This document shows positions 1 through 64,000 of a stretch of DNA of 64,000 bases, piece after piece. Origin of the DNA: Acidobacteriota bacterium (GTDB lineage Bacteria; Acidobacteriota; Vicinamibacteria; Marinacidobacterales; Marinacidobacteraceae). The notes below the pieces were generated by a model. That model was not told the origin of the DNA. It saw only the letters and a list, made by a program, of their open reading frames with translations, and made no database searches. The position numbers and the translations under genes were made by a program. The stretch lies in assembly GCA_022826195.1 (NCBI GenBank), contig JAJDVI010000062.1, positions 1-64,000 on the forward strand, given 5' to 3'. Numbering within the stretch: the stretch's first letter is position 1; each line of letters starts with the position of its first letter.

Positions 1-1000
1 GCCCCCGAGCAAACGAAAGCAATGCGGCGCCGGTGGCGACTCGCAGCGACTCCTTCACGGGCTATATCCATGGCTACCGAATTGGTTAAGCGTGCGCGTC
101 CCACGTTTTCAAGACCGCGACCGGTTCGATTCGACGCTGGCCCCAAGAAACGTCTCCAGCGACCAACCGGATCGGCGGCGTCCCCTGTGGGACGACCGGC
201 GCGAGGTCGGCCGGTGCGCAGTCTTTCCGTCCCGCGCGGCCCGGGACTACCCGATCACGGGTGTGGCCCCCTTGAAATCCGCGCTCCAGCGCGCTTAACA
301 CCTCCGGTGTTCGCAGTGCCGCGAAATCGCAATCAGGGAGCTGGGAAGTGAGTCGACACCGACTCGACGTGAACCCGGAGGACTATGCGGTGCACTACCG
401 TCCGAGGCGCTGGTCCGCGGCCCTCATCGTGGCGAAGATGCTGCGCTGGCTCGCAGTGCGAACGGATCGGTTCGCCCGCCCGTCGGATGCGGCCTCCGCT
501 TCGGTCCCGCGCGGTCGACGCGGTCCCCACTCGGTTCTGCCGCGAACAACGACCGCCTTCCGGCGCGGTCGTCCCCCGTTCCTGACGAGGGAGTTCGGCC
601 GGTAGCACGTGAACGCCCGGGGCGGTTCCTCGCCCATTCGTCCGTGCTCACTTTCTCCGCTGTGTGGGCCCATGCGCCGACCACCCCGTTGCCGGTCTGC
701 CATGCCCTCACGGCAGAACGGTTACCCCGACGGTTCCCTCACGACCCCAAGCGTTCGGCGAAGTACGAAGTGGTGAGAGAAGTCATACAAGCAATTCTGG
801 ACTTCCATAAGGTATTGATACATGGCTAAGTTATGCCGGACGCAGATCCCACCAGAGGTCGGCGCCCCAAGCCGGCGGTGCCATCACGGCTGTTGGCCGA
901 CCCGCGCGGGGCTGCACTTTCGCAGCAAACTCGGGCCGCTATTCGTCGGACCCCGGAGGGCGTCGATGTTGCCGATCCGCCGCCGCGGCGGTCCCGGTGC
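1..1000. other. Region without a supportable gene
   Basis: I find no reading frame here with protein-like composition, a recognisable domain or a convincing start. The open frames are low-complexity Arg/Pro/Ala-rich strings of the kind produced by GC-rich DNA. Two short hairpins lie side by side at 281-292 (GCGCT/AGCGC) and 297-311 (AACACC/GGTGTT). The stretch 755-835 is clearly less GC-rich than its surroundings. It could encode a short helix-like peptide, but with codons unlike the rest of the window, so it may be remnant or foreign DNA. The AstE-like gene ends at 1001 on the minus strand. Confidence 0.5.
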
Positions 1001-2071
1001 TCATTCCACCCGCGCGATCACCGCAATCGTCTCACCGCGGTTCACCGGCGGGGTGCCGAGCAGGATGAGCATCATGCCGGCCGCCGGCGCCCGGATTTCC
1101 GCGAGCGGGTTCCCATGGAAGTCCCGCACGACCCCCAGCCGGGCGCCCTTCGCGACGTACCGGCCGGCCTCGACCAGCGGGTCCGGGTCCCAGACGCCGT
1201 CGTGCTCACTGGTCGCGTAGGCGCGCTCCCGGATGAACAGCGGGTTTTCCGTCGGCGTGGGCTCTCCGGGCGCCATCCCGAGATCGCGCATCACGCTCAG
1301 CACCCCGTCCACGATGGGAGCGATCGTGCGGTCCTCGATCAGGCCCATCTCACCGGACTCCACGTCGATGGACGGGATGCCCCGGACCACGGCCGCGGAC
1401 CCGCACCAGATCGCGCGGTCCGGGTCCAGGTCGCCCTTGAATTCGACGATGGGGTCGAGGCCGAACGCGATGGCCATCCGGCGGGACTTCTCGATCACCT
1501 CGGCCCCGCCCGCTTCGGCGTAGTAGCCGGTGTACGAGGGACGGAGCCACTCGTTGCCGTCGCCGGAGTGGATGTCCATGAGGAAGTCCGAGCGCACGAT
1601 GACTTCCTCGGTGAGGGCATGGGCGATGCGCTCGCTGAGGGTGCCGTCGGGCTTCCCGGGGAACAGCCGGTTCAGGTTCTTCCGGTCGTCGGGGCCGAAG
1701 TAGATCGTCCGGCCCAGGAACGCCGGCAGGTTCGCCATGTGGACGAGGACCACCGTGCCGCTGATCTCCGAGGGGTCCAGCAGCGGCCGAAGGCGCTGCA
1801 TCGCGAGGATGGGCGCGTACTCGGACCCGTGAATGCCCGCGACCAGGGTGAGCACGGGGCCCGGACGGGCCCCGTGCACGACGGTGAGAGGAAGGAACGT
1901 TCCCGCATCACCGCCGGCGGGAGCGACGTCGAGGCGGCCGGACACGGTCGTGCCCGGTTCCGCCGCGATGTCGCCGAGCCGGAACGCCTCCTGCCCCGGC
2001 GCCGGGGCGCCGGAGAGCAGGAGCGCGAGCGTGACGAACCACGCTGCGTGCGTTCCGGCCCGTTTTGTCAT
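1001..2071 (-). CDS. Succinylglutamate desuccinylase/aspartoacylase (AstE/AspA)-family Zn hydrolase, exported
   Basis: A 356-residue protein with an N-terminal signal peptide (hydrophobic segment about residues 10-26). The family removes an acyl group from amide substrates using one zinc ion. The zinc ligands appear as H81 and E84 in HGSEY and H168 in DIHSG, and the late DVESGE segment carries the expected catalytic Glu. Known AstE and AspA are cytoplasmic; the signal peptide puts this one in the periplasm or outside, as in the M14-like members of the family. Its ATG overlaps the TGA of the TonB receptor upstream (ATGA), so the two are probably translationally coupled. The substrate cannot be inferred; handling of something imported by the receptor is a guess. 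Confidence 0.85.
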   Translation of the reverse strand: MTKRAGTHAAWFVTLALLLSGAPAPGQEAFRLGDIAAEPGTTVSGRLDVAPAGGDAGTFLPLTVVHGARPGPVLTLVAGIHGSEYAPILAMQRLRPLLDPSEISGTVVLVHMANLPAFLGRTIYFGPDDRKNLNRLFPGKPDGTLSERIAHALTEEVIVRSDFLMDIHSGDGNEWLRPSYTGYYAEAGGAEVIEKSRRMAIAFGLDPIVEFKGDLDPDRAIWCGSAAVVRGIPSIDVESGEMGLIEDRTIAPIVDGVLSVMRDLGMAPGEPTPTENPLFIRERAYATSEHDGVWDPDPLVEAGRYVAKGARLGVVRDFHGNPLAEIRAPAAGMMLILLGTPPVNRGETIAVIARVE

Positions 2072-4452
2072 CGCAGTCCGCCGAAGGATATGAGCACCGA
2101 GAAGGTGCGCGGCTGTCCGGGGAAGTTCCCGGCTCGCGCCGAGAAGAGGGCACTCGTGGCGTAGACGGTGTCGAAGGCGTTTTCGAGCTTCACCTGCACC
2201 TCGGCGAAACGGCCGATGTGCCGGTAGAGGAACAGGTCCACCACGGTGTAGGCGGGGGCCTCGATCCCGGCGTAGGGCTCGATCCGGTCGCCCACGTAGG
2301 TCACGCCGAGTCCGGCGGCTGTATCCTGGAACAGCTCCATCCGGGAGAACAGCCCCAGGGAGTGGGGCGCCGCGTTCGGCAGCGGCTGTCCCACCGCGTC
2401 CATGTTCGTGTCCTCCACGATCTCCGAATCGAGGTAGGTGTAGTTGACCGCCGCCTGCCAGCCCCGCCGGAGCGAACCCACGAACTCGACCTCGAAGCCG
2501 CGGTTCCGCGCTTCGCCGACCTGGAGCGCCGCGTTCCAGTTGTTCCCGTTCGGGCCGTAGTCCGGGTCCGGGCGGAGCACGTTGGACTTGGTGATCGTGA
2601 AGAGCGCCGCGGTGAGCGAAAGGTCGTCGAGAAGTTCCGTCTTGGCCCCGATCTCGAGCTGGATCGCGGTCTCGGGGTCGTGGGGCCCGTTCGCGCTCGG
2701 CGTCTGGGCCAGGACGCTCGGCCGGTTGAAGCTGGTCGAGTAGCTGCCGTAGAGCGACCAGGCCGTCTCGGGCTTGAAGACCATGCCCACCTTGCCGGTG
2801 AGGCCGCTTTCCTCGCTCAGGAGGTCGTTCCCTCCCGCGAAACCGGAGTCGTCGTAGGTGTTGTAGCGCCCGCCGGCCACCAGGTGGAACGCGCTGCCCA
2901 GATCCAGATGGTCCTGGACGTAGAAGCCGAACTGCCGGGCCACGGCGGTGTCGGTGGTGAAGTTGCTCTCGGTCAGGCCGTAGTCACTGCCGCCGCTCAG
3001 TCCGTACTGCGGCGCGAAGAGGGGCAGATTCGGGACCGGCCCGCCGGCCCCGACGTCCCGCGCGCGGCCGTAGCGGAAGGAGTGATCCTGCCGGAACATG
3101 TCGGCGCCGAACAGCAGCCGGTGGACCGTGGGTCCCACCCGCACGATCTTGTTCAGGTTGAGGACGACGGAGACGTCGTCGTTGGTGCGCGTCTGATCCC
3201 GGAAGTGCCGCTTCATGGTGTTCTCGGGCGTGATCCCGCGGGGCTCGTGGTATTCCTGCTCGCGGTCGTACTGGAGGTAGCGCAGCGTGGCGTCGAGGGT
3301 CCAGTCCCGCGCGAACACCTGGTCCCAGCGCACCTGGAAAACGTCGGCGTCCAGCGTCGTGAAGTCGGTGGGCTCCGTGGCGGTCCAGGTGATGTCGGTC
3401 ACGAACGTCCCGTCGGGTTCCACCGGGACGCCGCGCAGCCGGTGCCCCATCAGGTCCTGGTCGATGTTCTCGTATTCGAACGCGAGGTTGGCCCGGTCCG
3501 AGATCCTCCAGGCCAGGTTCCCGACGAGGTGCACGTTCCGCATCGACGCGTTCGCGCGGAAACTGTCGCGCTCGTTGCCGTAGGCGGCGAAGCGGTAGAG
3601 CACGCGCTCCGAATCGCCCAGGGGGCCGGTGACCTCGGCCGAGCCGTAGGTCTGGCCGTACTGCCCGAAGCGGACGCTGCCGCGGACGCCGAACTCCTCC
3701 TGCGGCTTGGCCGTCACGTAGTTCACCACTCCGCCGGGCTCGGTGGAGCCGTAGAGCACGGACGCCGGCCCCTTCAGGATCTCGATCCGCTCGATATTGC
3801 TGAGCTGGAGCTGGCTCACGCTGAAACCGGAGTTGTTCACGTCACCCCCGAGGCTTCCGTAGGGATTCCCGCGCACCCCGTTGAACACGAAGTCGCGCTG
3901 GGTGAATCCGCGTGCCACGACGCTCGCGTAGGGCGAGCTGGTCATGCCGGCGATGTTGCGGTAGACCTCGTCGGCGTCGGCGACGACCTGATCCTCGATC
4001 AGTTCGCGCCCCACCACCTGGATCGAGGCCGGGGTGTCGAGCAGGGCCACCGGCATCCTGCCGACGACGGCGCTCTCCGCACGGTAGCCCGGAGCTTCGG
4101 CGGTCACCTGCACCCGCTCCTGCACCGTCGCGAGGATCGAGAAGTCGGCGGGCACGGTCGCGCCCGCGGCCACCTCCACCGTCCGCGGGTCGCTCACCGG
4201 CACCCCCCGCTCCACCACGAGCTCGTAGGCGCCCGCGGCCAGGCCGGAGATTTCGAATCGGCCCTCGGCGTCCGTTGTCGCGGACACTCCCGTCGCGGGG
4301 ATGCGGACGGCGGCCCCCTCTACCGGAGCACCGCTGTCCTCGAAGATGACCGTGCCGCGGACCGCGCCGGTCTCCTGCGCCGGCGCCGGCGCAGCTCCGA
4401 AGGCGGCCAGCAGGCTGGCCGCCGCCAAACAAAGAAACTTGAATCGGTACAT
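2068..4452 (-). CDS. TonB-dependent outer-membrane receptor (siderophore type)
   Basis: A 794-residue receptor. It has a signal peptide ending near APAPAQ (about residue 26), a carboxypeptidase-regulatory-like beta-sandwich (about 30-110), a plug domain (about 120-250, with LLDTPASIQVV and IERIEILKGPASVLYGS) and a 22-strand barrel ending in the aromatic-type signature FGGLR. The plug is of the FhuA/ferrichrome class, so an Fe-siderophore or other metal chelate is the likely ligand. The start at 4452 was chosen because a GGGAGGAA ribosome site precedes it and the signal peptide follows directly; the open frame extends further upstream without protein-like sequence. A small CxxCH protein lies upstream and the AstE-like hydrolase overlaps downstream, suggesting one uptake operon. 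Confidence 0.93.
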   Translation of the reverse strand: MYRFKFLCLAAASLLAAFGAAPAPAQETGAVRGTVIFEDSGAPVEGAAVRIPATGVSATTDAEGRFEISGLAAGAYELVVERGVPVSDPRTVEVAAGATVPADFSILATVQERVQVTAEAPGYRAESAVVGRMPVALLDTPASIQVVGRELIEDQVVADADEVYRNIAGMTSSPYASVVARGFTQRDFVFNGVRGNPYGSLGGDVNNSGFSVSQLQLSNIERIEILKGPASVLYGSTEPGGVVNYVTAKPQEEFGVRGSVRFGQYGQTYGSAEVTGPLGDSERVLYRFAAYGNERDSFRANASMRNVHLVGNLAWRISDRANLAFEYENIDQDLMGHRLRGVPVEPDGTFVTDITWTATEPTDFTTLDADVFQVRWDQVFARDWTLDATLRYLQYDREQEYHEPRGITPENTMKRHFRDQTRTNDDVSVVLNLNKIVRVGPTVHRLLFGADMFRQDHSFRYGRARDVGAGGPVPNLPLFAPQYGLSGGSDYGLTESNFTTDTAVARQFGFYVQDHLDLGSAFHLVAGGRYNTYDDSGFAGGNDLLSEESGLTGKVGMVFKPETAWSLYGSYSTSFNRPSVLAQTPSANGPHDPETAIQLEIGAKTELLDDLSLTAALFTITKSNVLRPDPDYGPNGNNWNAALQVGEARNRGFEVEFVGSLRRGWQAAVNYTYLDSEIVEDTNMDAVGQPLPNAAPHSLGLFSRMELFQDTAAGLGVTYVGDRIEPYAGIEAPAYTVVDLFLYRHIGRFAEVQVKLENAFDTVYATSALFSARAGNFPGQPRTFSVLISFGGLR

Positions 4453-4654
4453 CGTTTCCTCCCGATTTCCCGCCCTCGAAAAGACAGTTCCGGCAAGAGC
4501 CGTGCGTGCCGCGGCGAGGTCCCGCTGTTGAGGGCTTCCCGAACGGCGTCGGGCAACGGGGCAGCCGCGAGGGGACGCGCGCGGTCGGGCGACCGTCGGC
4601 GCGTGCCGGCCCGGCGTCCGCTCAAAGGCGGACGAGCACGGCGGTTTCGCGGAA
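4453..4654 (-). other. Leader region of the TonB receptor gene
   Basis: About 200 bases separate the small CxxCH protein from the receptor start. I looked for a cobalamin-type riboswitch core and did not find one. Apart from the strong ribosome site next to 4452, nothing specific is recognisable. Confidence 0.35.
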
Positions 4655-4942
4655 CTACGCGGGAGGAGCGCGGGCGGGGCGGCGCAGGGAGCGCCGGGAC
4701 GGGACCTTCGGGACCTCATCTTCGGGCTGGGTGGGTCCGCTGGCACGGGACGCGACCAGTTCCACCGGTCTCGAGAGATCGGCGGTCTCGTGCCCGGAGT
4801 GGCAGACGGCGCACTCGCGTTCGCCCGGGTGCTCAGCGTGCCAGGCGCTCGCCGGGAAGCCGGCCAGCAGGACCAGCGGAATGACGATTCCCGCCAGCAG
4901 GCTGGCCCGTACCCGGGGGGAGGCGCCGCGTCCGTCGTCCAT
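4655..4942 (-). CDS. Small membrane-anchored protein with a CxxCH/His metal- or haem-binding motif
   Basis: A 95-residue protein. It has one hydrophobic segment (about residues 12-33, SLLAGIVIPLVLLAG), then a short His/Cys motif (WHAEH, ECAVCHSGH) and a basic Pro/Arg-rich tail. CAVCH fits the c-type haem pattern, but the surrounding histidines also resemble small metal-binding accessory proteins that sit beside metal-linked TonB receptors. It is encoded upstream of the receptor on the same strand. The ATG at 4942 is preferred; an upstream start at 5023 would only add a low-complexity extension. I do not recognise a named family. Confidence 0.6.
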   Translation of the reverse strand: MDDGRGASPRVRASLLAGIVIPLVLLAGFPASAWHAEHPGERECAVCHSGHETADLSRPVELVASRASGPTQPEDEVPKVPSRRSLRRPARAPPA

Positions 4943-5079
4943 GATTGGCGCGGGATGGTAGCCCAAACCCGGCGGGGTGCCCTTGTCACGCGGGGTCACC
5001 TCCAGGCGGAAGGAACCAGCCACAGCGGGCGGTCCTGCCCTCCGGCGACCGCTGCTACCCTGCCGCTGGGGTCATTCCG

Positions 5080-5778
5080 ATGCGGATCACGAGAACGTGC
5101 GCCGCCGCCGCGTTGGGGACAGTTCTCCTGGCGGGTGGGCATCCGGATCGGGTGGAGGCGTACCTGACGACACAGGAGGCCCAGGCCATCGGGCCGTTCC
5201 GGGATGGGGAACGTCACGGCCACTGGGTGATCCGCCTTGCGGATGGAAGGGTCGAAGAAGGGGCCTACGTGGATGGCGAGCGCCACGGCCGGTGGGTCCT
5301 GCGCGGCCCCGACGGACAGGTCGAGAAAGGCCGTTTCGTCCGGGACGTGCAGGAGGGCCACTGGGTTCTCGTTTTCCCGGACGGTGGCCGGGAGGAGGGC
5401 CCGCTGGTTGCGGGCCGCCGACATGGAGCCTGGATCCTTCGTGACGGAGCAGGTGGCATTGAGGAAGGACCCTTCGTCGAAGGCAGAAGGCACGGCCGCT
5501 GGGTTTCCCGGGAAGCCGACGGCGACCGGGCCGAGGGTTCCTACGTGGAAGGCGTGGCGGAGGGACCGTGGGTCTTCACCTACGCGAGCGGCAGTATCGA
5601 GGAAGGCCCGATGGTGGACGGAAAGAGACACGGACCGTTCGTCCACCGGTTCCCCGGATCGGGGACGGCCCGTGGGAACTACGTGGAAGGCAAGCGGGAA
5701 GGCCGCTGGACGATCCGGATGAGAAACGGAACGGTCCGAGAGGAGTTCTACCGGGACGACAAGCTCATCCGGCGGTAG
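5080..5778 (+). CDS. Exported MORN-like repeat protein
   Basis: A 232-residue protein with a putative signal peptide (residues 1-25) followed by eight tandem repeats of about 23 residues. Each repeat follows the pattern G-x-[FYL]-x-x-G-x-x-x-G-x-W-x-x-x-x-x-[DS]-G. These resemble MORN repeats, short beta-hairpins that form extended sheets; in bacteria they are often binding or scaffold modules of unknown ligand. The repeat block fills nearly the whole mature protein and ends in a short basic tail. The ATG at 5080 directly precedes the signal peptide; longer in-frame starts from 4945 add only low-complexity sequence. A TACCCT box at 5056-5061 may be the -10. Confidence 0.75.
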   Translation: MRITRTCAAAALGTVLLAGGHPDRVEAYLTTQEAQAIGPFRDGERHGHWVIRLADGRVEEGAYVDGERHGRWVLRGPDGQVEKGRFVRDVQEGHWVLVFPDGGREEGPLVAGRRHGAWILRDGAGGIEEGPFVEGRRHGRWVSREADGDRAEGSYVEGVAEGPWVFTYASGSIEEGPMVDGKRHGPFVHRFPGSGTARGNYVEGKREGRWTIRMRNGTVREEFYRDDKLIRR

Positions 5779-5818
5779 CGCTCCCCCGGCCGCTACGTCT
5801 CCGCGAGGTGAACGGAGC

Positions 5819-7174
5819 TCAGTCGGACGAGGGCGCGGCGGCCTGCCGGCTCCGGAAGACCCGGTAGGCGATCAGGCCGAGCCCGAGGAAACCCAACGAG
5901 AACCAGACGCCGGTGGGCGGCCCGGTGAAGAAGAGCGCGATCCAGAGCGCGAGCGAGAGGAGGGCCGGGATCGGGTAGAGCCACATCCGGAAGGGCTGGG
6001 GAATGTCCGGCCGGTAGCGGGCGATCAGCAGCACCGCGACGCACTGCCAGGCGAAGCGCAGCAGGATCTGGACCTGCATGAGCCAGTTGATCAGCTCTCC
6101 CAGGCTGAAGAAACAGAAGGGGATCGAGACTGCGATCAGCCAGACGAGCGAGACGTGGGGGAAGCCGCGGGTGGGATGGACCTTCCCGAAGATGGCGAAG
6201 AACTGCCCGTCGCGGGCCGCGGCGTAGGGCATTCGCGAATAGCCGAGCGCGAAGGCGAAGACCGAGGCCACCGCGACGAAGAGGATCAGCGCGGTGATGA
6301 CGGATCCCGCGAGCTGTGCGAGTCCGGGGTCCTCCACCGTGCGGGCGATGAAGATGGAGGCCAGCGTGCGGCTCGCCTCCGCCTCCTGCCAGGGGATGAG
6401 CTCCAGCATCACGGTGGTCATCGCGATGTAGATCGCCGCGACCACCACGATCGAGAGCAGGATGGAGCGCGGCACGTTGCGCTCCGGGTCCTTCACCTCG
6501 CCCGCGATGTTGCAGACCTGGTTGTAGCCGCCGAAGCTGTACATCGCGATCACGGACGCCGCGCCGAGCGCCGGCCAGAAGCCGGCGTCGAAGCCGTGGG
6601 GCGGCATGAATGAGGGAAGTCCCGGGCTCTCGATGAGGCCGGCCACGATCACCCAGCCGGTGGTGGCGAGCACCAGGGCCAGCATGGCCTTGGAGAGTCG
6701 CTCGATGGACTCGATGTTCCGGTAGAGCAGGAACAGCACCAGGACGCAGACCCCCGCCGCGGCGAGGTGATGGGGAATTCCGCTCAGTTCGGGCAGGTAG
6801 AAGCCGAGGTAGTCGGCGAAGCCCACTGCGCCGCCGGCGAGCGAGAGGGGCGCCACCAGCAGGATGTGGAACAGGAACAGGAAGGCCATCAGCCGCCCCA
6901 GTCCGAACGGCCGGAACGCCTCGCGCAGGTAGATGTAGGGCCCGCCGCTGCCCGGGAGCGCCGCCCCGAGCTGGGCGTAGACGAGGCCGTCGGCCAGCGA
7001 CAGGAGCGCGCCCACGAGCCAGGCCCAGATGATGTGGGGCCCGCCCATCGCGAACACCATCAGCGGAATGGTCAGGAAGGGTCCGATCCCGACCATCCCG
7101 ATGATGTTCGTGGAGGTGGCCCCGAGGAGGCCCATCCGCCGCTGGAGCCCGTCGCCTGACGTGGCCTTGCTCAT
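5819..7174 (-). CDS. APC-superfamily amino-acid permease
   Basis: A 451-residue inner-membrane protein with about 12 hydrophobic segments. The first helix carries GMVGIGPFLTIP, matching the unwound substrate-binding glycine-rich stretch of APC permeases (the GxGIF-like motif). Family members import or exchange amino acids or polyamines by proton or sodium coupling. The substrate cannot be read from the sequence. It is divergent from the peroxiredoxin gene, and about 40 bases separate its end from the convergent MORN-like gene. Confidence 0.88.
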   Translation of the reverse strand: MSKATSGDGLQRRMGLLGATSTNIIGMVGIGPFLTIPLMVFAMGGPHIIWAWLVGALLSLADGLVYAQLGAALPGSGGPYIYLREAFRPFGLGRLMAFLFLFHILLVAPLSLAGGAVGFADYLGFYLPELSGIPHHLAAAGVCVLVLFLLYRNIESIERLSKAMLALVLATTGWVIVAGLIESPGLPSFMPPHGFDAGFWPALGAASVIAMYSFGGYNQVCNIAGEVKDPERNVPRSILLSIVVVAAIYIAMTTVMLELIPWQEAEASRTLASIFIARTVEDPGLAQLAGSVITALILFVAVASVFAFALGYSRMPYAAARDGQFFAIFGKVHPTRGFPHVSLVWLIAVSIPFCFFSLGELINWLMQVQILLRFAWQCVAVLLIARYRPDIPQPFRMWLYPIPALLSLALWIALFFTGPPTGVWFSLGFLGLGLIAYRVFRSRQAAAPSSD

Positions 7175-7272
7175 GGTGAGGGGAAGGGTGTCACGAACGG
7201 CGGACGTCGCGGGGCTATCGTTCCAGCGCGCCAGGAAGCGCCCGGCGCTCCCCGAGCCTCAGGAGGTACCTC

Positions 7273-7932
7273 ATGGCAATCCGCATCGGCGACATCGCGC
7301 CCGACTTCACCGCCTCGACGACCGAGGGCACGATCAACTTCCACGACTGGATCGGCGACGGCTGGGCGATCCTCTTCTCGCACCCGAAGGACTTCACTCC
7401 GGTGTGCACCACCGAACTCGGCTACATGGCGGGACTCAGGGACGAGTTCGCAAAGCGCAACTGCAAGATCCTGGGACTGAGCGTGGATCCGGTCGAGGAC
7501 CACCAGCGCTGGAAGTCGGACATCGAGGAGACCCAGGGTCACGCGGTGGACTACCCGATGATCGGCGACGACGACCTCGCGGTGGCGAAGCTCTACGACA
7601 TGATCCATCCGAACGCGCTGGGCGGGAAAGGCCGCACCGCGATGGACAACATGACGGTGCGCTCGGTGTTCGTGGTCGGCCCCGACAAGCGGGTCAAGCT
7701 GATCCTCACCTACCCGATGACGACCGGCCGGAACTTCGACGAGGTGCTGCGCGTGCTCGACTCGATGCAGCTGACGGCGGCGCACCAGGTGGCCACCCCG
7801 GTGAACTGGCAGGACGGCGACGACGTGATCATCGTGCCGGCCGTCTCCGACGAGGCGGCCCGGGAGAAGTACCCGGACGGCTGGCGGGCCCCGAAGCCCT
7901 ACCTGCGCCTGGTTTCCCAGCCCGGCAAGTAG
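7273..7932 (+). CDS. Peroxiredoxin, Prx6 (1-Cys-like) family
   Basis: A 219-residue cytosolic thiol peroxidase that reduces hydrogen peroxide and organic hydroperoxides. The active-site motif is DFTPVCTTE, with peroxidatic Cys45 and the conserved Thr three residues before it. The long C-terminal extension (after about residue 165, ending RAPKPYLRLVSQPGK) is the Prx6-type dimerisation domain. A strong AGGAGGT ribosome site precedes the ATG. It is a single gene, divergent from the permease and convergent with the DUF3179 gene 4 bases downstream. Confidence 0.95.
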   Translation: MAIRIGDIAPDFTASTTEGTINFHDWIGDGWAILFSHPKDFTPVCTTELGYMAGLRDEFAKRNCKILGLSVDPVEDHQRWKSDIEETQGHAVDYPMIGDDDLAVAKLYDMIHPNALGGKGRTAMDNMTVRSVFVVGPDKRVKLILTYPMTTGRNFDEVLRVLDSMQLTAAHQVATPVNWQDGDDVIIVPAVSDEAAREKYPDGWRAPKPYLRLVSQPGK

Positions 7933-7936
7933 TCCC

Positions 7937-9364
7937 CTACTCCGTCCGCACCGGATTGCCGGGGTGGTAGCTCTGGTACGCGAACCAGTAGGCCACGTGC
8001 CCGGGTAGCCGGGGGAGCGTCTCGCCGTCCGGCCCGGTCAGCGCGTCTTCGCTCACGCTCCAGAGCGCCCCACCGCTCTCGACGTGGGCCGGGTCGTCCG
8101 CCACCACGTTGAACGTGCGTCCCCCGGAGTCGTAGGCGCGCACCGTCTCGAACTCGGCGTCGCCGATGAGAACCACGTCACGGTCCCCGACCCGGTCGTG
8201 GAGGGCGGCGCCGCCCGCGAAGAGGGACAGGGCCCAGGCCATCTCCGCCTTCCCGTCACGCAGCACGAAGATGCGGTCCTTGGGGTCGAGACGGCGGTCC
8301 CGGACCACCACCGGGAACATGAGTTCGGGGCTCGCGAAGTATTGCCCGTAAGGCCGTCCGGGCCGGTAGTCGCGGTCGAAGCCGGTGTCGAGCGACAGCA
8401 CCGTGGTGCCGGGGTGGGCGGTGAGCCAGTCCTTCCAGCTCGTGATCACCACCGGCAGGACCTTCAGCACGATCTCGGACTCGGTGAGTTCGCCGACCAC
8501 CGGCTCCCCGGTGAACTGGTTCCAGAGCGACTCCGTCTCGGTGTCGTACATCAGCTTGTTGGAACGGTAGAGCAGCCCCGAGGAGCCGAACACGAAGGGT
8601 TTCCGGCGCCCGGGAACCCGGGTGTCGAACAGGATTCCCGACCCGCAGAGCGTGCAGTAGGCGAGCGACACGGGGACGCCGCCGACCACGTCGTTGAACA
8701 TCTCGTGCCAGTCGAGGATGCGGAGCGGATAGGCGCGGGAGTCGCCGTTGATGCTCACCCCGAAGACCAGCTCGCGGTCGGTGAGATAGGCCGCTTCGGC
8801 CGCCGGGATCTGTTCGGCGTTGACGAGCGCCGGAATGCCGTCCTTCTTGACGCCGCCCCAGACGATCTCCTCGATCCGGATCCGGTGCCGCACCCCGCGG
8901 TAGACGAAGTCGCGGAAGTTGGGATCGATCCCCGCGAGGATGTCGGCCTTGAAGGAGATGAACCCGCGGTAGGGACGGATCTCGGTGTGTCCCTCCTGCC
9001 ATTCCGTCCACGCTTTCCAGTCCCGGGGGATGTTCGCCCGGGCGAGCCGCTGGAGGGCGTCCAGCAGCCGTCCGTCTTCGTCGGGCAGCAGCCGGAGCAC
9101 CGCAATAAAGGCCGGGATCACGTCCTTCTCATCGCGTTCCACGAGGAATCGGAGCGCCCGGGTCCGCTGCGCGCCGTTTCTCGAGAAGAACGCGGTTCGG
9201 ACCAGCGCGTCGACGTCGGCGTCGGGAGTGGCGAAGCGATTGCCGAACGGGTCTTCGCCGAAGGGATCTCCGGGATCGGGCGGCGGCTGGGCGGCGAGGG
9301 GCGCGGCCAGGGAGAGAAGGAGCAGTCCGGCGAGCGGCGCCGGGAACCTCGTCATTCGGAACAT
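7937..9364 (-). CDS. DUF3179 domain-containing exported protein
   Basis: A 475-residue protein with a signal peptide (about residues 1-25, LAGLLLLSLAAPLAAQ). The first 130 residues look helical; the DUF3179 core follows (about 150-460). Family hallmarks are visible: VFGVSINGDSRAYPLRIL, HEMFNDVVGG, YCTLCGSG with its Cys pair, and SLWNQFTGE. The biochemical function of DUF3179 is unknown to me; the conserved CxLC and His residues suggest a metal or redox site. The start could be GTG 9367, ATG 9364 or ATG 9355; 9364 has a GGGGAT stretch at suitable spacing. Confidence 0.88.
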   Translation of the reverse strand: MFRMTRFPAPLAGLLLLSLAAPLAAQPPPDPGDPFGEDPFGNRFATPDADVDALVRTAFFSRNGAQRTRALRFLVERDEKDVIPAFIAVLRLLPDEDGRLLDALQRLARANIPRDWKAWTEWQEGHTEIRPYRGFISFKADILAGIDPNFRDFVYRGVRHRIRIEEIVWGGVKKDGIPALVNAEQIPAAEAAYLTDRELVFGVSINGDSRAYPLRILDWHEMFNDVVGGVPVSLAYCTLCGSGILFDTRVPGRRKPFVFGSSGLLYRSNKLMYDTETESLWNQFTGEPVVGELTESEIVLKVLPVVITSWKDWLTAHPGTTVLSLDTGFDRDYRPGRPYGQYFASPELMFPVVVRDRRLDPKDRIFVLRDGKAEMAWALSLFAGGAALHDRVGDRDVVLIGDAEFETVRAYDSGGRTFNVVADDPAHVESGGALWSVSEDALTGPDGETLPRLPGHVAYWFAYQSYHPGNPVRTE

Positions 9365-9445
9365 CACGGATCCCCGCCGTTCCGGGGCCTTCCGTTCTGG
9401 AATCAGGCGCCTGGAGCGGCTACCCGCATCGTAGCGAAACCGTCC

Positions 9446-10789
9446 TCACACTTCCTCCGCGACGGTGTTGAGTTGGTCGAAGACCTGCGCCGCCTCGGGA
9501 CCGCCGGCCGGGTGTTCGATGAGCGCCTCGGCCGCGATCCCCGGGTCCCCGGCGAGCGCGGCCCGCACGAACTCCCGTTCGGCAGCCTTCGCCCGCCGGA
9601 GCAGATCGCCGGCGGGAACCGGAAGCGGCGGCTGGGGAATCGGCGCGACGCCGCCCTTTCCGACGAGCGCCGCGACTTCCACGACGTCGTCCGCGGGGAG
9701 TTCGGGCACCGCGAGCCCTCCGAGCGGGGTGCGGTTCCGGGTGTTCACCACCATCTCCTCGGGCTCTTCCCCGAGGAGCGCCCCCATTGCCTGGAGGCCG
9801 ATGCGGTCGTAGCCGCCCGGGCCGTCGGCGTCAGGAGCGCCGCCGGACGGAGAGGCGTCCCCGCGGGCCTCGATCCGGAAGTAGGACGCGTCCCGCGCGT
9901 AGCTGAACTCCCGGTACGCGGCCCGGGCCTGCCCGGGGCTCCCGGCCGCCCCGAGCGCGGCGAAGAGCGTTTCCTCCAGGCCGAGGATGGATGCGCCGCG
10001 GGTGGTCCCGGAAGCGCGCGTGCGCTCCACGGCGCGGTCCGGATGGAGGTGGAGGAACACGTACTCGGAGGGGATGGCCCCCGCCATCTCGGAGGCTTCG
10101 AAGAGCCCGTCGCGGTGAATCCGCAAGAGGCGGTCCGTGTCGCCGAACAGGTCCTCGAGGCGGTTCTCCGGGGGGAAGGCGCCGGTGGGATCGGCCTCCT
10201 CGAGAGCGGTGAGCCAGCCGAGATGGTTGATCCCGGACCAGCCGACCGCAGAGGCGGCGGGATCGAGGTAGAGCAACCCGACGACCCGGTCGATGAGTTC
10301 GGCGGGGGTGTCGCAGATGCCCACCACCTCCAGTGAGGTCTCGTTCAGGAGCGCCTCGGTGACCATCCCGGCGGGGTTCGTGTAATTGATGAGGGTGGCG
10401 TCCGGCGCCTCCCGTTCCACGACGCGGGCGAGGCGGAGCATCGCCGGGATGTTCCGCATGGCGAGCGCCGCGCCGGCCGCTCCCACGGTTTCCTGTCCGA
10501 GCACCCCCGCCTCGATGCAGACGCGCTCGTCGTGGGCGCGGGCTTCCTGTCCGCCGGCGCGGATGGAGGCGAAGACGAACCGGCTGCCGCGGACGGCGGC
10601 GGCCGGGGTCCGGTTCACGCTCACCCGGATGCCGGACGCGCTCGTCTCGACGACCGGAGCGATGGCTGCCAGTCGCCCCGGATCCGTGTCGTAGAGCGCG
10701 AGTTCGGAGATCCCGAGGCCGCTGCCGGCGAGCGCCCGGGCCAGCAGTGGGCTCCGCAGGCCGCCCCCGCCGAGGAGAGCGACCTTCAA
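9446..10789 (-). CDS. Glycoside hydrolase family 4 (6-phospho-beta-glucosidase-like)
   Basis: A 447-residue NAD+- and divalent-metal-dependent glycosidase. The N-terminal Rossmann motif is KVALLGGGGLRSP. The NYTNPAGMVTEA segment, the metal-ligand Cys in GICDTPAE and the His in NHLGW are the GH4 signatures; the last two resemble the 6-phospho-beta-glucosidase branch (LicH/CelF type). GH4 enzymes cleave by an oxidation-elimination mechanism. The start codon is TTG, overlapping the TGA of the upstream PfkB kinase gene (TTGA), so translation is probably coupled. Kinase plus phospho-glycosidase suggests paired sugar phosphorylation and cleavage, although the kinase substrate is unknown. Confidence 0.88.
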   Translation of the reverse strand: MKVALLGGGGLRSPLLARALAGSGLGISELALYDTDPGRLAAIAPVVETSASGIRVSVNRTPAAAVRGSRFVFASIRAGGQEARAHDERVCIEAGVLGQETVGAAGAALAMRNIPAMLRLARVVEREAPDATLINYTNPAGMVTEALLNETSLEVVGICDTPAELIDRVVGLLYLDPAASAVGWSGINHLGWLTALEEADPTGAFPPENRLEDLFGDTDRLLRIHRDGLFEASEMAGAIPSEYVFLHLHPDRAVERTRASGTTRGASILGLEETLFAALGAAGSPGQARAAYREFSYARDASYFRIEARGDASPSGGAPDADGPGGYDRIGLQAMGALLGEEPEEMVVNTRNRTPLGGLAVPELPADDVVEVAALVGKGGVAPIPQPPLPVPAGDLLRRAKAAEREFVRAALAGDPGIAAEALIEHPAGGPEAAQVFDQLNTVAEEV

Positions 10790-11676
10790 GCGCGCCAGGG
10801 CCGGCGCGGCAGCCCGCCGAGGTGCTGGACGGAGCGGGCTCCGCAGACGTTCCCGGCCGCGAGTTGCTCCTCGAGCGACCCGCCCCGGAGCCTCCGCGCC
10901 AGGAAGCCGGCCGCGAAGGCGTCACCCGCCCCGGTGGTGTCGCGGATCCCGCGGAGGGGGATCGGGGCGGCGACCCGCGTCTCCGGGCGTCCGAAGACCT
11001 CGGCGCCGTCCGCTCCCCGCTTCACGATCACCAGCGTTCCGGCGTCGGCCGCCCGCCGGAGAAGACCGTTCGGGCCGTCGTAGAGGTTCGCTTCCTGGCC
11101 GTTCACGAACACCCCGGCCGCCTGTTCCAGGAGTTCGGGGAAGCCGTCGCGCCGCGGGAGGTCTTCGTCGTATCCGAAATCCCAGAAGATCTCGGCCGTT
11201 TCGCCCACCTGCCGCATGGCCGTCTGGAGTTCCGACCACGCCGGGCAGACGCGGGGCGGCATCGCCATCAGCACGGCGCCGAACGGCGAGGTGGACCCCG
11301 CGCGGCGGAGGGCGACGTAGATGCGCTGCTCGAGCTCCCGGTTCATCCCGTTGAACGTCGCGAAGCTGCGTTCCGGCCCCAACGACATGCAGGCGGTGAC
11401 GGCGTGCGGTTCGCGCGGCCGGCGCAGGTTGCGGTAACCGATGCCCTCGGTCTCCAGGACCCGGCCGACCCGCGGCGGAAGCGCCGAGAGGAGGTCCACC
11501 TCCAGGCCTTCCGCGCGCGCCCACGCCGCCGAGATGAGCGCCCCGCCGCCGAAGGTGCGGCGGAACTGGTCGGTGCGGATTTCTTCGCCGGGCCGGGGCA
11601 GGCGGGGCAGCTCCGCGAAGATGAGGTCCTCGAACGTCTCGCCGGCGATCAGGAGGCGGGGCGCGCCGGAGGGCAT
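10786..11676 (-). CDS. PfkB-family carbohydrate kinase
   Basis: A 296-residue cytosolic sugar or nucleoside kinase of the ribokinase fold. The C-terminal PfkB signature DTTGAGDAFAAGFLA holds the catalytic Asp and anion-hole glycines; VNGQEANLY matches the family's internal motif, and GGGALISAAWARAEG the first signature. The ATG at 11676 has no Shine-Dalgarno site but sits 8 nt after a TAGCCT box (11685-11690), consistent with a leaderless transcript. It forms a two-gene operon with the overlapping GH4 gene. Confidence 0.88.
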   Translation of the reverse strand: MPSGAPRLLIAGETFEDLIFAELPRLPRPGEEIRTDQFRRTFGGGALISAAWARAEGLEVDLLSALPPRVGRVLETEGIGYRNLRRPREPHAVTACMSLGPERSFATFNGMNRELEQRIYVALRRAGSTSPFGAVLMAMPPRVCPAWSELQTAMRQVGETAEIFWDFGYDEDLPRRDGFPELLEQAAGVFVNGQEANLYDGPNGLLRRAADAGTLVIVKRGADGAEVFGRPETRVAAPIPLRGIRDTTGAGDAFAAGFLARRLRGGSLEEQLAAGNVCGARSVQHLGGLPRRPWRA

Positions 11677-11726
11677 GGCGGGAGAGGCTATCCGTACCCG
11701 GCGCGCCAGCCGTTACGCTTCGCTGG

Positions 11727-12788
11727 ATGCTCGGAATCGGGTGGCGTTCCTGGCGGATGGGCCTCGTCCTTGGTGTTCTGTTCGGTCACGGCGCGCCGGC
11801 CCCGGCCCAGCCGGCCTTCCACGACGCGCACTACCACCCCACCGACTACATCCAGCAGGAGACCGCGCTGCCGGCGTTCCTCGGGATGATGGGCGAGCGG
11901 GTGGGACGCGCGGCGCTGATGGGCATCCCCCTCCAGCAGAAGTGGGACTGGTTCGAGTCGGGCGACCGCGCTCCCGACCACTACCTGCGCTCGGACGCGG
12001 CGCTCTACTACTACCCGTTCGTGGACGCGATGGTGGCGGAGGCGGTGCGAGCGCTGCCCCCGGACCAGCGGGAGCGGTTCGATCCCATGATCACCGGCTT
12101 CAACCCCACCGACATGTACGCGACCGACCACATCCGCCGGGTGCTGCGGCTATACCCGGGGGTGTTCGCGGGGATCGGAGAGTTCTCCATCCACAAGGAG
12201 GTCGTCACCCCGAAGACGGCGGGGCACACCGCGAGTCTCCGGAACCCGGCGCTCGACCGCATCCTGGAGTTCGCGGGAGAGGTCGGGCTACTCGCCCTCA
12301 TCCACAACGACGTGGACGTGATGCTTCCGCACGAGGGCGCCCGTCCGACGCATTTCGACCCGTTCATCGAGGTGGTCCGTCGCCATCCGGGGACAACGAT
12401 TCTGTGGGCGCACGCCGGCCTCGGCCGCTACGTCGGGCCGACTCCCGGCTACGTGGGGCTGCTCGAGGAGACCCTGCGGGACGAGGAGCTGAACCACCTC
12501 TACTTCGACCTCTCCTGGGACGTGGTGGCCGAGCAGATCGTGGGGCCGCCGGAGACGCTGGCGGCGTGGGTCGCGCTCGTGAACGCCTGGCCGGATCGCT
12601 TCGTGCTCGGCTCGGATTCGGTCGTCGCGATGGATGCAGCCACCTATCTCGGCGCGCTGGAGATCTGGCGTCCACTCCTCGACGGCCTCGACCCGGACGC
12701 CAGCGAGAAGGTCCGCCTCGGCAACTACGAACGGCTGTTCGATTCCGCCCGCGAGCGGGTCCGCGCCTGGGAGGCCGCCCAGCGCTGA
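11727..12788 (+). CDS. Exported amidohydrolase-family (TIM-barrel) metal hydrolase
   Basis: A 353-residue protein with a signal peptide (about residues 1-28) followed at once by FHDAHYHPTDY, giving the H35-x-H37 metal ligands of the amidohydrolase_2 fold. A later ILWAHAGLGRYVG and the terminal LGSDS, with its metal-binding Asp, complete the pattern. The substrate is unknown. The start ATG lies 7 nt after TACGCT (11714-11719) without a ribosome site, so a leaderless message is likely. Its promoter region of about 50 bases is shared divergently with pfkB. Confidence 0.82.
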   Translation: MLGIGWRSWRMGLVLGVLFGHGAPAPAQPAFHDAHYHPTDYIQQETALPAFLGMMGERVGRAALMGIPLQQKWDWFESGDRAPDHYLRSDAALYYYPFVDAMVAEAVRALPPDQRERFDPMITGFNPTDMYATDHIRRVLRLYPGVFAGIGEFSIHKEVVTPKTAGHTASLRNPALDRILEFAGEVGLLALIHNDVDVMLPHEGARPTHFDPFIEVVRRHPGTTILWAHAGLGRYVGPTPGYVGLLEETLRDEELNHLYFDLSWDVVAEQIVGPPETLAAWVALVNAWPDRFVLGSDSVVAMDAATYLGALEIWRPLLDGLDPDASEKVRLGNYERLFDSARERVRAWEAAQR

Positions 12789-12852
12789 GGACGCGCATCC
12801 GGAGCCTCGGGAGAACGCGCGGCACCCGGGAGTGAGGATCGCGCACCGGCTT

Positions 12853-12903
12853 GGAACGCCGGTCTCCAGACCGGCACCGCCGCGCTCCGCGCGGCGACCC
12901 GTG
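12853..12903 (+). repeat. REP-like double hairpin, copy A
   Basis: A GGAAC start is followed by a perfect 8-bp stem (12858-12865 with 12868-12875, loop CC) and then a 7-bp GC stem (12878-12884 with 12890-12896). The same two-hairpin plan recurs at 27181-27240 and 41575-41638 and in diverged form elsewhere. It lies between the amidohydrolase and the convergent ATPase gene. Confidence 0.7.
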
Positions 12904-12924
12904 TGGAGCTCCTCGGCGGTTTCC

Positions 12925-14118
12925 TCACTGAGAGCCGTCGCCCGCACCGTTCCCGGCGACCACCTCCCGCATCAGGTCCGGCACGCCGATAGCCTCGACA
13001 TCGTTCTTCAATCCGAATCGGTCGCTGCCCGGATAGACGGCGAACCGCCGCGACGGGCGGATGTCCGCGCAGGCGTCCCAAAAGCCCCTCTCGAGTTTCG
13101 GGACCTGTCCCCGCTTGACCTCGATCGCCCACGGCCGCTGGCCGGGAAGCTCGATCACCAGGTCGCACTCGGCGCCTCGGTGCGTGCGGTAGGCCCCGGC
13201 GGCCGCGAAGGGCGGCGCCGCCCGGAGGACGTTCTCGATCACGAAACCTTCCCAACTGGGGCCGGCGACCGGGTGTCCGAGCAGCTCGTCGAGCGTGCGG
13301 ATGTTCAACAGGGCGTGGACCAACCCACTGTCGCGAATGACGATCCGGGGCGCCTTCCGCAGTCGCTTTCCGGTGTTGGAAACCCACGGCTCGATCCGGC
13401 GAACGAGCAACAGGTCCACGAGGAGGTCGAGGTATCTGCCGACGGTGGACTCGCGCAGTCCGAGTCCCGACGCGAGCGCTGCCCGGTTCACCGGGCTTCC
13501 CTGCTGGTGCGCGAGCATGGTGAGGAACCGCCGGAGGGTCTCCATCGGGAGCGGGCGGGGCGAAAACTCCGGGATGTCACGGCCGAGGATCGTCGCGATC
13601 ATGTCCTGCCGCACTTCGAAGCTCGCCTGGTCGCCGGGCGCCAGGAAGCTGGTCGGAAACCCGCCCCGGAGCCAGAGCCGATCCAGATCCTCGAAGTGTT
13701 CCACCTCCAGCGGATCGAACGGCGCCAGGGGAACCATCGCGATGCGCCCGGTGAGGGTCTCCGCGGACTGGCGGAGCAGGCGCATCGAGGCCGAGCCCAG
13801 GATGAGGAAACGTCGCCGGACGAGTCCCCGGCGGCGCCCGTCGTCGATCAGGCCCCGAAGCGCAAGGAAGAGTTCCGGGGTCCGATGAATCTCGTCCAGC
13901 ACCACCAGGCGGCCTTCGTGGCGCGCGAGGAAGCTGCGGGGTTCTGCGAGGCGCGCGACGTCCAGCGGATCGGTGAGGTCGAGATAGACCGAATCCGTCT
14001 CGTCCGCAATCCGGCGGGCCAGCGTGGTCTTGCCGCACTGGCGGGGACCGAGAATGGCCACGGCAGGCTGACGCTCCAGAGCGCGAAGGACGGCCTGATG
14101 GTCTCGACGAGCGATCAT
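12925..14118 (-). CDS. AAA-family ATPase with C-terminal DUF4143 domain
   Basis: A 397-residue protein. Walker A is GPRQCGKTT (about residues 24-32) and Walker B is LVVLDEIHRTP (about 71-81, D75 E76). A winged-helix-like segment lies around 215-260. The C-terminal DUF4143 part contains ECDLVIEL, then WAIEVKRG, a D...ExK arrangement like PD-(D/E)xK nuclease folds. The family is widespread and patchily distributed; the molecular role is not established. The ATG at 14118 lies inside an AT-rich palindrome (14117-14158), 7 nt after a TATTTT box. A longer form starting at 14184 is possible but would run through that palindrome. Confidence 0.85.
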   Translation of the reverse strand: MIARRDHQAVLRALERQPAVAILGPRQCGKTTLARRIADETDSVYLDLTDPLDVARLAEPRSFLARHEGRLVVLDEIHRTPELFLALRGLIDDGRRRGLVRRRFLILGSASMRLLRQSAETLTGRIAMVPLAPFDPLEVEHFEDLDRLWLRGGFPTSFLAPGDQASFEVRQDMIATILGRDIPEFSPRPLPMETLRRFLTMLAHQQGSPVNRAALASGLGLRESTVGRYLDLLVDLLLVRRIEPWVSNTGKRLRKAPRIVIRDSGLVHALLNIRTLDELLGHPVAGPSWEGFVIENVLRAAPPFAAAGAYRTHRGAECDLVIELPGQRPWAIEVKRGQVPKLERGFWDACADIRPSRRFAVYPGSDRFGLKNDVEAIGVPDLMREVVAGNGAGDGSQ

Positions 14119-14158
14119 TGTTGTAAAAATACTTATACGAAGATATTTTTGCAACAAT
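14117..14158. promoter_or_regulatory. AT-rich 15-bp inverted repeat over the ATPase start (candidate operator)
   Basis: Arms at 14117-14131 and 14144-14158 match at 14 of 15 positions around a 12-base loop. The element is strikingly AT-rich in a GC-rich region and overlaps both the start codon of the ATPase gene and a possible -10 box (TATTTT on the minus strand, 14126-14131). Its position suggests an operator for autoregulation or for a regulator shared with the divergent deacetylase gene. Confidence 0.65.
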
Positions 14159-14216
14159 ATCGGTCCAAGATGCTGTGACCGCACGCCACCGGGCGGATTC
14201 CCTACACTTCCGAGCC

Positions 14217-16829
14217 ATGTGGTGGTTTCGTTGGCCCCGCGGACTGGGAGTTGCCTGCCTGTTCCTTGCCCATGCTGGCGTGGCCGTCGCCCAGCCGACC
14301 GGGCCGGGGCAGGGGCGGGCGGCCGAGGCCTGGCACTGGATCCAGAAGCTCCAGACGACCGGCTCGGTGCTGCACGTCACCGCGCATCCCGACGACGAAA
14401 ACGGGGCGCTGCTCGCGCTGCTGAGCCGCGGCCACGGCGTGCGGACCGCGCTCCTCAGCCTTACCCGGGGCGAGGCGGGCGCGAACGCGATCGGGCCGGA
14501 GCTCTTCGACGGCCTGGGCCTGATCCGGGCCGCCGAACTCGAAGCGGCCGGGAACTGGTACGGACTCGACCGGATCTACTACACCCCGCTCGCCGACTAC
14601 GGCTACTCGAAGAACCTGGACGAGGCGCTCCGTTCCTGGGACGAGGAGGCGGCGGCCGCCGACGTCGTGGAGGTGATTCGGCGGGAGCGGCCGATGATCA
14701 TCCTCGCCCGGTTCACCGGGGACCCGCGGGACGGGCACGGCCAGCACCAGTTTGCCGGCCGGATGGCGGCGCGCGGCTTCGACGGCGCTCCGGACATGGG
14801 AGCGTTTCCGGCCCGCGAGGGGCGGCGGCCCCACCTCCCGCTCGCCCTCTTCCAGCGGGCGCGCGACGAGGAGGGAGCGCTCGAGATCGACGTTGGGGGC
14901 TCCCGGCCGTGGCTTGCCCATTCGTTCGCCGAGCTGAACGCGATCGGGCTGTCCTACCAGCGTTCGCAGACCCGCGGCGTGGTCCGCCCCGTCGCCGGCC
15001 GAGGCCCCACGCGGTTGATGCGTGCTGATCGTGATGCGGGTGCCGAGAACGACCTCCTCGCCATGCTCAGCCCCGAACGGGCCTCGCTCTCCGCCCGTTT
15101 CGGTCCTGTGGTTCCGGCGCGGCTCATGGCGGTGCTCGAGCGCCTGGACGAACACTTCCGCGCTGTTGCCGCCGAGTTCGACTGGAGCGCCCCCGAAGCC
15201 AGCCTGCCACGGCTCGGCGAGGCGCTCGCCGAGGGCCGGGAATTGCTCTCCGAGCGGTCGCCGTCGGGGTTCTTCGACGTACGGCACGAACTGGAGCGGA
15301 AAGAGGAACAGCTCGTCGCGGCGATCCGGGCCGCCGCGGGGGTCTCCCTGGAAGCCCTGGCCAGCGAGCCGGCCGCCGAGAGCGGCGGATCGCCCTTCGC
15401 TCCGCCTCCGGCATTCGGCCCGGTCGTGCCCGGCCAGCGGTTCGAGGTCCGGGTGAGCGCCGCCGCGCTGGCTCCGGCGCGGGTCGCCGGCGTTTCGCTC
15501 GACGTTCCCGGCGAAGTCGAGCCGGCGGACGCGGAGGGAGGAACGCACCGATTCGTCGTGACCCTCGCCGCGGACGTTCCGGTGCTGCGGCCGCACATCG
15601 AACGGTCCGGTCTCGGCGAGAGCCGCTACCGCGCGAACGGCGACTGGACGCTCGACGCCCCGCCTCCGGCCCTGACCGCGACCCTCGATCTGGAGATCCC
15701 GGCGGGCGCCGGGGGCGCGACCGTGAACGTCCCGCTCGCTGTCCCGGTGGAGCGCTTCGAGCCGAACCTCCCCTACGGCTACGAGCGGCGCGAACTGGAG
15801 ATCCTGCCGCCGGTCTCCGTCGCCTTCGATCCGGGTTTCGCGGCCTTTCCGGCGGGATCGGACACCGCCGCGTTCGAGGCCAATCTCACGGTCTCCGGGA
15901 ATCAGGCCGGCGAATTCCGGGTCGGACTTGCACTACCGGAGGGTTTCCGGGCGCACCCGCCGGAGTCCGCGGTCGCCTTCGATCGCGCCGGCGAAGAGTC
16001 GAGCGTCCGCTTCACGGTGCACGCGGACGGGGTGACAGCGGGGGCCTACGAGATCACGGCGAACGTGGAGGGAGGCTCCGGTGGACCAGCGGCTGCGACC
16101 TCTTACCAGCGCATCGCGCACCGGGATCTGCCGCTGCGCTACCTGGTGCGCCCCGCCTCGCTCCGGGTTGCCGGCGTCGAACTGGCGATGCCGGACGGAC
16201 TCCGGGTCGGTTACGTGGTGGGCGCCGGTGACGAGGTCCCCGCCGGCATCGAAGCTCTGGGGGCCGAAGTGACACTGCTGGACGAGACGGCCCTCCTGAA
16301 CTCGGACCTCGGCGGGTACGACGCGGTCGTGACCGGGACCCGGGCCTACGCGGTGCGGCCGGACCTCCTCCGCGCCAACCGGCGGCTGCTCGACTACGCG
16401 CGGGACGGCGGTCACCTGGTCGTGCTTTACAACACGGACGAGTTGATCCCGAACCAGCACGCGCCCTATCCGGGCGTTCTGCCCCGCCGATCCGAGGAGG
16501 TCTCCGAGGAGGACAGCCCCCTGACCGTGCTGGCGCCGGAGCATCCCCTCATGACCTGGCCGCACCGGATCGGCCCCGCCGATTTCGAAAGCTGGGTCGA
16601 GCAGCGCGGCTCCAAGTTCTGGAGCGCGTGGGACCCGGCCTACACCGCGCTCTTCGAGACCCGGGACACCGGGCAGGAGCCCCAGCGGGGTGGCGCCCTC
16701 ACCGCGGAGGTCGGGGACGGCCGCTACACCTACTTCGCCTACGCGCTGCACCGGCAGCTCCCGGAAGGGGTGCCGGGAGCGTTCCGGCTGCTCGGCAACC
16801 TGATCGCGGCGTCGCGGGCTCCGCGCTGA
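14217..16829 (+). CDS. Large exported PIG-L family deacetylase
   Basis: An 870-residue protein with a signal peptide (residues 1-26, ending AVAQ). The PIG-L/LmbE catalytic domain covers about 48-300. AHPDDE (56-61) supplies the zinc ligands and general base, and GDPRDGHGQHQ the later His ligand. The family removes N-acetyl groups from GlcNAc-type sugars. The remaining two thirds contains beta-rich, NEW3-like segments (about 400-640) and a C-terminal domain (about 650-870, YDAVVTGTRAY, LVVLYN) resembling a ThuA/glutamine-amidotransferase-like fold. The start at 14217 fits the signal peptide and sits 8 nt after TACACT (14203-14208); GTG 14175 is a weaker alternative. Confidence 0.85.
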   Translation: MWWFRWPRGLGVACLFLAHAGVAVAQPTGPGQGRAAEAWHWIQKLQTTGSVLHVTAHPDDENGALLALLSRGHGVRTALLSLTRGEAGANAIGPELFDGLGLIRAAELEAAGNWYGLDRIYYTPLADYGYSKNLDEALRSWDEEAAAADVVEVIRRERPMIILARFTGDPRDGHGQHQFAGRMAARGFDGAPDMGAFPAREGRRPHLPLALFQRARDEEGALEIDVGGSRPWLAHSFAELNAIGLSYQRSQTRGVVRPVAGRGPTRLMRADRDAGAENDLLAMLSPERASLSARFGPVVPARLMAVLERLDEHFRAVAAEFDWSAPEASLPRLGEALAEGRELLSERSPSGFFDVRHELERKEEQLVAAIRAAAGVSLEALASEPAAESGGSPFAPPPAFGPVVPGQRFEVRVSAAALAPARVAGVSLDVPGEVEPADAEGGTHRFVVTLAADVPVLRPHIERSGLGESRYRANGDWTLDAPPPALTATLDLEIPAGAGGATVNVPLAVPVERFEPNLPYGYERRELEILPPVSVAFDPGFAAFPAGSDTAAFEANLTVSGNQAGEFRVGLALPEGFRAHPPESAVAFDRAGEESSVRFTVHADGVTAGAYEITANVEGGSGGPAAATSYQRIAHRDLPLRYLVRPASLRVAGVELAMPDGLRVGYVVGAGDEVPAGIEALGAEVTLLDETALLNSDLGGYDAVVTGTRAYAVRPDLLRANRRLLDYARDGGHLVVLYNTDELIPNQHAPYPGVLPRRSEEVSEEDSPLTVLAPEHPLMTWPHRIGPADFESWVEQRGSKFWSAWDPAYTALFETRDTGQEPQRGGALTAEVGDGRYTYFAYALHRQLPEGVPGAFRLLGNLIAASRAPR

Positions 16830-16837
16830 TAGCTGTC

Positions 16838-16871
16838 GATTCTGTATGTACACTCAGAATCACGCTAGACT
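16838..16871 (+). promoter_or_regulatory. Promoter/operator of the Xre-RES module
   Basis: A perfect 7-bp inverted repeat, GATTCTG (16838-16844) and CAGAATC (16855-16861), lies just upstream of a TAGACT -10 candidate (16866-16871) and would cover the -35 area. Further GAATC/GATTC half-sites occur at 16876-16880 and 16911-16915. Xre-type antitoxins commonly repress their own operon through such palindromes, so this is a likely autoregulatory operator. Confidence 0.5.
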
Positions 16872-16905
16872 GCGTGAATCCAAGTGGCATCTGGTGGAGG
16901 TTCCC

Positions 16906-17256
16906 ATGCAGATTCAGGAGTTCGTCCAGGACGACCAGTTTTCTCCCGCACTCATCGCCCGCGCGCTCCGCACGACCCAGGCGGAGATTGCCGACACTCT
17001 GGGGCTGCCGCGAGACGCCCTGTCGCGCAAGACCCGCGTGCGGGCGGCCAAGACCCAGACCCGCTTGCGCCAGATGGTGGAGATCGTCCATCGGGTGGCG
17101 GAGTACGGCGGGTCCCCGTTGGCTGCTTACGCTTGGTTTCGCTCGGAACGGCTCCCGGGATTCGACGGCATGACTCCGCAGCGGCTAGTTCGAGAAGGGC
17201 ACGCCGACTGGGTGCATGCTCACCTCGACCGCGTCATGGACGGCGGCTACGCCTGA
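16906..17256 (+). CDS. Xre/MbcA/ParS-type antitoxin (DUF2384)
   Basis: A 116-residue protein. The N-terminal half is a helix-turn-helix (about residues 20-45, TTQAEIADTLGLPRDALSRK). The C-terminal half is the toxin-binding domain typical of MbcA/ParS antitoxins, with GGSPLAAYAWFRSERLPGFDGMTP. It would neutralise the RES toxin encoded 15 bases downstream and repress the operon. The ATG at 16906 has a GGTGGAGG ribosome site five bases upstream. Confidence 0.92.
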   Translation: MQIQEFVQDDQFSPALIARALRTTQAEIADTLGLPRDALSRKTRVRAAKTQTRLRQMVEIVHRVAEYGGSPLAAYAWFRSERLPGFDGMTPQRLVREGHADWVHAHLDRVMDGGYA

Positions 17257-17271
17257 ATCTGAAACGCGGTC

Positions 17272-17820
17272 ATGCGGTTTCGAGGCTATGTGTACCGGGC
17301 CCACAAGCCGCGCTGGGGCTTCAGAGATCCGCTGTCCGGAGAGGGAGCGCGTCGTCACGGCGGACGCTTCAACCGGCGGGGAACGCCGACCTTCTACACC
17401 GCTCTTTCTCTGTTCGGGGCCATTCGGGAAGCGAGCCAGCCGGTGTTTCCGCTACAGCCGGTCTTGCTTTGTTCGTACCGCGTAGATGTTCAACGGGTAT
17501 TCGATGCGACCGACGCATCGTCGCTGGAAACCGCTGGATCGTCTTTCGCTGATCTCGACTGCCCGGATTGGGAGCGGACCATGCTTGACGGTGGCGTTCC
17601 TGCTTCGCAAGCGCTCGCGGAGCGCCTGATCGCCCAAGGCTACGCTGGAATGCTCGTCCCGAGCTTCCGCGGCGCCGTACTGGGTCACCAGGACCTCGAC
17701 GGCGAAGAGGAATCCGACGACCGGAACCTGGTCCTCTGGCAATGGGACGACATGCTCCCGAGCCGGGTGCGACTCGTAGACGACGAAGGACGCCTCGCGT
17801 CCGGACGGAGCGCCGACTGA
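17272..17820 (+). CDS. RES-domain toxin (NAD+-degrading type)
   Basis: A 182-residue toxin of the Xre-RES type II system. Known RES toxins (MbcT and relatives) degrade NAD+. The catalytic arrangement is visible: R9 in VYRAHKPRW, then GRFNRRGTPTFYTA with Y42, and E53 in AIREAS. The length is usual for the family and no truncation is seen. It follows the antitoxin after 15 bases and must share its promoter. The next gene (TraB-like) may overlap its 3' end. Confidence 0.92.
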   Translation: MRFRGYVYRAHKPRWGFRDPLSGEGARRHGGRFNRRGTPTFYTALSLFGAIREASQPVFPLQPVLLCSYRVDVQRVFDATDASSLETAGSSFADLDCPDWERTMLDGGVPASQALAERLIAQGYAGMLVPSFRGAVLGHQDLDGEEESDDRNLVLWQWDDMLPSRVRLVDDEGRLASGRSAD

Positions 17821-19001
17821 CCGAGACTCCGCTCGTACGCCGTATCCGCCGGCCGGACTGGCCGGAGGAACGCGAAGTGGTCCTGGTGGGCACCGCCCAC
17901 ATCTCCCGGGACTCGCTCCGGCTGGTGCGGGAGACCATCGAGCGCGAGCGGCCCGACGGGGTGTGCATCGAGCTGGACGAGGCCCGTTACGAGGCGCTCA
18001 TGGATCCGGCGGCCATCGAGCGGCTCGATCTCCGGCAGGTGGTCCGGGAGCGGAAGCTGCTGCCGCTGCTCGCCAGCGTGGCGCTCGGCGCCTGGCAGGC
18101 GCGGATGGGCCTCCGGCTCGGGGTGGAACCGGGCGCCGAACTCAAGGAGGCGGCGCGCACCGCCGAGGAGGTGGACGCGGAGGTCCATCTCGTGGACCGG
18201 CAGGTCCGGACCACGCTGCTCCGGGTGTGGCGGCGGGCGGGCTTCTGGCAGCGGGTGAAGCTGCTCGCCAGCGGGCTCGAGTCGGGGAGCGCCGACGAGC
18301 CCACGAAGGAGGACATCGAGGAGCTCCTTTCCGGGGACGTGGTCTCCCGGCTGGTCAACGAGCTGGGCGAGGCGTTCCCGACCCTGAAGGAGGTCGTCAT
18401 CGACGAGCGGGACACCTGGATCGGGGAGGCGGTGAAGGCGGTCCCCGGCGGCCGGCTGGTGGTCGTGATCGGCGCCGGGCACCTCGACGGGGTGGAACGG
18501 ACGCTCCTGGCGGAGGAAGCGGTGTCCACCGAGCCGCTGGCCGAGATCCCGCCTCCTGGCAGGACGGGCCGGATCATCGGGTTCGCCATTCCGGCGGTCA
18601 TCCTGGGAACGCTCGCCTGGACCTGGGCGGTGCGCGGGGCCGAGGCCGCCTCCGAGGGGGCGCTCTTCTGGGTCGCCGTGAACTCGATCCCGGCGGCGAT
18701 CGGCGCGGTCCTGGCGCTGGCGCATCCGCTCACCGTCCTGGCGGCGTTCCTGAGCGCGCCGTTCACCAGCCTGACGCCGGTGGTGGGGACGGGCTACGTC
18801 ACTGCGTTCGTGCAGGCGTGGGTGCGGCCGCCGCGGGTGTTCGAGCTCCGGGAACTGAAGGCGGACGCGCTGGTGCCGCGGTGCTGGTTCCGGAACCGGG
18901 CGCTCAAGATCGCGCTGGCGCTGATCCTGCCGACGATCGGGAGCATCTTCGGGACGTTCGTGGGGGGGTCGCGGCTGATCAGCGGGGCGCTGGGGGGGTA
19001 G
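17742..19001 (+). CDS. TraB-family protein (pheromone-shutdown/GumN-like) with C-terminal membrane domain
   Basis: Up to 419 residues. The TraB core begins VVLVGTAHISRDS and continues through CIELDEARY and VIGAGHLDGVE, the three family signatures with conserved His/Glu residues. The C-terminal 160 residues hold about four membrane helices. TraB of enterococci blocks pheromone activity; the bacterial and archaeal relatives are functionally unproven, and a metal-dependent peptidase-like role has been suggested. The start is uncertain: ATG 17742 overlaps the RES gene by 79 bases and adds a basic tail, while GTG 17877 has a GGAGGAA site but would begin right at the first motif. Confidence 0.82.
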   Translation: MGRHAPEPGATRRRRRTPRVRTERRLTETPLVRRIRRPDWPEEREVVLVGTAHISRDSLRLVRETIERERPDGVCIELDEARYEALMDPAAIERLDLRQVVRERKLLPLLASVALGAWQARMGLRLGVEPGAELKEAARTAEEVDAEVHLVDRQVRTTLLRVWRRAGFWQRVKLLASGLESGSADEPTKEDIEELLSGDVVSRLVNELGEAFPTLKEVVIDERDTWIGEAVKAVPGGRLVVVIGAGHLDGVERTLLAEEAVSTEPLAEIPPPGRTGRIIGFAIPAVILGTLAWTWAVRGAEAASEGALFWVAVNSIPAAIGAVLALAHPLTVLAAFLSAPFTSLTPVVGTGYVTAFVQAWVRPPRVFELRELKADALVPRCWFRNRALKIALALILPTIGSIFGTFVGGSRLISGALGG

Positions 19002-19014
19002 GCCGTCCGTCCGC

Positions 19015-19095
19015 GCGGCGTGGCGCGCCGCGCTGTGCGCGGTGGTGCCGGTCTGAAGGCCGCTACCGCGAGAACCGACCGGCGTTCCCAGCACT
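19015..19095 (-). repeat. Diverged REP-like element, copy F
   Basis: Read on the minus strand, this intergenic stretch gives GGAACGCCGGTC, then TTCAGACCGGCAC, then a GC-rich CGCGCACAGCGCGGCGCG hairpin. That is the same order of parts as the repeats at 12853, 27181 and 41575, but degenerate. It lies between the TraB-like and symporter genes. Confidence 0.45.
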
Positions 19096-19123
19096 CCCTT
19101 CTTCCCGCACAATCCACCGTTCC

Positions 19124-20743
19124 GTGCCGCTCTCCACCACCGACCTGATCACCTTCGTCCTGTTCCTGGGGGCGGTGATCTTCGTCTCGCTGCGGGCTTC
19201 GCGCGGGCGCCGGACGGCGGAGGGGTACTTCCTCGCCGGCCGGAACCTCGGCGGGTGGGCGATCGGGATGTCGCTCGTGGCGACCAACATCTCCACCGAG
19301 CACTTCGTGGGGATGTCCGGGTCGGCGGCGACCGACATCGGCCTCGCGATCGCCAGCTACGAGTGGACCGCCGCGGTGGCGCTGATCATCATCGGCTGGT
19401 TCCTGCTGCCCCGCTACCTGAAGAGCGGCGTTTTCACGATGCCGGAGTTCCTCGAGCGGCGCTACGACCGGGGCGCCCGGACCATCCTCGCCGCGCTCCT
19501 GACCGCCGCGACGGTCTTCGTGGCGATGGCGACGGTGCTCTACGCCGGCGCGGTGGCGCTCAACGCCATCTTTCTGCTGCCCGAGCTGCTCGGGGGCTGG
19601 TTCGGCCTCTCGCCCGGCGCCGCGGAGCTCGCCGCCACCCTGCTCGGGGTCTGGGGCATCGGCCTGCTGGCGAGCGTCTACACCATCTACGGCGGCCTGC
19701 GGGCGGTGGTCTGGTCCGACTTCATCCAGGGGATCGCGATCCTCGCCGGCGGGGGGATGGTGCTCTGGCTCGGCTTCTCGGCGCTCGGCGGGGACGACGG
19801 CGTGCTCGCCGGGGCGGCGCGGTTCCTCGCGGAGAACGAGGACCGGCTGCACACGGTCCTCCCGGCCGATCACCCCGAAGTTCCCTGGACCGCCGTCTTC
19901 GTGGGCGGCCTCTGGATCGCGCAGTTCTTCTACTGGGGGGTGAACCAGTTCATCATCCAGCGGACCCTGGCGGCGAAGAGCCTCGCCGAAGGGCAGCGGG
20001 GCACCATCTTCGGCGCCTGGCTCAAGATCCTGGTGCCGTTCCTGATCTGCTTCCCGGGGATCCTGGCGGTCCAGCTCTACGGGGACCAGATCGCCCACCC
20101 CGACCAGGCCTACGCGGTGCTGGTCCGGGAACTCCTGCCGCCGGCGCTCCGCGGCGTGCTGCTCGCCGCGCTCGCCGGGGCGATCATGAGTTCCTTCAAC
20201 TCGATGCTGAACTCGGCCTCCACGATGTACGCGCTCGACGTGCACGGCCGCCTCTTCGGCGGGCCGAAGCCGGGCGGGGCGGACGGCGAATCGTCGGTGC
20301 GGATCGCCCGGATCGCTTCGACGGTGTTCGTGGTGGCCGCCTGCCTCTGGGCGCCCCTGATCGGCGGGTTCCCCGGGGTGTTCCGCTACATCCAGACGGT
20401 CTGGGGCTTCGTCACGCCGGGGATCGTCGCGGTGTTCTTCGCCGGGGTGGTCTCGAAGCGGGTTCCCGCGTTTGCCGCCCGCGCCGGCCTGCTGGCCGGC
20501 ATCCCGATCTACGCGGTTCTGCGCCTTGGCTGGCCCGAGACCGCCTTCCTCCACCACATGGGGATCAGCTTCCTCATCGTGGTCGCCGGACTCGCGCTCG
20601 CGGCCTGGCGCCGGCCCCGAACGGACGTCCCGCCGCCGCCCGCCCCGGTCACCGGCGTGGACCTCACGCCGCTGCCCGGGGTGTACTGGAAGGGCGGGCT
20701 CGCGCTGGCGACGATCGCCGCGATCTACCTGATCTTTCCCTGA
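19124..20743 (+). CDS. Sodium:solute symporter (SSS/SGLT-like family)
   Basis: A 539-residue inner-membrane protein with about 13-14 helices. The motifs ISTEHFVGMSGSA, YTIYGGLRAVVWSDFIQG and SSFNSMLNSASTMYALD are characteristic of the SSS family, in the branch resembling bacterial Na+/glucose or Na+/galactose (vSGLT-like) transporters. A sugar or related solute is the likely substrate, though SSS members also carry amino acids and vitamins. The start is GTG 19124 just before the first helix; the open frame upstream is not protein-like. Confidence 0.9.
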   Translation: MPLSTTDLITFVLFLGAVIFVSLRASRGRRTAEGYFLAGRNLGGWAIGMSLVATNISTEHFVGMSGSAATDIGLAIASYEWTAAVALIIIGWFLLPRYLKSGVFTMPEFLERRYDRGARTILAALLTAATVFVAMATVLYAGAVALNAIFLLPELLGGWFGLSPGAAELAATLLGVWGIGLLASVYTIYGGLRAVVWSDFIQGIAILAGGGMVLWLGFSALGGDDGVLAGAARFLAENEDRLHTVLPADHPEVPWTAVFVGGLWIAQFFYWGVNQFIIQRTLAAKSLAEGQRGTIFGAWLKILVPFLICFPGILAVQLYGDQIAHPDQAYAVLVRELLPPALRGVLLAALAGAIMSSFNSMLNSASTMYALDVHGRLFGGPKPGGADGESSVRIARIASTVFVVAACLWAPLIGGFPGVFRYIQTVWGFVTPGIVAVFFAGVVSKRVPAFAARAGLLAGIPIYAVLRLGWPETAFLHHMGISFLIVVAGLALAAWRRPRTDVPPPPAPVTGVDLTPLPGVYWKGGLALATIAAIYLIFP

Positions 20744-20760
20744 GGAACGGATTCCGGAAC

Positions 20761-20776
20761 CGAGACGGCAGTCTCG
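20761..20776. terminator. Short hairpin between convergent genes
   Basis: A 6-bp stem, CGAGAC/GTCTCG, with a 4-base loop sits between the ends of the convergent symporter and PEP/pyruvate-binding genes. There is no T-run on either side, so a terminator role is only suggested by position. Confidence 0.3.
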
Positions 20777-23700
20777 TCAGGGGGAATCGGCCTCCCACGT
20801 CTCGCCCGTGCCGGTTGGATCGCCGGATTCCCGGATGACGCTGCCACCGAGGGAGCGGTCGGGCTTCAGGATCCAGCCGTCGCCGCGGCTCCCCTGCATC
20901 CGGACGCTCAGCGGGGCGTCGAGGCGCAGGTGGCGGACCGGGCCTCGCTCCCAGGCAGCCGGTTGGGCGCGCAGCCAGTCCCAGTCCAGGATCCCGTCGC
21001 CGCGCTCGGGATTCACGGTGAAGTAGCCGATCCCGTGCGAGACCAGGTTGTCGAAGAAGTGCGTCCCCTGTGAAGGCGTCACGATCAGATCCCGGAACCC
21101 GGCCTCCACGATGACCCGGGCGCCGCCCACCTGCTCCCAGGTCACCGGAATCCCGAGGAAGCGGTCCCGGGAGCCCCAACGCCCCACCCCGATGAGCACG
21201 TAGGGACGGCCCTCCCGCTGGAGGAGGCTGTTGCAGCGAGCGACGTCGCGGGCGACTTCCCCGCTCTTCAGACGGTCGTAGGTATCCCGGTGGACCACCA
21301 CCAGATCGTGGAGGTCCCCGATCTGCCCGTGACCGAGCACCTGGGAACTCCGGCAGAGCACGCTCTCGCCGCCCGCGACCGCCGCCTCCTCCGTCGGGGG
21401 CGGTTCCCGGGTCTGCTGGAGGCGGCGCAACTGGACGAACCCGAACTCGCGCGGGCTGCCGCGGGGCACCGACAGATTGGCGGCGAACTCCAGCTCCACC
21501 GGAGCGCGGCAGGCCTCCTCGCCGAGGTCGAGCAGTTCCGTGAGGATGTCCGCGAGCGGAAAGACATCGGGCATCTTGAGGAGCGGAGCGAGGGTGAGCA
21601 GCCGGCTCCCCGGCCGCGAGATGCCGTCGGAAAGCGTGCCCGAGGCCTTCGACCAGGTTGAGGCAAGTAGCCCGAGCACCCCGTCCCCCTCGGCGTCGGC
21701 AAGCGAGCTGGTCAGGAGCGGCGGCAGGCCGCCGCCGTCCGACGCGCCGGCTTCGAGATCCACGGCGAGGAACTCGCTCTGCGAGTTGCGCCACGCGTCC
21801 CGGCCGCTCTGGTGACCGAGCCGGTGCTGGGGATGGTGGGGAGAAAACCGCACCGCCGGTCCGCCGCTCGTGATCGCCTCGCCGAGCCCGAGCCCGACGG
21901 TCGCGATTCCGTCTCCGGCCTGAAGCGGCGCGGTGGGATAGAAGTTCTGCGACTGGGCCGTACCGGCGATGTCGGGATAGAAGCGGCGCCCGTGCGGAAG
22001 CCCCACCACCCGCTGGAGGATCACCGCCATCTTCTCTTCTTCCTGCCGGTAGGGAGTGCTGTCGAGGAAGCTGCGGACCCTCGGGAGGAACAGCGAGGCG
22101 TAGACCTGCTTGATCGCCCGAGCCAGAGCGTCGAGACGTTCGCGCGCGGTCTTCTCCTGGTTCGCGACCAGCACGGTCTCGTAGACGCCGGAAAAGGGTT
22201 GGTAGGGCGAATCCTCGAGCAGGCTCGAGGAACGGACCGCCAGCGGATACCGCACGTTCTCCTGAAACCGCCGCAGGTCCCACCACGCCTCCTCGGGAAA
22301 CCGTGACTGGTCGAACCGCCTGCGGAGCTCCGCCTCGCTCGAGACCTCGAGGGCGAACGGCAGGAGGTCGTTCTCCTCCATGAACTGGTCGAAGATGCCG
22401 GTGGCCAGCACGACCGCCTGCGGCACCGCGATGACGGTATTCGGGTAGCGCTCCTGGATTCCCGAGCGGGCGAGCACCGAGTTGGTGAACGCCAGCCCGC
22501 GCGCCTTGCCGCCCACCGACCCGCTGCCGATGCGGAGGAAGCTCGCGTCGGGGTCGAACCCCTCCCGGGGGAAGTCCGCCACCACCGAGCGGCTCCGCTC
22601 CTGGCGGCGCTTCGCGAGGCGCTTGGCGACGTCGCGGCCGATGTGGTCCCCGGGTCCGTAGTCGGAGATCCGGACGTCGCGCAGCCGGCGCGCCAGTTCC
22701 AGCTCCCCGCGCGCCATCAGCCAGTGGGAGATCTCGTTCTTCCGCGCGGACTCGAGGATCGCCTCGTGCGGGACGTCGGGGAGCATGCGCTCGAAGGAAT
22801 CGAGATCCTCGGCGCGCGCTACTTCCGTCCCGTCCGGCATCCGGAAGATGAAGTCGCCGAAGTGGAACCGGTCCCGCATCAGGTGCCGGATCTGACGCAG
22901 CAGGTCCCGGGAGCCCTTCAGGAGGAAGTCGGCCCCCACGCTGCGGGCGAGGGCTTCGTTCTCCGGACGGCGGGAGTGGAGGATGGCCGGGATGTCCGGC
23001 CGGACCTGGCGCATCGCGGCGACGAAGCGCTCGCCGGCCTGCGAATCGGGCCGGCCGCCCCGGGGGAACTCGACGTCCGAGATCACCCCGAGGATCTGGT
23101 CGCGGTAGGCGGTGAAGTAGTCCCAGGCCTCCTCGTAGCGGTCGCAGAGCAGGATCTTGGGCCGCCGCCGGATGCGGTCGAACTTCTCGGTGAGGCTCAG
23201 CCCTTCCGGGATGAGTTTCCGGGTCTGTTCGAAGACCGCCTGGTAAGCCACCGGCAGGAAGGACGAGTAGTAGCGGATGCTGTCCTCGATGAGCAGGATG
23301 GCGGGAACGCCCAGCCGGCCGGTGTCCTGCGGCGCGTTCCGCCGGTCCTCGATCTGCTTCACGATCGCGAGGAAGATGCCGACGTCCCCCTGCCACACGA
23401 AGGGCTTTTCGAGGTCCTGGCCGTGGTGTCGCGTCAGGTACTCGCGCACGGTGCGGGTGTCGTAACCGAAGAGCGTGACCGAAGTCTCGCAGCCCGCGTG
23501 GCGGAGGCGGTGCGCGAACGTCCCGATGTCCATGTCTCCGAGGTCCGGCGAGGCGATCACGAGCTGGAAGCGGTCGGGCATCCGGGCGATGCGTTCGAGC
23601 GCCTCGTCGCCCGACTCCACCTGGATCACCCCGGGAAGGGTCCTGAGGTTCAGGTCGAGGAACCCTGACAGGACCCGGTCGTCGAGCTGCCCGTCCTCCG

Positions 23701-23803
23701 CCAGGATGAACGAGTCGTAGTGGCTCAGCACGAACAGGACGTCGTGGATCTGGAAGCCGACGAGGTCCGCGAAGGCCGGCGAAAGGGCGCCGTGGAGCGG
23801 CAT
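20777..23803 (-). CDS. PEP/pyruvate-binding domain protein with N-terminal receiver-like domains
   Basis: A 1008-residue protein. Residues 1-150 and about 165-310 look like two receiver-like alpha/beta domains (FQLVIASPDLGDMDIGTFAHRL; PAILLIEDSIRYY). About 430-720 is a PPDK/PEP-synthase-type ATP-binding domain, with GSVGGKARGLAF, YPLAVRSSSLLEDS and PFSGVYETVL. The C-terminal third has GVGRWGSRD and SQGTHFFDNL, typical of this subfamily. I do not see the swivelling phospho-His motif (TxxGGxxCHAA type) nor the PEP-binding barrel, so it is not a canonical PEP synthase. Databases often call it phosphoenolpyruvate synthase; a signalling or phosphotransfer role seems more likely. It is divergent from gdhA. 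Confidence 0.8.
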   Translation of the reverse strand: MPLHGALSPAFADLVGFQIHDVLFVLSHYDSFILAEDGQLDDRVLSGFLDLNLRTLPGVIQVESGDEALERIARMPDRFQLVIASPDLGDMDIGTFAHRLRHAGCETSVTLFGYDTRTVREYLTRHHGQDLEKPFVWQGDVGIFLAIVKQIEDRRNAPQDTGRLGVPAILLIEDSIRYYSSFLPVAYQAVFEQTRKLIPEGLSLTEKFDRIRRRPKILLCDRYEEAWDYFTAYRDQILGVISDVEFPRGGRPDSQAGERFVAAMRQVRPDIPAILHSRRPENEALARSVGADFLLKGSRDLLRQIRHLMRDRFHFGDFIFRMPDGTEVARAEDLDSFERMLPDVPHEAILESARKNEISHWLMARGELELARRLRDVRISDYGPGDHIGRDVAKRLAKRRQERSRSVVADFPREGFDPDASFLRIGSGSVGGKARGLAFTNSVLARSGIQERYPNTVIAVPQAVVLATGIFDQFMEENDLLPFALEVSSEAELRRRFDQSRFPEEAWWDLRRFQENVRYPLAVRSSSLLEDSPYQPFSGVYETVLVANQEKTARERLDALARAIKQVYASLFLPRVRSFLDSTPYRQEEEKMAVILQRVVGLPHGRRFYPDIAGTAQSQNFYPTAPLQAGDGIATVGLGLGEAITSGGPAVRFSPHHPQHRLGHQSGRDAWRNSQSEFLAVDLEAGASDGGGLPPLLTSSLADAEGDGVLGLLASTWSKASGTLSDGISRPGSRLLTLAPLLKMPDVFPLADILTELLDLGEEACRAPVELEFAANLSVPRGSPREFGFVQLRRLQQTREPPPTEEAAVAGGESVLCRSSQVLGHGQIGDLHDLVVVHRDTYDRLKSGEVARDVARCNSLLQREGRPYVLIGVGRWGSRDRFLGIPVTWEQVGGARVIVEAGFRDLIVTPSQGTHFFDNLVSHGIGYFTVNPERGDGILDWDWLRAQPAAWERGPVRHLRLDAPLSVRMQGSRGDGWILKPDRSLGGSVIRESGDPTGTGETWEADSP

Positions 23804-23895
23804 GGATTCCTAGTTTGTCACCGCGGGAACGGTCCCTACGCGATTCCCGTGCACGTGATTTGTGAATAGCACGACCAATCCCGGCGCTTCAGCCC

Positions 23896-23901
23896 TACAA
23901 T
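23896..23901 (+). promoter_or_regulatory. Candidate -10 box of gdhA
   Basis: TACAAT lies 26 bases upstream of the gdhA ATG, with a CGGAGG ribosome site between them. No clear TTGACA-like -35 is present at 17 bases. Confidence 0.4.
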
Positions 23902-23927
23902 CCGCGCCCAAATTCGCCGGAGGCGCC

Positions 23928-25286
23928 ATGAGCTATATCGAGTCTGTCCTGAACCAGGTCGCGGCGCGGAACCCGAACGAGCCCGAATTCAACCAGGCTG
24001 TCCGGGAGGTCATCGATTCGGTGGCCGTCGTCATCGACCGCCACCCCGAGTACCGCGCGGCGCGGGTCCTCGACCGCATGGTGGAGCCCGAGCGCCTGGT
24101 CCAGTTCCGGGTCCCCTGGATCGACGACGCGGGCGAGGTCCAGGTGAACCGGGGCTTCCGGATCGAGATGAACAGCGCCATCGGGCCCTACAAGGGCGGA
24201 CTCCGCTTCCATCCCTCGGTGAACGCCTCCATCCTCAAGTTCCTCGCCTTCGAGCAGGTGTTCAAGAACTCCCTGACCACGCTGCCGCTCGGCGGCGGCA
24301 AGGGCGGCTCGGACTTCGACCCCAAGGGAAAGAGCGACGCCGAGGTGATGCGCTTCTGCCAGTCGTTCATGACCGAACTGCAGCGCCACATCGGGCCCTA
24401 CACCGATGTCCCGGCCGGGGACATCGGGGTCGGCGGCCGGGAGATCGGCTTCCTCTTCGGGCAGTACAAACGACTCGCCAACGAGTTCACCGGGACGCTG
24501 ACCGGAAAGAGTCCCGGATGGGGCGGCTCGCTGATCCGGCCCGAGGCCACCGGCTACGGGGCGGTCTATTTCGCCCAGGAGATGCTCAACACGCGCAGCG
24601 ACGGACTCAAGGGGAAGACCTGCCTCGTCTCGGGGAGCGGCAACGTGGCCCAGTTCACCGTGGAGAAGCTGAACGACCTCGAGGCGAAGGCCGTGACGCT
24701 CTCCGATTCGTCGGGCTTCATCCACGACCCCGCCGGCATCGACGCCGAGAAGCTGGCCTTCGTCATGGAGTTGAAGAACGTCCGCCGCGGCCGGATCCGG
24801 GAGTACGCCGAGAAGTTCCCCGGAGTCGAGTACTTCGAATCCGATCCGGGCGCCGACCACAACCCGCTCTGGGCGATCCCTGCCGAGTGCGCCTTCCCGA
24901 GCGCCACCGAGAACGAGATCAGCGCGAAGGACGCCGCGACCCTGCTGGCGAACGGCTGCTTCGTGGTCTCCGAGGGCGCCAACATGCCGTCGGTGCCGGA
25001 CGCGGTGGACCAGTTCGTCGCTGCGGGGATCCTCTACGGGCCGGGGAAGGCCGCGAACGCCGGCGGGGTCGCGGTGTCGGGCCTGGAGATGGCCCAGAAC
25101 ATCGGCATGATCCAGTGGAAGCGGGAGGTGGTGGACCACCGGCTGGCCGACATCATGTTCGAGATCCACGACGCCTGCATCAAGGCGTCGGAGCGTTTCG
25201 ACGCCGTCGGCAACTACGTGGTGGGCGCCAACATCGCGGGGTTCTTCAAGGTCGCCGACGCCATGATGGACCAGGGCGTCGTCTGA
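23928..25286 (+). CDS. gdhA: NADP-type glutamate dehydrogenase
   Basis: A 452-residue enzyme, close to the usual length of hexameric bacterial GdhA. It aminates 2-oxoglutarate with ammonia and NADPH to make glutamate, linking nitrogen assimilation to the TCA cycle. Substrate-site signatures are GPYKGGLRFHP, LPLGGGKGGSDFDPKGKS with the catalytic Lys125, and DVPAGDIGVGGREIG. The cofactor domain has the GSGNVAQF Rossmann loop. The ATG at 23928 follows CGGAGG; the in-frame codon at 23862 is upstream of the promoter-like TACAAT and less likely. Confidence 0.96.
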   Translation: MSYIESVLNQVAARNPNEPEFNQAVREVIDSVAVVIDRHPEYRAARVLDRMVEPERLVQFRVPWIDDAGEVQVNRGFRIEMNSAIGPYKGGLRFHPSVNASILKFLAFEQVFKNSLTTLPLGGGKGGSDFDPKGKSDAEVMRFCQSFMTELQRHIGPYTDVPAGDIGVGGREIGFLFGQYKRLANEFTGTLTGKSPGWGGSLIRPEATGYGAVYFAQEMLNTRSDGLKGKTCLVSGSGNVAQFTVEKLNDLEAKAVTLSDSSGFIHDPAGIDAEKLAFVMELKNVRRGRIREYAEKFPGVEYFESDPGADHNPLWAIPAECAFPSATENEISAKDAATLLANGCFVVSEGANMPSVPDAVDQFVAAGILYGPGKAANAGGVAVSGLEMAQNIGMIQWKREVVDHRLADIMFEIHDACIKASERFDAVGNYVVGANIAGFFKVADAMMDQGVV

Positions 25287-25316
25287 GGGGCGGCTGTCGG
25301 ACAGCCGGGCCGCGCT

Positions 25317-26027
25317 TCAGGCCGGCGGGGGAGGAGGTTCCCCTTCCAACCGCTCCTTCTGCCACTCGGGGACCACGACCCCGAGCGAGATGATCATCTG
25401 GAGGGCCTGCTGCCGGCTCATCGAGAGTTCGATGACGTCTTCCTTGGGGAGGGTGATGACGAAGCCCGACGTCGGGTTCGGGGTGGTGGGCACGAAGACC
25501 GCCATGACCTCCCGCTGGCCCGGCCCGGATTCGCCGGGTATGGACGCCGGGTCCGCTCCGTTGCGCTCCGCGATGCGCTTCCGCACCCGGTGCTGCACCT
25601 CGCCGAGTTCGCCCGCCATCTGGAACGCGATGCTGTAGACGCCCCGGCGGGGGTACTCGATCAGGACCACCTTCCCGAAGGCGTCGCCGGAGGTGAAGAG
25701 CGCTTCCAGCAACTGGCGCACTCCCGAGTAGACCCAGCGCGCCACCGGAATCCGGCTGAGCGGGCGCTCGACCATGGCGCGGAGCACCACCCGGGCGACG
25801 CCGAACTTGGTGACTCCCCAGCCGGTCAGGAACAGCACCACGATCACCACGCCGAGCGCGGTGAGCCGCGGCTCCCAGGGCAGGGAGGGGAAGAACCAGG
25901 ACTGGATGATCGAATAGATCAGCCGTCCCACCAGGAACACCGCCGCGAGCGGAATCCAGACCAGGAAACCGCGCAGCAGATAGCGGCGGAGGTTCTCCCA
26001 GGCGGTCAGCTTCCGGGCGGGGGGCAT
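25317..26027 (-). CDS. DUF502 family membrane protein
   Basis: A 236-residue protein with two N-terminal membrane helices (about residues 16-40 and 55-75), then a soluble domain carrying IPVARWVYSGVRQL, VVLIEYPRRGVYSIAF and VFVPTTPNPTSGFVITLPKEDV, the DUF502 signatures. Its function is unknown; homologues occur widely in bacteria and plants as integral membrane proteins. The ATG follows TAGACT (26037-26042) by 9 nt with no ribosome site, so it looks leaderless. It is divergent from leuB. Confidence 0.9.
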   Translation of the reverse strand: MPPARKLTAWENLRRYLLRGFLVWIPLAAVFLVGRLIYSIIQSWFFPSLPWEPRLTALGVVIVVLFLTGWGVTKFGVARVVLRAMVERPLSRIPVARWVYSGVRQLLEALFTSGDAFGKVVLIEYPRRGVYSIAFQMAGELGEVQHRVRKRIAERNGADPASIPGESGPGQREVMAVFVPTTPNPTSGFVITLPKEDVIELSMSRQQALQMIISLGVVVPEWQKERLEGEPPPPPA

Positions 26028-26076
26028 TTCGTGGTGAGTCTATGGCTGCCGGAGCCGTTTACCATCCCCGGCCACC

Positions 26077-27129
26077 ATGGATCTGCCCATCGTTTGTCTT
26101 CCCGGCGACGGGATCGGCCCTGACGTCGTGGCCGCGGCGGAGCGCGTCCTGGAGCGGGTGGCGGAGCGCTTCGGCCACCGCCTGCACGTCGAGCGCCACG
26201 ACTTCGCGGGAGCCGCCTGGGACCGGACCGGGACCGGGTTCCCCGACGAGACGCGGGCCGCCTGCGCCGGCGCGCGAGCGATCCTGCTGGGAGCGGTCGG
26301 GGACCCGCGCCACGACGTGCTCCCCGCCGCCGAGCGTCCCGAACGCGCGCTGCTGGAGCTCCGCCGGTTGCTCGGCGCCTACGCCAACCTGCGCCCGATC
26401 AAGGTGATCCGCGTGCTCGACAGCTCCCCCTTCCGGCCCGGGGCCATCGCGGGGGCGGACCTCCTCATCGTGCGCGAGCTCACCGGCGGCATCTACTACG
26501 GCGAGCCGCGCGGCATCCGGGAGGAGAACGGCCGGCGGGTCGGCATCAACACCCTGCGGTACGACGTGGGGGAGATCGAGCGCATCGCGCGGGTGGCCTT
26601 CGAGGCCGCCGGCCGCCGCCGGGGACGGCTCCTTTCGGTGGACAAGGCGAACGTGCTCGAATCGTCGCAGCTCTGGCGCGAGGTGGTCGCGGGTTTCGCC
26701 TCCGACTATCCGGACGTCCGGCTCGACCACATGTACGTGGACCGGGCCGCGATGGAGATCGTCCGGGACCCGCGCCAGTTCGACGTGATCCTCACCGGGA
26801 ACATGTTCGGTGACATCCTGAGCGACGAGGCCTCGGTGCTGGCGGGATCGCTCGGCCTGCTGCCGTCGGCGAGCGTGGGAGAGGGCGGCGGCCTCTACGA
26901 GCCGGTCCACGGCTCGGCGCCGGACATCGCGGGGCAGGGGATCGCCAACCCGCTGGCGGCCATCTCCTCCGCCGCCATGATGCTCGAGCTCTCCTTCGGC
27001 CTGAAGGAGGAGGCCGCGGCCATCGAGGCGGCGGTCACGGCCTGCCTGCGGGGTGACGTCCTCCCCCGCGACCTCGGCGGCGCCGCCGGCACCGCCGAGA
27101 TCACCGACGTCGTCCTGGCGGCTCTCTAG
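26077..27129 (+). CDS. leuB: 3-isopropylmalate dehydrogenase
   Basis: A 350-residue NAD+-dependent oxidative decarboxylase, third step of leucine synthesis (3-isopropylmalate to 2-oxoisocaproate). Family signatures: LLGAVGDPRHD, VRELTGGIYYGEPR, SVDKANVLESSQLWR with the catalytic Lys, and NMFGDILSDEASVLAGSLGLLPSAS, with Mg2+-binding Asp residues. GSAPDIAGQGIANP precedes the adenine site. The related isocitrate and tartrate dehydrogenases share this fold; the motif set and length fit LeuB. No other leu gene lies nearby. A TACCAT box lies 11 nt before the ATG. Confidence 0.92.
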   Translation: MDLPIVCLPGDGIGPDVVAAAERVLERVAERFGHRLHVERHDFAGAAWDRTGTGFPDETRAACAGARAILLGAVGDPRHDVLPAAERPERALLELRRLLGAYANLRPIKVIRVLDSSPFRPGAIAGADLLIVRELTGGIYYGEPRGIREENGRRVGINTLRYDVGEIERIARVAFEAAGRRRGRLLSVDKANVLESSQLWREVVAGFASDYPDVRLDHMYVDRAAMEIVRDPRQFDVILTGNMFGDILSDEASVLAGSLGLLPSASVGEGGGLYEPVHGSAPDIAGQGIANPLAAISSAAMMLELSFGLKEEAAAIEAAVTACLRGDVLPRDLGGAAGTAEITDVVLAAL

Positions 27130-27180
27130 GCCCCCCAAGGGCAGCCGGTTTCCCAACCGGTGACGCACCCGGCCGGGACC

Positions 27181-27240
27181 GCCGGTCTTCAGACCGGCAC
27201 GCGCGGCGCTCGGCGCCGCGCACGTCGTAACCCCACCCGG
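27181..27240 (+). repeat. REP-like double hairpin, copy B
   Basis: Stem 1 is 27181-27188 with 27191-27198, perfect 8 bp with a 2-base loop. Stem 2 is 27201-27208 with 27214-27221, perfect 8 bp with a 5-base loop. The tail ACGTCGTAAC-CCACCCG is shared almost base for base with the copy at 41580-41638. Confidence 0.75.
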
Positions 27241-27294
27241 AAAGGTGGCTCCCGTCTCGGCGCAGAGTTCAAGCGCGGGTGTGCCGCCCCCGGC

Positions 27295-27340
27295 TCGGAA
27301 CGCCGGCTTTAGCCGGCACAGCGGCCCCGAGGGCCGCGGG
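27295..27340 (+). repeat. REP-like double hairpin, variant D
   Basis: CGGAAC is followed by a 7-bp stem, GCCGGCT/AGCCGGC (27302-27308 with 27311-27317, loop TT), then GCGGCCC/GGGCCGC (27321-27327 with 27331-27337). It keeps the plan of the family with different stem sequences. Copy E, facing it, lies 70 bases downstream. Confidence 0.6.
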
Positions 27341-27407
27341 CGGTTCGTCGCTACCTCGGGTGCGTTGGCGCGCGCAGCCGCGCCATCCCGGCGAATGAGG
27401 TCCGTCT

Positions 27408-27467
27408 CGCCGCCCGCCTGCGGCGGGCTGTGCCGGCTGAAGCCAGCGTTCCAAGCGGTCCCGGCCA
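27408..27467 (-). repeat. REP-like double hairpin, inverted variant E
   Basis: On the minus strand it reads CTTGGAAC, then GCTGGCTTCAGCCGGCAC, then a CCCGCC/GGCGGG hairpin, matching variant D in opposite orientation. D and E therefore form a head-to-head pair, a common arrangement for REP sequences. Confidence 0.55.
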
Positions 27468-27666
27468 CCCTGGGCCTCACATGCCCGCCCGCACTGTCAT
27501 GCCCGGCGCGGTGTGCAGGAGGACCGATCATGACGGTTTCTCCCGGTGGAGCCCGGACCCGCCGCGTGCAACGCGGCAAAAACACCCCTTGCCGATTGCC
27601 GGGTGACGCCGGCTCCGACCCGGCAAAATAGCCCGACCGGCCTTTCCCGCCGCCAAAGGAGTCCCC

Positions 27667-29076
27667 ATGTCCCGTACCCGCCTGCTCGTCGCCGCCACCC
27701 TCTTCGCCGCCCTCTTGGCGCCGCTCGCTCTCGCCCAGCCGCCCGAGACCCAGCGCCAGGTGGTCGACCGGCGCCAGTTCCTGAACGAAGTCCAGACCTC
27801 CGACGACCCGCGCCGGGTTCCCGCTCCGCCGGGCCCGCGCGGACCCGAAGGGACGAGGGTCCTCTACGGGGGCTTCATCTTCGACGGCACGGGCGCCGAA
27901 TCCCGCATCGGCACCATCGTGATCGAGCGGAACCGGATCTCCGCCATCCTCGGCGAGGGCGAGAGGGACTGGCCGGAGGGCTCACAGGTGCTCGACGTGT
28001 CCGGCCACACCGTCCTGCCGGGGCTGATCGACCTCCACACCCACCTCACCTACACCGAGCCCGGCGTTCCGCAGGTGCTCGCCATCGATCCGGCCCACCA
28101 GACGCTGCGGGCGATGGAGCGCCTCCACGTCTTCATCGGGGCGGGGATCACCTCCATCCGGGATACCGGATCGGCCGGAACGGTGCCGTTCATCGTCAAG
28201 GACTGGGTGAACCAGAACCGGCTGCCGGGACCGCGCGTGTTCGCCGCCGGCTCGCTCATCACCGGCACCGGCGGGCACGGCGCCGAGGGGTACTCGATCC
28301 ACCATCCGCTCTACGGCGGGATCATCGAGGCTTCGGGCCCCGACGAGTTCCGGGACGCCGTCCGCGAGCAGTTCAAGATGGGCGCCGACCTCATCAAGAT
28401 CGCGAGCCACTACAGCCGGGAGGAGATCGCCGCGGCGGTGGACGAAGCCCACGCGCTCGGGCTCAGGGTCACCGTGGACTCGGAGACGTTCTACACCGGC
28501 TGGGCGGTCGAGGCGGGGGCCGACACCATCGAACACCCGCTGCCGCGCACCGACGAGGTGATCCAGATGATGGCGCGGAGCGGCACGGCGTCGGTGCCCA
28601 CCATCATCACCTACGACTACATCTTCAACGAGCGGGGCAGCTACCACAGCTCCACGTCCCGGCGCTTCGAACTCGACGGCGAGATCAGCCGGGCCATGCT
28701 GCGCGAGCTCAAGGACGCCGGAATCCTGATCGGGGTGGGGACCGACCTGATCCTCGAGAACTACCGCGACCTCCCCTACGCCTACATCTGGGAGCTGGAG
28801 TCGTACGTGGAGAGCGGTTTCACCCCCACCGAAGCGCTCGTCTCCGCCACCCGCGACAGCGCCCGGATCCTCGGCATGGACGACAAGCTCGGCACGCTCG
28901 AAGTCGGGAAGCTGGCCGACATCCTGATCGTGGAGGGCGATCCGCTCACCGACCTGGGCGCCCTCGCCAACATCGCGGAGGTCTTCCGCGACGGCTACTG
29001 GGTGGTCCGGAACGGGGCGGTCCAGCCGACGCCGCCCGAGACCCGCGTCCGCCCGGGTCCGGGGATCGAGAACTGA
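27667..29076 (+). CDS. Exported amidohydrolase (imidazolonepropionase-like metal hydrolase)
   Basis: A 469-residue protein with a signal peptide (residues 1-24, ending LALAQ). The amidohydrolase barrel starts at VLPGLIDLHTHLTY, with H124 and H126 as metal ligands. GVGTDLILENY later supplies the metal-binding Asp, and the C-terminal GTLEVGKLADILIVEGDPL is the usual small beta domain closing the fold. Relatives include imidazolonepropionase-like and Xaa-Pro dipeptidase-like exported hydrolases; the substrate is not determinable. It has an AAAGGAG ribosome site and stands alone. Confidence 0.88.
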   Translation: MSRTRLLVAATLFAALLAPLALAQPPETQRQVVDRRQFLNEVQTSDDPRRVPAPPGPRGPEGTRVLYGGFIFDGTGAESRIGTIVIERNRISAILGEGERDWPEGSQVLDVSGHTVLPGLIDLHTHLTYTEPGVPQVLAIDPAHQTLRAMERLHVFIGAGITSIRDTGSAGTVPFIVKDWVNQNRLPGPRVFAAGSLITGTGGHGAEGYSIHHPLYGGIIEASGPDEFRDAVREQFKMGADLIKIASHYSREEIAAAVDEAHALGLRVTVDSETFYTGWAVEAGADTIEHPLPRTDEVIQMMARSGTASVPTIITYDYIFNERGSYHSSTSRRFELDGEISRAMLRELKDAGILIGVGTDLILENYRDLPYAYIWELESYVESGFTPTEALVSATRDSARILGMDDKLGTLEVGKLADILIVEGDPLTDLGALANIAEVFRDGYWVVRNGAVQPTPPETRVRPGPGIEN

Positions 29077-29177
29077 TCGCCGGGGCCGACCGGGATACCG
29101 GGCTTCCGGTCGGCGTCCCGCCGGGGACCGGCACTCTGTCGTCAGGGCTCGGGAAGTCGATAACCAGGCATTCTTTG

Positions 29178-29205
29178 CTTTGGTGTTATATTAATTGCAC
29201 AAAAG
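29178..29205 (+). promoter_or_regulatory. AT-rich promoter/operator region of the Fic gene
   Basis: CTTTGGTG (29178-29185) and CACAAAAG (29198-29205) form an 8-bp inverted repeat with one mismatch around TTATATTAATTG, which contains a TATATT -10-like box. It is markedly AT-rich against its surroundings and 46 bases upstream of the GTG start. The N-terminal helix-turn-helix of the gene product is a candidate binder. Confidence 0.45.
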
Positions 29206-29250
29206 TTTCCGATCACCGATTCCAGCGTGCGCTAAACGCAGAAAACTCCC

Positions 29251-30750
29251 GTGTCCCGTATTCTCGACGCGCTTCCGGAGGCATTCGTTTCGGATGCCTC
29301 GACCAGTTCCGTCGTTTCGCGCGCGGTTGCGGCCGGCCGGATACGCAAGATCGCTTCGCGGCTCTATACGCGGAACCTCACGGATCCGCCGGAGGCCGTC
29401 GTGCGACAAAACCTCTGGCCGATCGTCGCCGGCTACTTTCCCGGAGGGTTGATCGCCGACCGCACGGCCCTGGAGAACGTCCCCGCGTCCGATGGGTCCG
29501 TCTGCCTCGTCACGGCTCGCGGCCGGAATGTCCGGCTTCCGGGAATCACCCTCCGGCCCCGACGGGGAGCGGGACCGCTTTCGTCGGACCGGCCCTTCCT
29601 CTCCGGCCTCTTTCTCGCTTCCACGGCGCGCGCGTACCTCGAGAACATGCGCCCGACGCGGGCGAGGGGCGGTCTCGTTCGCCGGACCCTGAGCCGCGTC
29701 GAGCTCGAGGAGCGGCTCGAGACGCTGCTCCGCCGCTCGGGCGCCCCGGAACTCGGCAGGCTGCGCGACGAGGTCCGCGCGGTCGCCGCCGAAGCCGGCT
29801 TCGAAGAAGAGGCCGCGTCTTTCGACGCTCTGGCGGGCGCACTCCTCGGCGCCCGCGAGGCCGCGCTGAGCGCACCGGCAGCGGTCGCGCGAAGGCGGGG
29901 GCGCCCCTACGACCCGGAGCGCCTGGCGCTCTTCGAGAAGCTGTTCGTCGCTCTCCGCAATTCTCCGCCCTCTCCTCGCCTTGCGGTTCGACGGAGTGCC
30001 GAGTCTCTCAGGACGCTCGCCTTCTTTGAGGCCTACTTCTCGAACTTCATCGAGGGGACCGAGTTCGAAGTGGACGAGGCGGCGGACATCGTGTTCCGCG
30101 GCGTCGTGCCGCGCCGACGCCCCGAAGATGCCCACGATGTGCTCGGTACGTGGCGCATCGTTTCCGACAATCGTGAGATGCGTCGGACGCCGAGCCACCA
30201 GCGCGCCCTCGAAGATCTGTTGAGAACGCGACACGCGGCCATCATGGCGGGCCGTCCGGACAGGGACCCCGGCCAGTTCAAGGAGATTTCGAACCGGGCC
30301 GGGCAAACCGTCTTCGTGGCGCCGGATCTCGTTCGCGGCACCCTGGAGAAGGGCTTCGATCTTGCCCGCAGCCTCGAGACGCCGTTTCAGCGCGCCGCCT
30401 TCGTGCAACTCCTCGTGTCCGAGGTGCACCCCTTTGCCGACGGCAACGGGCGGACAGCGCGGATCATGATGAATGCCGAGCTCGTCGCCGGGGGCGAGGA
30501 GCGCATCGTGATTCCGACGGTCTACCGGGACAGCTACCTCAGCGCGCTCCGCGCGGTCTCCCGCAACGGCATCTGCGAACCGCTCATCCGGATGCTCGAC
30601 TACGCGCAGCGATGGACGGCGGCCGTTGATTGGCGCTCGGTCCCGGAGACGGCGGAGCAGCTCGCGGCGCTGAACGCCTTTCTCGATCCGTCGGAAGCGG
30701 AGGCGGAGGGACGGCGGCTACGGATGCCGGGCGACGAGCCCGGCCGGTAG
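29251..30750 (+). CDS. Fic-family AMP-transferase-like protein with AbiEi-like N-terminal domain
   Basis: A 499-residue protein. Residues about 1-130 look like the winged-helix plus following domain of AbiEi-type antitoxins (RKIASRLYTRNL; GGLIADRTALE; LPGITLRPRRG). The Fic core holds the full active-site motif HPFADGNGRTAR, with catalytic His393. An S264-NFI-E268-G269 motif N-terminal to the core matches the (S/T)xxxE(G/N) inhibitory helix, making this a class II, self-inhibited Fic protein. Active Fic enzymes usually transfer AMP to target proteins. The start is GTG 29251. Fusion of an AbiEi-like regulator to Fic suggests an autoregulated toxin or stress module. Confidence 0.88.
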   Translation: MSRILDALPEAFVSDASTSSVVSRAVAAGRIRKIASRLYTRNLTDPPEAVVRQNLWPIVAGYFPGGLIADRTALENVPASDGSVCLVTARGRNVRLPGITLRPRRGAGPLSSDRPFLSGLFLASTARAYLENMRPTRARGGLVRRTLSRVELEERLETLLRRSGAPELGRLRDEVRAVAAEAGFEEEAASFDALAGALLGAREAALSAPAAVARRRGRPYDPERLALFEKLFVALRNSPPSPRLAVRRSAESLRTLAFFEAYFSNFIEGTEFEVDEAADIVFRGVVPRRRPEDAHDVLGTWRIVSDNREMRRTPSHQRALEDLLRTRHAAIMAGRPDRDPGQFKEISNRAGQTVFVAPDLVRGTLEKGFDLARSLETPFQRAAFVQLLVSEVHPFADGNGRTARIMMNAELVAGGEERIVIPTVYRDSYLSALRAVSRNGICEPLIRMLDYAQRWTAAVDWRSVPETAEQLAALNAFLDPSEAEAEGRRLRMPGDEPGR

Positions 30751-30782
30751 CGGAACCGGAAGATCGGCGGCGGCGAGCCGGT

Positions 30783-32129
30783 TCAGTCCGTGACGACGGG
30801 GAGTTTCGGGAACGTCTCCCAGCCGCCGCGGGTGAAGTCCGGGAAGTCCATCGGCCGGCTGCGGTCCGCGACCGAGCGCTCGCTGAGGTCGGTGACCGCG
30901 GAGAGCGCCGCCGCGTCGTAGACGTTCATCTCGGTGGGCAGCCCCTCCTGGAGGCAGCGGATCAGCCGGTAGTCCTCGAGGTAGTCCATCCGCCCGTGTC
31001 CGAGTTCCTCGCCGGGGCTCGCGACGTTTTGCCAGAGCGGGTGCGCGTACTCCTCGTACCAGGCCTCGGCGTCGTCCCAGCGGTGCGACTCGCTCCGGCC
31101 CTCCACGTAGACCCGGTTCGGGTAGCCGTGGAAGATGCCCCGGGTCCCCTGGACCAGGTTGATCCGGCTGTAGGGACGGGGCAGGTTCGTGTCGTGGACC
31201 ACGGTGATCGTCCGGCCCAACGCCGTCTTGATGAGGCTCAGGTTGACGTCGCCCAGCGTGAACCGCTCGGACCGCTGGGGCGCGTCCTCCGGGAAGTGTT
31301 CCCGGGCGTAGTCCTGAAGGCCACGTGACGGTCCGCTCATCGAGACCAGGTAGTCGAAGCGGTCGCCGCGGCCGATGTCCATGCAGTTCGCCACCGGGCC
31401 GAGCCCGTGCGTCGGGTAGAGGTTGGCGTTCCGGGTGCGCGAGTGCGCCCGCCGCCAGAGACCCTCGCCGCGGTTCGAGAACTTCACGCCGCGAAGGTCG
31501 TGGAGGTAGCCGCCCTCGGCGTGGAGCACCTCGCCGAAGACTCCCAGCCGGACCAGGTGGAACACCATCATTTCCCACCGGCCGTAGTTGCAGTTCTCCA
31601 TCATCACGCAGTGCCGTCCGGTGCGTTCCGCGGTCTCGACGAGCCGCCAGCACTCGTCGATCGTGGTCGCCGCCGGCACCTCGGTGGCCGCGTGCTTGCC
31701 GTTTTCCATCGCCGCGACGCACACCGGGACGTGGAAACGCCAGGGCGTGGCGGTGAAGACGAGGTCGAGTTCCTCCTCGGCGCACATGCGCTCGTAGTCC
31801 CGTTCTCCCCGGGTGTAGAGCGTCGGGTCGGCGCCGCCGGCCTCCCGGATGAAGTCCCGGGCCCGCTCGGCGTGCTCGGGCCGGATGTCGCAGACCGCCC
31901 GGATCTCGACTCCGGGAGACGCTTCGTTCACTGCGAGCAGGTTGCGGACGTGGACCGTCCCCATGCCGCCCACGCCGACGAAGCCGATGCGGACGTTCGG
32001 GACCTTCGGCGCGGCAAGAAGACCGGTTGGCGTCGCCTGGACGCCCGCGAGCGCGGGGCCGGCGGCCGCCGCTCCCGCTCCCGCGGCCAGCAGTTGCCGG
32101 CGGGTCAGTCCGGATCGCTTCTCGGTCAT
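30783..32129 (-). CDS. Gfo/Idh/MocA-family oxidoreductase, GH109-like, Tat-exported
   Basis: A 448-residue protein with a twin-arginine signal (LTRRQLLAAGAGAAAAG, residues 8-24). The NAD(P)-binding fold begins RIGFVGVGGMGTVH. CNYGRWEMM and LHAEGGYLHDLRG resemble the GH109 branch, whose characterised member is an alpha-N-acetylgalactosaminidase that uses tightly bound NAD+. A secreted glycosidase or sugar oxidoreductase role is likely. The ATG overlaps the stop codon of the upstream MerB-like gene (ATGA), so the two are coupled. It is the third gene of a minus-strand operon with the flavoprotein and the lyase. Confidence 0.88.
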   Translation of the reverse strand: MTEKRSGLTRRQLLAAGAGAAAAGPALAGVQATPTGLLAAPKVPNVRIGFVGVGGMGTVHVRNLLAVNEASPGVEIRAVCDIRPEHAERARDFIREAGGADPTLYTRGERDYERMCAEEELDLVFTATPWRFHVPVCVAAMENGKHAATEVPAATTIDECWRLVETAERTGRHCVMMENCNYGRWEMMVFHLVRLGVFGEVLHAEGGYLHDLRGVKFSNRGEGLWRRAHSRTRNANLYPTHGLGPVANCMDIGRGDRFDYLVSMSGPSRGLQDYAREHFPEDAPQRSERFTLGDVNLSLIKTALGRTITVVHDTNLPRPYSRINLVQGTRGIFHGYPNRVYVEGRSESHRWDDAEAWYEEYAHPLWQNVASPGEELGHGRMDYLEDYRLIRCLQEGLPTEMNVYDAAALSAVTDLSERSVADRSRPMDFPDFTRGGWETFPKLPVVTD

Positions 32130-32809
32130 GGCGTTTGCTCCTGGCGGGGGACCGGGTCCCAGAAGGGGCTGGTCAGTCCCACGCCGGCGAAGATAGCGCG
32201 CGCCTCCCCGGGAGTGGGCCGCGGCGCTTCGGGGTCGAGCCGTGAGCCGTACCAGACCCGCGAGAGACGCCAAAGCTGGGGGACCGGCACCATCGGTCCC
32301 GCCTCGACGCCGCGCTCCCCGCACCAGGCGCGAAGATCGTCTTCCGACCGGAAGAACAACATGTTCGCTCAGGTAAAGACGATGTCGTCCCACCAACGGG
32401 CCGCGGGCACCAGCGAGTGGAAGAGCCAGTCACAGCGCTCCGGGCCGGCCTCGGTCACCTCGAGCCGCAGGGGTTCTCCGGAGTGCGCACAGCGCGACCG
32501 GACTGTCCCGGCCCGTCCGAGCGCCGCGGGGATCCCCAGCGCGTCCCACGCGCAGTTCGCGTAGTAGCGGACCCCCGCCGACTGGAAGGTGTGTTCCGTG
32601 GGAATCCCCGAGAAGGGATTGGCCATCCGGATCGAGACTCCATCCTCCCCGGTGACGATCGCCCGTTCCTCGCGGAGGCGGTCCCAGGCCTCCAGGACCC
32701 GCTCCATCTCCGATCCCAGCCGCTCCGCGATCCCCGCGGGGGAGGGGGTGATTCCGGTTTCCGCGAAGGCAGTGAGGATCGCGGTCCTCACCCGCCTCTC
32801 GAACGTCAA
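32126..32809 (-). CDS. MerB-like organomercurial (alkylmercury) lyase, predicted selenoprotein with in-frame UGA
   Basis: A predicted 227-residue enzyme cleaving carbon-mercury bonds. The gene is split by one in-frame TGA (32369-32371, residue 147). The frame continues directly into conserved family sequence (NMLFFRSED, then QLWRLSRVWY and the terminal GLTSPFW). Catalytic residues match MerB: C86 and D89 in NCAWD for Cys96/Asp99, C107 for Cys117 at the same 21-residue spacing, and the UGA at the place of Cys159. A stem-loop with a GGUC loop follows (32330-32368), so Sec insertion is predicted. TTG 32809 is the likely start, 18 bases after the flavoprotein stop; GTG 32791 is an alternative. 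A plain nonsense mutation is the competing reading: two pieces, 32369 upward and 32126-32362. Confidence 0.85.
32330..32368 (-). promoter_or_regulatory. Predicted bacterial SECIS element
   Basis: It lies immediately downstream of the UGA, within the coding sequence. On the minus strand, a 5-bp lower stem GCGAA/TTCGC (32364-32368 with 32330-32334) encloses an internal loop and a perfect 6-bp upper stem TCTTCC/GGAAGA (32350-32355 with 32340-32345), capped by GGTC (32346-32349). The loop G-G-U starts 20 nt after the UGA, close to the fdhF SECIS of E. coli, whose apical loop is also GGUC-containing. SelB recognises such a loop to deliver Sec-tRNA. Confidence 0.8.
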
Positions 32810-32826
32810 ACCGGCGGGCCGTTCCC

Positions 32827-34767
32827 TCAGTCCGCGGCCAGGATCTCTCCGACCGCCCGGTGCGCCTCCCGGATGGCGGCGTCGGTGTGCGGACTCGCCG
32901 CCGAGTCGGTCCCCGCGATGGCGATCCTCCCGAAGGGCTGCCGGGCGGGAATGTTCGGCCGGTCGTCCGGGGTCCCGAAGGACCACTCCGGGGGATCGAA
33001 GAGGGGGTTGTAGGAATAGGTGTAGCCGTGCGGCCAGCGGTTCACGGTGATCGCCGCGATGTCCCGCTGGTCGTCGAAGCCGCTCCGGCCGAGCATCCGG
33101 TTGAGCTGGTCGCGGATGTTGGCCTCCACCGTCTCGAAGGTGGTGTGGAGGAGCTCCATCCGGCCGATCCGGTGCTGCTCGCGCCGGGAGAGCCCGGGCT
33201 CGCACGGATACCGGTTCATCCGCACCACCAGCGGCTCATCCGGCGAGGTCGAGGTGCGGTAGTCGCCGAGCGCGAGCTGCGGAGCGAGCCCGATGGAGGT
33301 GTGGTAACCGCCGGGGGCCGCGATGGAAGAGACCCCGGCTTCGGTGAACGCGCGCCAGTTGTGGAGCAGCACGCTCGTGTACTGGAGCGGCGACTTCACC
33401 GGCCAGGAGAGCGCGTCCCGCTGGGCTTTCGGCAGTTCGGGAATCAGGTAGGGAATGATGTTGTGCCAGCACGCCAGGACGACCCTCCCGGCGGCCACGG
33501 TGCGCCCCCGGTCGTCCCGCACGTAGGTGACGCGGGCCGGGCCGTTCTCACCGGGCTCCACCCGGATGACCGTCGAGGACAGCCGGATCCGCGTCCGGTT
33601 CTCCGGCCGGTCGAGCATCCCGTAGTCGAGCGGCGCCATCACCACGTCTTCCATCGTGGATCCCGGGATGGCGCTCGGGATGAGCCCCCGCACCAGCAGC
33701 CGGGTGATCGTGGCGTTCCCGTCCGGGAAGTAGAGGTCCGGATCGCCCTCGTTCGCGCGGGCCTGGTTCTCCCGGCCGTGCTGGCCGCCCGGCTCGTCAG
33801 CGAGCGCCTCCGGCGGCGTCTCCGGAATCTTCATCCCCGAAAAGCCCGGCAACCCCTCTTCCCACGCGTAGCGGGCCGGGTAGGCGTCGATCCCGGTGCA
33901 GAAGAGGCCCTTGGGTTGGTGGTCGAAGAACCAGGCCACGCCGGGGTCGCACTTCGCGTGCTCGATCAGGAAATCCTGGTAGCTGATGGTGGCCAGGAAC
34001 GTCTTCTTTTCCGCCGGGGAGAGATCCGGGAGGTAGTCCGGCTGCCCGTCGGCATGGAGCCGGATCAGGTCGTTCCGCACCGCTTCCGGCATCGGCGAGT
34101 CGGCGAGGAACTCGGCGAGCGGCCGCCGTCCGGCTCCGGCCACCAACTGGTCCGTCCCCCAGGTCTCGCGGTCGAAGAACATGGCCCGCTGGAGGCCGAG
34201 GTTGCCGTAGGTGTCCGAGACCGCGGCGACGCTCTCGTAGTAGCGCTTCCGGTCGATCCCGATCTCCTTGAGCAGGCCCTCCGCGACCTCGCCGTACTGC
34301 GAGGGCGCCTCCACGTTCAGGGTGCCGCCGTTCATCAGGTAGGTGCGGCCGTCGAGCCGGAACTCGTTGCGCTTGGCGTGGCCGCCGAAGTCGTCGTGGT
34401 TGTCGAGGAGCAGGATGCGGGCATCCGGACCCGCCTGCTTCGCGAAGTAGTGCGCGGCGGCGAGCCCCGAGATGCCGGCGCCCACCACCACCAGGTCGTA
34501 CGTCTCGCCGGTGTCGGTCGCGGTCCACTCGCGGCCCTCGTGGGCGAACTGGTGGGCGACCTCGAACGAACCGTCGTGGGAGCCGCGCATCCCGGTGCGG
34601 AGCGGCGGGTAATCGGCCTCGCCGGCGCGATCGATCTCGGCCTGGAACTCCGGGACCTCGCGGCAGGCGAGGGCCGTCCCGGTCAGGGCGACCGGAACTC
34701 CCGAGAGGAAATCGCGGCGGCTGACGCCGTCTCCGAACGGGCGGTACGTCTTCTTCGGCGAGGTCAT
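32827..34767 (-). CDS. FAD-dependent amine oxidoreductase, spermidine-dehydrogenase-like, Tat-exported
   Basis: A 646-residue flavoprotein. Twin arginines in SRRDFLSG (residues 16-23) precede a hydrophobic stretch ending ALAC. DLVVVGAGISGLAAAHYF (from about residue 91) is the FAD Rossmann motif, followed by the ILLLDNHDDFGGHAKRNEF dimer-fold continuation. YPPLRTGMRGSHDGSFEVAH upstream of it is a segment I associate with the spermidine dehydrogenase (SpdH) group. The C-terminal IAGTDSAASPHTDAAIREAHRAVG closes the FAD site. A GGAGG ribosome site lies before the ATG. It is the first gene of the operon containing the MerB-like lyase. Confidence 0.85.
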   Translation of the reverse strand: MTSPKKTYRPFGDGVSRRDFLSGVPVALTGTALACREVPEFQAEIDRAGEADYPPLRTGMRGSHDGSFEVAHQFAHEGREWTATDTGETYDLVVVGAGISGLAAAHYFAKQAGPDARILLLDNHDDFGGHAKRNEFRLDGRTYLMNGGTLNVEAPSQYGEVAEGLLKEIGIDRKRYYESVAAVSDTYGNLGLQRAMFFDRETWGTDQLVAGAGRRPLAEFLADSPMPEAVRNDLIRLHADGQPDYLPDLSPAEKKTFLATISYQDFLIEHAKCDPGVAWFFDHQPKGLFCTGIDAYPARYAWEEGLPGFSGMKIPETPPEALADEPGGQHGRENQARANEGDPDLYFPDGNATITRLLVRGLIPSAIPGSTMEDVVMAPLDYGMLDRPENRTRIRLSSTVIRVEPGENGPARVTYVRDDRGRTVAAGRVVLACWHNIIPYLIPELPKAQRDALSWPVKSPLQYTSVLLHNWRAFTEAGVSSIAAPGGYHTSIGLAPQLALGDYRTSTSPDEPLVVRMNRYPCEPGLSRREQHRIGRMELLHTTFETVEANIRDQLNRMLGRSGFDDQRDIAAITVNRWPHGYTYSYNPLFDPPEWSFGTPDDRPNIPARQPFGRIAIAGTDSAASPHTDAAIREAHRAVGEILAAD

Positions 34768-34916
34768 GGTCGGGCCTCCGGTTGGCGTGCGGCGCCGCGT
34801 CCTCCGCAGGATAGGATCGGATGGCTGCCCTCGGCCGGCGGAAGGGACGAACACCGCTTGTACCACATTTGCCTCCGCCGCGGCGCTTCGCCGGCGGAGT
34901 TCCCGGCCTGGCACCC

Positions 34917-35318
34917 GTGACGCCGCTCCTGCCACCGGCGCCGTTCCCCACCCCGGGGAGCGAAGGCAAGTTCCGGCGCGTCCACGCGGTCGTCCGGCGG
35001 GTCCCCCGCGGCCGGGTGACCACCTACGGACGGGTGGCGCGCGCGGTGACCGCCGCCGGGTACCCGCTCTCGGCGCGGGCGGCCGGGTGGGCGCTCCGGA
35101 ACTCCCCGGCGGGGGTTCCCTGGCACCGGGTGGTGAACGCCGAGGGGGCGCTTTCCGCCGAACTGAGCGGGAACTGCGAACCCGGCCGGCAGCGGGCGCT
35201 GCTTGCCCGGGAGGGCGTCCCCTTCGACGGTCGGGGCCGCGTGCTGCTCGACCGCTGCCTCTTCGATCCCACAGACTCGGACGCGTTCTTCTTCCCCGGC
35301 GGGGAACTCCCTCCGTGA
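34917..35318 (+). CDS. Alkyltransferase-like (ATL) DNA-repair protein, MGMT fold
   Basis: About 133 residues of the O6-alkylguanine-DNA alkyltransferase C-terminal fold: RVPRGRVTTYGRVA (recognition helix region) and VPWHRVV. The active-site Cys of PCHR is replaced by Trp (W69). That is the hallmark of ATL proteins, which bind O6-alkylguanine without repairing it and recruit nucleotide excision repair. GTG 34917 was chosen as the start; ATG 34821 would add a basic low-complexity tail. Its stop overlaps the start of the next gene (GTGA), so it may be cotranscribed with the glycosyltransferases. Confidence 0.85.
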   Translation: MTPLLPPAPFPTPGSEGKFRRVHAVVRRVPRGRVTTYGRVARAVTAAGYPLSARAAGWALRNSPAGVPWHRVVNAEGALSAELSGNCEPGRQRALLAREGVPFDGRGRVLLDRCLFDPTDSDAFFFPGGELPP

Positions 35319-36637
35319 CGCCGGACCGCGCCCGGTTCCGGCCGACCCGGGTGGACGGGGCCGGGGCCGGATGCGCCGCGCTCTACCTCGGACTGGCCTG
35401 GCTGGCCCGCGGACCCGGCGATCCGGGGGTCGCGTCGTTCCTGCTGGTCTCGGCTGCGGCCGCGGCCGTGACGTTCGCGGTCTACGCCTGGTCGGCAAAG
35501 GAGCCGGACCGGATCTCCGTGGGGCGGCTCCTGCTCTGGGCGGTGGTCTTTCGGGCGATCGGCCTGTTCGGCGGACCGTTCTTCGAGGACGACTACTTCC
35601 GCTACCTCTGGGACGGCTACCGCTTCGCGCAGGACGGGACGCCGTACGGGCTGGCGCCGGAGGCCTTCTTCGCGGACCCCGCGGTCCCGGCGCTCTTCCA
35701 GGGAATCCTCGACCGGATCAACTTCCCGGAGCTGGCGACGATCTACGGCCCGGCGACGCAGCTCGCCTTCCTGCTCGGCTACGGCGTCGCGCCCGGCAGC
35801 GTGGCGGCGCTGCAGGTCATCTTCATCCTCTTTGACCTGCTCACGATCGGCATCCTGCTGCGGCTGGCGCCGCCCCGCGCCGTCCTGCTCTACGCGTGGT
35901 GTCCGCTGGTGGTCAAGGAGGTCGCCTTCACCGCTCACCCCGACGGCTTCGCGGTGTTCTTCGTGCTCGCCGCGGTGCTGCTGGCGAGGCGGGAGCGGCT
36001 CCACGCGGCGGCCGCGCTCCTCGCCTTCGGCGCGGCCGCGAAGGTCCTCGCGCTGGTGGCCGTTCCGTTCGTTCTCCGCCCGATCCGCTGGACGCACGGG
36101 GCGGTCTTCGGCGGCGTGCTCGCGCTGCTCTATCTGCCCTTCGCCTGGCAGGGTGGCACGGACCTGCCCACGCTGTTCGTGTTCGCGCGCGACTGGGAGT
36201 TCAACGCCTCGGTCTTCGCGCTGCTGACCCCGCTGCTGCCCAACGCGGCCGCCCGGGTGGTCTGCGGCGGGCTGTTCCTTGCGGCAGCGGCGTGGCTCTA
36301 CTTCCGCGACCGGGATCCCGGCGGGAACGTCCCGCCGGGCGACCGCCTCTACGGCCTGCTCCTCGTCCTGGCCCCGGTGGTGAATCCCTGGTACCTGCTC
36401 TGGGTGTTGCCCTTTGCGGCGATCCGTCCGAGCCTCTGGGCGTGGACGGCTTCGGTGGCGGTGCTGCTCTCCTATGCCACCGGACTGAACCTCCAGGACA
36501 TGAACCTCCATCCCTTCGGGCACCCTCCGTGGGTGCCGGTAGCGGAATACGGGATGGTCGCGCTCGCGCTCGCGGCCGGCGTCGCGCGGCGCCGGAAGGC
36601 GGACCCGCGGGAGGGGACGGCGTGTACCGCGGCCTGA
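35315..36637 (+). CDS. GT-C type membrane glycosyltransferase (mannosyltransferase-like)
   Basis: A 440-residue polytopic protein with about 10-12 membrane helices. The first large loop has FFEDDYFRYLWDGYRFAQDGTPYG; the acidic DD pair is the usual GT-C catalytic feature. Such enzymes use polyprenyl-phosphate sugars on the outer face of the membrane. VNPWYLLWVLPF near the end is common in GT87/PMT-like families. The GTG start overlaps the upstream stop (GTGA), and its 3' end overlaps the GT2 gene by 16 bases. The acceptor is unknown. Confidence 0.82.
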   Translation: MTPDRARFRPTRVDGAGAGCAALYLGLAWLARGPGDPGVASFLLVSAAAAAVTFAVYAWSAKEPDRISVGRLLLWAVVFRAIGLFGGPFFEDDYFRYLWDGYRFAQDGTPYGLAPEAFFADPAVPALFQGILDRINFPELATIYGPATQLAFLLGYGVAPGSVAALQVIFILFDLLTIGILLRLAPPRAVLLYAWCPLVVKEVAFTAHPDGFAVFFVLAAVLLARRERLHAAAALLAFGAAAKVLALVAVPFVLRPIRWTHGAVFGGVLALLYLPFAWQGGTDLPTLFVFARDWEFNASVFALLTPLLPNAAARVVCGGLFLAAAAWLYFRDRDPGGNVPPGDRLYGLLLVLAPVVNPWYLLWVLPFAAIRPSLWAWTASVAVLLSYATGLNLQDMNLHPFGHPPWVPVAEYGMVALALAAGVARRRKADPREGTACTAA

Positions 36638-37383
36638 AGGTCGGCGCCGTCGTTCCGGCGCGGGACGAGGAGCGGAACATCGGCCCGGTGGTGCGGGATC
36701 TGCTCGCGCTCCGGGACGCGGCGGGCGGGCGGGTGATCGACGACTTCGTGGTCTGCGACAACGGCTCGAACGACCGGACCGCGCTCCGGGCGCAGGAGGC
36801 CGGGGCCCGGGTCGTTCGTCAGGACCGGCCCGGCTACGGCGTCGCCTGCCTGACCGCCCTGGCGGCGCTCGCCCCGGTGGACGTGGTCCTGTTCACCGAT
36901 GGGGACGGGTCCTTCGTCGCCGCCCAGGCCGAGCGTCTGCTGGCGGAGGTCGCCGGGGGTGCGGACCTCGTCATCGGATCCCGGGTGCGCGGCTCCGCCG
37001 AGCCCGGAGCGCTCTCCCTGCCGCAGGTGGCGGGGAACCGCGTGGCCGCGCTCCTGATCCGCCTGCTCTGGGGGGAACGGATCAGCGATCTCGGTCCCTA
37101 CCGGGCCATCCGGGCCGCGTCGCTGCGCCGGATCGCGATGGAGGACCGGGCCTACGGGTGGACCGTCGAGATGCAGATCAAGGCGATCCAGCACGGTCTC
37201 CGGGTCGTCGAGACGCCGGTGGACACCCGGAGGCGGCGCTACGGCCGGTCCAAGGTCGGGGGCACGGTCCGCGGGGTCGCGGGCGCGAGCGCCGGCATCC
37301 TTCGAAAGATCGCTAGGCTATGGGTAGAACAGAAAACCCGGACCCTCCGGACAGGCCGGAGAAAGGAGGTAGATCGCTCATGA
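36622..37383 (+). CDS. Family 2 glycosyltransferase
   Basis: A 253-residue GT-A enzyme. GAVVPARDEERNIGPVV is the nucleotide-sugar-binding start, FVVCDNGSNDRT follows, and VVLFTDGDGSF carries the metal-binding DxD. GPYRAIRAASLRRI and GWTVEMQIKAIQHG are typical of the dolichol-phosphate-glucose/mannose synthase-like branch. It may make the lipid-linked sugar donor for the adjacent GT-C enzyme; this is inference from linkage. The GTG start has a GGGAGGGG ribosome site. Its stop overlaps the DUF547 start (ATGA). Confidence 0.88.
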   Translation: MYRGLKVGAVVPARDEERNIGPVVRDLLALRDAAGGRVIDDFVVCDNGSNDRTALRAQEAGARVVRQDRPGYGVACLTALAALAPVDVVLFTDGDGSFVAAQAERLLAEVAGGADLVIGSRVRGSAEPGALSLPQVAGNRVAALLIRLLWGERISDLGPYRAIRAASLRRIAMEDRAYGWTVEMQIKAIQHGLRVVETPVDTRRRRYGRSKVGGTVRGVAGASAGILRKIARLWVEQKTRTLRTGRRKEVDRS

Positions 37384-38249
37384 AGAGCGAAGGAATGATC
37401 CGAGTCGGGCGTCGGAGCCCCGTGCTGGCGATGCTCACCGTCCTTGCCGCCGGTGGCTGGCTCGGCGCCAGCAACTGCGCGTCGAACGGGCTGGACCCGG
37501 CGGTCTCGTGGTCGGATCACGACAACACGAACGGCGACACGATCGATCACGCGGAGTGGCAGGCGGTCCTGGACGGCTACCTGCGCACCGACGATCCCTC
37601 GGGCGTTCACCTGTTCGACTACGGCGGACTCAAGGCGAACCAGGCCGACCGGGGGCGTCTCCAGGGGTACATCGCGCACCTCGAGGCGGTGGACCCGCGC
37701 CTCTACTCGCGCGACGAGCAGATGGCCTACTGGATCAACTTCTACAACGCGCTCACCGTCGAAACGGTGGTCGAGGGATACCCGGTGGACTCGATCAAGA
37801 AGATCCACGAAGGCATCGTGCCCCTGTCAGGTCCCTGGGGCGACAGGCGCGCCACCGTCGCCGGACAGCGGCTGACCCTCGACAACATGGAGCACGACAT
37901 CCTGCGGGCGCTCTGGCGGGACCCCCGGATCCACTATGCGGTGAACTGCGCGAGCATCGGCTGCCCCAATCTGGCCCCAAAGGTCTTCACCGCGGCGAAT
38001 CTCGAGGAGATGATGGATGCCGCGGCCCGCGGCTACGTGAATCACCCGCGCGGCGTCGAGCTGATGGACGAGATGTTCGGCGTCGTCTCGAGCATCTACA
38101 CCTGGTTCCAGGAGGACTTCGGAAGCAGCGAGGCGGGGGTGGTCGAGCACCTGCTCCTCTATGCGGAGCCCGACCTCGCGGAGCAACTCCGGAACTTCGA
38201 GGGCGGCTTCGACTACGAGTACGACTGGGACCTCAACGACGCGAGCTGA
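37380..38249 (+). CDS. DUF547 domain-containing exported protein
   Basis: A 289-residue protein with an N-terminal signal or anchor (about residues 14-32, VLAMLTVLAAGGWLGA), possibly a lipoprotein (ASNC). The DUF547 domain covers about 60-280, with QMAYWINFYNALTVETV, LDNMEHDILR and HYAVNCASIGCPNL as hallmarks; the conserved Asn/His/Cys set suggests a papain-like or transglutaminase-related fold, with function unknown. A strong AAAGGAGGT ribosome site precedes the ATG, which overlaps the stop of the GT2 gene. It is the last gene of the operon starting at 34917. Confidence 0.88.
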   Translation: MKSEGMIRVGRRSPVLAMLTVLAAGGWLGASNCASNGLDPAVSWSDHDNTNGDTIDHAEWQAVLDGYLRTDDPSGVHLFDYGGLKANQADRGRLQGYIAHLEAVDPRLYSRDEQMAYWINFYNALTVETVVEGYPVDSIKKIHEGIVPLSGPWGDRRATVAGQRLTLDNMEHDILRALWRDPRIHYAVNCASIGCPNLAPKVFTAANLEEMMDAAARGYVNHPRGVELMDEMFGVVSSIYTWFQEDFGSSEAGVVEHLLLYAEPDLAEQLRNFEGGFDYEYDWDLNDAS

Positions 38250-38309
38250 CCCGGCACGCCGGACCCCGGACGGGAGCCCGGTTCCTCTCCGGAGGGCTCC
38301 CGCGAGGGG

Positions 38310-39182
38310 TCAGTCGACCAGGAAGCCGTAGGTGACGCTCAGCCCGATCACGCGCGACGCGGCGGTGTTCCGCCCGCCGATGATCCGGCCGAAGAACCCG
38401 CTCACGCTGATCGTGTCGTTGACGGTGGCCAGCACGCGGCCGCCCAGCAACTGGGCATCCTCCTGAAGCTCCGGAAAGCGGTCCGGCGAGAAGCCCGGGC
38501 CGCCGATGTCCAGCCCCGAATCGCTGCCGTTGACCATCCGGTAGTCGGCCGCGACCGTGATCCGGTCGTTCACCGGAAAGAAGCCCGCCAGGTTGATGAA
38601 GGTGTCCGAGGGGATGTCGTTCGAGCGGGAGCGGTAGCCGACTTCGCCGGACGCTCCGAAGCGGTCGCCGAACTTGCCGACCAGGACCGATCCCTCGAAC
38701 CCGTTGCCGCCGTCGCCGAGCGAGTTGATGTAACCCGTCTCGTAGCCGCCGGCGGCGATCACCCCGGCCCGGATCGCCACGCTGGGGGCGCCCTGCGTCA
38801 CGAGTTCGTCCACCACCCTCCAGGTCACGGAGACGTTCGTGTCCACGAGGCCGCTGAAGCTCTCCTCCGGCGTCGGGCCCACCGGGCCGGGGATGTGGCT
38901 GCGGCCGAGACCGGACCGCAGGTCCACCGCGATCGCGTCGGTGATCGCGTAGTTGACGTCCAGCCAACCGGTGGTCTGCGAGAGGTTGGCCCCGTCGCCC
39001 GGCGTCGGGCCCTTGACGTCGGCCCGGTAGAACTCGGTGGCGGCCTGGTGTCCGTAGGTGATCGTGATGGAGCCGGTCCGCGGTTCGGCGATCCAGGGGG
39101 ATCCCTGGGCGGAGCCGGAGGCGGCGGAAAGGACGATGAGGGCCACCGCGAAGGCGGCGGTACAGAGGAGGCGGCGGTTCAT
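38310..39182 (-). CDS. Outer-membrane beta-barrel protein of unknown function
   Basis: A 290-residue protein with a signal peptide (residues 1-25, ending SGSAQ). It is rich in alternating amphipathic strands with Gly/Asn/Asp turns, ending in LSVTYGFLVD, an aromatic terminus that fits a barrel. No named family is recognised; it resembles transporter-like or DUF3570-type barrels only in composition. A small Cys-containing exported protein is encoded 10 bases upstream on the same strand, and the two probably form one operon and one system. Confidence 0.7.
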   Translation of the reverse strand: MNRRLLCTAAFAVALIVLSAASGSAQGSPWIAEPRTGSITITYGHQAATEFYRADVKGPTPGDGANLSQTTGWLDVNYAITDAIAVDLRSGLGRSHIPGPVGPTPEESFSGLVDTNVSVTWRVVDELVTQGAPSVAIRAGVIAAGGYETGYINSLGDGGNGFEGSVLVGKFGDRFGASGEVGYRSRSNDIPSDTFINLAGFFPVNDRITVAADYRMVNGSDSGLDIGGPGFSPDRFPELQEDAQLLGGRVLATVNDTISVSGFFGRIIGGRNTAASRVIGLSVTYGFLVD

Positions 39183-39192
39183 CGGGACGCGC

Positions 39193-39558
39193 CTAGAGCC
39201 GGAACCGGCGGCTGAGGAAATAGTGGACGGTCTCCATCCGCAGCTTGCAGTCCTCGACCCCCGCTCCACACAGCGCCTGGACCGCCTCGTCATCCGCCGT
39301 CCCGGCCGTCTCGCCTTCGTAGGCGGCTTCGAGGCTCCGGGTGAGGCTCATCGCCCGGTCCTTGTCCAGTTCGTCCTTCCGGAGCGGGCAGCCGTCGCAC
39401 ACGAGCTCCCTGAAGGTGAGCGCCTTGCCCTGGGCGTAGGCGGCGCGCGGGCTGAGCTTGCCGGCGCCGACGCCGATCGACCCGGATGCCGCTTCGGATG
39501 GCGACAGGGTTCCCAGACCGGCGGTGAGCAGCGCTCCCGCAAGAATCGTTCGAATCAT
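39193..39558 (-). CDS. Small exported protein with conserved-looking CxxC motif
   Basis: A 121-residue protein with a signal peptide (residues 1-23, ending SEAAS). The mature part has an Ala/Gln helix (RAAYAQGKALTFRELV), a CDGCPLR CxxC motif, and a second Cys pair further on (LCGAGVEDC). The two Cys pairs could bind metal or form disulfides. A strong AAGGAGGT ribosome site precedes the ATG. It is upstream of and cotranscribed with the barrel gene. I do not recognise a family. Confidence 0.7.
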   Translation of the reverse strand: MIRTILAGALLTAGLGTLSPSEAASGSIGVGAGKLSPRAAYAQGKALTFRELVCDGCPLRKDELDKDRAMSLTRSLEAAYEGETAGTADDEAVQALCGAGVEDCKLRMETVHYFLSRRFRL

Positions 39559-39657
39559 TCCTAGGGACCTCCTTGGTTGCGACCCACGATTGCGTATTGA
39601 ATTCGGAAAGCATAGTCGCCGGAGAGTTGGCGGGAGAGGAGCGAACGGACGCCGAGA

Positions 39658-40353
39658 ATGACCGCCGACCGAGCGGCGCAACCGCGCCGGGAATTCCATG
39701 CCTGGGAGGTGTCCCCGCGCGAAGCGGCGGCGATACAGCGCGAACTCGCCGGGCGGGTCGAGGGGAAGGCGCCCCCCGGATTCGATCCGGGGATCGTGGC
39801 GGGACTGGATGCCGCCTTCCCGAAGGGGGGCAGGGAGTGCGTGGCGGCGGCGGTGGCGTGGGACGTCCGGGAGCGCCGGGTGATCGAGGAACGGGTCGTC
39901 CGCCGCCCGCTGACGTTCCCCTACGTCCCGGGGCTCCTGTCCTTCCGCGAGGCGCCGGCCGTGCTGGCCGCGCTCGCGGAACTCGATACCACGGTGGAGG
40001 TGCTGCTTTGCGACGGCCATGGGCTCGCGCACCCGCGCCGGTTCGGCCTGGCATGCCATCTCGGCGTCCTGACCGGGACTCCGGCGGTCGGGTGTGCGAA
40101 GAGCGTCCTGGTCGGCGCGCCCGGGGAAGTCGATTCGCCGCGGGGCTCCGAGGGCCCCCTCGAGCATCGCGGCGAGCGGATCGGGACCGTTCTCCGCACC
40201 CGTGACCGCGTGCGGCCGGTGTTCGTGAGCATCGGCCATCGTATGGATCTCGAGTCCGCGGTGGGACTGGTCCTCGCCTGCGCCATAGGATTTCGTCTCC
40301 CGGAACCCATCCGCCGCGCCGACCGCCTGGTGAGTGAGGCCCGGAAACGCTGA
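39658..40353 (+). CDS. nfi: Endonuclease V
   Basis: A 231-residue DNA-repair nuclease that nicks the second phosphodiester bond 3' to deoxyinosine. Catalytic residues are visible: D51 in AGLDAAF, YVPGLLSFREAP with wedge Tyr89 and E98, and D119 in LLCDGHGLAHPRRFGLACHLG. The length is normal. It is divergent from the small exported protein. An alternative name for the gene is endoV; no linked repair genes are nearby. Confidence 0.93.
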   Translation: MTADRAAQPRREFHAWEVSPREAAAIQRELAGRVEGKAPPGFDPGIVAGLDAAFPKGGRECVAAAVAWDVRERRVIEERVVRRPLTFPYVPGLLSFREAPAVLAALAELDTTVEVLLCDGHGLAHPRRFGLACHLGVLTGTPAVGCAKSVLVGAPGEVDSPRGSEGPLEHRGERIGTVLRTRDRVRPVFVSIGHRMDLESAVGLVLACAIGFRLPEPIRRADRLVSEARKR

Positions 40354-40375
40354 CCGCGGAGGCAGGAGGCATGCG

Positions 40376-41536
40376 ATGGTTCACGACCCGAGACAGCGGT
40401 TCGTCGCGCTGGCGCTCGCCGCCGGACTGGCGGCGGCCTGCGGGAGCGACGATCCGGCGCCTTCCGGTGAAGCGGCTCCCGTGGACCTGACGCCTCCGGC
40501 GCTCGAGGCGGAGGGTGCAGCCGCGTTCGCGGCGCTCGCCCTCGATTGCGTGACGAAGGAGTATCCGTACGGCCTGCGGGTGCGCCTCGAGAGCCCGGAC
40601 GACCTCGGCCTCCCCCGGGACCTGACGCCGGTCTTCTACGGCTGCTACGACTGGCATTCCGCGGTCCACGGGCACTGGCTGCTCGCGCGCCTGACCCGCC
40701 GGTTCCCCGGCGCCGAGTTCGCCGGGGAGGCCCGCGCCGCGCTCGATCAGAACCTCACCGGGGAGCGGGTCGCCGGCGAGCTGGAGTTCGTCTCGAAGAA
40801 GGGCCGGCGCGGGTTCGAGCGCCCCTACGGCCTTGCCTGGCTGCTCCAGCTCGACGCCGAGTTGGCCGAGTGGGCCGCCGATCCGAAGTCGTCCGACGAC
40901 GACCGCGGCCGGGCCGCCCGCTGGCGCGCAACGCTCGCGCCCCTGGTCGAAAACGGCGTGGAACGGCTGAGTGAGTTCCTGGACAAGCTGGAGCATCCCG
41001 TGCGGGTGGGCGAGCACAAGCAGACGGCCTTTTCGGTGGGGCTGATCCACGACTGGGCGGTTTCGGTGGGCGACCAGGGGATGCAGGACCTCCTGGCCGC
41101 CCGGGCGCGGGTCTGGTACGGCGGCGACCGCGACTGCCCGGTGGACTACGAACCGTCGGGACAGGATTTCCTTTCGCCCTGCCTTGCGGAGGCCGACGTC
41201 ATGCGGAGGGTGCTGCCGTCCGGCGAGTTCGCCGCCTGGCTCGACGGTTTCCTGCCCGGCCCGCTACCGGCGACGCTGGAACCGGTCCACGTTCCCGCCG
41301 ACGAGGAGGATGCCTTCGGACATCTCCACGGCCTCCACCTAAGCCGCGCCTGGATGCTGCAGGGCATTGTGAGCGCGCTCCCCGAGGACGATCCGCGCCT
41401 GCCGGGAATGGCCGCCCTCGCCAGCCGGAACGCCGAGGCCGGCTTCGCCGGCGTGGACCCCAACAACTACGTCGGGAGTCACTGGCTCGGCAGCTTCGCC
41501 ACCTACCTGGCGACGAGGCGCGGCATCAGGGAGTGA
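40376..41536 (+). CDS. DUF2891 domain lipoprotein
   Basis: A 386-residue protein with a lipobox (LAAAC, Cys near residue 22), so probably anchored in the outer or inner membrane. The DUF2891 domain follows, with PVFYGCYDWHSAVHGHWLL, a mid-domain RPYGLAWLLQL and a final NNYVGSHWLGSFATYLATRR. Its function is unknown; the fold is predicted to be an alpha/alpha toroid as in some sugar-handling enzymes. The ATG at 40376 follows a GGAGG site. It starts 22 bases after endonuclease V and may be cotranscribed with it. Confidence 0.85.
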   Translation: MVHDPRQRFVALALAAGLAAACGSDDPAPSGEAAPVDLTPPALEAEGAAAFAALALDCVTKEYPYGLRVRLESPDDLGLPRDLTPVFYGCYDWHSAVHGHWLLARLTRRFPGAEFAGEARAALDQNLTGERVAGELEFVSKKGRRGFERPYGLAWLLQLDAELAEWAADPKSSDDDRGRAARWRATLAPLVENGVERLSEFLDKLEHPVRVGEHKQTAFSVGLIHDWAVSVGDQGMQDLLAARARVWYGGDRDCPVDYEPSGQDFLSPCLAEADVMRRVLPSGEFAAWLDGFLPGPLPATLEPVHVPADEEDAFGHLHGLHLSRAWMLQGIVSALPEDDPRLPGMAALASRNAEAGFAGVDPNNYVGSHWLGSFATYLATRRGIRE

Positions 41537-41574
41537 CGGCGCGACCGCAGGCCAGCAAGGTGACGTGACGGCTT

Positions 41575-41638
41575 GGAACGCCGGTCTCCAGACCGGCACG
41601 CGCGGCGCTCCGCGCCGCGCACGTCGTAACGCCACCCG
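41575..41638 (+). repeat. REP-like double hairpin, copy C
   Basis: GGAAC (41575-41579) is followed by stem 1, 41580-41587 with 41590-41597 (8 bp, loop CC), and stem 2, 41600-41607 with 41613-41620 (8 bp, 5-base loop). The tail ACGTCGTAACGCCACCCG nearly equals that of copy B. It lies between the convergent DUF2891 and DUF1343 genes. Confidence 0.75.
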
Positions 41639-41689
41639 CTCGTATGGCACCTCCGGCTCGGAAACCCGCCCCCATGGGAACCCGGACGT

Positions 41690-42853
41690 TCAGCGGTACA
41701 GCAGGAACGCGTCCCGCACCGGCTCGAAACCCTCCCCCTCCGCGTCCCCCGCGTCGGCAATCTCCGCAGTGGTGCGCCTGGCCTCGATGCCCTCCCGGAT
41801 GTCCGGGCTCCCCCCGAGGATGTCGATGGGCAGGCGGACCAGCTCGTACTCGTAGGGCGGGGGACGCCAGGCGAAATCCGACGGCCAGAGCTTCCGGACC
41901 TGGTTCAGGATGGCGATTCCGGTGCGCCAGGGCCGGTAGGCATTCCGGTCCGTGACGTGCTGCATCACGCCGCCGCATTCCTCGCCGTTGAACTTGTGGA
42001 AAGTGGGCCGGAACCGGACGGGGCGGAAGTGGACGCCCGGGAGTCCCTCCTCCGCCAGCGCATCCGCCAGCCGGAACCCGTCCACCCACGGGGCGCCGCA
42101 GACCTCGAAGGGCCGGGTCGTCCCCCGGCCTTCGGAGAGGTTCGTGCCCTCGATCAGGCAGCCTCCCGGATACACGGTGGCCGTATCCAGGGTCGCCATG
42201 TTCGGGGAGGGCGGGATGAAACCGAGCCCGGTCTCGTCGAGCCAGTGCTCGCGGCGCCAGCCCTCGCAGCCGACGATCACGAGATCGGCGCCGATCCCGT
42301 ACCGGCGGTTCACGAGCCCGGCGATCTCGCCGGAGGTCATTCCGTGCCGGTTCGGGAGCGGATAGAGCCCCACGAAGGAGCGGTGGTCGTCCCGGATCAG
42401 GTTCCCCTCCACCGCGCCGCCGATCGGGTTCGGCCGGTCGAGGACGACGATGCGCTTGCCGTGCTCCGCCGCCGCCTCCATGGCGTGCGCCATCGTCCAG
42501 ACGTAGGTGTAGTAGCGCGAGCCGACGTCCTGAACGTCGAAGACGAGGGCGTCGAGCCCCTCCAGCATCGCCGCCGTGGGACGCCGGGTGGGCCCGTAGA
42601 GGCTGTGGACGGGAATGGGGCCGTCGCCGTCCGCGATCTCGATGAGGTCCTGCTCGACGGCGTCGAAGCCGTGTTCGGGAGCGAAGAGCGCCGCCAGTGT
42701 CACCCCCGGCAGGCCGGCCACCACATCCCGCGCGTGACAGAAGGACGCGTCCACCGACGAGGGGTTCGCGATCAGTCCGACCCGGAGCCCCTTGAGCAGC
42801 TCCCCCATTTCCGGGAGCCGGTCGAGCCCGGTCCGGACCGTAGGGGGGTTCAT
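41690..42853 (-). CDS. DUF1343 protein, exo-beta-N-acetylmuramidase NamZ-like (GH171)
   Basis: A 387-residue protein. Family members characterised as NamZ release terminal N-acetylmuramic acid from peptidoglycan fragments during cell-wall recycling. Signatures: GLRVGLIANPSSVD, LFAPEHGFDAVEQ, LVFDVQDVGSRYYTYVWTM, VLDRPNPIGG and EGTNLSEGRGTTRPFE. No clear signal peptide is present, whereas many homologues are exported. The ATG lies 7 nt after TAGTCT (42861-42866) with no ribosome site, so a leaderless message is likely. It is divergent from the S9 peptidase. Confidence 0.9.
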   Translation of the reverse strand: MNPPTVRTGLDRLPEMGELLKGLRVGLIANPSSVDASFCHARDVVAGLPGVTLAALFAPEHGFDAVEQDLIEIADGDGPIPVHSLYGPTRRPTAAMLEGLDALVFDVQDVGSRYYTYVWTMAHAMEAAAEHGKRIVVLDRPNPIGGAVEGNLIRDDHRSFVGLYPLPNRHGMTSGEIAGLVNRRYGIGADLVIVGCEGWRREHWLDETGLGFIPPSPNMATLDTATVYPGGCLIEGTNLSEGRGTTRPFEVCGAPWVDGFRLADALAEEGLPGVHFRPVRFRPTFHKFNGEECGGVMQHVTDRNAYRPWRTGIAILNQVRKLWPSDFAWRPPPYEYELVRLPIDILGGSPDIREGIEARRTTAEIADAGDAEGEGFEPVRDAFLLYR

Positions 42854-42995
42854 TGAGGGAAGACTACGCAAACCGGATCGGGCCGGTTCACCGGAATCGC
42901 TGCCCGAACCGCCTGCAACTCGCGCCGCGCCAGCCCCCAGTGGGATACTTGGCCGGTTGCGGCCGGGGTATTTCCGGCTGCCGGGGAGGCCCGCC

Positions 42996-45038
42996 GTGTT
43001 CGCTCGTTCCACCGTTTCCGTTGTCCTTCTGGGACTTCTTTCCTTGGCTGTCGCCGTTCCGGCGGTTGCCGAGGACGACCGCTGGACCCCGGCGCTCTCC
43101 ATGCAGTACCACCGCGTCGGCTCGGTCGCCATCTCCCCGGACGGGACCCTGGTCGCGTTCGCGGTCACCGTGCCGCTCATGGAGGGCGAGAAGTCCGAGT
43201 ACCGGACCCAGATCCACGTGGTCCCGGCGGCGGGCGGCGACGCCGTCGCCTACACCACCGGCGAGAACTCGGCGACCTCTCCCGCCTTCTCGCCGGACGG
43301 GCGTCACCTCGCGTTCCTCCGGAAGGGTGAGGAAAACCAGCAGGTCTGGCTGCTGCCGCTCGCGGGCGGCGAGGCCTACCAGGCGACCCACGCCGAGAAC
43401 GGCGCGCGTTCCTTCCGGTTCTCGCCGGACGGCTTCAGCATCGGCTACCTGATGACCGATCCCGAGACCGAGGAGGAGAAGGCGCAGAAGAAGGAAAAGC
43501 GCGATGTGGAGCTCGTGGACCGGAACTTCAAGTACGGCCACCTCTACGTGACCCTGGTGTCCGACGGCCACGACCCGGACGGTGAAGACCGGCGCCTGAC
43601 CCGGGGCGACTATCACGTCTCGGGCTGGGACTGGTCGAGCAGCGACCGCATCGTCTTCAGCCACCAGGACGATCCGCGCATCAACACGAACCGGCGCTCG
43701 GGGGACCTTTCGGTCGTCAACCTGGGGAACGGAGCGATCAACCTGCTGCACGCGGGGAACGGGATCGAGAGCTCGCCGCGGGTCTCTCCCGACGGCCAGA
43801 CGGTCGCGTTCCGGTCCACGGGCGACCAGCCGGAGCCCATCGGGCTCGGCGACGTGTACGTGATGCCGGTCATGGGCGGCGAGCGGGTGAAGCTCGCCGA
43901 GACGAAGGACCGGAGTCCGGGGATCCTCGGCTGGTCCCGGGACGGCTCGCTCGTCTATGTCGCCGAGGCTGAGCGCACCTCGCGGCGGCTCTTCGGGCTG
44001 CCGGCGGACGGGGGAGATCTCGTGGAACTGACCCCCGGTGAGGGCGTCTTCCGCTCCACCGCCGTCGCGACCGCGGCCGACGTGATGGCCTTCACCCACG
44101 AGACGCCGGAGACGCCCTGGGACGTCTTCGCGGCCGACCTGGGGAAGGGAGGCGCTGCCCCGGCCGCCTTCGAGCCGCGCCGTCTGACCGATCTCCACAA
44201 GGACGTCGCGCGGCCGGCGATGGGGAAGACCAGCGTCCTCACCTGGACCTCACCGGACGGCACCCCGGTGGAAGGGCTCCTGACCCTCCCGGTGGACTAC
44301 GAGGAAGGCCGGCGCTATCCGCTGGTCCTGAACGTCCACGGCGGACCCGCGGGGGTCTATTCCGAGACCTTCACCGGCGCCCCGTCCATCTACATGCTCC
44401 AGTACTTCGCCCAGGAGGGGTTCGCGATCCTGCGGCCCAACCCGCGCGGCTCCACCGGCTACGGGAAGGAATTCCGGTACGCCAACTTCATGGACTGGGG
44501 CTTCGGGGACATGGACGACCTGATGGCGGGGGTGGACCTCGTCATCGAGCAGGGCGTGGCGCAGGCGGACCGGCTCTACATCATGGGCTGGAGCTACGGG
44601 GGCTACATGACCTCGTTCGCCGTCACGCGGACCGACCGTTTCGTGGCCGCCAGCATGGGGGCGGGGCTGCCGAACCTGATCAGCATGGTCACCACCACCG
44701 ACATCCAGGACTACCTCGCCGGCCACATGGGAGGCGACTTCTGGGAGGACTACGAGGTGTACGAGGCCCACTCGGCCATCTACCGCATCGCGGAGGTGAC
44801 TACCCCGACGCAGGTGATCCACGGGGCCCAGGACCTCCGGGTCCCCTTCACCCAGGGGCAGGAGTTCTACCGGGCGCTCGACCGCCGGGGGATCCCCACC
44901 GAGTTCGTCGTCTACCCGAGGACCCCGCACGGGCCCCGGGAGCCCAAATTCCTGATGGACGTCTCGGAGCGCATCCTGACCTGGTTCCGGGCGCACACGC
45001 CGGAGGAGGAAACCGACGACGCGGCGAACGGCCGCTGA
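42996..45038 (+). CDS. Exported S9-family prolyl oligopeptidase-like peptidase
   Basis: A 680-residue serine peptidase with a signal peptide (residues 1-26, ending AVAEDD). The N-terminal part (about 40-400) is a beta-propeller built of SPDG-type repeats. The C-terminal alpha/beta hydrolase has nucleophile S533 in GWSYGG, the oxyanion region NVHGGPAGVYS, an Asp in HGAQDLRVP and a His in RTPHGPREP. This is the acylaminoacyl-peptidase/DPP-like branch. GTG 42996 has a GGGGAGG site at good spacing; the open frame upstream is shadow. It likely degrades peptides in the periplasm. Confidence 0.92.
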   Translation: MFARSTVSVVLLGLLSLAVAVPAVAEDDRWTPALSMQYHRVGSVAISPDGTLVAFAVTVPLMEGEKSEYRTQIHVVPAAGGDAVAYTTGENSATSPAFSPDGRHLAFLRKGEENQQVWLLPLAGGEAYQATHAENGARSFRFSPDGFSIGYLMTDPETEEEKAQKKEKRDVELVDRNFKYGHLYVTLVSDGHDPDGEDRRLTRGDYHVSGWDWSSSDRIVFSHQDDPRINTNRRSGDLSVVNLGNGAINLLHAGNGIESSPRVSPDGQTVAFRSTGDQPEPIGLGDVYVMPVMGGERVKLAETKDRSPGILGWSRDGSLVYVAEAERTSRRLFGLPADGGDLVELTPGEGVFRSTAVATAADVMAFTHETPETPWDVFAADLGKGGAAPAAFEPRRLTDLHKDVARPAMGKTSVLTWTSPDGTPVEGLLTLPVDYEEGRRYPLVLNVHGGPAGVYSETFTGAPSIYMLQYFAQEGFAILRPNPRGSTGYGKEFRYANFMDWGFGDMDDLMAGVDLVIEQGVAQADRLYIMGWSYGGYMTSFAVTRTDRFVAASMGAGLPNLISMVTTTDIQDYLAGHMGGDFWEDYEVYEAHSAIYRIAEVTTPTQVIHGAQDLRVPFTQGQEFYRALDRRGIPTEFVVYPRTPHGPREPKFLMDVSERILTWFRAHTPEEETDDAANGR

Positions 45039-45089
45039 GCCGCCTCGACTGGTCCCGGTCGCCCGAATCGAGCTCCGGGCCCGAGGGCG

Positions 45090-45434
45090 CTACAGATCCA
45101 GCACCAGCCGGAGGCCGGCTTCCACCTGCGCCATGAACCGCCAGGGGATTTGACCGACCTGCCGGTCCAGGTAGTCGTCATCAAGCGCCAAGATCTGCGA
45201 GACGTTGGCGACCGAGTCTCGCGGAAGCCCGGTTGCATCCGCCGGAAGCAGCACATTCCCGGGAGCGTTGAGCAGCCGGAGATTGGAGGTCAGGGTGACC
45301 GCGAGGACGGTTCTAAGCCGGCTCTGGTTGAAGTCGTCGGATTGGACGATCAGAACCGGGTGTCGAAACCCGGGCTCGGAGCCGCGTGGTGTGCCGAGAT
45401 CGGCCCACCAAACCTCCCGTCGCGCGGCTACCAA
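45090..45434 (-). CDS. mazF: MazF/PemK-family mRNA interferase toxin
   Basis: A 114-residue toxin of the CcdB/MazF fold. EVWWADLGTPRGSEPGFRHPVLIVQSD holds the conserved RP-loop region, and the later VANVSQILALD and GQIPWRFM match MazF strands. These ribonucleases cut mRNA at short sequence motifs. It overlaps the upstream antitoxin by 7 bases, so translation is coupled. The length is typical and nothing suggests inactivation. Confidence 0.9.
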   Translation of the reverse strand: MVAARREVWWADLGTPRGSEPGFRHPVLIVQSDDFNQSRLRTVLAVTLTSNLRLLNAPGNVLLPADATGLPRDSVANVSQILALDDDYLDRQVGQIPWRFMAQVEAGLRLVLDL

Positions 45435-45664
45435 TCGCTGGGGCCTATGGATTTCGCCTGCGCCCTTCGCAGCGCCGGATCGAGTCCGCTCGGCTCCCGA
45501 GAGTAGATCTCGTTCAGTTTCGCGGTGATGTCCTCGCGCCGCCGCCGCGCGAGATACTCGGAAACAGCGTCGCAGTACAACCTGCTCCGCGACGTCCCCA
45601 CCCGCTTCGCGAAGTCGTCAGCTTCCTTGAAGAGTTCATCCGGCACCGAGATCGCTGTCTTCAT
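45428..45664 (-). CDS. mazE: Ribbon-helix-helix antitoxin (MazE-like)
   Basis: A 78-residue protein. The N-terminus MKTAISVPDELFKEADDFAKRVGTSRSRLY is a ribbon-helix-helix DNA-binding domain, and the C-terminal tail (LNEIYSREPSG) is the toxin-neutralising part. It should repress its own promoter, where two CGGTATAA repeats lie 11 bases apart. The ATG is only 6 nt from TATAAT, so the mRNA is probably leaderless. Confidence 0.88.
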   Translation of the reverse strand: MKTAISVPDELFKEADDFAKRVGTSRSRLYCDAVSEYLARRRREDITAKLNEIYSREPSGLDPALRRAQAKSIGPSDW

Positions 45665-45670
45665 GCGACG

Positions 45671-45690
45671 ATTATACCGCAGTTATACCG
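45671..45690 (-). promoter_or_regulatory. mazEF promoter with direct-repeat operator
   Basis: Read on the minus strand, CGGTATAA occurs twice, 11 bases apart (45683-45690 and 45672-45679), one helical turn, fitting two RHH dimers on one DNA face. The downstream copy contains a perfect TATAAT -10 box (45671-45676), 6 bases before the antitoxin ATG. Binding there would block the promoter. Confidence 0.65.
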
Positions 45691-45911
45691 TTCCCGTTTC
45701 ATTCTCGTCGAGGTGACGGCCAGCCGATTCTCCATGCGTCCGTTCGGGGTGGGAACCGCCGGGCACACCGCCACCCGGTCCGACCCCCTGCGGGCCGCTA
45801 CACTTCGCGCCTTCCGGTCCCGAACGGGCGGGACCCTGAGCACTTCGCGGCCCAGCTTCGCCGGCGCTCCTCCGGCCGAGCCCGCGCCTCTCACCGAGTG
45901 AGGAAAGCCCC

Positions 45912-48188
<2,277 letters not shown>

Positions 48189-48204
48189 GCTGCTGAAGAC
48201 CGGA

Positions 48205-49419
48205 GTGCCGCGAGACGGAGCGGCAGCCGGCAGCCCGCCGCGTCCCGCCCCGGCGCGGATCCACTCGCTGGACGCACTGCGCGCCGTGATGATGCTGCTC
48301 GGGCTGGTGCTGCACACCGCCCTCAGCTACGTCCCCGAACTGTCGTCCGGCGAGTGGCCCTACCAGGACCGGCAGGCGAGCGACTGGTTCGGCTGGCTGG
48401 TCAGCCTCATCCACACCTTCCGGATGCCCGCGTTCTTCGCGGTGGCCGGATTCTTCGCGTCGTTCCTGGTCGAAAGGCGCGGCACGGGCGCGTTCCTCCG
48501 CCACCGCCTGAACCGGATCGGCGTTCCGCTGGTCGCCGGCTGGATCCTCCTCTTCCCGCTGACCGCGGTGGCCTGGGTCTTCGCGGCGTCCCTTTCGGGC
48601 GTTCCGCTGGCCCCGGCGCCCGGGTCCGAGGCGGGCGGGGTCGATCTGATGCACCTCTGGTTCCTGTACCAACTGCTGATCCTGTCGGCGGCCGTCGCCC
48701 TGTTCCGGTCCGCATTCCTCCGGCTCCGGCCGCGGGCAGCAGGCCGGCTCGCCGACATCGCGCGGGAGTTTCTCGCCCGGCGCTCGGCGTTCTTGGTGCT
48801 GGTGGGGATCACCGCGCTGACGCTCGCGCCGATGGAAGCCTGGGAACTGGAAACCGACGGCACGCTGCTGCCGCCGCTGCGGCTGCTCTCCGCCTACGGG
48901 GTGTTCTTCGTCTTCGGCTGGTTGGAGCACGGCCGCGGCGGCAGCTTCGGCCACCTCCGCGACGGCTGCCTGGCGCGCCTCGGCGGCGGCCTCTTCTTCC
49001 ACACGCTCTACCTCGCGGTGGTGGTGCCGTACCTCGGGATCGCGCCCGCGGAGGCGCCCTTCGCGCACGGTGCGGGAATGGTCCTGCTCGCCGTCTCGAT
49101 GTGGCTCTTCGTCCTCGGGTTCCTCGGCCTCTTCCGCCGCCTGCTGGACGCCCCGAGCCCCGGCCGGCGCTATCTCTCCGACGCTTCCTACTGGATGTAC
49201 CTGGTCCACCTGCCGCTCACCGTCGCGCTACCGCCGCTGCTGGCCGGCTGGAACGCTCCCGGCCTTGTCAAGTTCACTCTCGCGCTCAGTGCGGCCTTCG
49301 CCGTCACCCTCGTCACCTACCACTACGGAGTGCGCTCCACCTGGGTGGGGAAGCGCCTGAACGGCCGCCGCTATCCCCGGAGGTTTCCCTGGCCGATGTC
49401 AGCACAACGGCTAACCTAA
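48205..49419 (+). CDS. Acyltransferase family 3 (OpgC/MdoC-like) membrane protein
   Basis: A 404-residue inner-membrane protein with about ten helices. The opening RIHSLDALRAVMMLLGLVLH is the acyltransferase-3 signature, with the catalytic His at the end of the first helix, and SDASYWMYLVHLPLTV near the C-terminus is the matching late motif. Such enzymes transfer acyl or succinyl groups to surface sugars; the OpgC branch modifies periplasmic glucans. The GTG start at 48205 is uncertain because no good ribosome site is present. It lies 16 bases after maeB. Confidence 0.83.
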   Translation: MPRDGAAAGSPPRPAPARIHSLDALRAVMMLLGLVLHTALSYVPELSSGEWPYQDRQASDWFGWLVSLIHTFRMPAFFAVAGFFASFLVERRGTGAFLRHRLNRIGVPLVAGWILLFPLTAVAWVFAASLSGVPLAPAPGSEAGGVDLMHLWFLYQLLILSAAVALFRSAFLRLRPRAAGRLADIAREFLARRSAFLVLVGITALTLAPMEAWELETDGTLLPPLRLLSAYGVFFVFGWLEHGRGGSFGHLRDGCLARLGGGLFFHTLYLAVVVPYLGIAPAEAPFAHGAGMVLLAVSMWLFVLGFLGLFRRLLDAPSPGRRYLSDASYWMYLVHLPLTVALPPLLAGWNAPGLVKFTLALSAAFAVTLVTYHYGVRSTWVGKRLNGRRYPRRFPWPMSAQRLT

Positions 49420-49448
49420 TCGGGAGTTACGGACCACCGACGAATCCA

Positions 49449-50693
49449 ATGGCCCTTGCCGGCATCCGCTTCCGCGACCTGGTGGCGGTCGTCGGCGTTG
49501 CCGGGGTTCTGGTCACCGGCGCGGTACTGCTCCACAGCGCCCGTCCGCGGGTGGCCGGCAGGACCCCCGAACAGATCCGGGCGAGCGGCGAGTGCGCCAA
49601 CTGCCACCGCAACGAGACCGGCGCGGTGGTGGCGCAGTTCGAGATGAGCGCCCACGCGGGCGCCGGCGTGACCTGCCTCGACTGCCACCAGGTGCGTCCC
49701 GGTCAGAGGGCCCTCGAGCATCACGGGTTCGAGATCACCACCGCCACCACCGCGCTCGCCTGCCAGGACTGCCACGCCGACGAGGTGCGCCAGTTCGAAC
49801 GGAGCCGCCACGCGCTCCCCGCCTACGCGGCGGTCATGGGGACGGAGGGGTATCCCGCGACGTTTCCCGCGGAGCGGATCGACCGGGCCGAGGAGATCCA
49901 TCCCGGCGCGGTACGGCGTCCGCCGAACGCGCTCGCGCGGCTCGAGGGTTCGCCGACCACGGTTTCCGGCTGTCTCGGCTGCCACGACATCGGGCGGCCG
50001 AACGCCGACGGCTCCATCGGGACCTGCACCGCCTGCCACAGCCGGCACTCCACCGCGATCTCGCTCGCCCGGGCGCCGGCGACCTGCGGGCAATGCCACA
50101 TGGGACCGGACCACGCGCAGAAGGAGATCTACAGCGAGTCGAAGCACGGCATCCTCTTCGAGGCCCAGCGCCACCTGATGAACCTCGACGCCGAACCGAA
50201 GCTGCTCACCGCCTTCGACATGCCGGTGCCGACCTGCGCCACCTGCCATATGAGCGGCCTCGAGGGCGCCAAGGTGACCCACGACACCACCGAGCGGCTC
50301 TCGTACTGGCTCTTCGCGCCGGTCTCCGAGAGACGGCCGCACTACGACCAGGCGCAGGCCGAGATGCAGGGCATCTGCCTCAAGTGCCATGCCGAGAACC
50401 AGGTGAAACAGTTCTATGCCGACGCCGAGGCGTTGGTGGAGACCACGAACACGCGCGTCGCCGAGCTGATGGAGCGCATGGCCGAGGTGCAGGAGGCGGG
50501 CCTCCTGACCGAGGCGCCGTTCGACGAGCCCCTTGATTTCCTGTTCTTCGACGCCTGGCACTACGCGGGACGCACGGTGAAGCACGGCGCGTTCATGGAC
50601 GGCGCCGACTTCGTGCAGTGGCACGGGACCTACGACCTGATGAACCGGATCACCGAGATCGAGGAACGGATCGCAGCGTTGTCGCCGGAGTGA
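49449..50693 (+). CDS. Membrane-anchored octaheme cytochrome c of the HAO family
   Basis: A 414-residue protein with an N-terminal membrane helix (residues 10-28) and eight CxxCH haem sites: 49-53, 76-80, 105-109, 175-179, 193-197, 213-217, 263-267 and 310-314. The C-terminal helical segment with WHYAGRTVKHGAFMDGAD and WHGTYDL resembles hydroxylamine oxidoreductase relatives. Family members oxidise hydroxylamine or, in the reductive branch, reduce nitrite or hydroxylamine. Direction depends partly on a cross-linking Tyr that I cannot assign. The ATG at 49449 was chosen because it begins just before the anchor. A membrane protein follows in the same direction. Confidence 0.82.
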   Translation: MALAGIRFRDLVAVVGVAGVLVTGAVLLHSARPRVAGRTPEQIRASGECANCHRNETGAVVAQFEMSAHAGAGVTCLDCHQVRPGQRALEHHGFEITTATTALACQDCHADEVRQFERSRHALPAYAAVMGTEGYPATFPAERIDRAEEIHPGAVRRPPNALARLEGSPTTVSGCLGCHDIGRPNADGSIGTCTACHSRHSTAISLARAPATCGQCHMGPDHAQKEIYSESKHGILFEAQRHLMNLDAEPKLLTAFDMPVPTCATCHMSGLEGAKVTHDTTERLSYWLFAPVSERRPHYDQAQAEMQGICLKCHAENQVKQFYADAEALVETTNTRVAELMERMAEVQEAGLLTEAPFDEPLDFLFFDAWHYAGRTVKHGAFMDGADFVQWHGTYDLMNRITEIEERIAALSPE

Positions 50694-50736
50694 CCCGGGT
50701 CAGCGCGCGGCTACCGAGAAAGTCCCCGGCGGCCCG

Positions 50737-51597
50737 GTGAATCTGTCGCTCGCCAGTCTGCGGCGCCGCCGGCGCCTCCTGCTCGAGGTCTTTCTCGCCG
50801 GGAACCTGCTGTTCCTCGCGGTGGACATCTTCTTCGCCCACTCGGTGAACTCGTTCCGCGAGCCGGTGGAATGGCTGCCGCTCTGGTTCTCGCTGGCCGG
50901 CGGCCTGGTGCTCTTCGGGCTCCTCGCCTCCGGGCGCGGCCCCGACGCGCCGGCGGCGCGGTGGGCCGGGGGAGTGATCGGCGCGCTCTCGGTGGGGGTG
51001 GGGATCTGGGGAACGATCCTGCACCTCGAGAGCGCCTTCTTCCGCCGGTTCGCCCTCGACGGACTGATCTACGCGGCGCCCTTCGTGGCGCCGCTCGCCT
51101 ACGCCGGGATCGGGTTCCTGCTGCTCGCCAACCGCGCCGGTCTCTTCCGCCCCGCCGATGACGATTTCGGCTGGGGCCAGTGGGTGACGATGTTCGCGGC
51201 CGGCGGGTTCGCGGGCAACTTCCTGCTCTCGCTGCTCGACCACGAACAGAACGGCTTTTCCTATTGGACCGAATGGATCCCGGTGGCCGCGGCGGCGCTC
51301 GCGGTGTCGAACCTGGTGCTCGTCGGGCTGCGGCACGCGCCGGCGCCCGGACTGGTCCGCCTTGCGGTCCTGACGCTGCTGCTCCAGGTGGGCGTCGGAC
51401 TCCTCGGTTTCTGGCTCCACCTTGAAGCCGGCATCAGCGCCATCGGCGGCCAGCCCTTCGAGGCGTTCGTCCACGGGGCCCCGCCGTTCGCGCCGCTCCT
51501 GTTCGCGGACCTCGCCTTGCTTGCCGGAATCGGGCTGCTCGCCCTGCCGGCGTCCGGTGTTCCCGGCGGAACCGGTCAGTCCCCGCCGCGGCGGTGA
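50737..51597 (+). CDS. Polytopic membrane protein linked to the octaheme cytochrome
   Basis: A 286-residue protein with about eight hydrophobic segments and few charged residues outside a short basic N-terminus (LRRRRRLLLE). His residues occur within or near helices (FFAHSV, ILHLES, LLDHEQ, FWLHLE), which could ligate haem, but no CxxCH is present. It follows the cytochrome gene by 43 bases, so it may be its quinol-linked membrane partner; that is inference. GTG 50737 is the start. The 3' end overlaps the convergent gene by 22 bases. Confidence 0.65.
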   Translation: MNLSLASLRRRRRLLLEVFLAGNLLFLAVDIFFAHSVNSFREPVEWLPLWFSLAGGLVLFGLLASGRGPDAPAARWAGGVIGALSVGVGIWGTILHLESAFFRRFALDGLIYAAPFVAPLAYAGIGFLLLANRAGLFRPADDDFGWGQWVTMFAAGGFAGNFLLSLLDHEQNGFSYWTEWIPVAAAALAVSNLVLVGLRHAPAPGLVRLAVLTLLLQVGVGLLGFWLHLEAGISAIGGQPFEAFVHGAPPFAPLLFADLALLAGIGLLALPASGVPGGTGQSPPRR

Positions 51598-52301
51598 TGC
51601 CGCTCCAGTTCGACGAACTGGGCGATCAGGTCCGAGTGACCGGCGATCCGGAAGGTGTACCGGGGCACCTGCGCGCCGTGTGTGCGTGACATGAACGGTT
51701 CGCCCCAGAAGCTCAGGAGCGCCTCCGTCGCGCCGTCGGGCTCGAACTCGGCCAGGATGAAGGAGACTGTCTCCGGCAACTCCCTCCAGCGGGGCTCGGC
51801 CACCTTGGCGGCGCCGCGGCACGCCGCGATCCTCGGCGCCATGAAGCGGTCCCAGCGCTCCCGCTCCCCGTGGCCAGAGACGAACTCGATGGACTCGACG
51901 CGCGGGTTCTCGATGGCGGGCCGCAACATGAGGTCGAACACCTCCTGCGACCGGAACATCGCGAAGCACATGTTGAACCAGACCATCCGGCCGTGCGCCG
52001 CCTCCGCGAACCGGCGGCTCTCGGCCTGGAGGAGGCGCGGCCCGATCAGGATCGCCTCCGGGGACTCCAGCGCCCGGCGCAGCTCGCCGACCTCGGTGCG
52101 GGTCTCGCGGATCGTCGCCGCGACCCGCTCGTCCTGTCCCTCCCGCCGGAGGTCCCGGAAGAGCAGCAGCGCCAGCAGGACGAGGGTGATGGTGAGCAGC
52201 ACGTCCACCGCCACGATGTGTAGCAGGTGGAGCACGATCGCCGCGATGGCGGCGAGGATGCCCGCGACGATGTCCCAGTCGAGCCGCAGCAGCCGCTTCA
52301 C
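51576..52301 (-). CDS. Uncharacterised protein with two N-terminal membrane helices
   Basis: A 241-residue protein. Residues about 8-30 and 32-48 are hydrophobic, followed by a coiled-coil-like segment (about 50-80, EGQDERVAATIRETRTEVGELRRALES) and a cytoplasmic alpha/beta domain (MVWFNMCFAMFRSQEVFDLML; VSFILAEFEPDG; ALLSFWGEPFMS). The last part recalls the phospholipase-D-like or effector domain of membrane sensor proteins, but I cannot name it. GTG 52301 lies 6 nt after TAGAGT (52308-52313), fitting a leaderless message. Confidence 0.65.
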   Translation of the reverse strand: MKRLLRLDWDIVAGILAAIAAIVLHLLHIVAVDVLLTITLVLLALLLFRDLRREGQDERVAATIRETRTEVGELRRALESPEAILIGPRLLQAESRRFAEAAHGRMVWFNMCFAMFRSQEVFDLMLRPAIENPRVESIEFVSGHGERERWDRFMAPRIAACRGAAKVAEPRWRELPETVSFILAEFEPDGATEALLSFWGEPFMSRTHGAQVPRYTFRIAGHSDLIAQFVELERHHRRGGD

Positions 52302-52362
52302 GGGCTGACTCTACCGCCTCGGCGGGACCCCGGACGCGGGGCCCCGCCGCCGGCGCCGAGGA

Positions 52363-55300
52363 TCAGTTGGCGGCCGTGTGCGGCAGCCCGCGCGCCCGCC
52401 AGACGAAGTAGATCGCCGGGAACACCACCAGCACCACGGCCGCGGCGGTGACGACGCCGCCCACCATGGGGGCGGCGATCCGTTTCATGACGTCGGACCC
52501 CGCGCCGGTGCTCCACATGATGGGCAGCAGCCCGAGGGCGGTGGTGGCGGTGAGCATGGCGACCGGACGTACCCGCCGGAGCGCGCCGTCGAAGATGGCG
52601 TCGCTGAGTTCCGCACGGTTGGTAAGCCGTCCCGCCGACTTCGCCTCCTCGCAGGACCGGTCGAGATAGAGGAGCATCACCACGCCGGTTTCCGCGCTCA
52701 GTCCGGCGAGGGCGATGATCCCGACCCCCACCGCGATGCTCAGGTTGTAGTCGAGTGCGTAGAGCAGCCAGAAGGTGCCCATCAGGGAGAGCGGCACCGC
52801 CGTCACCACGATCAGGGTGCGCGACACCGACCGGGTGCTGATCTGGAGGATGAGCAGGATCAGCACCAGGGTCAGCGGGATCATGATCTCCATTCGTTCC
52901 CGGGCGCGGAGCAGGAACTCGTACTGGCCGCTCCAGCCCAGGCTGTAACCGGTGGGGATCTCCACCGCCTCGGCGACCGCCGCCCGGGCGGTCTCCACGT
53001 AACCGCCCATGTCCACGTCCTCGATGTCCACGTAGATCCAGGCGTTGGGACGGGACTGCTCGCTCTTGATCACCGGAGGCCCCTTCACGAAGGACATGTC
53101 CGCCAGGAAGCCGAGCGGAATCTGCTGCCGGGTCGGCGTCTGCACGAGGATGTCCCCGAACTCGGACGGGTTGTCGCGGAGGTCGCGGCTGTAGCGCAGG
53201 TTCACGGGATAGCGCTCGAGCCCCTCGACCGTCGTGGTGATGTTCATCCCGCCGATCGCCGACTGGATGACCTCCTGCACGTCGCCGACGGTCAGCCCGT
53301 AGCGGGCAATGGCGTCCCGGCGGACGCTGAAGTTCAGGTAGTTGCCCCCCATGGCCCGTTCCGAGTAGGCCGAGCGGGTGCCCGGGACGTCGCGCACCAC
53401 GGCCTCGACCCGGCTTCCCAGGTCCTCGAGCACCCTCAGGTCGGGACCGGAGAGCTTGACCCCCACCGGCGTCTTGATGCCGGTGGACAGCATGTCGATC
53501 CGGGTCTTGATGGGCATCGTCCAGGCGTTCGTCAGCCCGGGGAAGCGGATGGCGTCGTCCATCTCGGCGATGAGCCGGTCCGGCGTCATCCCGGGCCTCC
53601 ATTCACTCTCCGGTTTCAGCAGGATCGTCGTCTCGATCATGCTCAGCGGGGCCGGGTCGGTAGCAGTGTCGGCCCGCCCCACCTTCCCGAACACCGTCTC
53701 CACCTCGGGGAAGTCCCGGAGGATCCGGTCGGTCTGCTGCAGGACCTCGCGGGCCTTGGTGATCGAGACCCCGGGCAGTGTGGTCGGCATGTAGAGCAGG
53801 TCGCCCTCCCAGAGCGGCGGCATGAACTCCGACCCGAGGCGCGAGATGGGCGCCGCGGTGGCGGCCGCCCCCGCGAGGGTGAGGGCGAGGACCGCCCAGC
53901 GCCACCGCAGCACCAGCCGCAGGACGGGGCGGTAGAGCGCCATGAGCAGCCAGGTGACCGGGTTGCGGCCTGCCGGCCGGACGCGACCGCGGATCCAGAA
54001 ACCGGCGAGCACCGGAACGAGGGTTACCGAGAGCAGCGCCGCCGCCGCCATCGCGTAAGTCTTGGTGAACGCGAGCGGCCGGAAGAGACGGCCCTCCTGG
54101 GCCTCGAGCGCGAAGATGGGCGCGAACGAGATCGTGATCACCAGGAGCGCGAAGAACAGGGTGGGCCCGACCTCGGTGGAGGCGCGCGCGATGATGCGCC
54201 AGTGGGGCGCCTTGCCCCGGTCCCGCTCCAGGTGCCGGTGGGCGTTCTCCACGATCACGATCGCCGCGTCCACCATGGCGCCGATGGCGATCGCGATGCC
54301 GCCGAGCGACATGATGTTGGCGCCGACCCCCTGGAAGTACATGACGATGAACGCCATCAGCACCGCCAGTGGAAGGGTGATCACCGCGACCAGCGCGGAG
54401 CGCAGGTGCAGCAGGAAGACGACGCACACGAGCGCCACGATCGCCATCTCCTCGACCAGCTTCTCCCGGAGGGTGGCGACCGAGCTCTCGATCAGCACCG
54501 TCCGGTCGTAGACCGGCACCACCTCCACCCCGGCGGGCAGTCCCGCCTGGAGTTCCTCGAGCCGCGTCTTGACCCGCCCGACGACCTCGTGGACGTTGGC
54601 GCCCGAGCGAACGACGACGATGCCGCCGACCACCTCGCCTTCGCCGTTCAGCTCGGCGAGGCCGCGGCGGATCTCCGGTCCGAACTGGACGGTCGCGACG
54701 TCCTCGACGGTGACCGGGGTGCCGGAGGCGTCCACCCCGAGCGCGATGCGGCGCACGTCGTCGAGCCCCCGGATGTAGCCCTCCCCGCGCACCATGAACT
54801 CGGTCTCCGCGGTCTCGAAGACGCGGCCCCCCACGTCGCTGTTGCTGCGCTGCACCGCGTCCCGGATCCGGGCCAGCGAGATGTCGTATGCGCGCAGCCG
54901 GTTCGGGTCCACGGTGATCTGGTACTGGCGGACGAACCCGCCGATGCTCGCCACCTCGGAGACTCCCTGGACGGCGGTGAGCTCGTACTTGAGGAACCAG
55001 TCCTGGAGGGACCGCAGTTCCGCGAGGTCGTGGTCCGGGGAGCGGAGGGCGTACATGTAGGCCCAGCCGACGCCGCTCGCGTCCGGACCCAGCGTGGGGC
55101 TGACCCCCTCCGGCAGCCTGCCGCTGACGTAGTTGAGGTACTCGAGGACCCGGCTCCTGGCCCAGTAGAGGTCGGTGCCGTCCTCGAAGATCACGTAGAC
55201 GAACGAAAACCCGAAGAAGGAGTAGCCCCGCACCACGGTGGCCGAGGGGACCGCGAGCATCTGGGTGGTGATCGGGTAGGTCACCTGGTCCTCCACCACC

Positions 55301-55476
55301 TGTGGCGCCTGTCCCGGGTAGTCGGTGAACACGATCACCTGGACGTCGGAGAGATCGGGCAGCGCGTCGAGGGGGATGGCGCGAAGCGCCTGGAAGCCGG
55401 CGACGGCGAGGAACGCCGCCAGGACGAGGACGAACAGGCGGTTCCGGAGGGACCACTCGATGAGGCGGGCGAGCAT
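52363..55476 (-). CDS. cusA: Heavy-metal efflux RND transporter (CusA/CzcA family)
   Basis: A 1037-residue inner-membrane RND pump with 12 helices and two large periplasmic loops. The N-terminus LIEWSLRNRLFVLVLA and the motifs LPDLSDVQVIVFTDYPGQAP, GAMVDAAIVIVENAHRHLE in helix 4 and GAGSDVMKRIAAPMVGG near the end are typical of the HME-RND group. It exports monovalent or divalent metal ions (Cu/Ag for CusA, Co/Zn/Cd for CzcA) by proton antiport. Linkage to a CusB with the HMBD-type motif and to a small Cys-rich protein favours copper or silver. It starts 7 bases after cusB. Confidence 0.93.
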   Translation of the reverse strand: MLARLIEWSLRNRLFVLVLAAFLAVAGFQALRAIPLDALPDLSDVQVIVFTDYPGQAPQVVEDQVTYPITTQMLAVPSATVVRGYSFFGFSFVYVIFEDGTDLYWARSRVLEYLNYVSGRLPEGVSPTLGPDASGVGWAYMYALRSPDHDLAELRSLQDWFLKYELTAVQGVSEVASIGGFVRQYQITVDPNRLRAYDISLARIRDAVQRSNSDVGGRVFETAETEFMVRGEGYIRGLDDVRRIALGVDASGTPVTVEDVATVQFGPEIRRGLAELNGEGEVVGGIVVVRSGANVHEVVGRVKTRLEELQAGLPAGVEVVPVYDRTVLIESSVATLREKLVEEMAIVALVCVVFLLHLRSALVAVITLPLAVLMAFIVMYFQGVGANIMSLGGIAIAIGAMVDAAIVIVENAHRHLERDRGKAPHWRIIARASTEVGPTLFFALLVITISFAPIFALEAQEGRLFRPLAFTKTYAMAAAALLSVTLVPVLAGFWIRGRVRPAGRNPVTWLLMALYRPVLRLVLRWRWAVLALTLAGAAATAAPISRLGSEFMPPLWEGDLLYMPTTLPGVSITKAREVLQQTDRILRDFPEVETVFGKVGRADTATDPAPLSMIETTILLKPESEWRPGMTPDRLIAEMDDAIRFPGLTNAWTMPIKTRIDMLSTGIKTPVGVKLSGPDLRVLEDLGSRVEAVVRDVPGTRSAYSERAMGGNYLNFSVRRDAIARYGLTVGDVQEVIQSAIGGMNITTTVEGLERYPVNLRYSRDLRDNPSEFGDILVQTPTRQQIPLGFLADMSFVKGPPVIKSEQSRPNAWIYVDIEDVDMGGYVETARAAVAEAVEIPTGYSLGWSGQYEFLLRARERMEIMIPLTLVLILLILQISTRSVSRTLIVVTAVPLSLMGTFWLLYALDYNLSIAVGVGIIALAGLSAETGVVMLLYLDRSCEEAKSAGRLTNRAELSDAIFDGALRRVRPVAMLTATTALGLLPIMWSTGAGSDVMKRIAAPMVGGVVTAAAVVLVVFPAIYFVWRARGLPHTAAN

Positions 55477-55483
55477 GGGTCGG

Positions 55484-56947
55484 CTAGTGGTGCCTGTGGG
55501 TCATCGCCGGTTCCGCCTCCGGGGCTTCCGGTTCGGGAACGGGCGCCTTGATCGCCTGGGTGAGGTTGCTTTCCGAATCGATCAGGAACTGGGCCGAAAC
55601 CACCACCCGGTCCGCTTCCGAGACTCCGCCCACGATCTCCCAGACCCCGTCGCCGCTGGCGCCGAGGGTGACGTCCGCTACCCGGAACAGGCCGGGTGAG
55701 AGCTCGAGGACGACCAGGTTCCGGGTGCCGCTCCGGATCACCGCCTCCTCGGGGACGGTCAGCGCGTCCCGGGCCACCGGGACGTCGAAGGTGACGTTGG
55801 CGTACATGCCGGCCCGCAGCGCCAGATCGGGATTCGCGAGCTCGATGGACACGGTCATGGTCCGCGTTTCCTGGTTGAAATGGGGATACAGGAAGCGGAC
55901 GAATCCGGTGTAGGGCCGTCCCGGCACGTAGGGCAGCTCCACCTCCGCCCGCTGGTCGATCCGCATGGCCTGCACCTGGTGCTCGAAGATTTCGACGTCC
56001 ACCCAGATGGTGGTGAGGTCGGCCAGCTTGTAGAGGTTCATCCCCGGCTCGACGTACATGCCGTCGAGCGCCTCGTCCACCTTCTCGACCACCACGCCGG
56101 TCACCGGAGAGAGCACCGGCAGCGTGCGGCGGGGAGTCTCCTCCTGCTCCAGCAGCGCGATCTGGTCGTCGGTGATGTCCCAGTAGCGGAGCCGGGCGCG
56201 GGCCGCCTCGACGAGCGAGTGCGCCCGCTCGGCCACGTCGGGGAACTGCGCGGCGTCGAGCCGCTCCGCGTAGTGCACGGCCTGGAGGTATTCGGTCTGG
56301 GCCGCGACCAGTTGCGGGCTGTAGATGTCGAAGAGCGCCTGGCCCTCCTCGACCGTTTCCCCGAGGTAGTTCACCGCCACGTTCTCGATCCAGCCGTCGT
56401 ACTTGGTGCCCACCCAGGCGATCTGCTTGTCGTTGTGGGCGAGGGTGCCGACGGTGCGGATCGTCTGGGCGATGTCCCGCCGCTCGACCGGGGTGGTGCG
56501 CACCCCGATCCGCTGCACGAAGCCGGGATCGAGGCGCACCGCGCCTTCCGGCGCGGCGCGCGCTTCGTCCGCGTAGACGGGGACCAGATCCATCCCCATG
56601 GGGGATTTGCCGGGCCGGTCCGAAATGAAGTTCGGATCCATGGGTGCCCGCCAGTGGAGGATCTCCCGTTCCATTGTCGGAGCCGGATCCGCGTAGACCG
56701 GGACGAGGTCCATCCCCATGGGGGATTTGCCGGGCCGGTCCGAGGTGAAGTTCGGGTCCATGGGGGCCCTCCAGTAGAGGATCTCCCGCTCTCCGCCGCG
56801 CTCCTCCGCGCCGGGTTCGCCGGCGCCCTCGCCGGCGTCGTCGAACCGGGGCGGCCACTCCCAGCCCCCGAGACCCAACACCACCAGGCCGAGAAGCGCC
56901 GCGCCCGCGAAGAAGGCGGCCGCGCCGATTGCGGTTGTCCGGTTCAT
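55484..56947 (-). CDS. cusB: Efflux RND periplasmic adaptor (CusB family) with duplicated metal-binding segment
   Basis: A 487-residue membrane-fusion protein with an N-terminal anchor (about residues 5-25). Two tandem 40-residue copies of a Cys-less heavy-metal-binding motif (APMDPNF...PGKSPMGMDLVPVY) lie at about 50-125. The barrel-sandwich and beta-barrel domains follow (VVEKVDEALDGMYVEPGMNLYKLADLTTIWV). The Met-rich PMGM motifs suit Cu(I)/Ag(I). The C-terminus ends in a His-rich THRHH tail. The adaptor joins CusA to the TolC-type channel. The ATG overlaps the TolC stop codon (ATGA). Confidence 0.92.
   Translation of the reverse strand: MNRTTAIGAAAFFAGAALLGLVVLGLGGWEWPPRFDDAGEGAGEPGAEERGGEREILYWRAPMDPNFTSDRPGKSPMGMDLVPVYADPAPTMEREILHWRAPMDPNFISDRPGKSPMGMDLVPVYADEARAAPEGAVRLDPGFVQRIGVRTTPVERRDIAQTIRTVGTLAHNDKQIAWVGTKYDGWIENVAVNYLGETVEEGQALFDIYSPQLVAAQTEYLQAVHYAERLDAAQFPDVAERAHSLVEAARARLRYWDITDDQIALLEQEETPRRTLPVLSPVTGVVVEKVDEALDGMYVEPGMNLYKLADLTTIWVDVEIFEHQVQAMRIDQRAEVELPYVPGRPYTGFVRFLYPHFNQETRTMTVSIELANPDLALRAGMYANVTFDVPVARDALTVPEEAVIRSGTRNLVVLELSPGLFRVADVTLGASGDGVWEIVGGVSEADRVVVSAQFLIDSESNLTQAIKAPVPEPEAPEAEPAMTHRHH
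56582..56821 (-). repeat. Tandem 120-bp duplication inside cusB
   Basis: Two in-frame units of 120 bases (40 codons), starting near 56581 and 56701, differ at few positions. Each encodes EREIL-(Y/H)-WRAPMDPNF and the PMGMDLVPVY block. High nucleotide identity points to a recent duplication. Confidence 0.8.
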
Positions 56948-58284
56948 GAGGCCCTCCCGGCGGGCAGGGGTACCCGCGTGCCGATGCCGCGTTCGAGATC
57001 GGCGAGTGCAATGAGGAAGTCCGAGACGTAGCGGGCGCGCATCCTCAGGACGTCGAGTTGGACGCGTTCACTGTCGAGCAGGTCCAGGACCCCCACCAGA
57101 CCCGTCTCGTAGGCGGTCTCCGTGGCGTGGAGCGTCTCCTCGGTCTGCGGAATGAGCACGGTCTCGAGCAGGGCGAGCTGTTCCTCGATCGTCTCGACCC
57201 GGATCATGGCCAGCTCCACCGCGTTCTCCATGGCGTCCTGGGCTTCCTCGAGGCGCCTTCGATTCGCGGTGAGCCGGTGCCCGGCTTCCTCGACGCCGGC
57301 GCGGTAGCTCTCCTTCCACACCGGCAGCGACACCCCCACCGATACGATCAGCGAGTTCTTGCCGTTGTCCGGCGGAAGCGGACCGAGGACATCCGCCGGG
57401 TCGCGGCCGGCGACGTTCATCAGCGCGAGGCTCGCGGTGAAGCGGGGCCGGAAGTTCATCCCGGCCAGCTCGACCGCGTCCTCGCTCGCCGCGATGAGCG
57501 CCGTCGCCGCCCGCAGTTCCTGCCGGTGCCGCTCTCCCAGATCCAGCAGGCGCGCGCGGTCCAGGCTCACCGCCGGCGGCTCGATGGCGGGAACCTGTGG
57601 CACGGCGGTCTCCGGCGACCGGGCGCAGAGCGTGTTGAGGTTCACCGCGAGTGTCCGGCGCTGGCGCGTGAGCTGTCGCTCCCGGTCGGCGATCCGGGTG
57701 AGTTCGGCCTGCAGCCGGATGACCGCCTGCTGGAGGCCCTGGCCGGTGGAGTAGCGCGCCCGCGCCAGCGTTTCATAGTGCCCGAGGAGCGACCGCTCCT
57801 CCTCCAGCAACCGGAGCGCGGCGTCGAGGTAGGCGATGTCGTAGAAGGTCCGCTTGACCCGGGCGATGACTTCGCGTTCCTCGGCCTGGAGGCGGAGGAG
57901 CTGGGCGTCCGCTTCGGAGAGCGCCACCCGGCCGCGCAGATCGCGGGCGCCGAACCAGGGCAGGGACTGGGTCACCGTGATGCCGCCGGTCTGGGACCCG
58001 ACCCGGGTCTCCACGCGCCGGAGCGCCTGACTCACGTTGACCGTCGGGTCCGGGAGGGCCGTGACCTGCGGAACACGCCGGCGGGCGGCCTGGTAGTGCG
58101 CCCGGGACGCGAGCAGGGCGGGGTGCCGCCCGATGGCGCTGTCCACACAGCTTCTGAGCTCGGGTTCCGCGGCGTAGTAGTCAGGTCCTGAGTCGGGACC
58201 TGACCCGGGCTGGACTCCTCCGGCCGCCGGGAGAGCCGCCAGGACCGCGGCCGCGAAGGCGGAGAGGGATCGAAGAGGAAACAC
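56944..58284 (-). CDS. TolC-family outer-membrane efflux channel
   Basis: About 446 residues. It has a signal peptide (SLSAFAAAVLAALPAAGG), then two similar halves of long amphipathic helices typical of TolC/CusC, with ALPDPTVNVSQALRRVETRVG in the first and AALALMNV-type strands between. It forms the outer-membrane exit of the CusAB pump and is the first gene of the operon. GTG 58284 places the signal peptide correctly; longer forms from ATG 58332 or 58356 would add a 16-24 residue basic extension. The 3' end overlaps cusB. Confidence 0.85.
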   Translation of the reverse strand: MFPLRSLSAFAAAVLAALPAAGGVQPGSGPDSGPDYYAAEPELRSCVDSAIGRHPALLASRAHYQAARRRVPQVTALPDPTVNVSQALRRVETRVGSQTGGITVTQSLPWFGARDLRGRVALSEADAQLLRLQAEEREVIARVKRTFYDIAYLDAALRLLEEERSLLGHYETLARARYSTGQGLQQAVIRLQAELTRIADRERQLTRQRRTLAVNLNTLCARSPETAVPQVPAIEPPAVSLDRARLLDLGERHRQELRAATALIAASEDAVELAGMNFRPRFTASLALMNVAGRDPADVLGPLPPDNGKNSLIVSVGVSLPVWKESYRAGVEEAGHRLTANRRRLEEAQDAMENAVELAMIRVETIEEQLALLETVLIPQTEETLHATETAYETGLVGVLDLLDSERVQLDVLRMRARYVSDFLIALADLERGIGTRVPLPAGRAS

Positions 58285-58380
58285 GATAGTGAGAATCCGT
58301 CGCCAGGCTGCAGCGGGCCGGAGCCAGACCATCGGCGCTGGCTGCCGGCGGATCACCGGGTTGACGGGCCCGGGAACCGC

Positions 58381-58403
58381 CCCGTGCCGGGTTCCGGCAC
58401 GGG
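58381..58403. other. Perfect 10-bp hairpin upstream of the TolC gene
   Basis: CCCGTGCCGG and CCGGCACGGG are separated by GTT. It lies in the 235-base gap between the Cys-rich small gene and the efflux operon. There is no T-run, so it may be an attenuator or mRNA-stability hairpin rather than a terminator. The rest of this gap shows nothing recognisable. Confidence 0.4.
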
Positions 58404-58519
58404 CCGCCGGTCGTCAGGGGAGCTGGCCGGGGGCGGCGCCTCCGGGACGCGCCAGTGAGGCGCGGGCCCGGTCCGGCGACGCTCGGCTCAGCGGGACCGA
58501 ACGTACGGCGGACGGAGAC

Positions 58520-58870
58520 TCAGATCAGCAGGGCGGCGTGCCGGACGAAGAGGGGTGGCCGCGGCTCGCGGGGAGGCAAGGGCCCGTCCGGCTGGCGATT
58601 CCAGCCGGCAACGGTCCGGATCGGCTCCACGGAGGCGGGCAGGACCGCCGCCGGACCCGGCTCGGGGGCGAGCAGTTTGGGAACGGTGACCGAGGAACAG
58701 CACACGCTCACGCGCTCGGCGTCCGGAGCCGGCTCGGAACCGCCGTGACAGCTCGCCTCGGCGGGGATTCCGGGCGCCGCCATCAGCGGGCAGACGACCG
58801 CGAACGCCAGCACCACGGCAAGCACCGCGGCGGCGAGCGGTTTCCGGCGCGCCGGCCCGACGTGTTTCAT
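58520..58870 (-). CDS. Small exported Cys-rich protein next to the metal-efflux operon
   Basis: A 116-residue protein with a signal peptide or anchor (about residues 10-32, LAAAVLAVVLAFAVVCPLMA), then SCHGG and SVCCSS motifs and a Pro/Arg-rich C-terminus. The paired cysteines and His suggest metal binding in the periplasm. It is encoded upstream of tolC-cusB-cusA in the same direction, so it may be a metal-sensing or chaperone accessory. The ATG at 58870 is preferred; GTG 58891, 10 nt after TATACT, is possible. I do not recognise a family. Confidence 0.6.
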   Translation of the reverse strand: MKHVGPARRKPLAAAVLAVVLAFAVVCPLMAAPGIPAEASCHGGSEPAPDAERVSVCCSSVTVPKLLAPEPGPAAVLPASVEPIRTVAGWNRQPDGPLPPREPRPPLFVRHAALLI

Positions 58871-58933
58871 GCTCTTGCCGAGTATAGACACGCCGATTGC
58901 GCCGGCGCGAGTCCGACCTGCCGGCGAAGTCGC

Positions 58934-59698
58934 TCAGACGCCGTCGTCCTGCCCGCGGGGAGTCCGCTCCCGGGATCCGCGCTGCAGCGGGAAGTACACC
59001 CGCGCGATCCACTCCGGGGGGACCCCGGCGAGCCAGGCCCCGAGCGTGAGGTAGTCGAGGACGGCCGTCGGGACCGCGCCGAGGCGTTGCCAGTGCTCCG
59101 TCCCGGTGGTCACCGCCGCTGCGGCGGGTTCGAGCCGGCCGAGGCGGCGGAGGCGGCGGGCGAGCCCGGCGTCCTCGAGGATGGGCTCCTCGGGGAAGCC
59201 GCCCGCCTCCTCGAATGCGCTTCGGGTGGTGAAGATGGCCTGGTCGCCGTAGGGAAGGTCGAGCCAGCGCGCTCGCCGGTTCGCTCCCCGCGCACCGAAA
59301 CGGAGCAGCGCCCCGCCGCCCTCGACGCGCTGCGGGAACCAGCCGCCGGCCACGCCGGGCCGAGCGAGGATGTTCGTCACTTGTCCCGCTGCCGCGGGCG
59401 GCAGCCGGCAGTCGGCGTGGAGGAACACCAGGATGTCTCCCCGGGCGGCGCGGGCCCCGGCGTTCAACTGGAGGGCGCGTCCCCGCGGGCCGATCTCGAC
59501 GCGCGCCCCGGCGCGGGCGGCCTCGTCCGCCGTGTCGTCCCGGCTGCCGCCGTCCACCACCACCACCTCCGCGCCCGGGGGCGCCGAGCGGATGGCGGCG
59601 CCGACGCTCCCGGCGCAGTCGAGCGTCGGGACTACGACCGAGATCACGAGGGAAGAGGCGGAAGTGCGGGCGGGGTCCGCCGCTGCGTTTTTCCGCAC
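58934..59698 (-). CDS. TIGR04283-type glycosyltransferase family 2
   Basis: A 254-residue GT-A enzyme. VISVVVPTLDCAGSV, EVVVVDGGSRDDT and GRALQLNAGARAARGDILVFLHADCRLP contain the nucleotide-sugar and metal sites. The combination of GRALQLNAGA with LPYGDQAIFTTRSAFEEAGGFP identifies the TIGR04283 group, often annotated as arsenosugar-biosynthesis glycosyltransferase because of linkage in some genomes. No arsenic genes are present here. The start is GTG 59698, divergent from the nuo operon. Confidence 0.85.
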   Translation of the reverse strand: MRKNAAADPARTSASSLVISVVVPTLDCAGSVGAAIRSAPPGAEVVVVDGGSRDDTADEAARAGARVEIGPRGRALQLNAGARAARGDILVFLHADCRLPPAAAGQVTNILARPGVAGGWFPQRVEGGGALLRFGARGANRRARWLDLPYGDQAIFTTRSAFEEAGGFPEEPILEDAGLARRLRRLGRLEPAAAAVTTGTEHWQRLGAVPTAVLDYLTLGAWLAGVPPEWIARVYFPLQRGSRERTPRGQDDGV

Positions 59699-59707
59699 GT
59701 TTGGTCT

Positions 59708-59737
59708 TTACCTATCGTCGGGCCCCCCGGTAGAATC
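59708..59737 (+). promoter_or_regulatory. Candidate promoter of the nuo operon
   Basis: TTTACC (59708-59713) and TAGAAT (59732-59737) are 18 bases apart, 51 bases before the nuoA ATG, in the divergent gap with the glycosyltransferase gene. The -35 match is weak. Confidence 0.35.
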
Positions 59738-59788
59738 CTGCGCGTTCCGCTGTCCGGGCTGCCGAGGCGGCGGTTTTTTCGATTATCC

Positions 59789-60217
59789 ATGGGCGAATTC
59801 CTCGGACCGCTGGTCGCGATCGCGGTCGGCGTGCTCTTCGTCGGGGTCACCCTGCTGGTTTCGTCGCTCGTCCGGCCCTCGCTGCCCCTCGACTCGAAGT
59901 CGCAACCCTACGAGTGCGGGGAGAACCCGGTCGGCTCGCCCTGGGGCGTGCAGTTCAACATACGGTTCTACGTCTTCGCCCTCGTGTTTCTCATCTTCGA
60001 TGTGGAAGCGGTCATGCTCCTGCCCTGGGCGCTCGCCTATCTCGACCTGGGCCCCGGCGCGCTGGTCGCCGGACTCATCTTCATCGGGATGCTCGTTCTC
60101 GGGCTCGCCGACGTCTGGGTGAAGGGCGACCTCGAGTGGGTGCGGGAAGAAGAGCGGCGCGCCCTCAAGGCGCGTCCGGGAGCCGAGACCTCTTCCGCCC
60201 CGGGAGCGGCCGCCTGA
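59789..60217 (+). CDS. nuoA: NADH-quinone oxidoreductase subunit A
   Basis: A 142-residue complex I membrane subunit with three helices. The loop between helices 1 and 2 has [24 protein letters not shown], holding the conserved Cys near the quinone site, followed by [19 protein letters not shown]. It forms part of the quinone-site/membrane-arm junction with NuoH. It is the first gene of the nuo operon. The ATG at 59789 has no strong ribosome site. Confidence 0.95.
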
Positions 60218-60260
60218 GGCGCGCCGGGTTGTTCCACGGGCCGCTGAACGGAGACATCGC

Positions 60261-60824
60261 GTGGATCTGATCGGCGCCCTCGGCAAGGGTCTCGGCAAGG
60301 ACAACGTCGCGCTCACCACGGTGAGCGCGATCGTCAACTGGGCGCGGCTGTCGGCGCTCTGGCCGATGACCTTCGGCCTCGCCTGCTGCGCCATCGAGAT
60401 GATGGCGACCGGAGCCAGCCGTTTCGACTGGGACCGGCTCGGCCTCATCCCCCGGGCGACCCCCCGGCAGTCGGACTGCATGATCGTCGCCGGCACCGTC
60501 ACCCACAAGATGGCCATCCGCATCAAGACGCTCTACGACCAGATGCCGGAACCCAAGTACGTGATCTCGATGGGAAGCTGCGCCAACAACGGCGGCCCCT
60601 ACTGGCAGTACGGCTACCACGTCGTCAAGGGGGTGGACCAGATCATCCCGGTGGATGTCTACGTGCCGGGTTGCCCGCCGCGGCCGGAAGCGCTGCTCTA
60701 CGGGATCATGGCGCTCCAGGACCGGATCCGGGAGAAGTCGCTCCTCGATGATCCGCGGGAGGGCCGGCCCCGGCCGGAGCCCGCGAGCCAGCCCGCGGGC
60801 CGGATGGTGGAGATGGCCGGGTGA
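60261..60824 (+). CDS. nuoB: NADH-quinone oxidoreductase subunit B
   Basis: A 187-residue peripheral-arm subunit that carries the terminal iron-sulfur cluster N2, which passes electrons to quinone. Its four Cys ligands are the tandem pair in LACCAIEMM, the Cys in [10 protein letters not shown] and the one in [15 protein letters not shown] 60261 has a GGAG site; the 3' end overlaps nuoC (GTGA). Confidence 0.96.
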
Positions 60825-61372
60825 GCGCCGCTTCCATCATCGAGCGCCTCGCCGCTCATCTCGGTCTGGAGGAGGGCTCCTTCGAGTCCGATGCGGAGGC
60901 GAAGGATCCCTGGGTCCGGATCCCCGGGGACCGGCTGCTGGCGGCGGCCCGGTTCCTGAAGACGGACCCGGAACTCGACTTCGACACCCTCCACTGCGTC
61001 TCGGGGGTGGACTGGCCCGCCGACGATCCGCCGGCCATCGAGGTGGTGTACCACCTCACCTCACTCAGCCGGAAGCACTGGATCGTGCTCAAGACCCGGG
61101 TGGGCCGCGAAGGAGGGAGCCTTCCGACCCTGGAGACCGTCTGGAAGACGGCCAACTGGCACGAACGCGAGACCTACGATCTCTTCGGGGTCCGTTTCGA
61201 GGGACACAGCGACCACCGGCGCATCCTGCTTCCGGCCGACTGGCCCGGGCATCCGCTGCTCCGCGACTGGGAGTGGCCCGAGACCTGGCACAAGATCCCG
61301 GTGAAGCCGGGACGGCAGATGACCGAGCGGGCCGAGGGCGGCCAGATGACGGGCGTGGGCCCGTTCGACTGA
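60821..61372 (+). CDS. nuoC: NADH-quinone oxidoreductase subunit C
   Basis: A 183-residue subunit of the peripheral arm. The conserved segment [29 protein letters not shown] is the NuoC signature. The gene is separate from nuoD rather than fused. GTG 60821 overlaps the nuoB stop, so translation is coupled. Confidence 0.95.
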
Positions 61373-61388
61373 GGTAGCGGGGATCCGG

Positions 61389-62603
61389 ATGGCCGAGCAG
61401 CGTTCTCCCGTCGACGGCGCCCCGCTGGTCACCCTCTACGACGAGGAACTGCCGCCCGACAACTCCTACGCCTTCTCCCCCGAGGAGCTCGAAGAGGACG
61501 AGATGATCCTCAACATGGGGCCCCAGCATCCCTCGACCCACGGGGTGCTCAGGGTGGAGCTCAAGACCGACGGGGAGATCGTCAAGGACGCCCGGCCGCA
61601 CATCGGCTACCTGCACCGGAACTTCGAAAAGCACGCCGAGAACATCGACTACCAGGGCGTCATCCCCTTCACCGACCGGATGGACTACGTCGGCTCGATG
61701 GGGAACAGCCTCGCCTACGCGCTCACCGTCGAGAAACTGCTCGGCATCGGGGTGGGCGAGCGGGTCGCGGGCATCCGGGTGATCACCGCCGAGCTGCAGC
61801 GGATCGCGAGTCACCTCCTGGCGATGGGCACCTACGGGATGGACATCGGCGCCTTCACGCCGTTCCTGCTCTGCTTCCAGCAGCGCGAGCGGGTCCTCGA
61901 TCTCTTCGAGTGGCTCTGCGGCGCCCGCCTGCTCTACAACTACAACTGGGTCGGCGGCGTCTCCCACGACCTGCCCGAGGGCTGGACCGACAAGTGCCGG
62001 CGCTTTCTCGACGAGTTCGTGCCGGTGCTGGACGAGGTGGACAAGCTCCTCAGCCACAACAAGATCTTCATCCGCCGGACCGCCGACATCGGGATCATCA
62101 CCCCGGCGATGGCGAAGGACTACGCGCTCTCCGGCCCGAACCTCCGCGGGTCCGGCATCGACTGGGACCTCAGGCGGGACGACCCCTACCTGGGCTACGA
62201 GAACTACGACTTCAACGTGGTCGTGGCGGACAGTCCCCACGGCCCCGTCGGTTCCTGCTGGGACCGGTACTTCGTGCGGGTCCGCGAGATGTACGAGAGC
62301 GTCAAGATCGTCCGCCAGGCGCTCGACCGCCTGCCCGCCGAGGGTGACGTCCACGAGAACGTGCCGCGGTTCGTCCGGCCGCTGGCCGGCGAGGCCTACT
62401 GCCGCAGCGAGGCGCCGCGGGGCGAACTGGCCTTCTACATCGTCGCCGAGAACAAGAAGCCCATCCCCTACCGGGTGAAGGGACGCTCGCCGTGCTTCGT
62501 GGCGATGGGGCTCTTCCACGAGATCACCCGCGGCGAGATGATCGCCGACATCATCGCCATCATCGGCAGCCTGGACATCGTCCTCGGAGAGATCGACCGG
62601 TGA
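61389..62603 (+). CDS. nuoD: NADH-quinone oxidoreductase subunit D
   Basis: A 404-residue subunit of the quinone site, related to the NiFe-hydrogenase large subunit. LNMGPQHPSTHGVLR holds the conserved quinone-site His, followed by PHIGYLHRNFEK, DRMDYVGSM and LFEWLCGARLLYNYNWVGGV. The C-terminus ends SLDIVLGEIDR, as in the family. The ATG is 16 bases after nuoC; the stop overlaps nuoH (GTGA). Confidence 0.96.
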   Translation: MAEQRSPVDGAPLVTLYDEELPPDNSYAFSPEELEEDEMILNMGPQHPSTHGVLRVELKTDGEIVKDARPHIGYLHRNFEKHAENIDYQGVIPFTDRMDYVGSMGNSLAYALTVEKLLGIGVGERVAGIRVITAELQRIASHLLAMGTYGMDIGAFTPFLLCFQQRERVLDLFEWLCGARLLYNYNWVGGVSHDLPEGWTDKCRRFLDEFVPVLDEVDKLLSHNKIFIRRTADIGIITPAMAKDYALSGPNLRGSGIDWDLRRDDPYLGYENYDFNVVVADSPHGPVGSCWDRYFVRVREMYESVKIVRQALDRLPAEGDVHENVPRFVRPLAGEAYCRSEAPRGELAFYIVAENKKPIPYRVKGRSPCFVAMGLFHEITRGEMIADIIAIIGSLDIVLGEIDR

Positions 62604-63751
62604 TCACCCGCTTCCGTCAGATCGAGATGCGGCTCATGGGGCCGCTCACGATGATCCCCATCGTGCTCTGCCTGGTGGTGCTGGGCACCATCGCGGCGCT
62701 CCCGGTGGTCGCGACGATCCTCTCCGAGCTGGTCGCGGACTTCGTGCCGCCGGCGCTCCAGCACCTGACCATCGTGGTTCTCGGCACTGCCGGTTTCGTC
62801 GGCATCCTGGCGCTCAATCCCATCTATTCGATCTGGCTCGAGCGCAAGGTCGCGGCCCACGTCCAGGACCGGCTCGGTCCGATGCGGGTCGGCTGGCACG
62901 GACTGCTGCAGAGCTTCGCCGACGGCGTGAAGCTCCTCTTCAAGGAAGACCTGGTTCCCCGCGACGCCGACCGCGTGCTGTTCGGGGCGGCGCCCATGCT
63001 CGCGGTGGCGAGCGCGTTCGCGGCCTTCGCGATCGTCCCCTGGGGCGTCCGCGAGGACGGGACGGTGCTCGCGGTCGCGAACCTGAACATCGGCGTCCTC
63101 TACTTCATCGCGATCACTTCGCTCGGCGCCCTCTCGGTGCTGATGGCGGGCTGGGGCTCGAACAACAAGTACGCGCTCTACGGCGGCATGCGGGCGGCGG
63201 CCCAGATGGTCAGCTACGAGATCCCCACCGCGATCCTGGTGCTGGTGGTGGTCGCCCAGGTCGGCAGCCTCTCCATTCCCGAGATCGTGAACGCCCAGGC
63301 GGGAGGGATCCTCGGGGTCGGCGACTGGCTGATCTTCCAGCTCTTCCCGCTCAACCTGATCGCCTTCGTGCTGTTCTTCATCTGCGGCCTCGCCGAGACG
63401 AACCGCACCCCGTTCGACATCCCCGAAGCCGAATCGGAGCTCGTGGCCGGGTTCCACACCGAGTACAGCGGGATGCGGTTCGCATTCTTCTTCCTGGCCG
63501 AATACGGGAACATGCTGCTGGTCTCGATGCTGGCGGCGCTGCTCTTCCTGGGCGGCTGGGTCGGCCCCTTCGGTTCGAACCCGCTCCTCTTCTTCGTCAA
63601 GGGGTTCGGTCTGGTGGTGGTCCAGATGTGGCTCCGCTGGACGCTGCCGCGGCTGCGGGTGGACCAGTTGATGGGAATCTGCTGGAAGTACGTCATCCCG
63701 ATCTCGTTCTTCCTCCTGGTGGTGACCACCGTCATCAAGGGTCTGTTGTGA
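62600..63751 (+). CDS. nuoH: NADH-quinone oxidoreductase subunit H
   Basis: A 383-residue membrane subunit with eight or nine helices that links the quinone cavity to the proton channel. IWLERKVAAHVQDRLGPMRVG and ADGVKLLFKEDLVP are its signatures, and ETNRTPFDIPEAESELVAGFHTEYSG forms the conserved acidic loop. The GTG start overlaps the nuoD stop. nuoD is followed directly by nuoH, with no nuoE, F or G between. Confidence 0.95.
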   Translation: MITRFRQIEMRLMGPLTMIPIVLCLVVLGTIAALPVVATILSELVADFVPPALQHLTIVVLGTAGFVGILALNPIYSIWLERKVAAHVQDRLGPMRVGWHGLLQSFADGVKLLFKEDLVPRDADRVLFGAAPMLAVASAFAAFAIVPWGVREDGTVLAVANLNIGVLYFIAITSLGALSVLMAGWGSNNKYALYGGMRAAAQMVSYEIPTAILVLVVVAQVGSLSIPEIVNAQAGGILGVGDWLIFQLFPLNLIAFVLFFICGLAETNRTPFDIPEAESELVAGFHTEYSGMRFAFFFLAEYGNMLLVSMLAALLFLGGWVGPFGSNPLLFFVKGFGLVVVQMWLRWTLPRLRVDQLMGICWKYVIPISFFLLVVTTVIKGLL

Positions 63752-63758
63752 GGGGGAC

Positions 63759-64000
63759 ATGAAACGCTATTTCGTTGATCTCTGGGAATCGGTCAGCACC
63801 GTCCTCATCGGGATGGGGGTGACCTTCCGCCACCTCTTCACCCGCTCGGTGACGCAGCAGTACACCGCCGACGAACTCCCCGAGGAACGCTGGCGCTCCC
63901 CGCTGGACATCCCCAAGGAGTCCCTGATGGAGCGCTCGCGGATGAAGCTCCACGTGAAGATCGAGGACTGCATCGGCTGCAAGCAGTGCGAGCGCGCCTG
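63759..64000 (+). CDS. nuoI: NADH-quinone oxidoreductase subunit I (cut off by window end)
   Basis: The first 80 or so codons are present, starting MKRYFVDLWESV after an AGGGGG site. The end shows KIEDCIGCKQCERAC, the start of the first ferredoxin-type CxxCxxCxxxC cluster motif of NuoI, which carries clusters N6a and N6b. The remainder lies beyond the window. Confidence 0.93.
   Translation, partial: MKRYFVDLWESVSTVLIGMGVTFRHLFTRSVTQQYTADELPEERWRSPLDIPKESLMERSRMKLHVKIEDCIGCKQCERA

What the first reader, a model, noticed from the sequence alone, without database searches (positions are those of the whole stretch)
32126..32809. MerB-like organomercurial lyase with selenocysteine at the second catalytic cysteine
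One in-frame TGA (32369-32371) interrupts an otherwise intact MerB-like frame. The residues after it continue conserved family sequence. Aligned by motif, C86/D89 match MerB Cys96/Asp99, C107 matches Cys117 at the same 21-residue spacing, and the UGA falls on Cys159 (40 versus 42 residues after Cys117). A stem-loop with lower stem GCGAA/TTCGC, upper stem TCTTCC/GGAAGA and GGUC loop begins right after the UGA; its loop G lies 20 nt downstream, the distance and loop type of the fdhF SECIS. Selenium binds mercury more strongly than sulfur, so a Sec-MerB would be chemically sensible. I cannot tell from here whether it has been described.
Basis: partly seen in the sequence, partly recalled or inferred. 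Interest (0 to 1): 0.95.

Follow-up and report, generated by a model that had tools for sequence, protein, structure and literature searches.

The report
Selenium version of mercury-splitting enzyme
A bacterial gene related to the enzyme that splits toxic organic mercury has a UGA codon exactly where that enzyme has a catalytic cysteine; the codon is very likely read as selenocysteine, which would make a selenium version of the enzyme, and the same arrangement is present in relatives from several bacterial phyla.

Summary
Confirmed and enlarged. The gene (32126-32809, minus strand) encodes a MerB-fold protein whose one in-frame UGA (32369-32371) falls on MerB Cys159. Of 79 related loci, 69 have TGA, 3 TAG and 7 (archaeal) Cys there. 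The 3 TAG genes lie in Geodermatophilaceae, whose tRNASec has anticodon CUA; the 29 TGA hosts read have UCA. A GGUC-loop hairpin 20 nt downstream is conserved beyond coding need and covaries. The genome has selA, selB, selC and selD; SelA is in 42 of 43 UGA/UAG hosts sent and 0 of 7 Cys hosts. Sec decoding is near certain, by inference; cleavage of organomercurials is predicted and untested. A MerB-like selenoprotein (SaoL) is already in print, but this family fails the NCBIfam cut-offs for SaoL and MerB. Only 7 of 44 hosts have MerA over its cut-off. Unexpected extra: a second family in the same phylum with UGA at both Cys96 and Cys159 (7 copies in 6 genomes).

The parts
32126..32809 (-). MerB-fold gene, TTG start at 32809, 227 residues with residue 147 coded by UGA, TGA stop 32126-32128
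   Evidence: PF03243 100.3 bits, cut-off 27; frame; start codon chosen by homology, not proven
32369..32371 (-). in-frame UGA, predicted Sec147, column of MerB Cys159
   Evidence: TGA/TAG in 72 of 79 loci
32340..32355 (-). apical SECIS-like hairpin, 6 bp in this sequence, loop GGUC at 32346-32349
32552..32554 (-). codon of Cys86, column of MerB Cys96
   Evidence: Cys in 54 of 54 rows
32543..32545 (-). codon of Asp89, column of MerB Asp99
   Evidence: Asp in 52 of 54 rows, Cys in 2
32489..32491 (-). codon of Cys107, column of MerB Cys117
   Evidence: Cys in 45 of 54 rows
30783..32129 (-). downstream GFO/IDH/MocA-type oxidoreductase gene; its ATG overlaps the stop of the MerB-like gene (ATGA)
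   Evidence: Pfam PF01408 and PF21252; overlap read
32827..34935 (-). upstream frame with an NAD/FAD-binding domain, same strand, ends 17 nt before the TTG
   Evidence: Pfam PF13450; frame

Best explanation
This is a MerB-fold gene in which a UGA codon stands in place of the codon for MerB's Cys159 and is very likely read as selenocysteine, so that the product would be a selenium-containing organomercurial lyase. Shown by sequence: UGA (UAG in three Geodermatophilaceae) at the Cys159 column, a conserved and covarying hairpin 20 nt after it, the Sec machinery in the genome, and a tRNASec anticodon that follows the codon. Inferred: SelB binds the hairpin and inserts Sec. Predicted and untested: Cys86 (Cys96) and Sec147 (Cys159) grip R-Hg+, Asp89 (Asp99) moves the proton, the C-Hg bond is cleaved by protonolysis and Hg(II) stays bound until handed on; Sec, ionised at neutral pH and with high affinity for mercury, would speed capture. 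As 37 of 44 hosts examined show no MerA over the cut-off, the Hg(II) would usually go to another thiol or selenol sink.
For: Fold and family. Catalytic columns kept. Stop codon at the same column in 72 of 79 loci, Cys in 7. TAG genes with CUA tRNASec in 3 of 3, TGA genes with UCA in 29 of 29. Hairpin: TCG 73/73 against 0.33, CGG 67/67 against 0.24; 28 double-change cells, 0 of 500 shuffles as high. Machinery. SelA in 42 of 43 UGA/UAG hosts sent and none of 7 Cys hosts. Purifying selection after the UGA.
Against: No protein evidence. No mer gene among neighbours scanned; MerA over the cut-off in only 7 of 44 hosts, not in this genome; the NCBIfam MerB cut-offs are not met (58.9 of 193 and 55.2 of 200). 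L157 has Trp at the column in a genome with SelA. Hairpin poor or changed in L089, L153 and L162. Cys117 column is not Cys in 9 of 54 rows. tRNASec over 60 bits was missed in 6 of 43 hosts.
Confidence: 0.82

Rival explanations
1. Same selenoprotein, but its substrate is not organic mercury: another organometallic or thiophilic compound, with Sec and Cys as metal or alkyl acceptors.
For: No mer neighbours, MerA over cut-off in 7 of 44 hosts, NCBIfam MerB cut-offs not met, SaoL is called organometallic lyase without a proven substrate (table passage of PMC13188914).
Against: Cys96, Asp99 and Cys159 columns are kept and the fold match leads with mercury-bound MerB2 and MerB.
Confidence: 0.25
2. 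Pseudogene or sequencing error: the UGA ends a broken gene.
For: One in-frame stop; most databases show only the front part.
Against: Same codon in 72 of 79 loci from independent assemblies; open frame to a terminal stop in 67 of 67 UGA/UAG loci whose end is on the contig; dN/dS 0.10-0.29 after it; hairpin covariation.
Confidence: 0.01
3. The UGA is a regulated stop, and the front 146 residues are the working protein; the back part is a readthrough extension or relic.
For: Gene callers predict this product.
Against: The part after the UGA holds the end of the MerB domain, is under purifying selection and folds with confidence (pLDDT mostly over 90); the codon changes to UAG together with the tRNASec anticodon.
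Confidence: 0.03
4. UGA is read as Trp (code 4) in these organisms.
For: In the related two-UGA family, 20 of 120 listed database entries were called with Trp at both UGAs; L157 has TGG here.
Against: 29 of the 64 TGA-type loci whose end is on the contig end in TGA themselves; Cys is the usual alternative; hosts carry SelA and tRNASec; UAG replaces UGA where tRNASec is CUA.
Confidence: 0.01

Closest known systems
MerB organomercurial lyase (PF03243; PDB 3F0O, 3F2F, 3F2G)
   Different: Residue 159 coded by UGA with a hairpin; residue 160 is not Cys; NCBIfam MerB cut-offs not met; no mer operon seen
MerB2 (PDB 5C17)
   Different: MerB2 has Cys at 159 and Ser at the Asp99 column in the alignment
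SaoL, MerB-like organometallic lyase selenoprotein (NF040728; Haft and Gwadz 2023, not held, seen only in tables and references of PMC9312934 and PMC13188914)
   Same: MerB-like selenoprotein
UAG-coded selenocysteine with tRNASec-CUA (Mukai et al. 2016, not held; its host genera recalled)
   Same: tRNASec with CUA anticodon and UAG used for Sec in Geodermatophilaceae
   Different: Here a MerB-like gene is the target

Membership tests
Bacterial selenoprotein | UGA aligned with Cys in homologues | tested here: met
   7 of 7 non-stop loci have Cys; plasmid MerB and MerB-like rows have Cys; exception L157, Trp
Bacterial selenoprotein | SECIS-like stem-loop just after the UGA with a G at the start of the loop | tested here: met
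   consensus rules for bacterial SECIS are recalled
Bacterial selenoprotein | selA, selB, selC, selD in the genome | tested here: met
Bacterial selenoprotein | selenium found in the protein | not testable with these tools
   needs 75Se labelling or mass spectrometry
Pfam MerB family PF03243 | profile score over the curated cut-off | tested here: met
   100.3 bits, cut-off 27
MerB (catalytic residues; recalled as Cys96, Asp99, Cys159) | the three residues in their columns | tested here: met
   Cys, Asp and, with Sec for Cys, 159
NCBIfam MerB models NF009710 and NF033555 | score over the curated cut-off | tested here: not met
   58.9 of 193 and 55.2 of 200
MerB as part of a mer operon | mer genes beside it, MerA in the genome | tested here: not met
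   Ten neighbouring frames, Pfam only: no mer gene, eight frames without any match; best MerA score in the genome 314.9 of 454
Organomercurial lyase by activity | cleavage of C-Hg bonds | not testable with these tools
   enzyme assay needed
SaoL (NF040728) | score over the curated cut-off | tested here: not met
   41.9 of 140; best of the 48 members 65.6 bits, L086
SaoL (NF040728) | Cys-Sec (CU) motif as given in PMC13188914 | tested here: not met
   residue before the UGA is Thr in 73 of 73 rows
SaoL (NF040728) | SAO operon around it | tested here: inconclusive
   ten window frames scanned with Pfam only, two with a match

The most novel reading that the evidence does not exclude
Bacteria of at least eight phyla demethylate mercury with stand-alone selenoenzymes that gene callers have hidden as truncated proteins, mostly without MerA; in one branch both catalytic cysteines have become selenocysteine (UGA at Cys96 and at Cys159, each followed by its own hairpin), giving a two-selenium organomercurial lyase.
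Probability: 0.4. Interest if true: 0.88.

Novelty: new variant of a known kind. Interest (0 to 1): 0.77.

Why it matters
Removal of methylmercury is commonly judged from MerB proteins in databases. Of 4699 matches to this protein only the best 120 were looked at, and 118 of them are cut at the Sec codon, so candidate demethylases may be hidden or misnamed. Selenium at a mercury-binding catalytic residue would be a clean test of what selenocysteine buys an enzyme. The UAG/CUA pair in Geodermatophilaceae is a natural control, and the two-UGA family would be a rare enzyme with Sec at both catalytic ligands.

Full report
Observation. The gene lies on the minus strand, 32809 to 32126. Its frame is broken only by TGA at 32369-32371; 80 codons follow up to a TGA stop that overlaps the ATG of the next gene. 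The product matches PF03243 at 100.3 bits (cut-off 27) and MerB chains of the PDB. In an alignment of 54 rows (window, 42 of the other 72 UGA/UAG loci, 5 of the 7 Cys loci, 6 plasmid MerB or MerB-like rows), Cys96 column: 54 Cys; Asp99 column: 52 Asp, 2 Cys; Cys117 column: 45 Cys; Cys159 column: Cys or the UGA/UAG in 54. HMMER puts the UGA residue on Cys159 of MerB.

Relatives. A scan of one genome for each of 84,980 species kept 79 distinct loci. The patterns came from six stretches of the protein, one of which ends just before the UGA, so the sample leans to close kin. At the codon: 69 TGA, 3 TAG, 7 TGC; with the window 73 stop-codon rows. The 7 Cys loci are archaeal by title. Of the 72 UGA/UAG loci, 67 reach a terminal stop on the contig, 67 to 118 codons from the UGA, and 5 run off the contig. 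Database proteins: 4699 matched, 120 listed; 118 end at the residue before the UGA, while P0070 ends otherwise and P0071 (199 residues, disturbed just there) runs on. In 396 genomes drawn from the window's own phylum, 21 had a match: 15 genomes carry the one-TGA form, checked in the column. Against it: L157 (G217) has TGG with Ser in the Cys96 column, in a genome that has SelA. L158 and L159 have Cys and a second Cys at the Asp99 column; the weaker matches L160 and L166 have Cys.

Codon and tRNA. Geodermatophilus saharensis (L040), Blastococcus capsensis (L050) and B. saxobsidens (L060) have TAG. Their tRNASec genes score 65-66 bits to RF01852 and carry anticodon CTA, for which ARAGORN names them tRNA-Pyl. 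Twenty-eight other hosts and the window's genome (L133) have TCA. Codon and anticodon agree in all 32 genomes where both were read. The three TAG rows form one clade, so this is one switch, not three. Their genes end in TGA. UAG recoding of Sec in nature was reported by Mukai et al. 2016, seen only as a reference (not held); that it covers these genera is recalled.

Hairpin. In 86 rows (window, 71 loci, 14 of the phylum survey) a 7-pair helix with loop GGUC (79 rows; AGUC 6, GUUC 1) starts its loop 20 nt after the stop codon. It is 94.3% paired with 28 double-change cells; none of 500 shuffles reached any of the five measures, and slid versions pair at 49-67%. With the first 72 rows alone, 4 and 14 of 500 shuffles reached two of the measures. 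Codon choice is frozen: TCG 73 of 73 against 0.33 elsewhere in the genes, CGG 67 of 67 Arg codons against 0.24. None of the six Cys loci readable there has CGGTCG. L089, L153 and L162 have a poor or changed helix. For single sequences the fold is only modestly better than shuffles (window z -2.2; L040, L043, L084 and L085 between 0 and -1.1), so the case rests on comparison.

Machinery. G000 (93% complete) has selB 300 bits (cut-off 242), selA 409 (22.8), tRNASec 69.7 (47) and selD 246 (125). SelA: over 190 bits in 42 of 43, the other (G016) an end piece of 22 bits; at most 30 bits in the 7. tRNASec: over 60 bits in 37 of 43, a further 3 at 48-50 bits that may be tRNA-Ser; none of the 7 over the cut-off. 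In the phylum sample all 15 UGA-form genomes have SelA against 252 of 396 overall (Fisher p 0.0015, relatedness ignored).

Context and function. No neighbour family is shared across phyla beyond a common ABC ATPase. Of ten neighbouring frames in the window two match Pfam (an NAD/FAD-binding protein and a GFO/IDH/MocA oxidoreductase); eight, some of them probably shadow frames, match nothing. Ten frames near five other loci gave no mer gene. MerA passes its cut-off in 7 of 44 UGA/UAG hosts, G000 not among them. Cleavage of C-Hg bonds is therefore inferred from fold and residues only. The favoured mechanism follows MerB (roles of Cys96, Asp99 and Cys159 recalled), with Sec as the stronger mercury ligand and nucleophile.

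Known or new. A MerB-like selenoprotein is in print: table passages of PMC9312934, PMC13188914 (SaoL, NF040728, motif CU; SAO operon) and PMC7435645 (Organic mercuric lyase MerB2). The source, Haft and Gwadz 2023, is not held. The present family fails NF040728 (41.9 of 140) and both MerB models; the best E-values over the 48 members (1e-20, 4.9e-18, 5.7e-18) are those of L086, which scores 74 of 193, 65.6 of 140 and 65.3 of 200. So the kind is known; this is a separate variant with UGA at the Cys159 column in eight bacterial phyla by row label, not covered by NCBIfam of June 2026, and the two-UGA form has no match in the papers searched.

Noticed in passing
L167 (253-882, minus), L169, L170, L171, L172, L173, L178; partial L174, L175: A second MerB-like family in the same phylum with two in-frame UGAs, at the Cys96 and the Cys159 columns, each followed by a hairpin; database entries are cut at the first UGA or carry Trp at both.
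   Followed up: partly
L040, L050, L060 with tRNA loci L128, L129, L130: Geodermatophilaceae: Sec codon of the MerB-like gene is TAG and tRNASec has anticodon CTA, which ARAGORN names tRNA-Pyl.
   Followed up: yes
L157 (G217): A family member with TGG (Trp) at the Sec column and an altered Cys96 region, in a genome that has SelA; perhaps a decayed or changed paralogue.
   Followed up: no
G022:C27:19421-20776 and G034:C130:8890-10224: MerA-like flavoprotein frames with one in-frame TGA each, the first about 6 kb from a MerA over the cut-off; Sec forms or broken genes.
   Followed up: no
L136 (Paraburkholderia plasmid), L141 (Sphingomonas plasmid), L158, L159: MerB-like proteins with Cys-x-Trp-Cys in place of Cys96-x-x-Asp99 and Cys at the 159 column.
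   Followed up: no
L051 and L080: Nocardioides sp. zg-1230 shows the same frames around its Sec MerB-like gene on two scaffolds, which looks like a duplicated region.
   Followed up: no
tree: Chloroflexota, Planctomycetota, Verrucomicrobiota and Acidobacteriota rows of the Sec form are interleaved, which suggests horizontal transfer.
   Followed up: no
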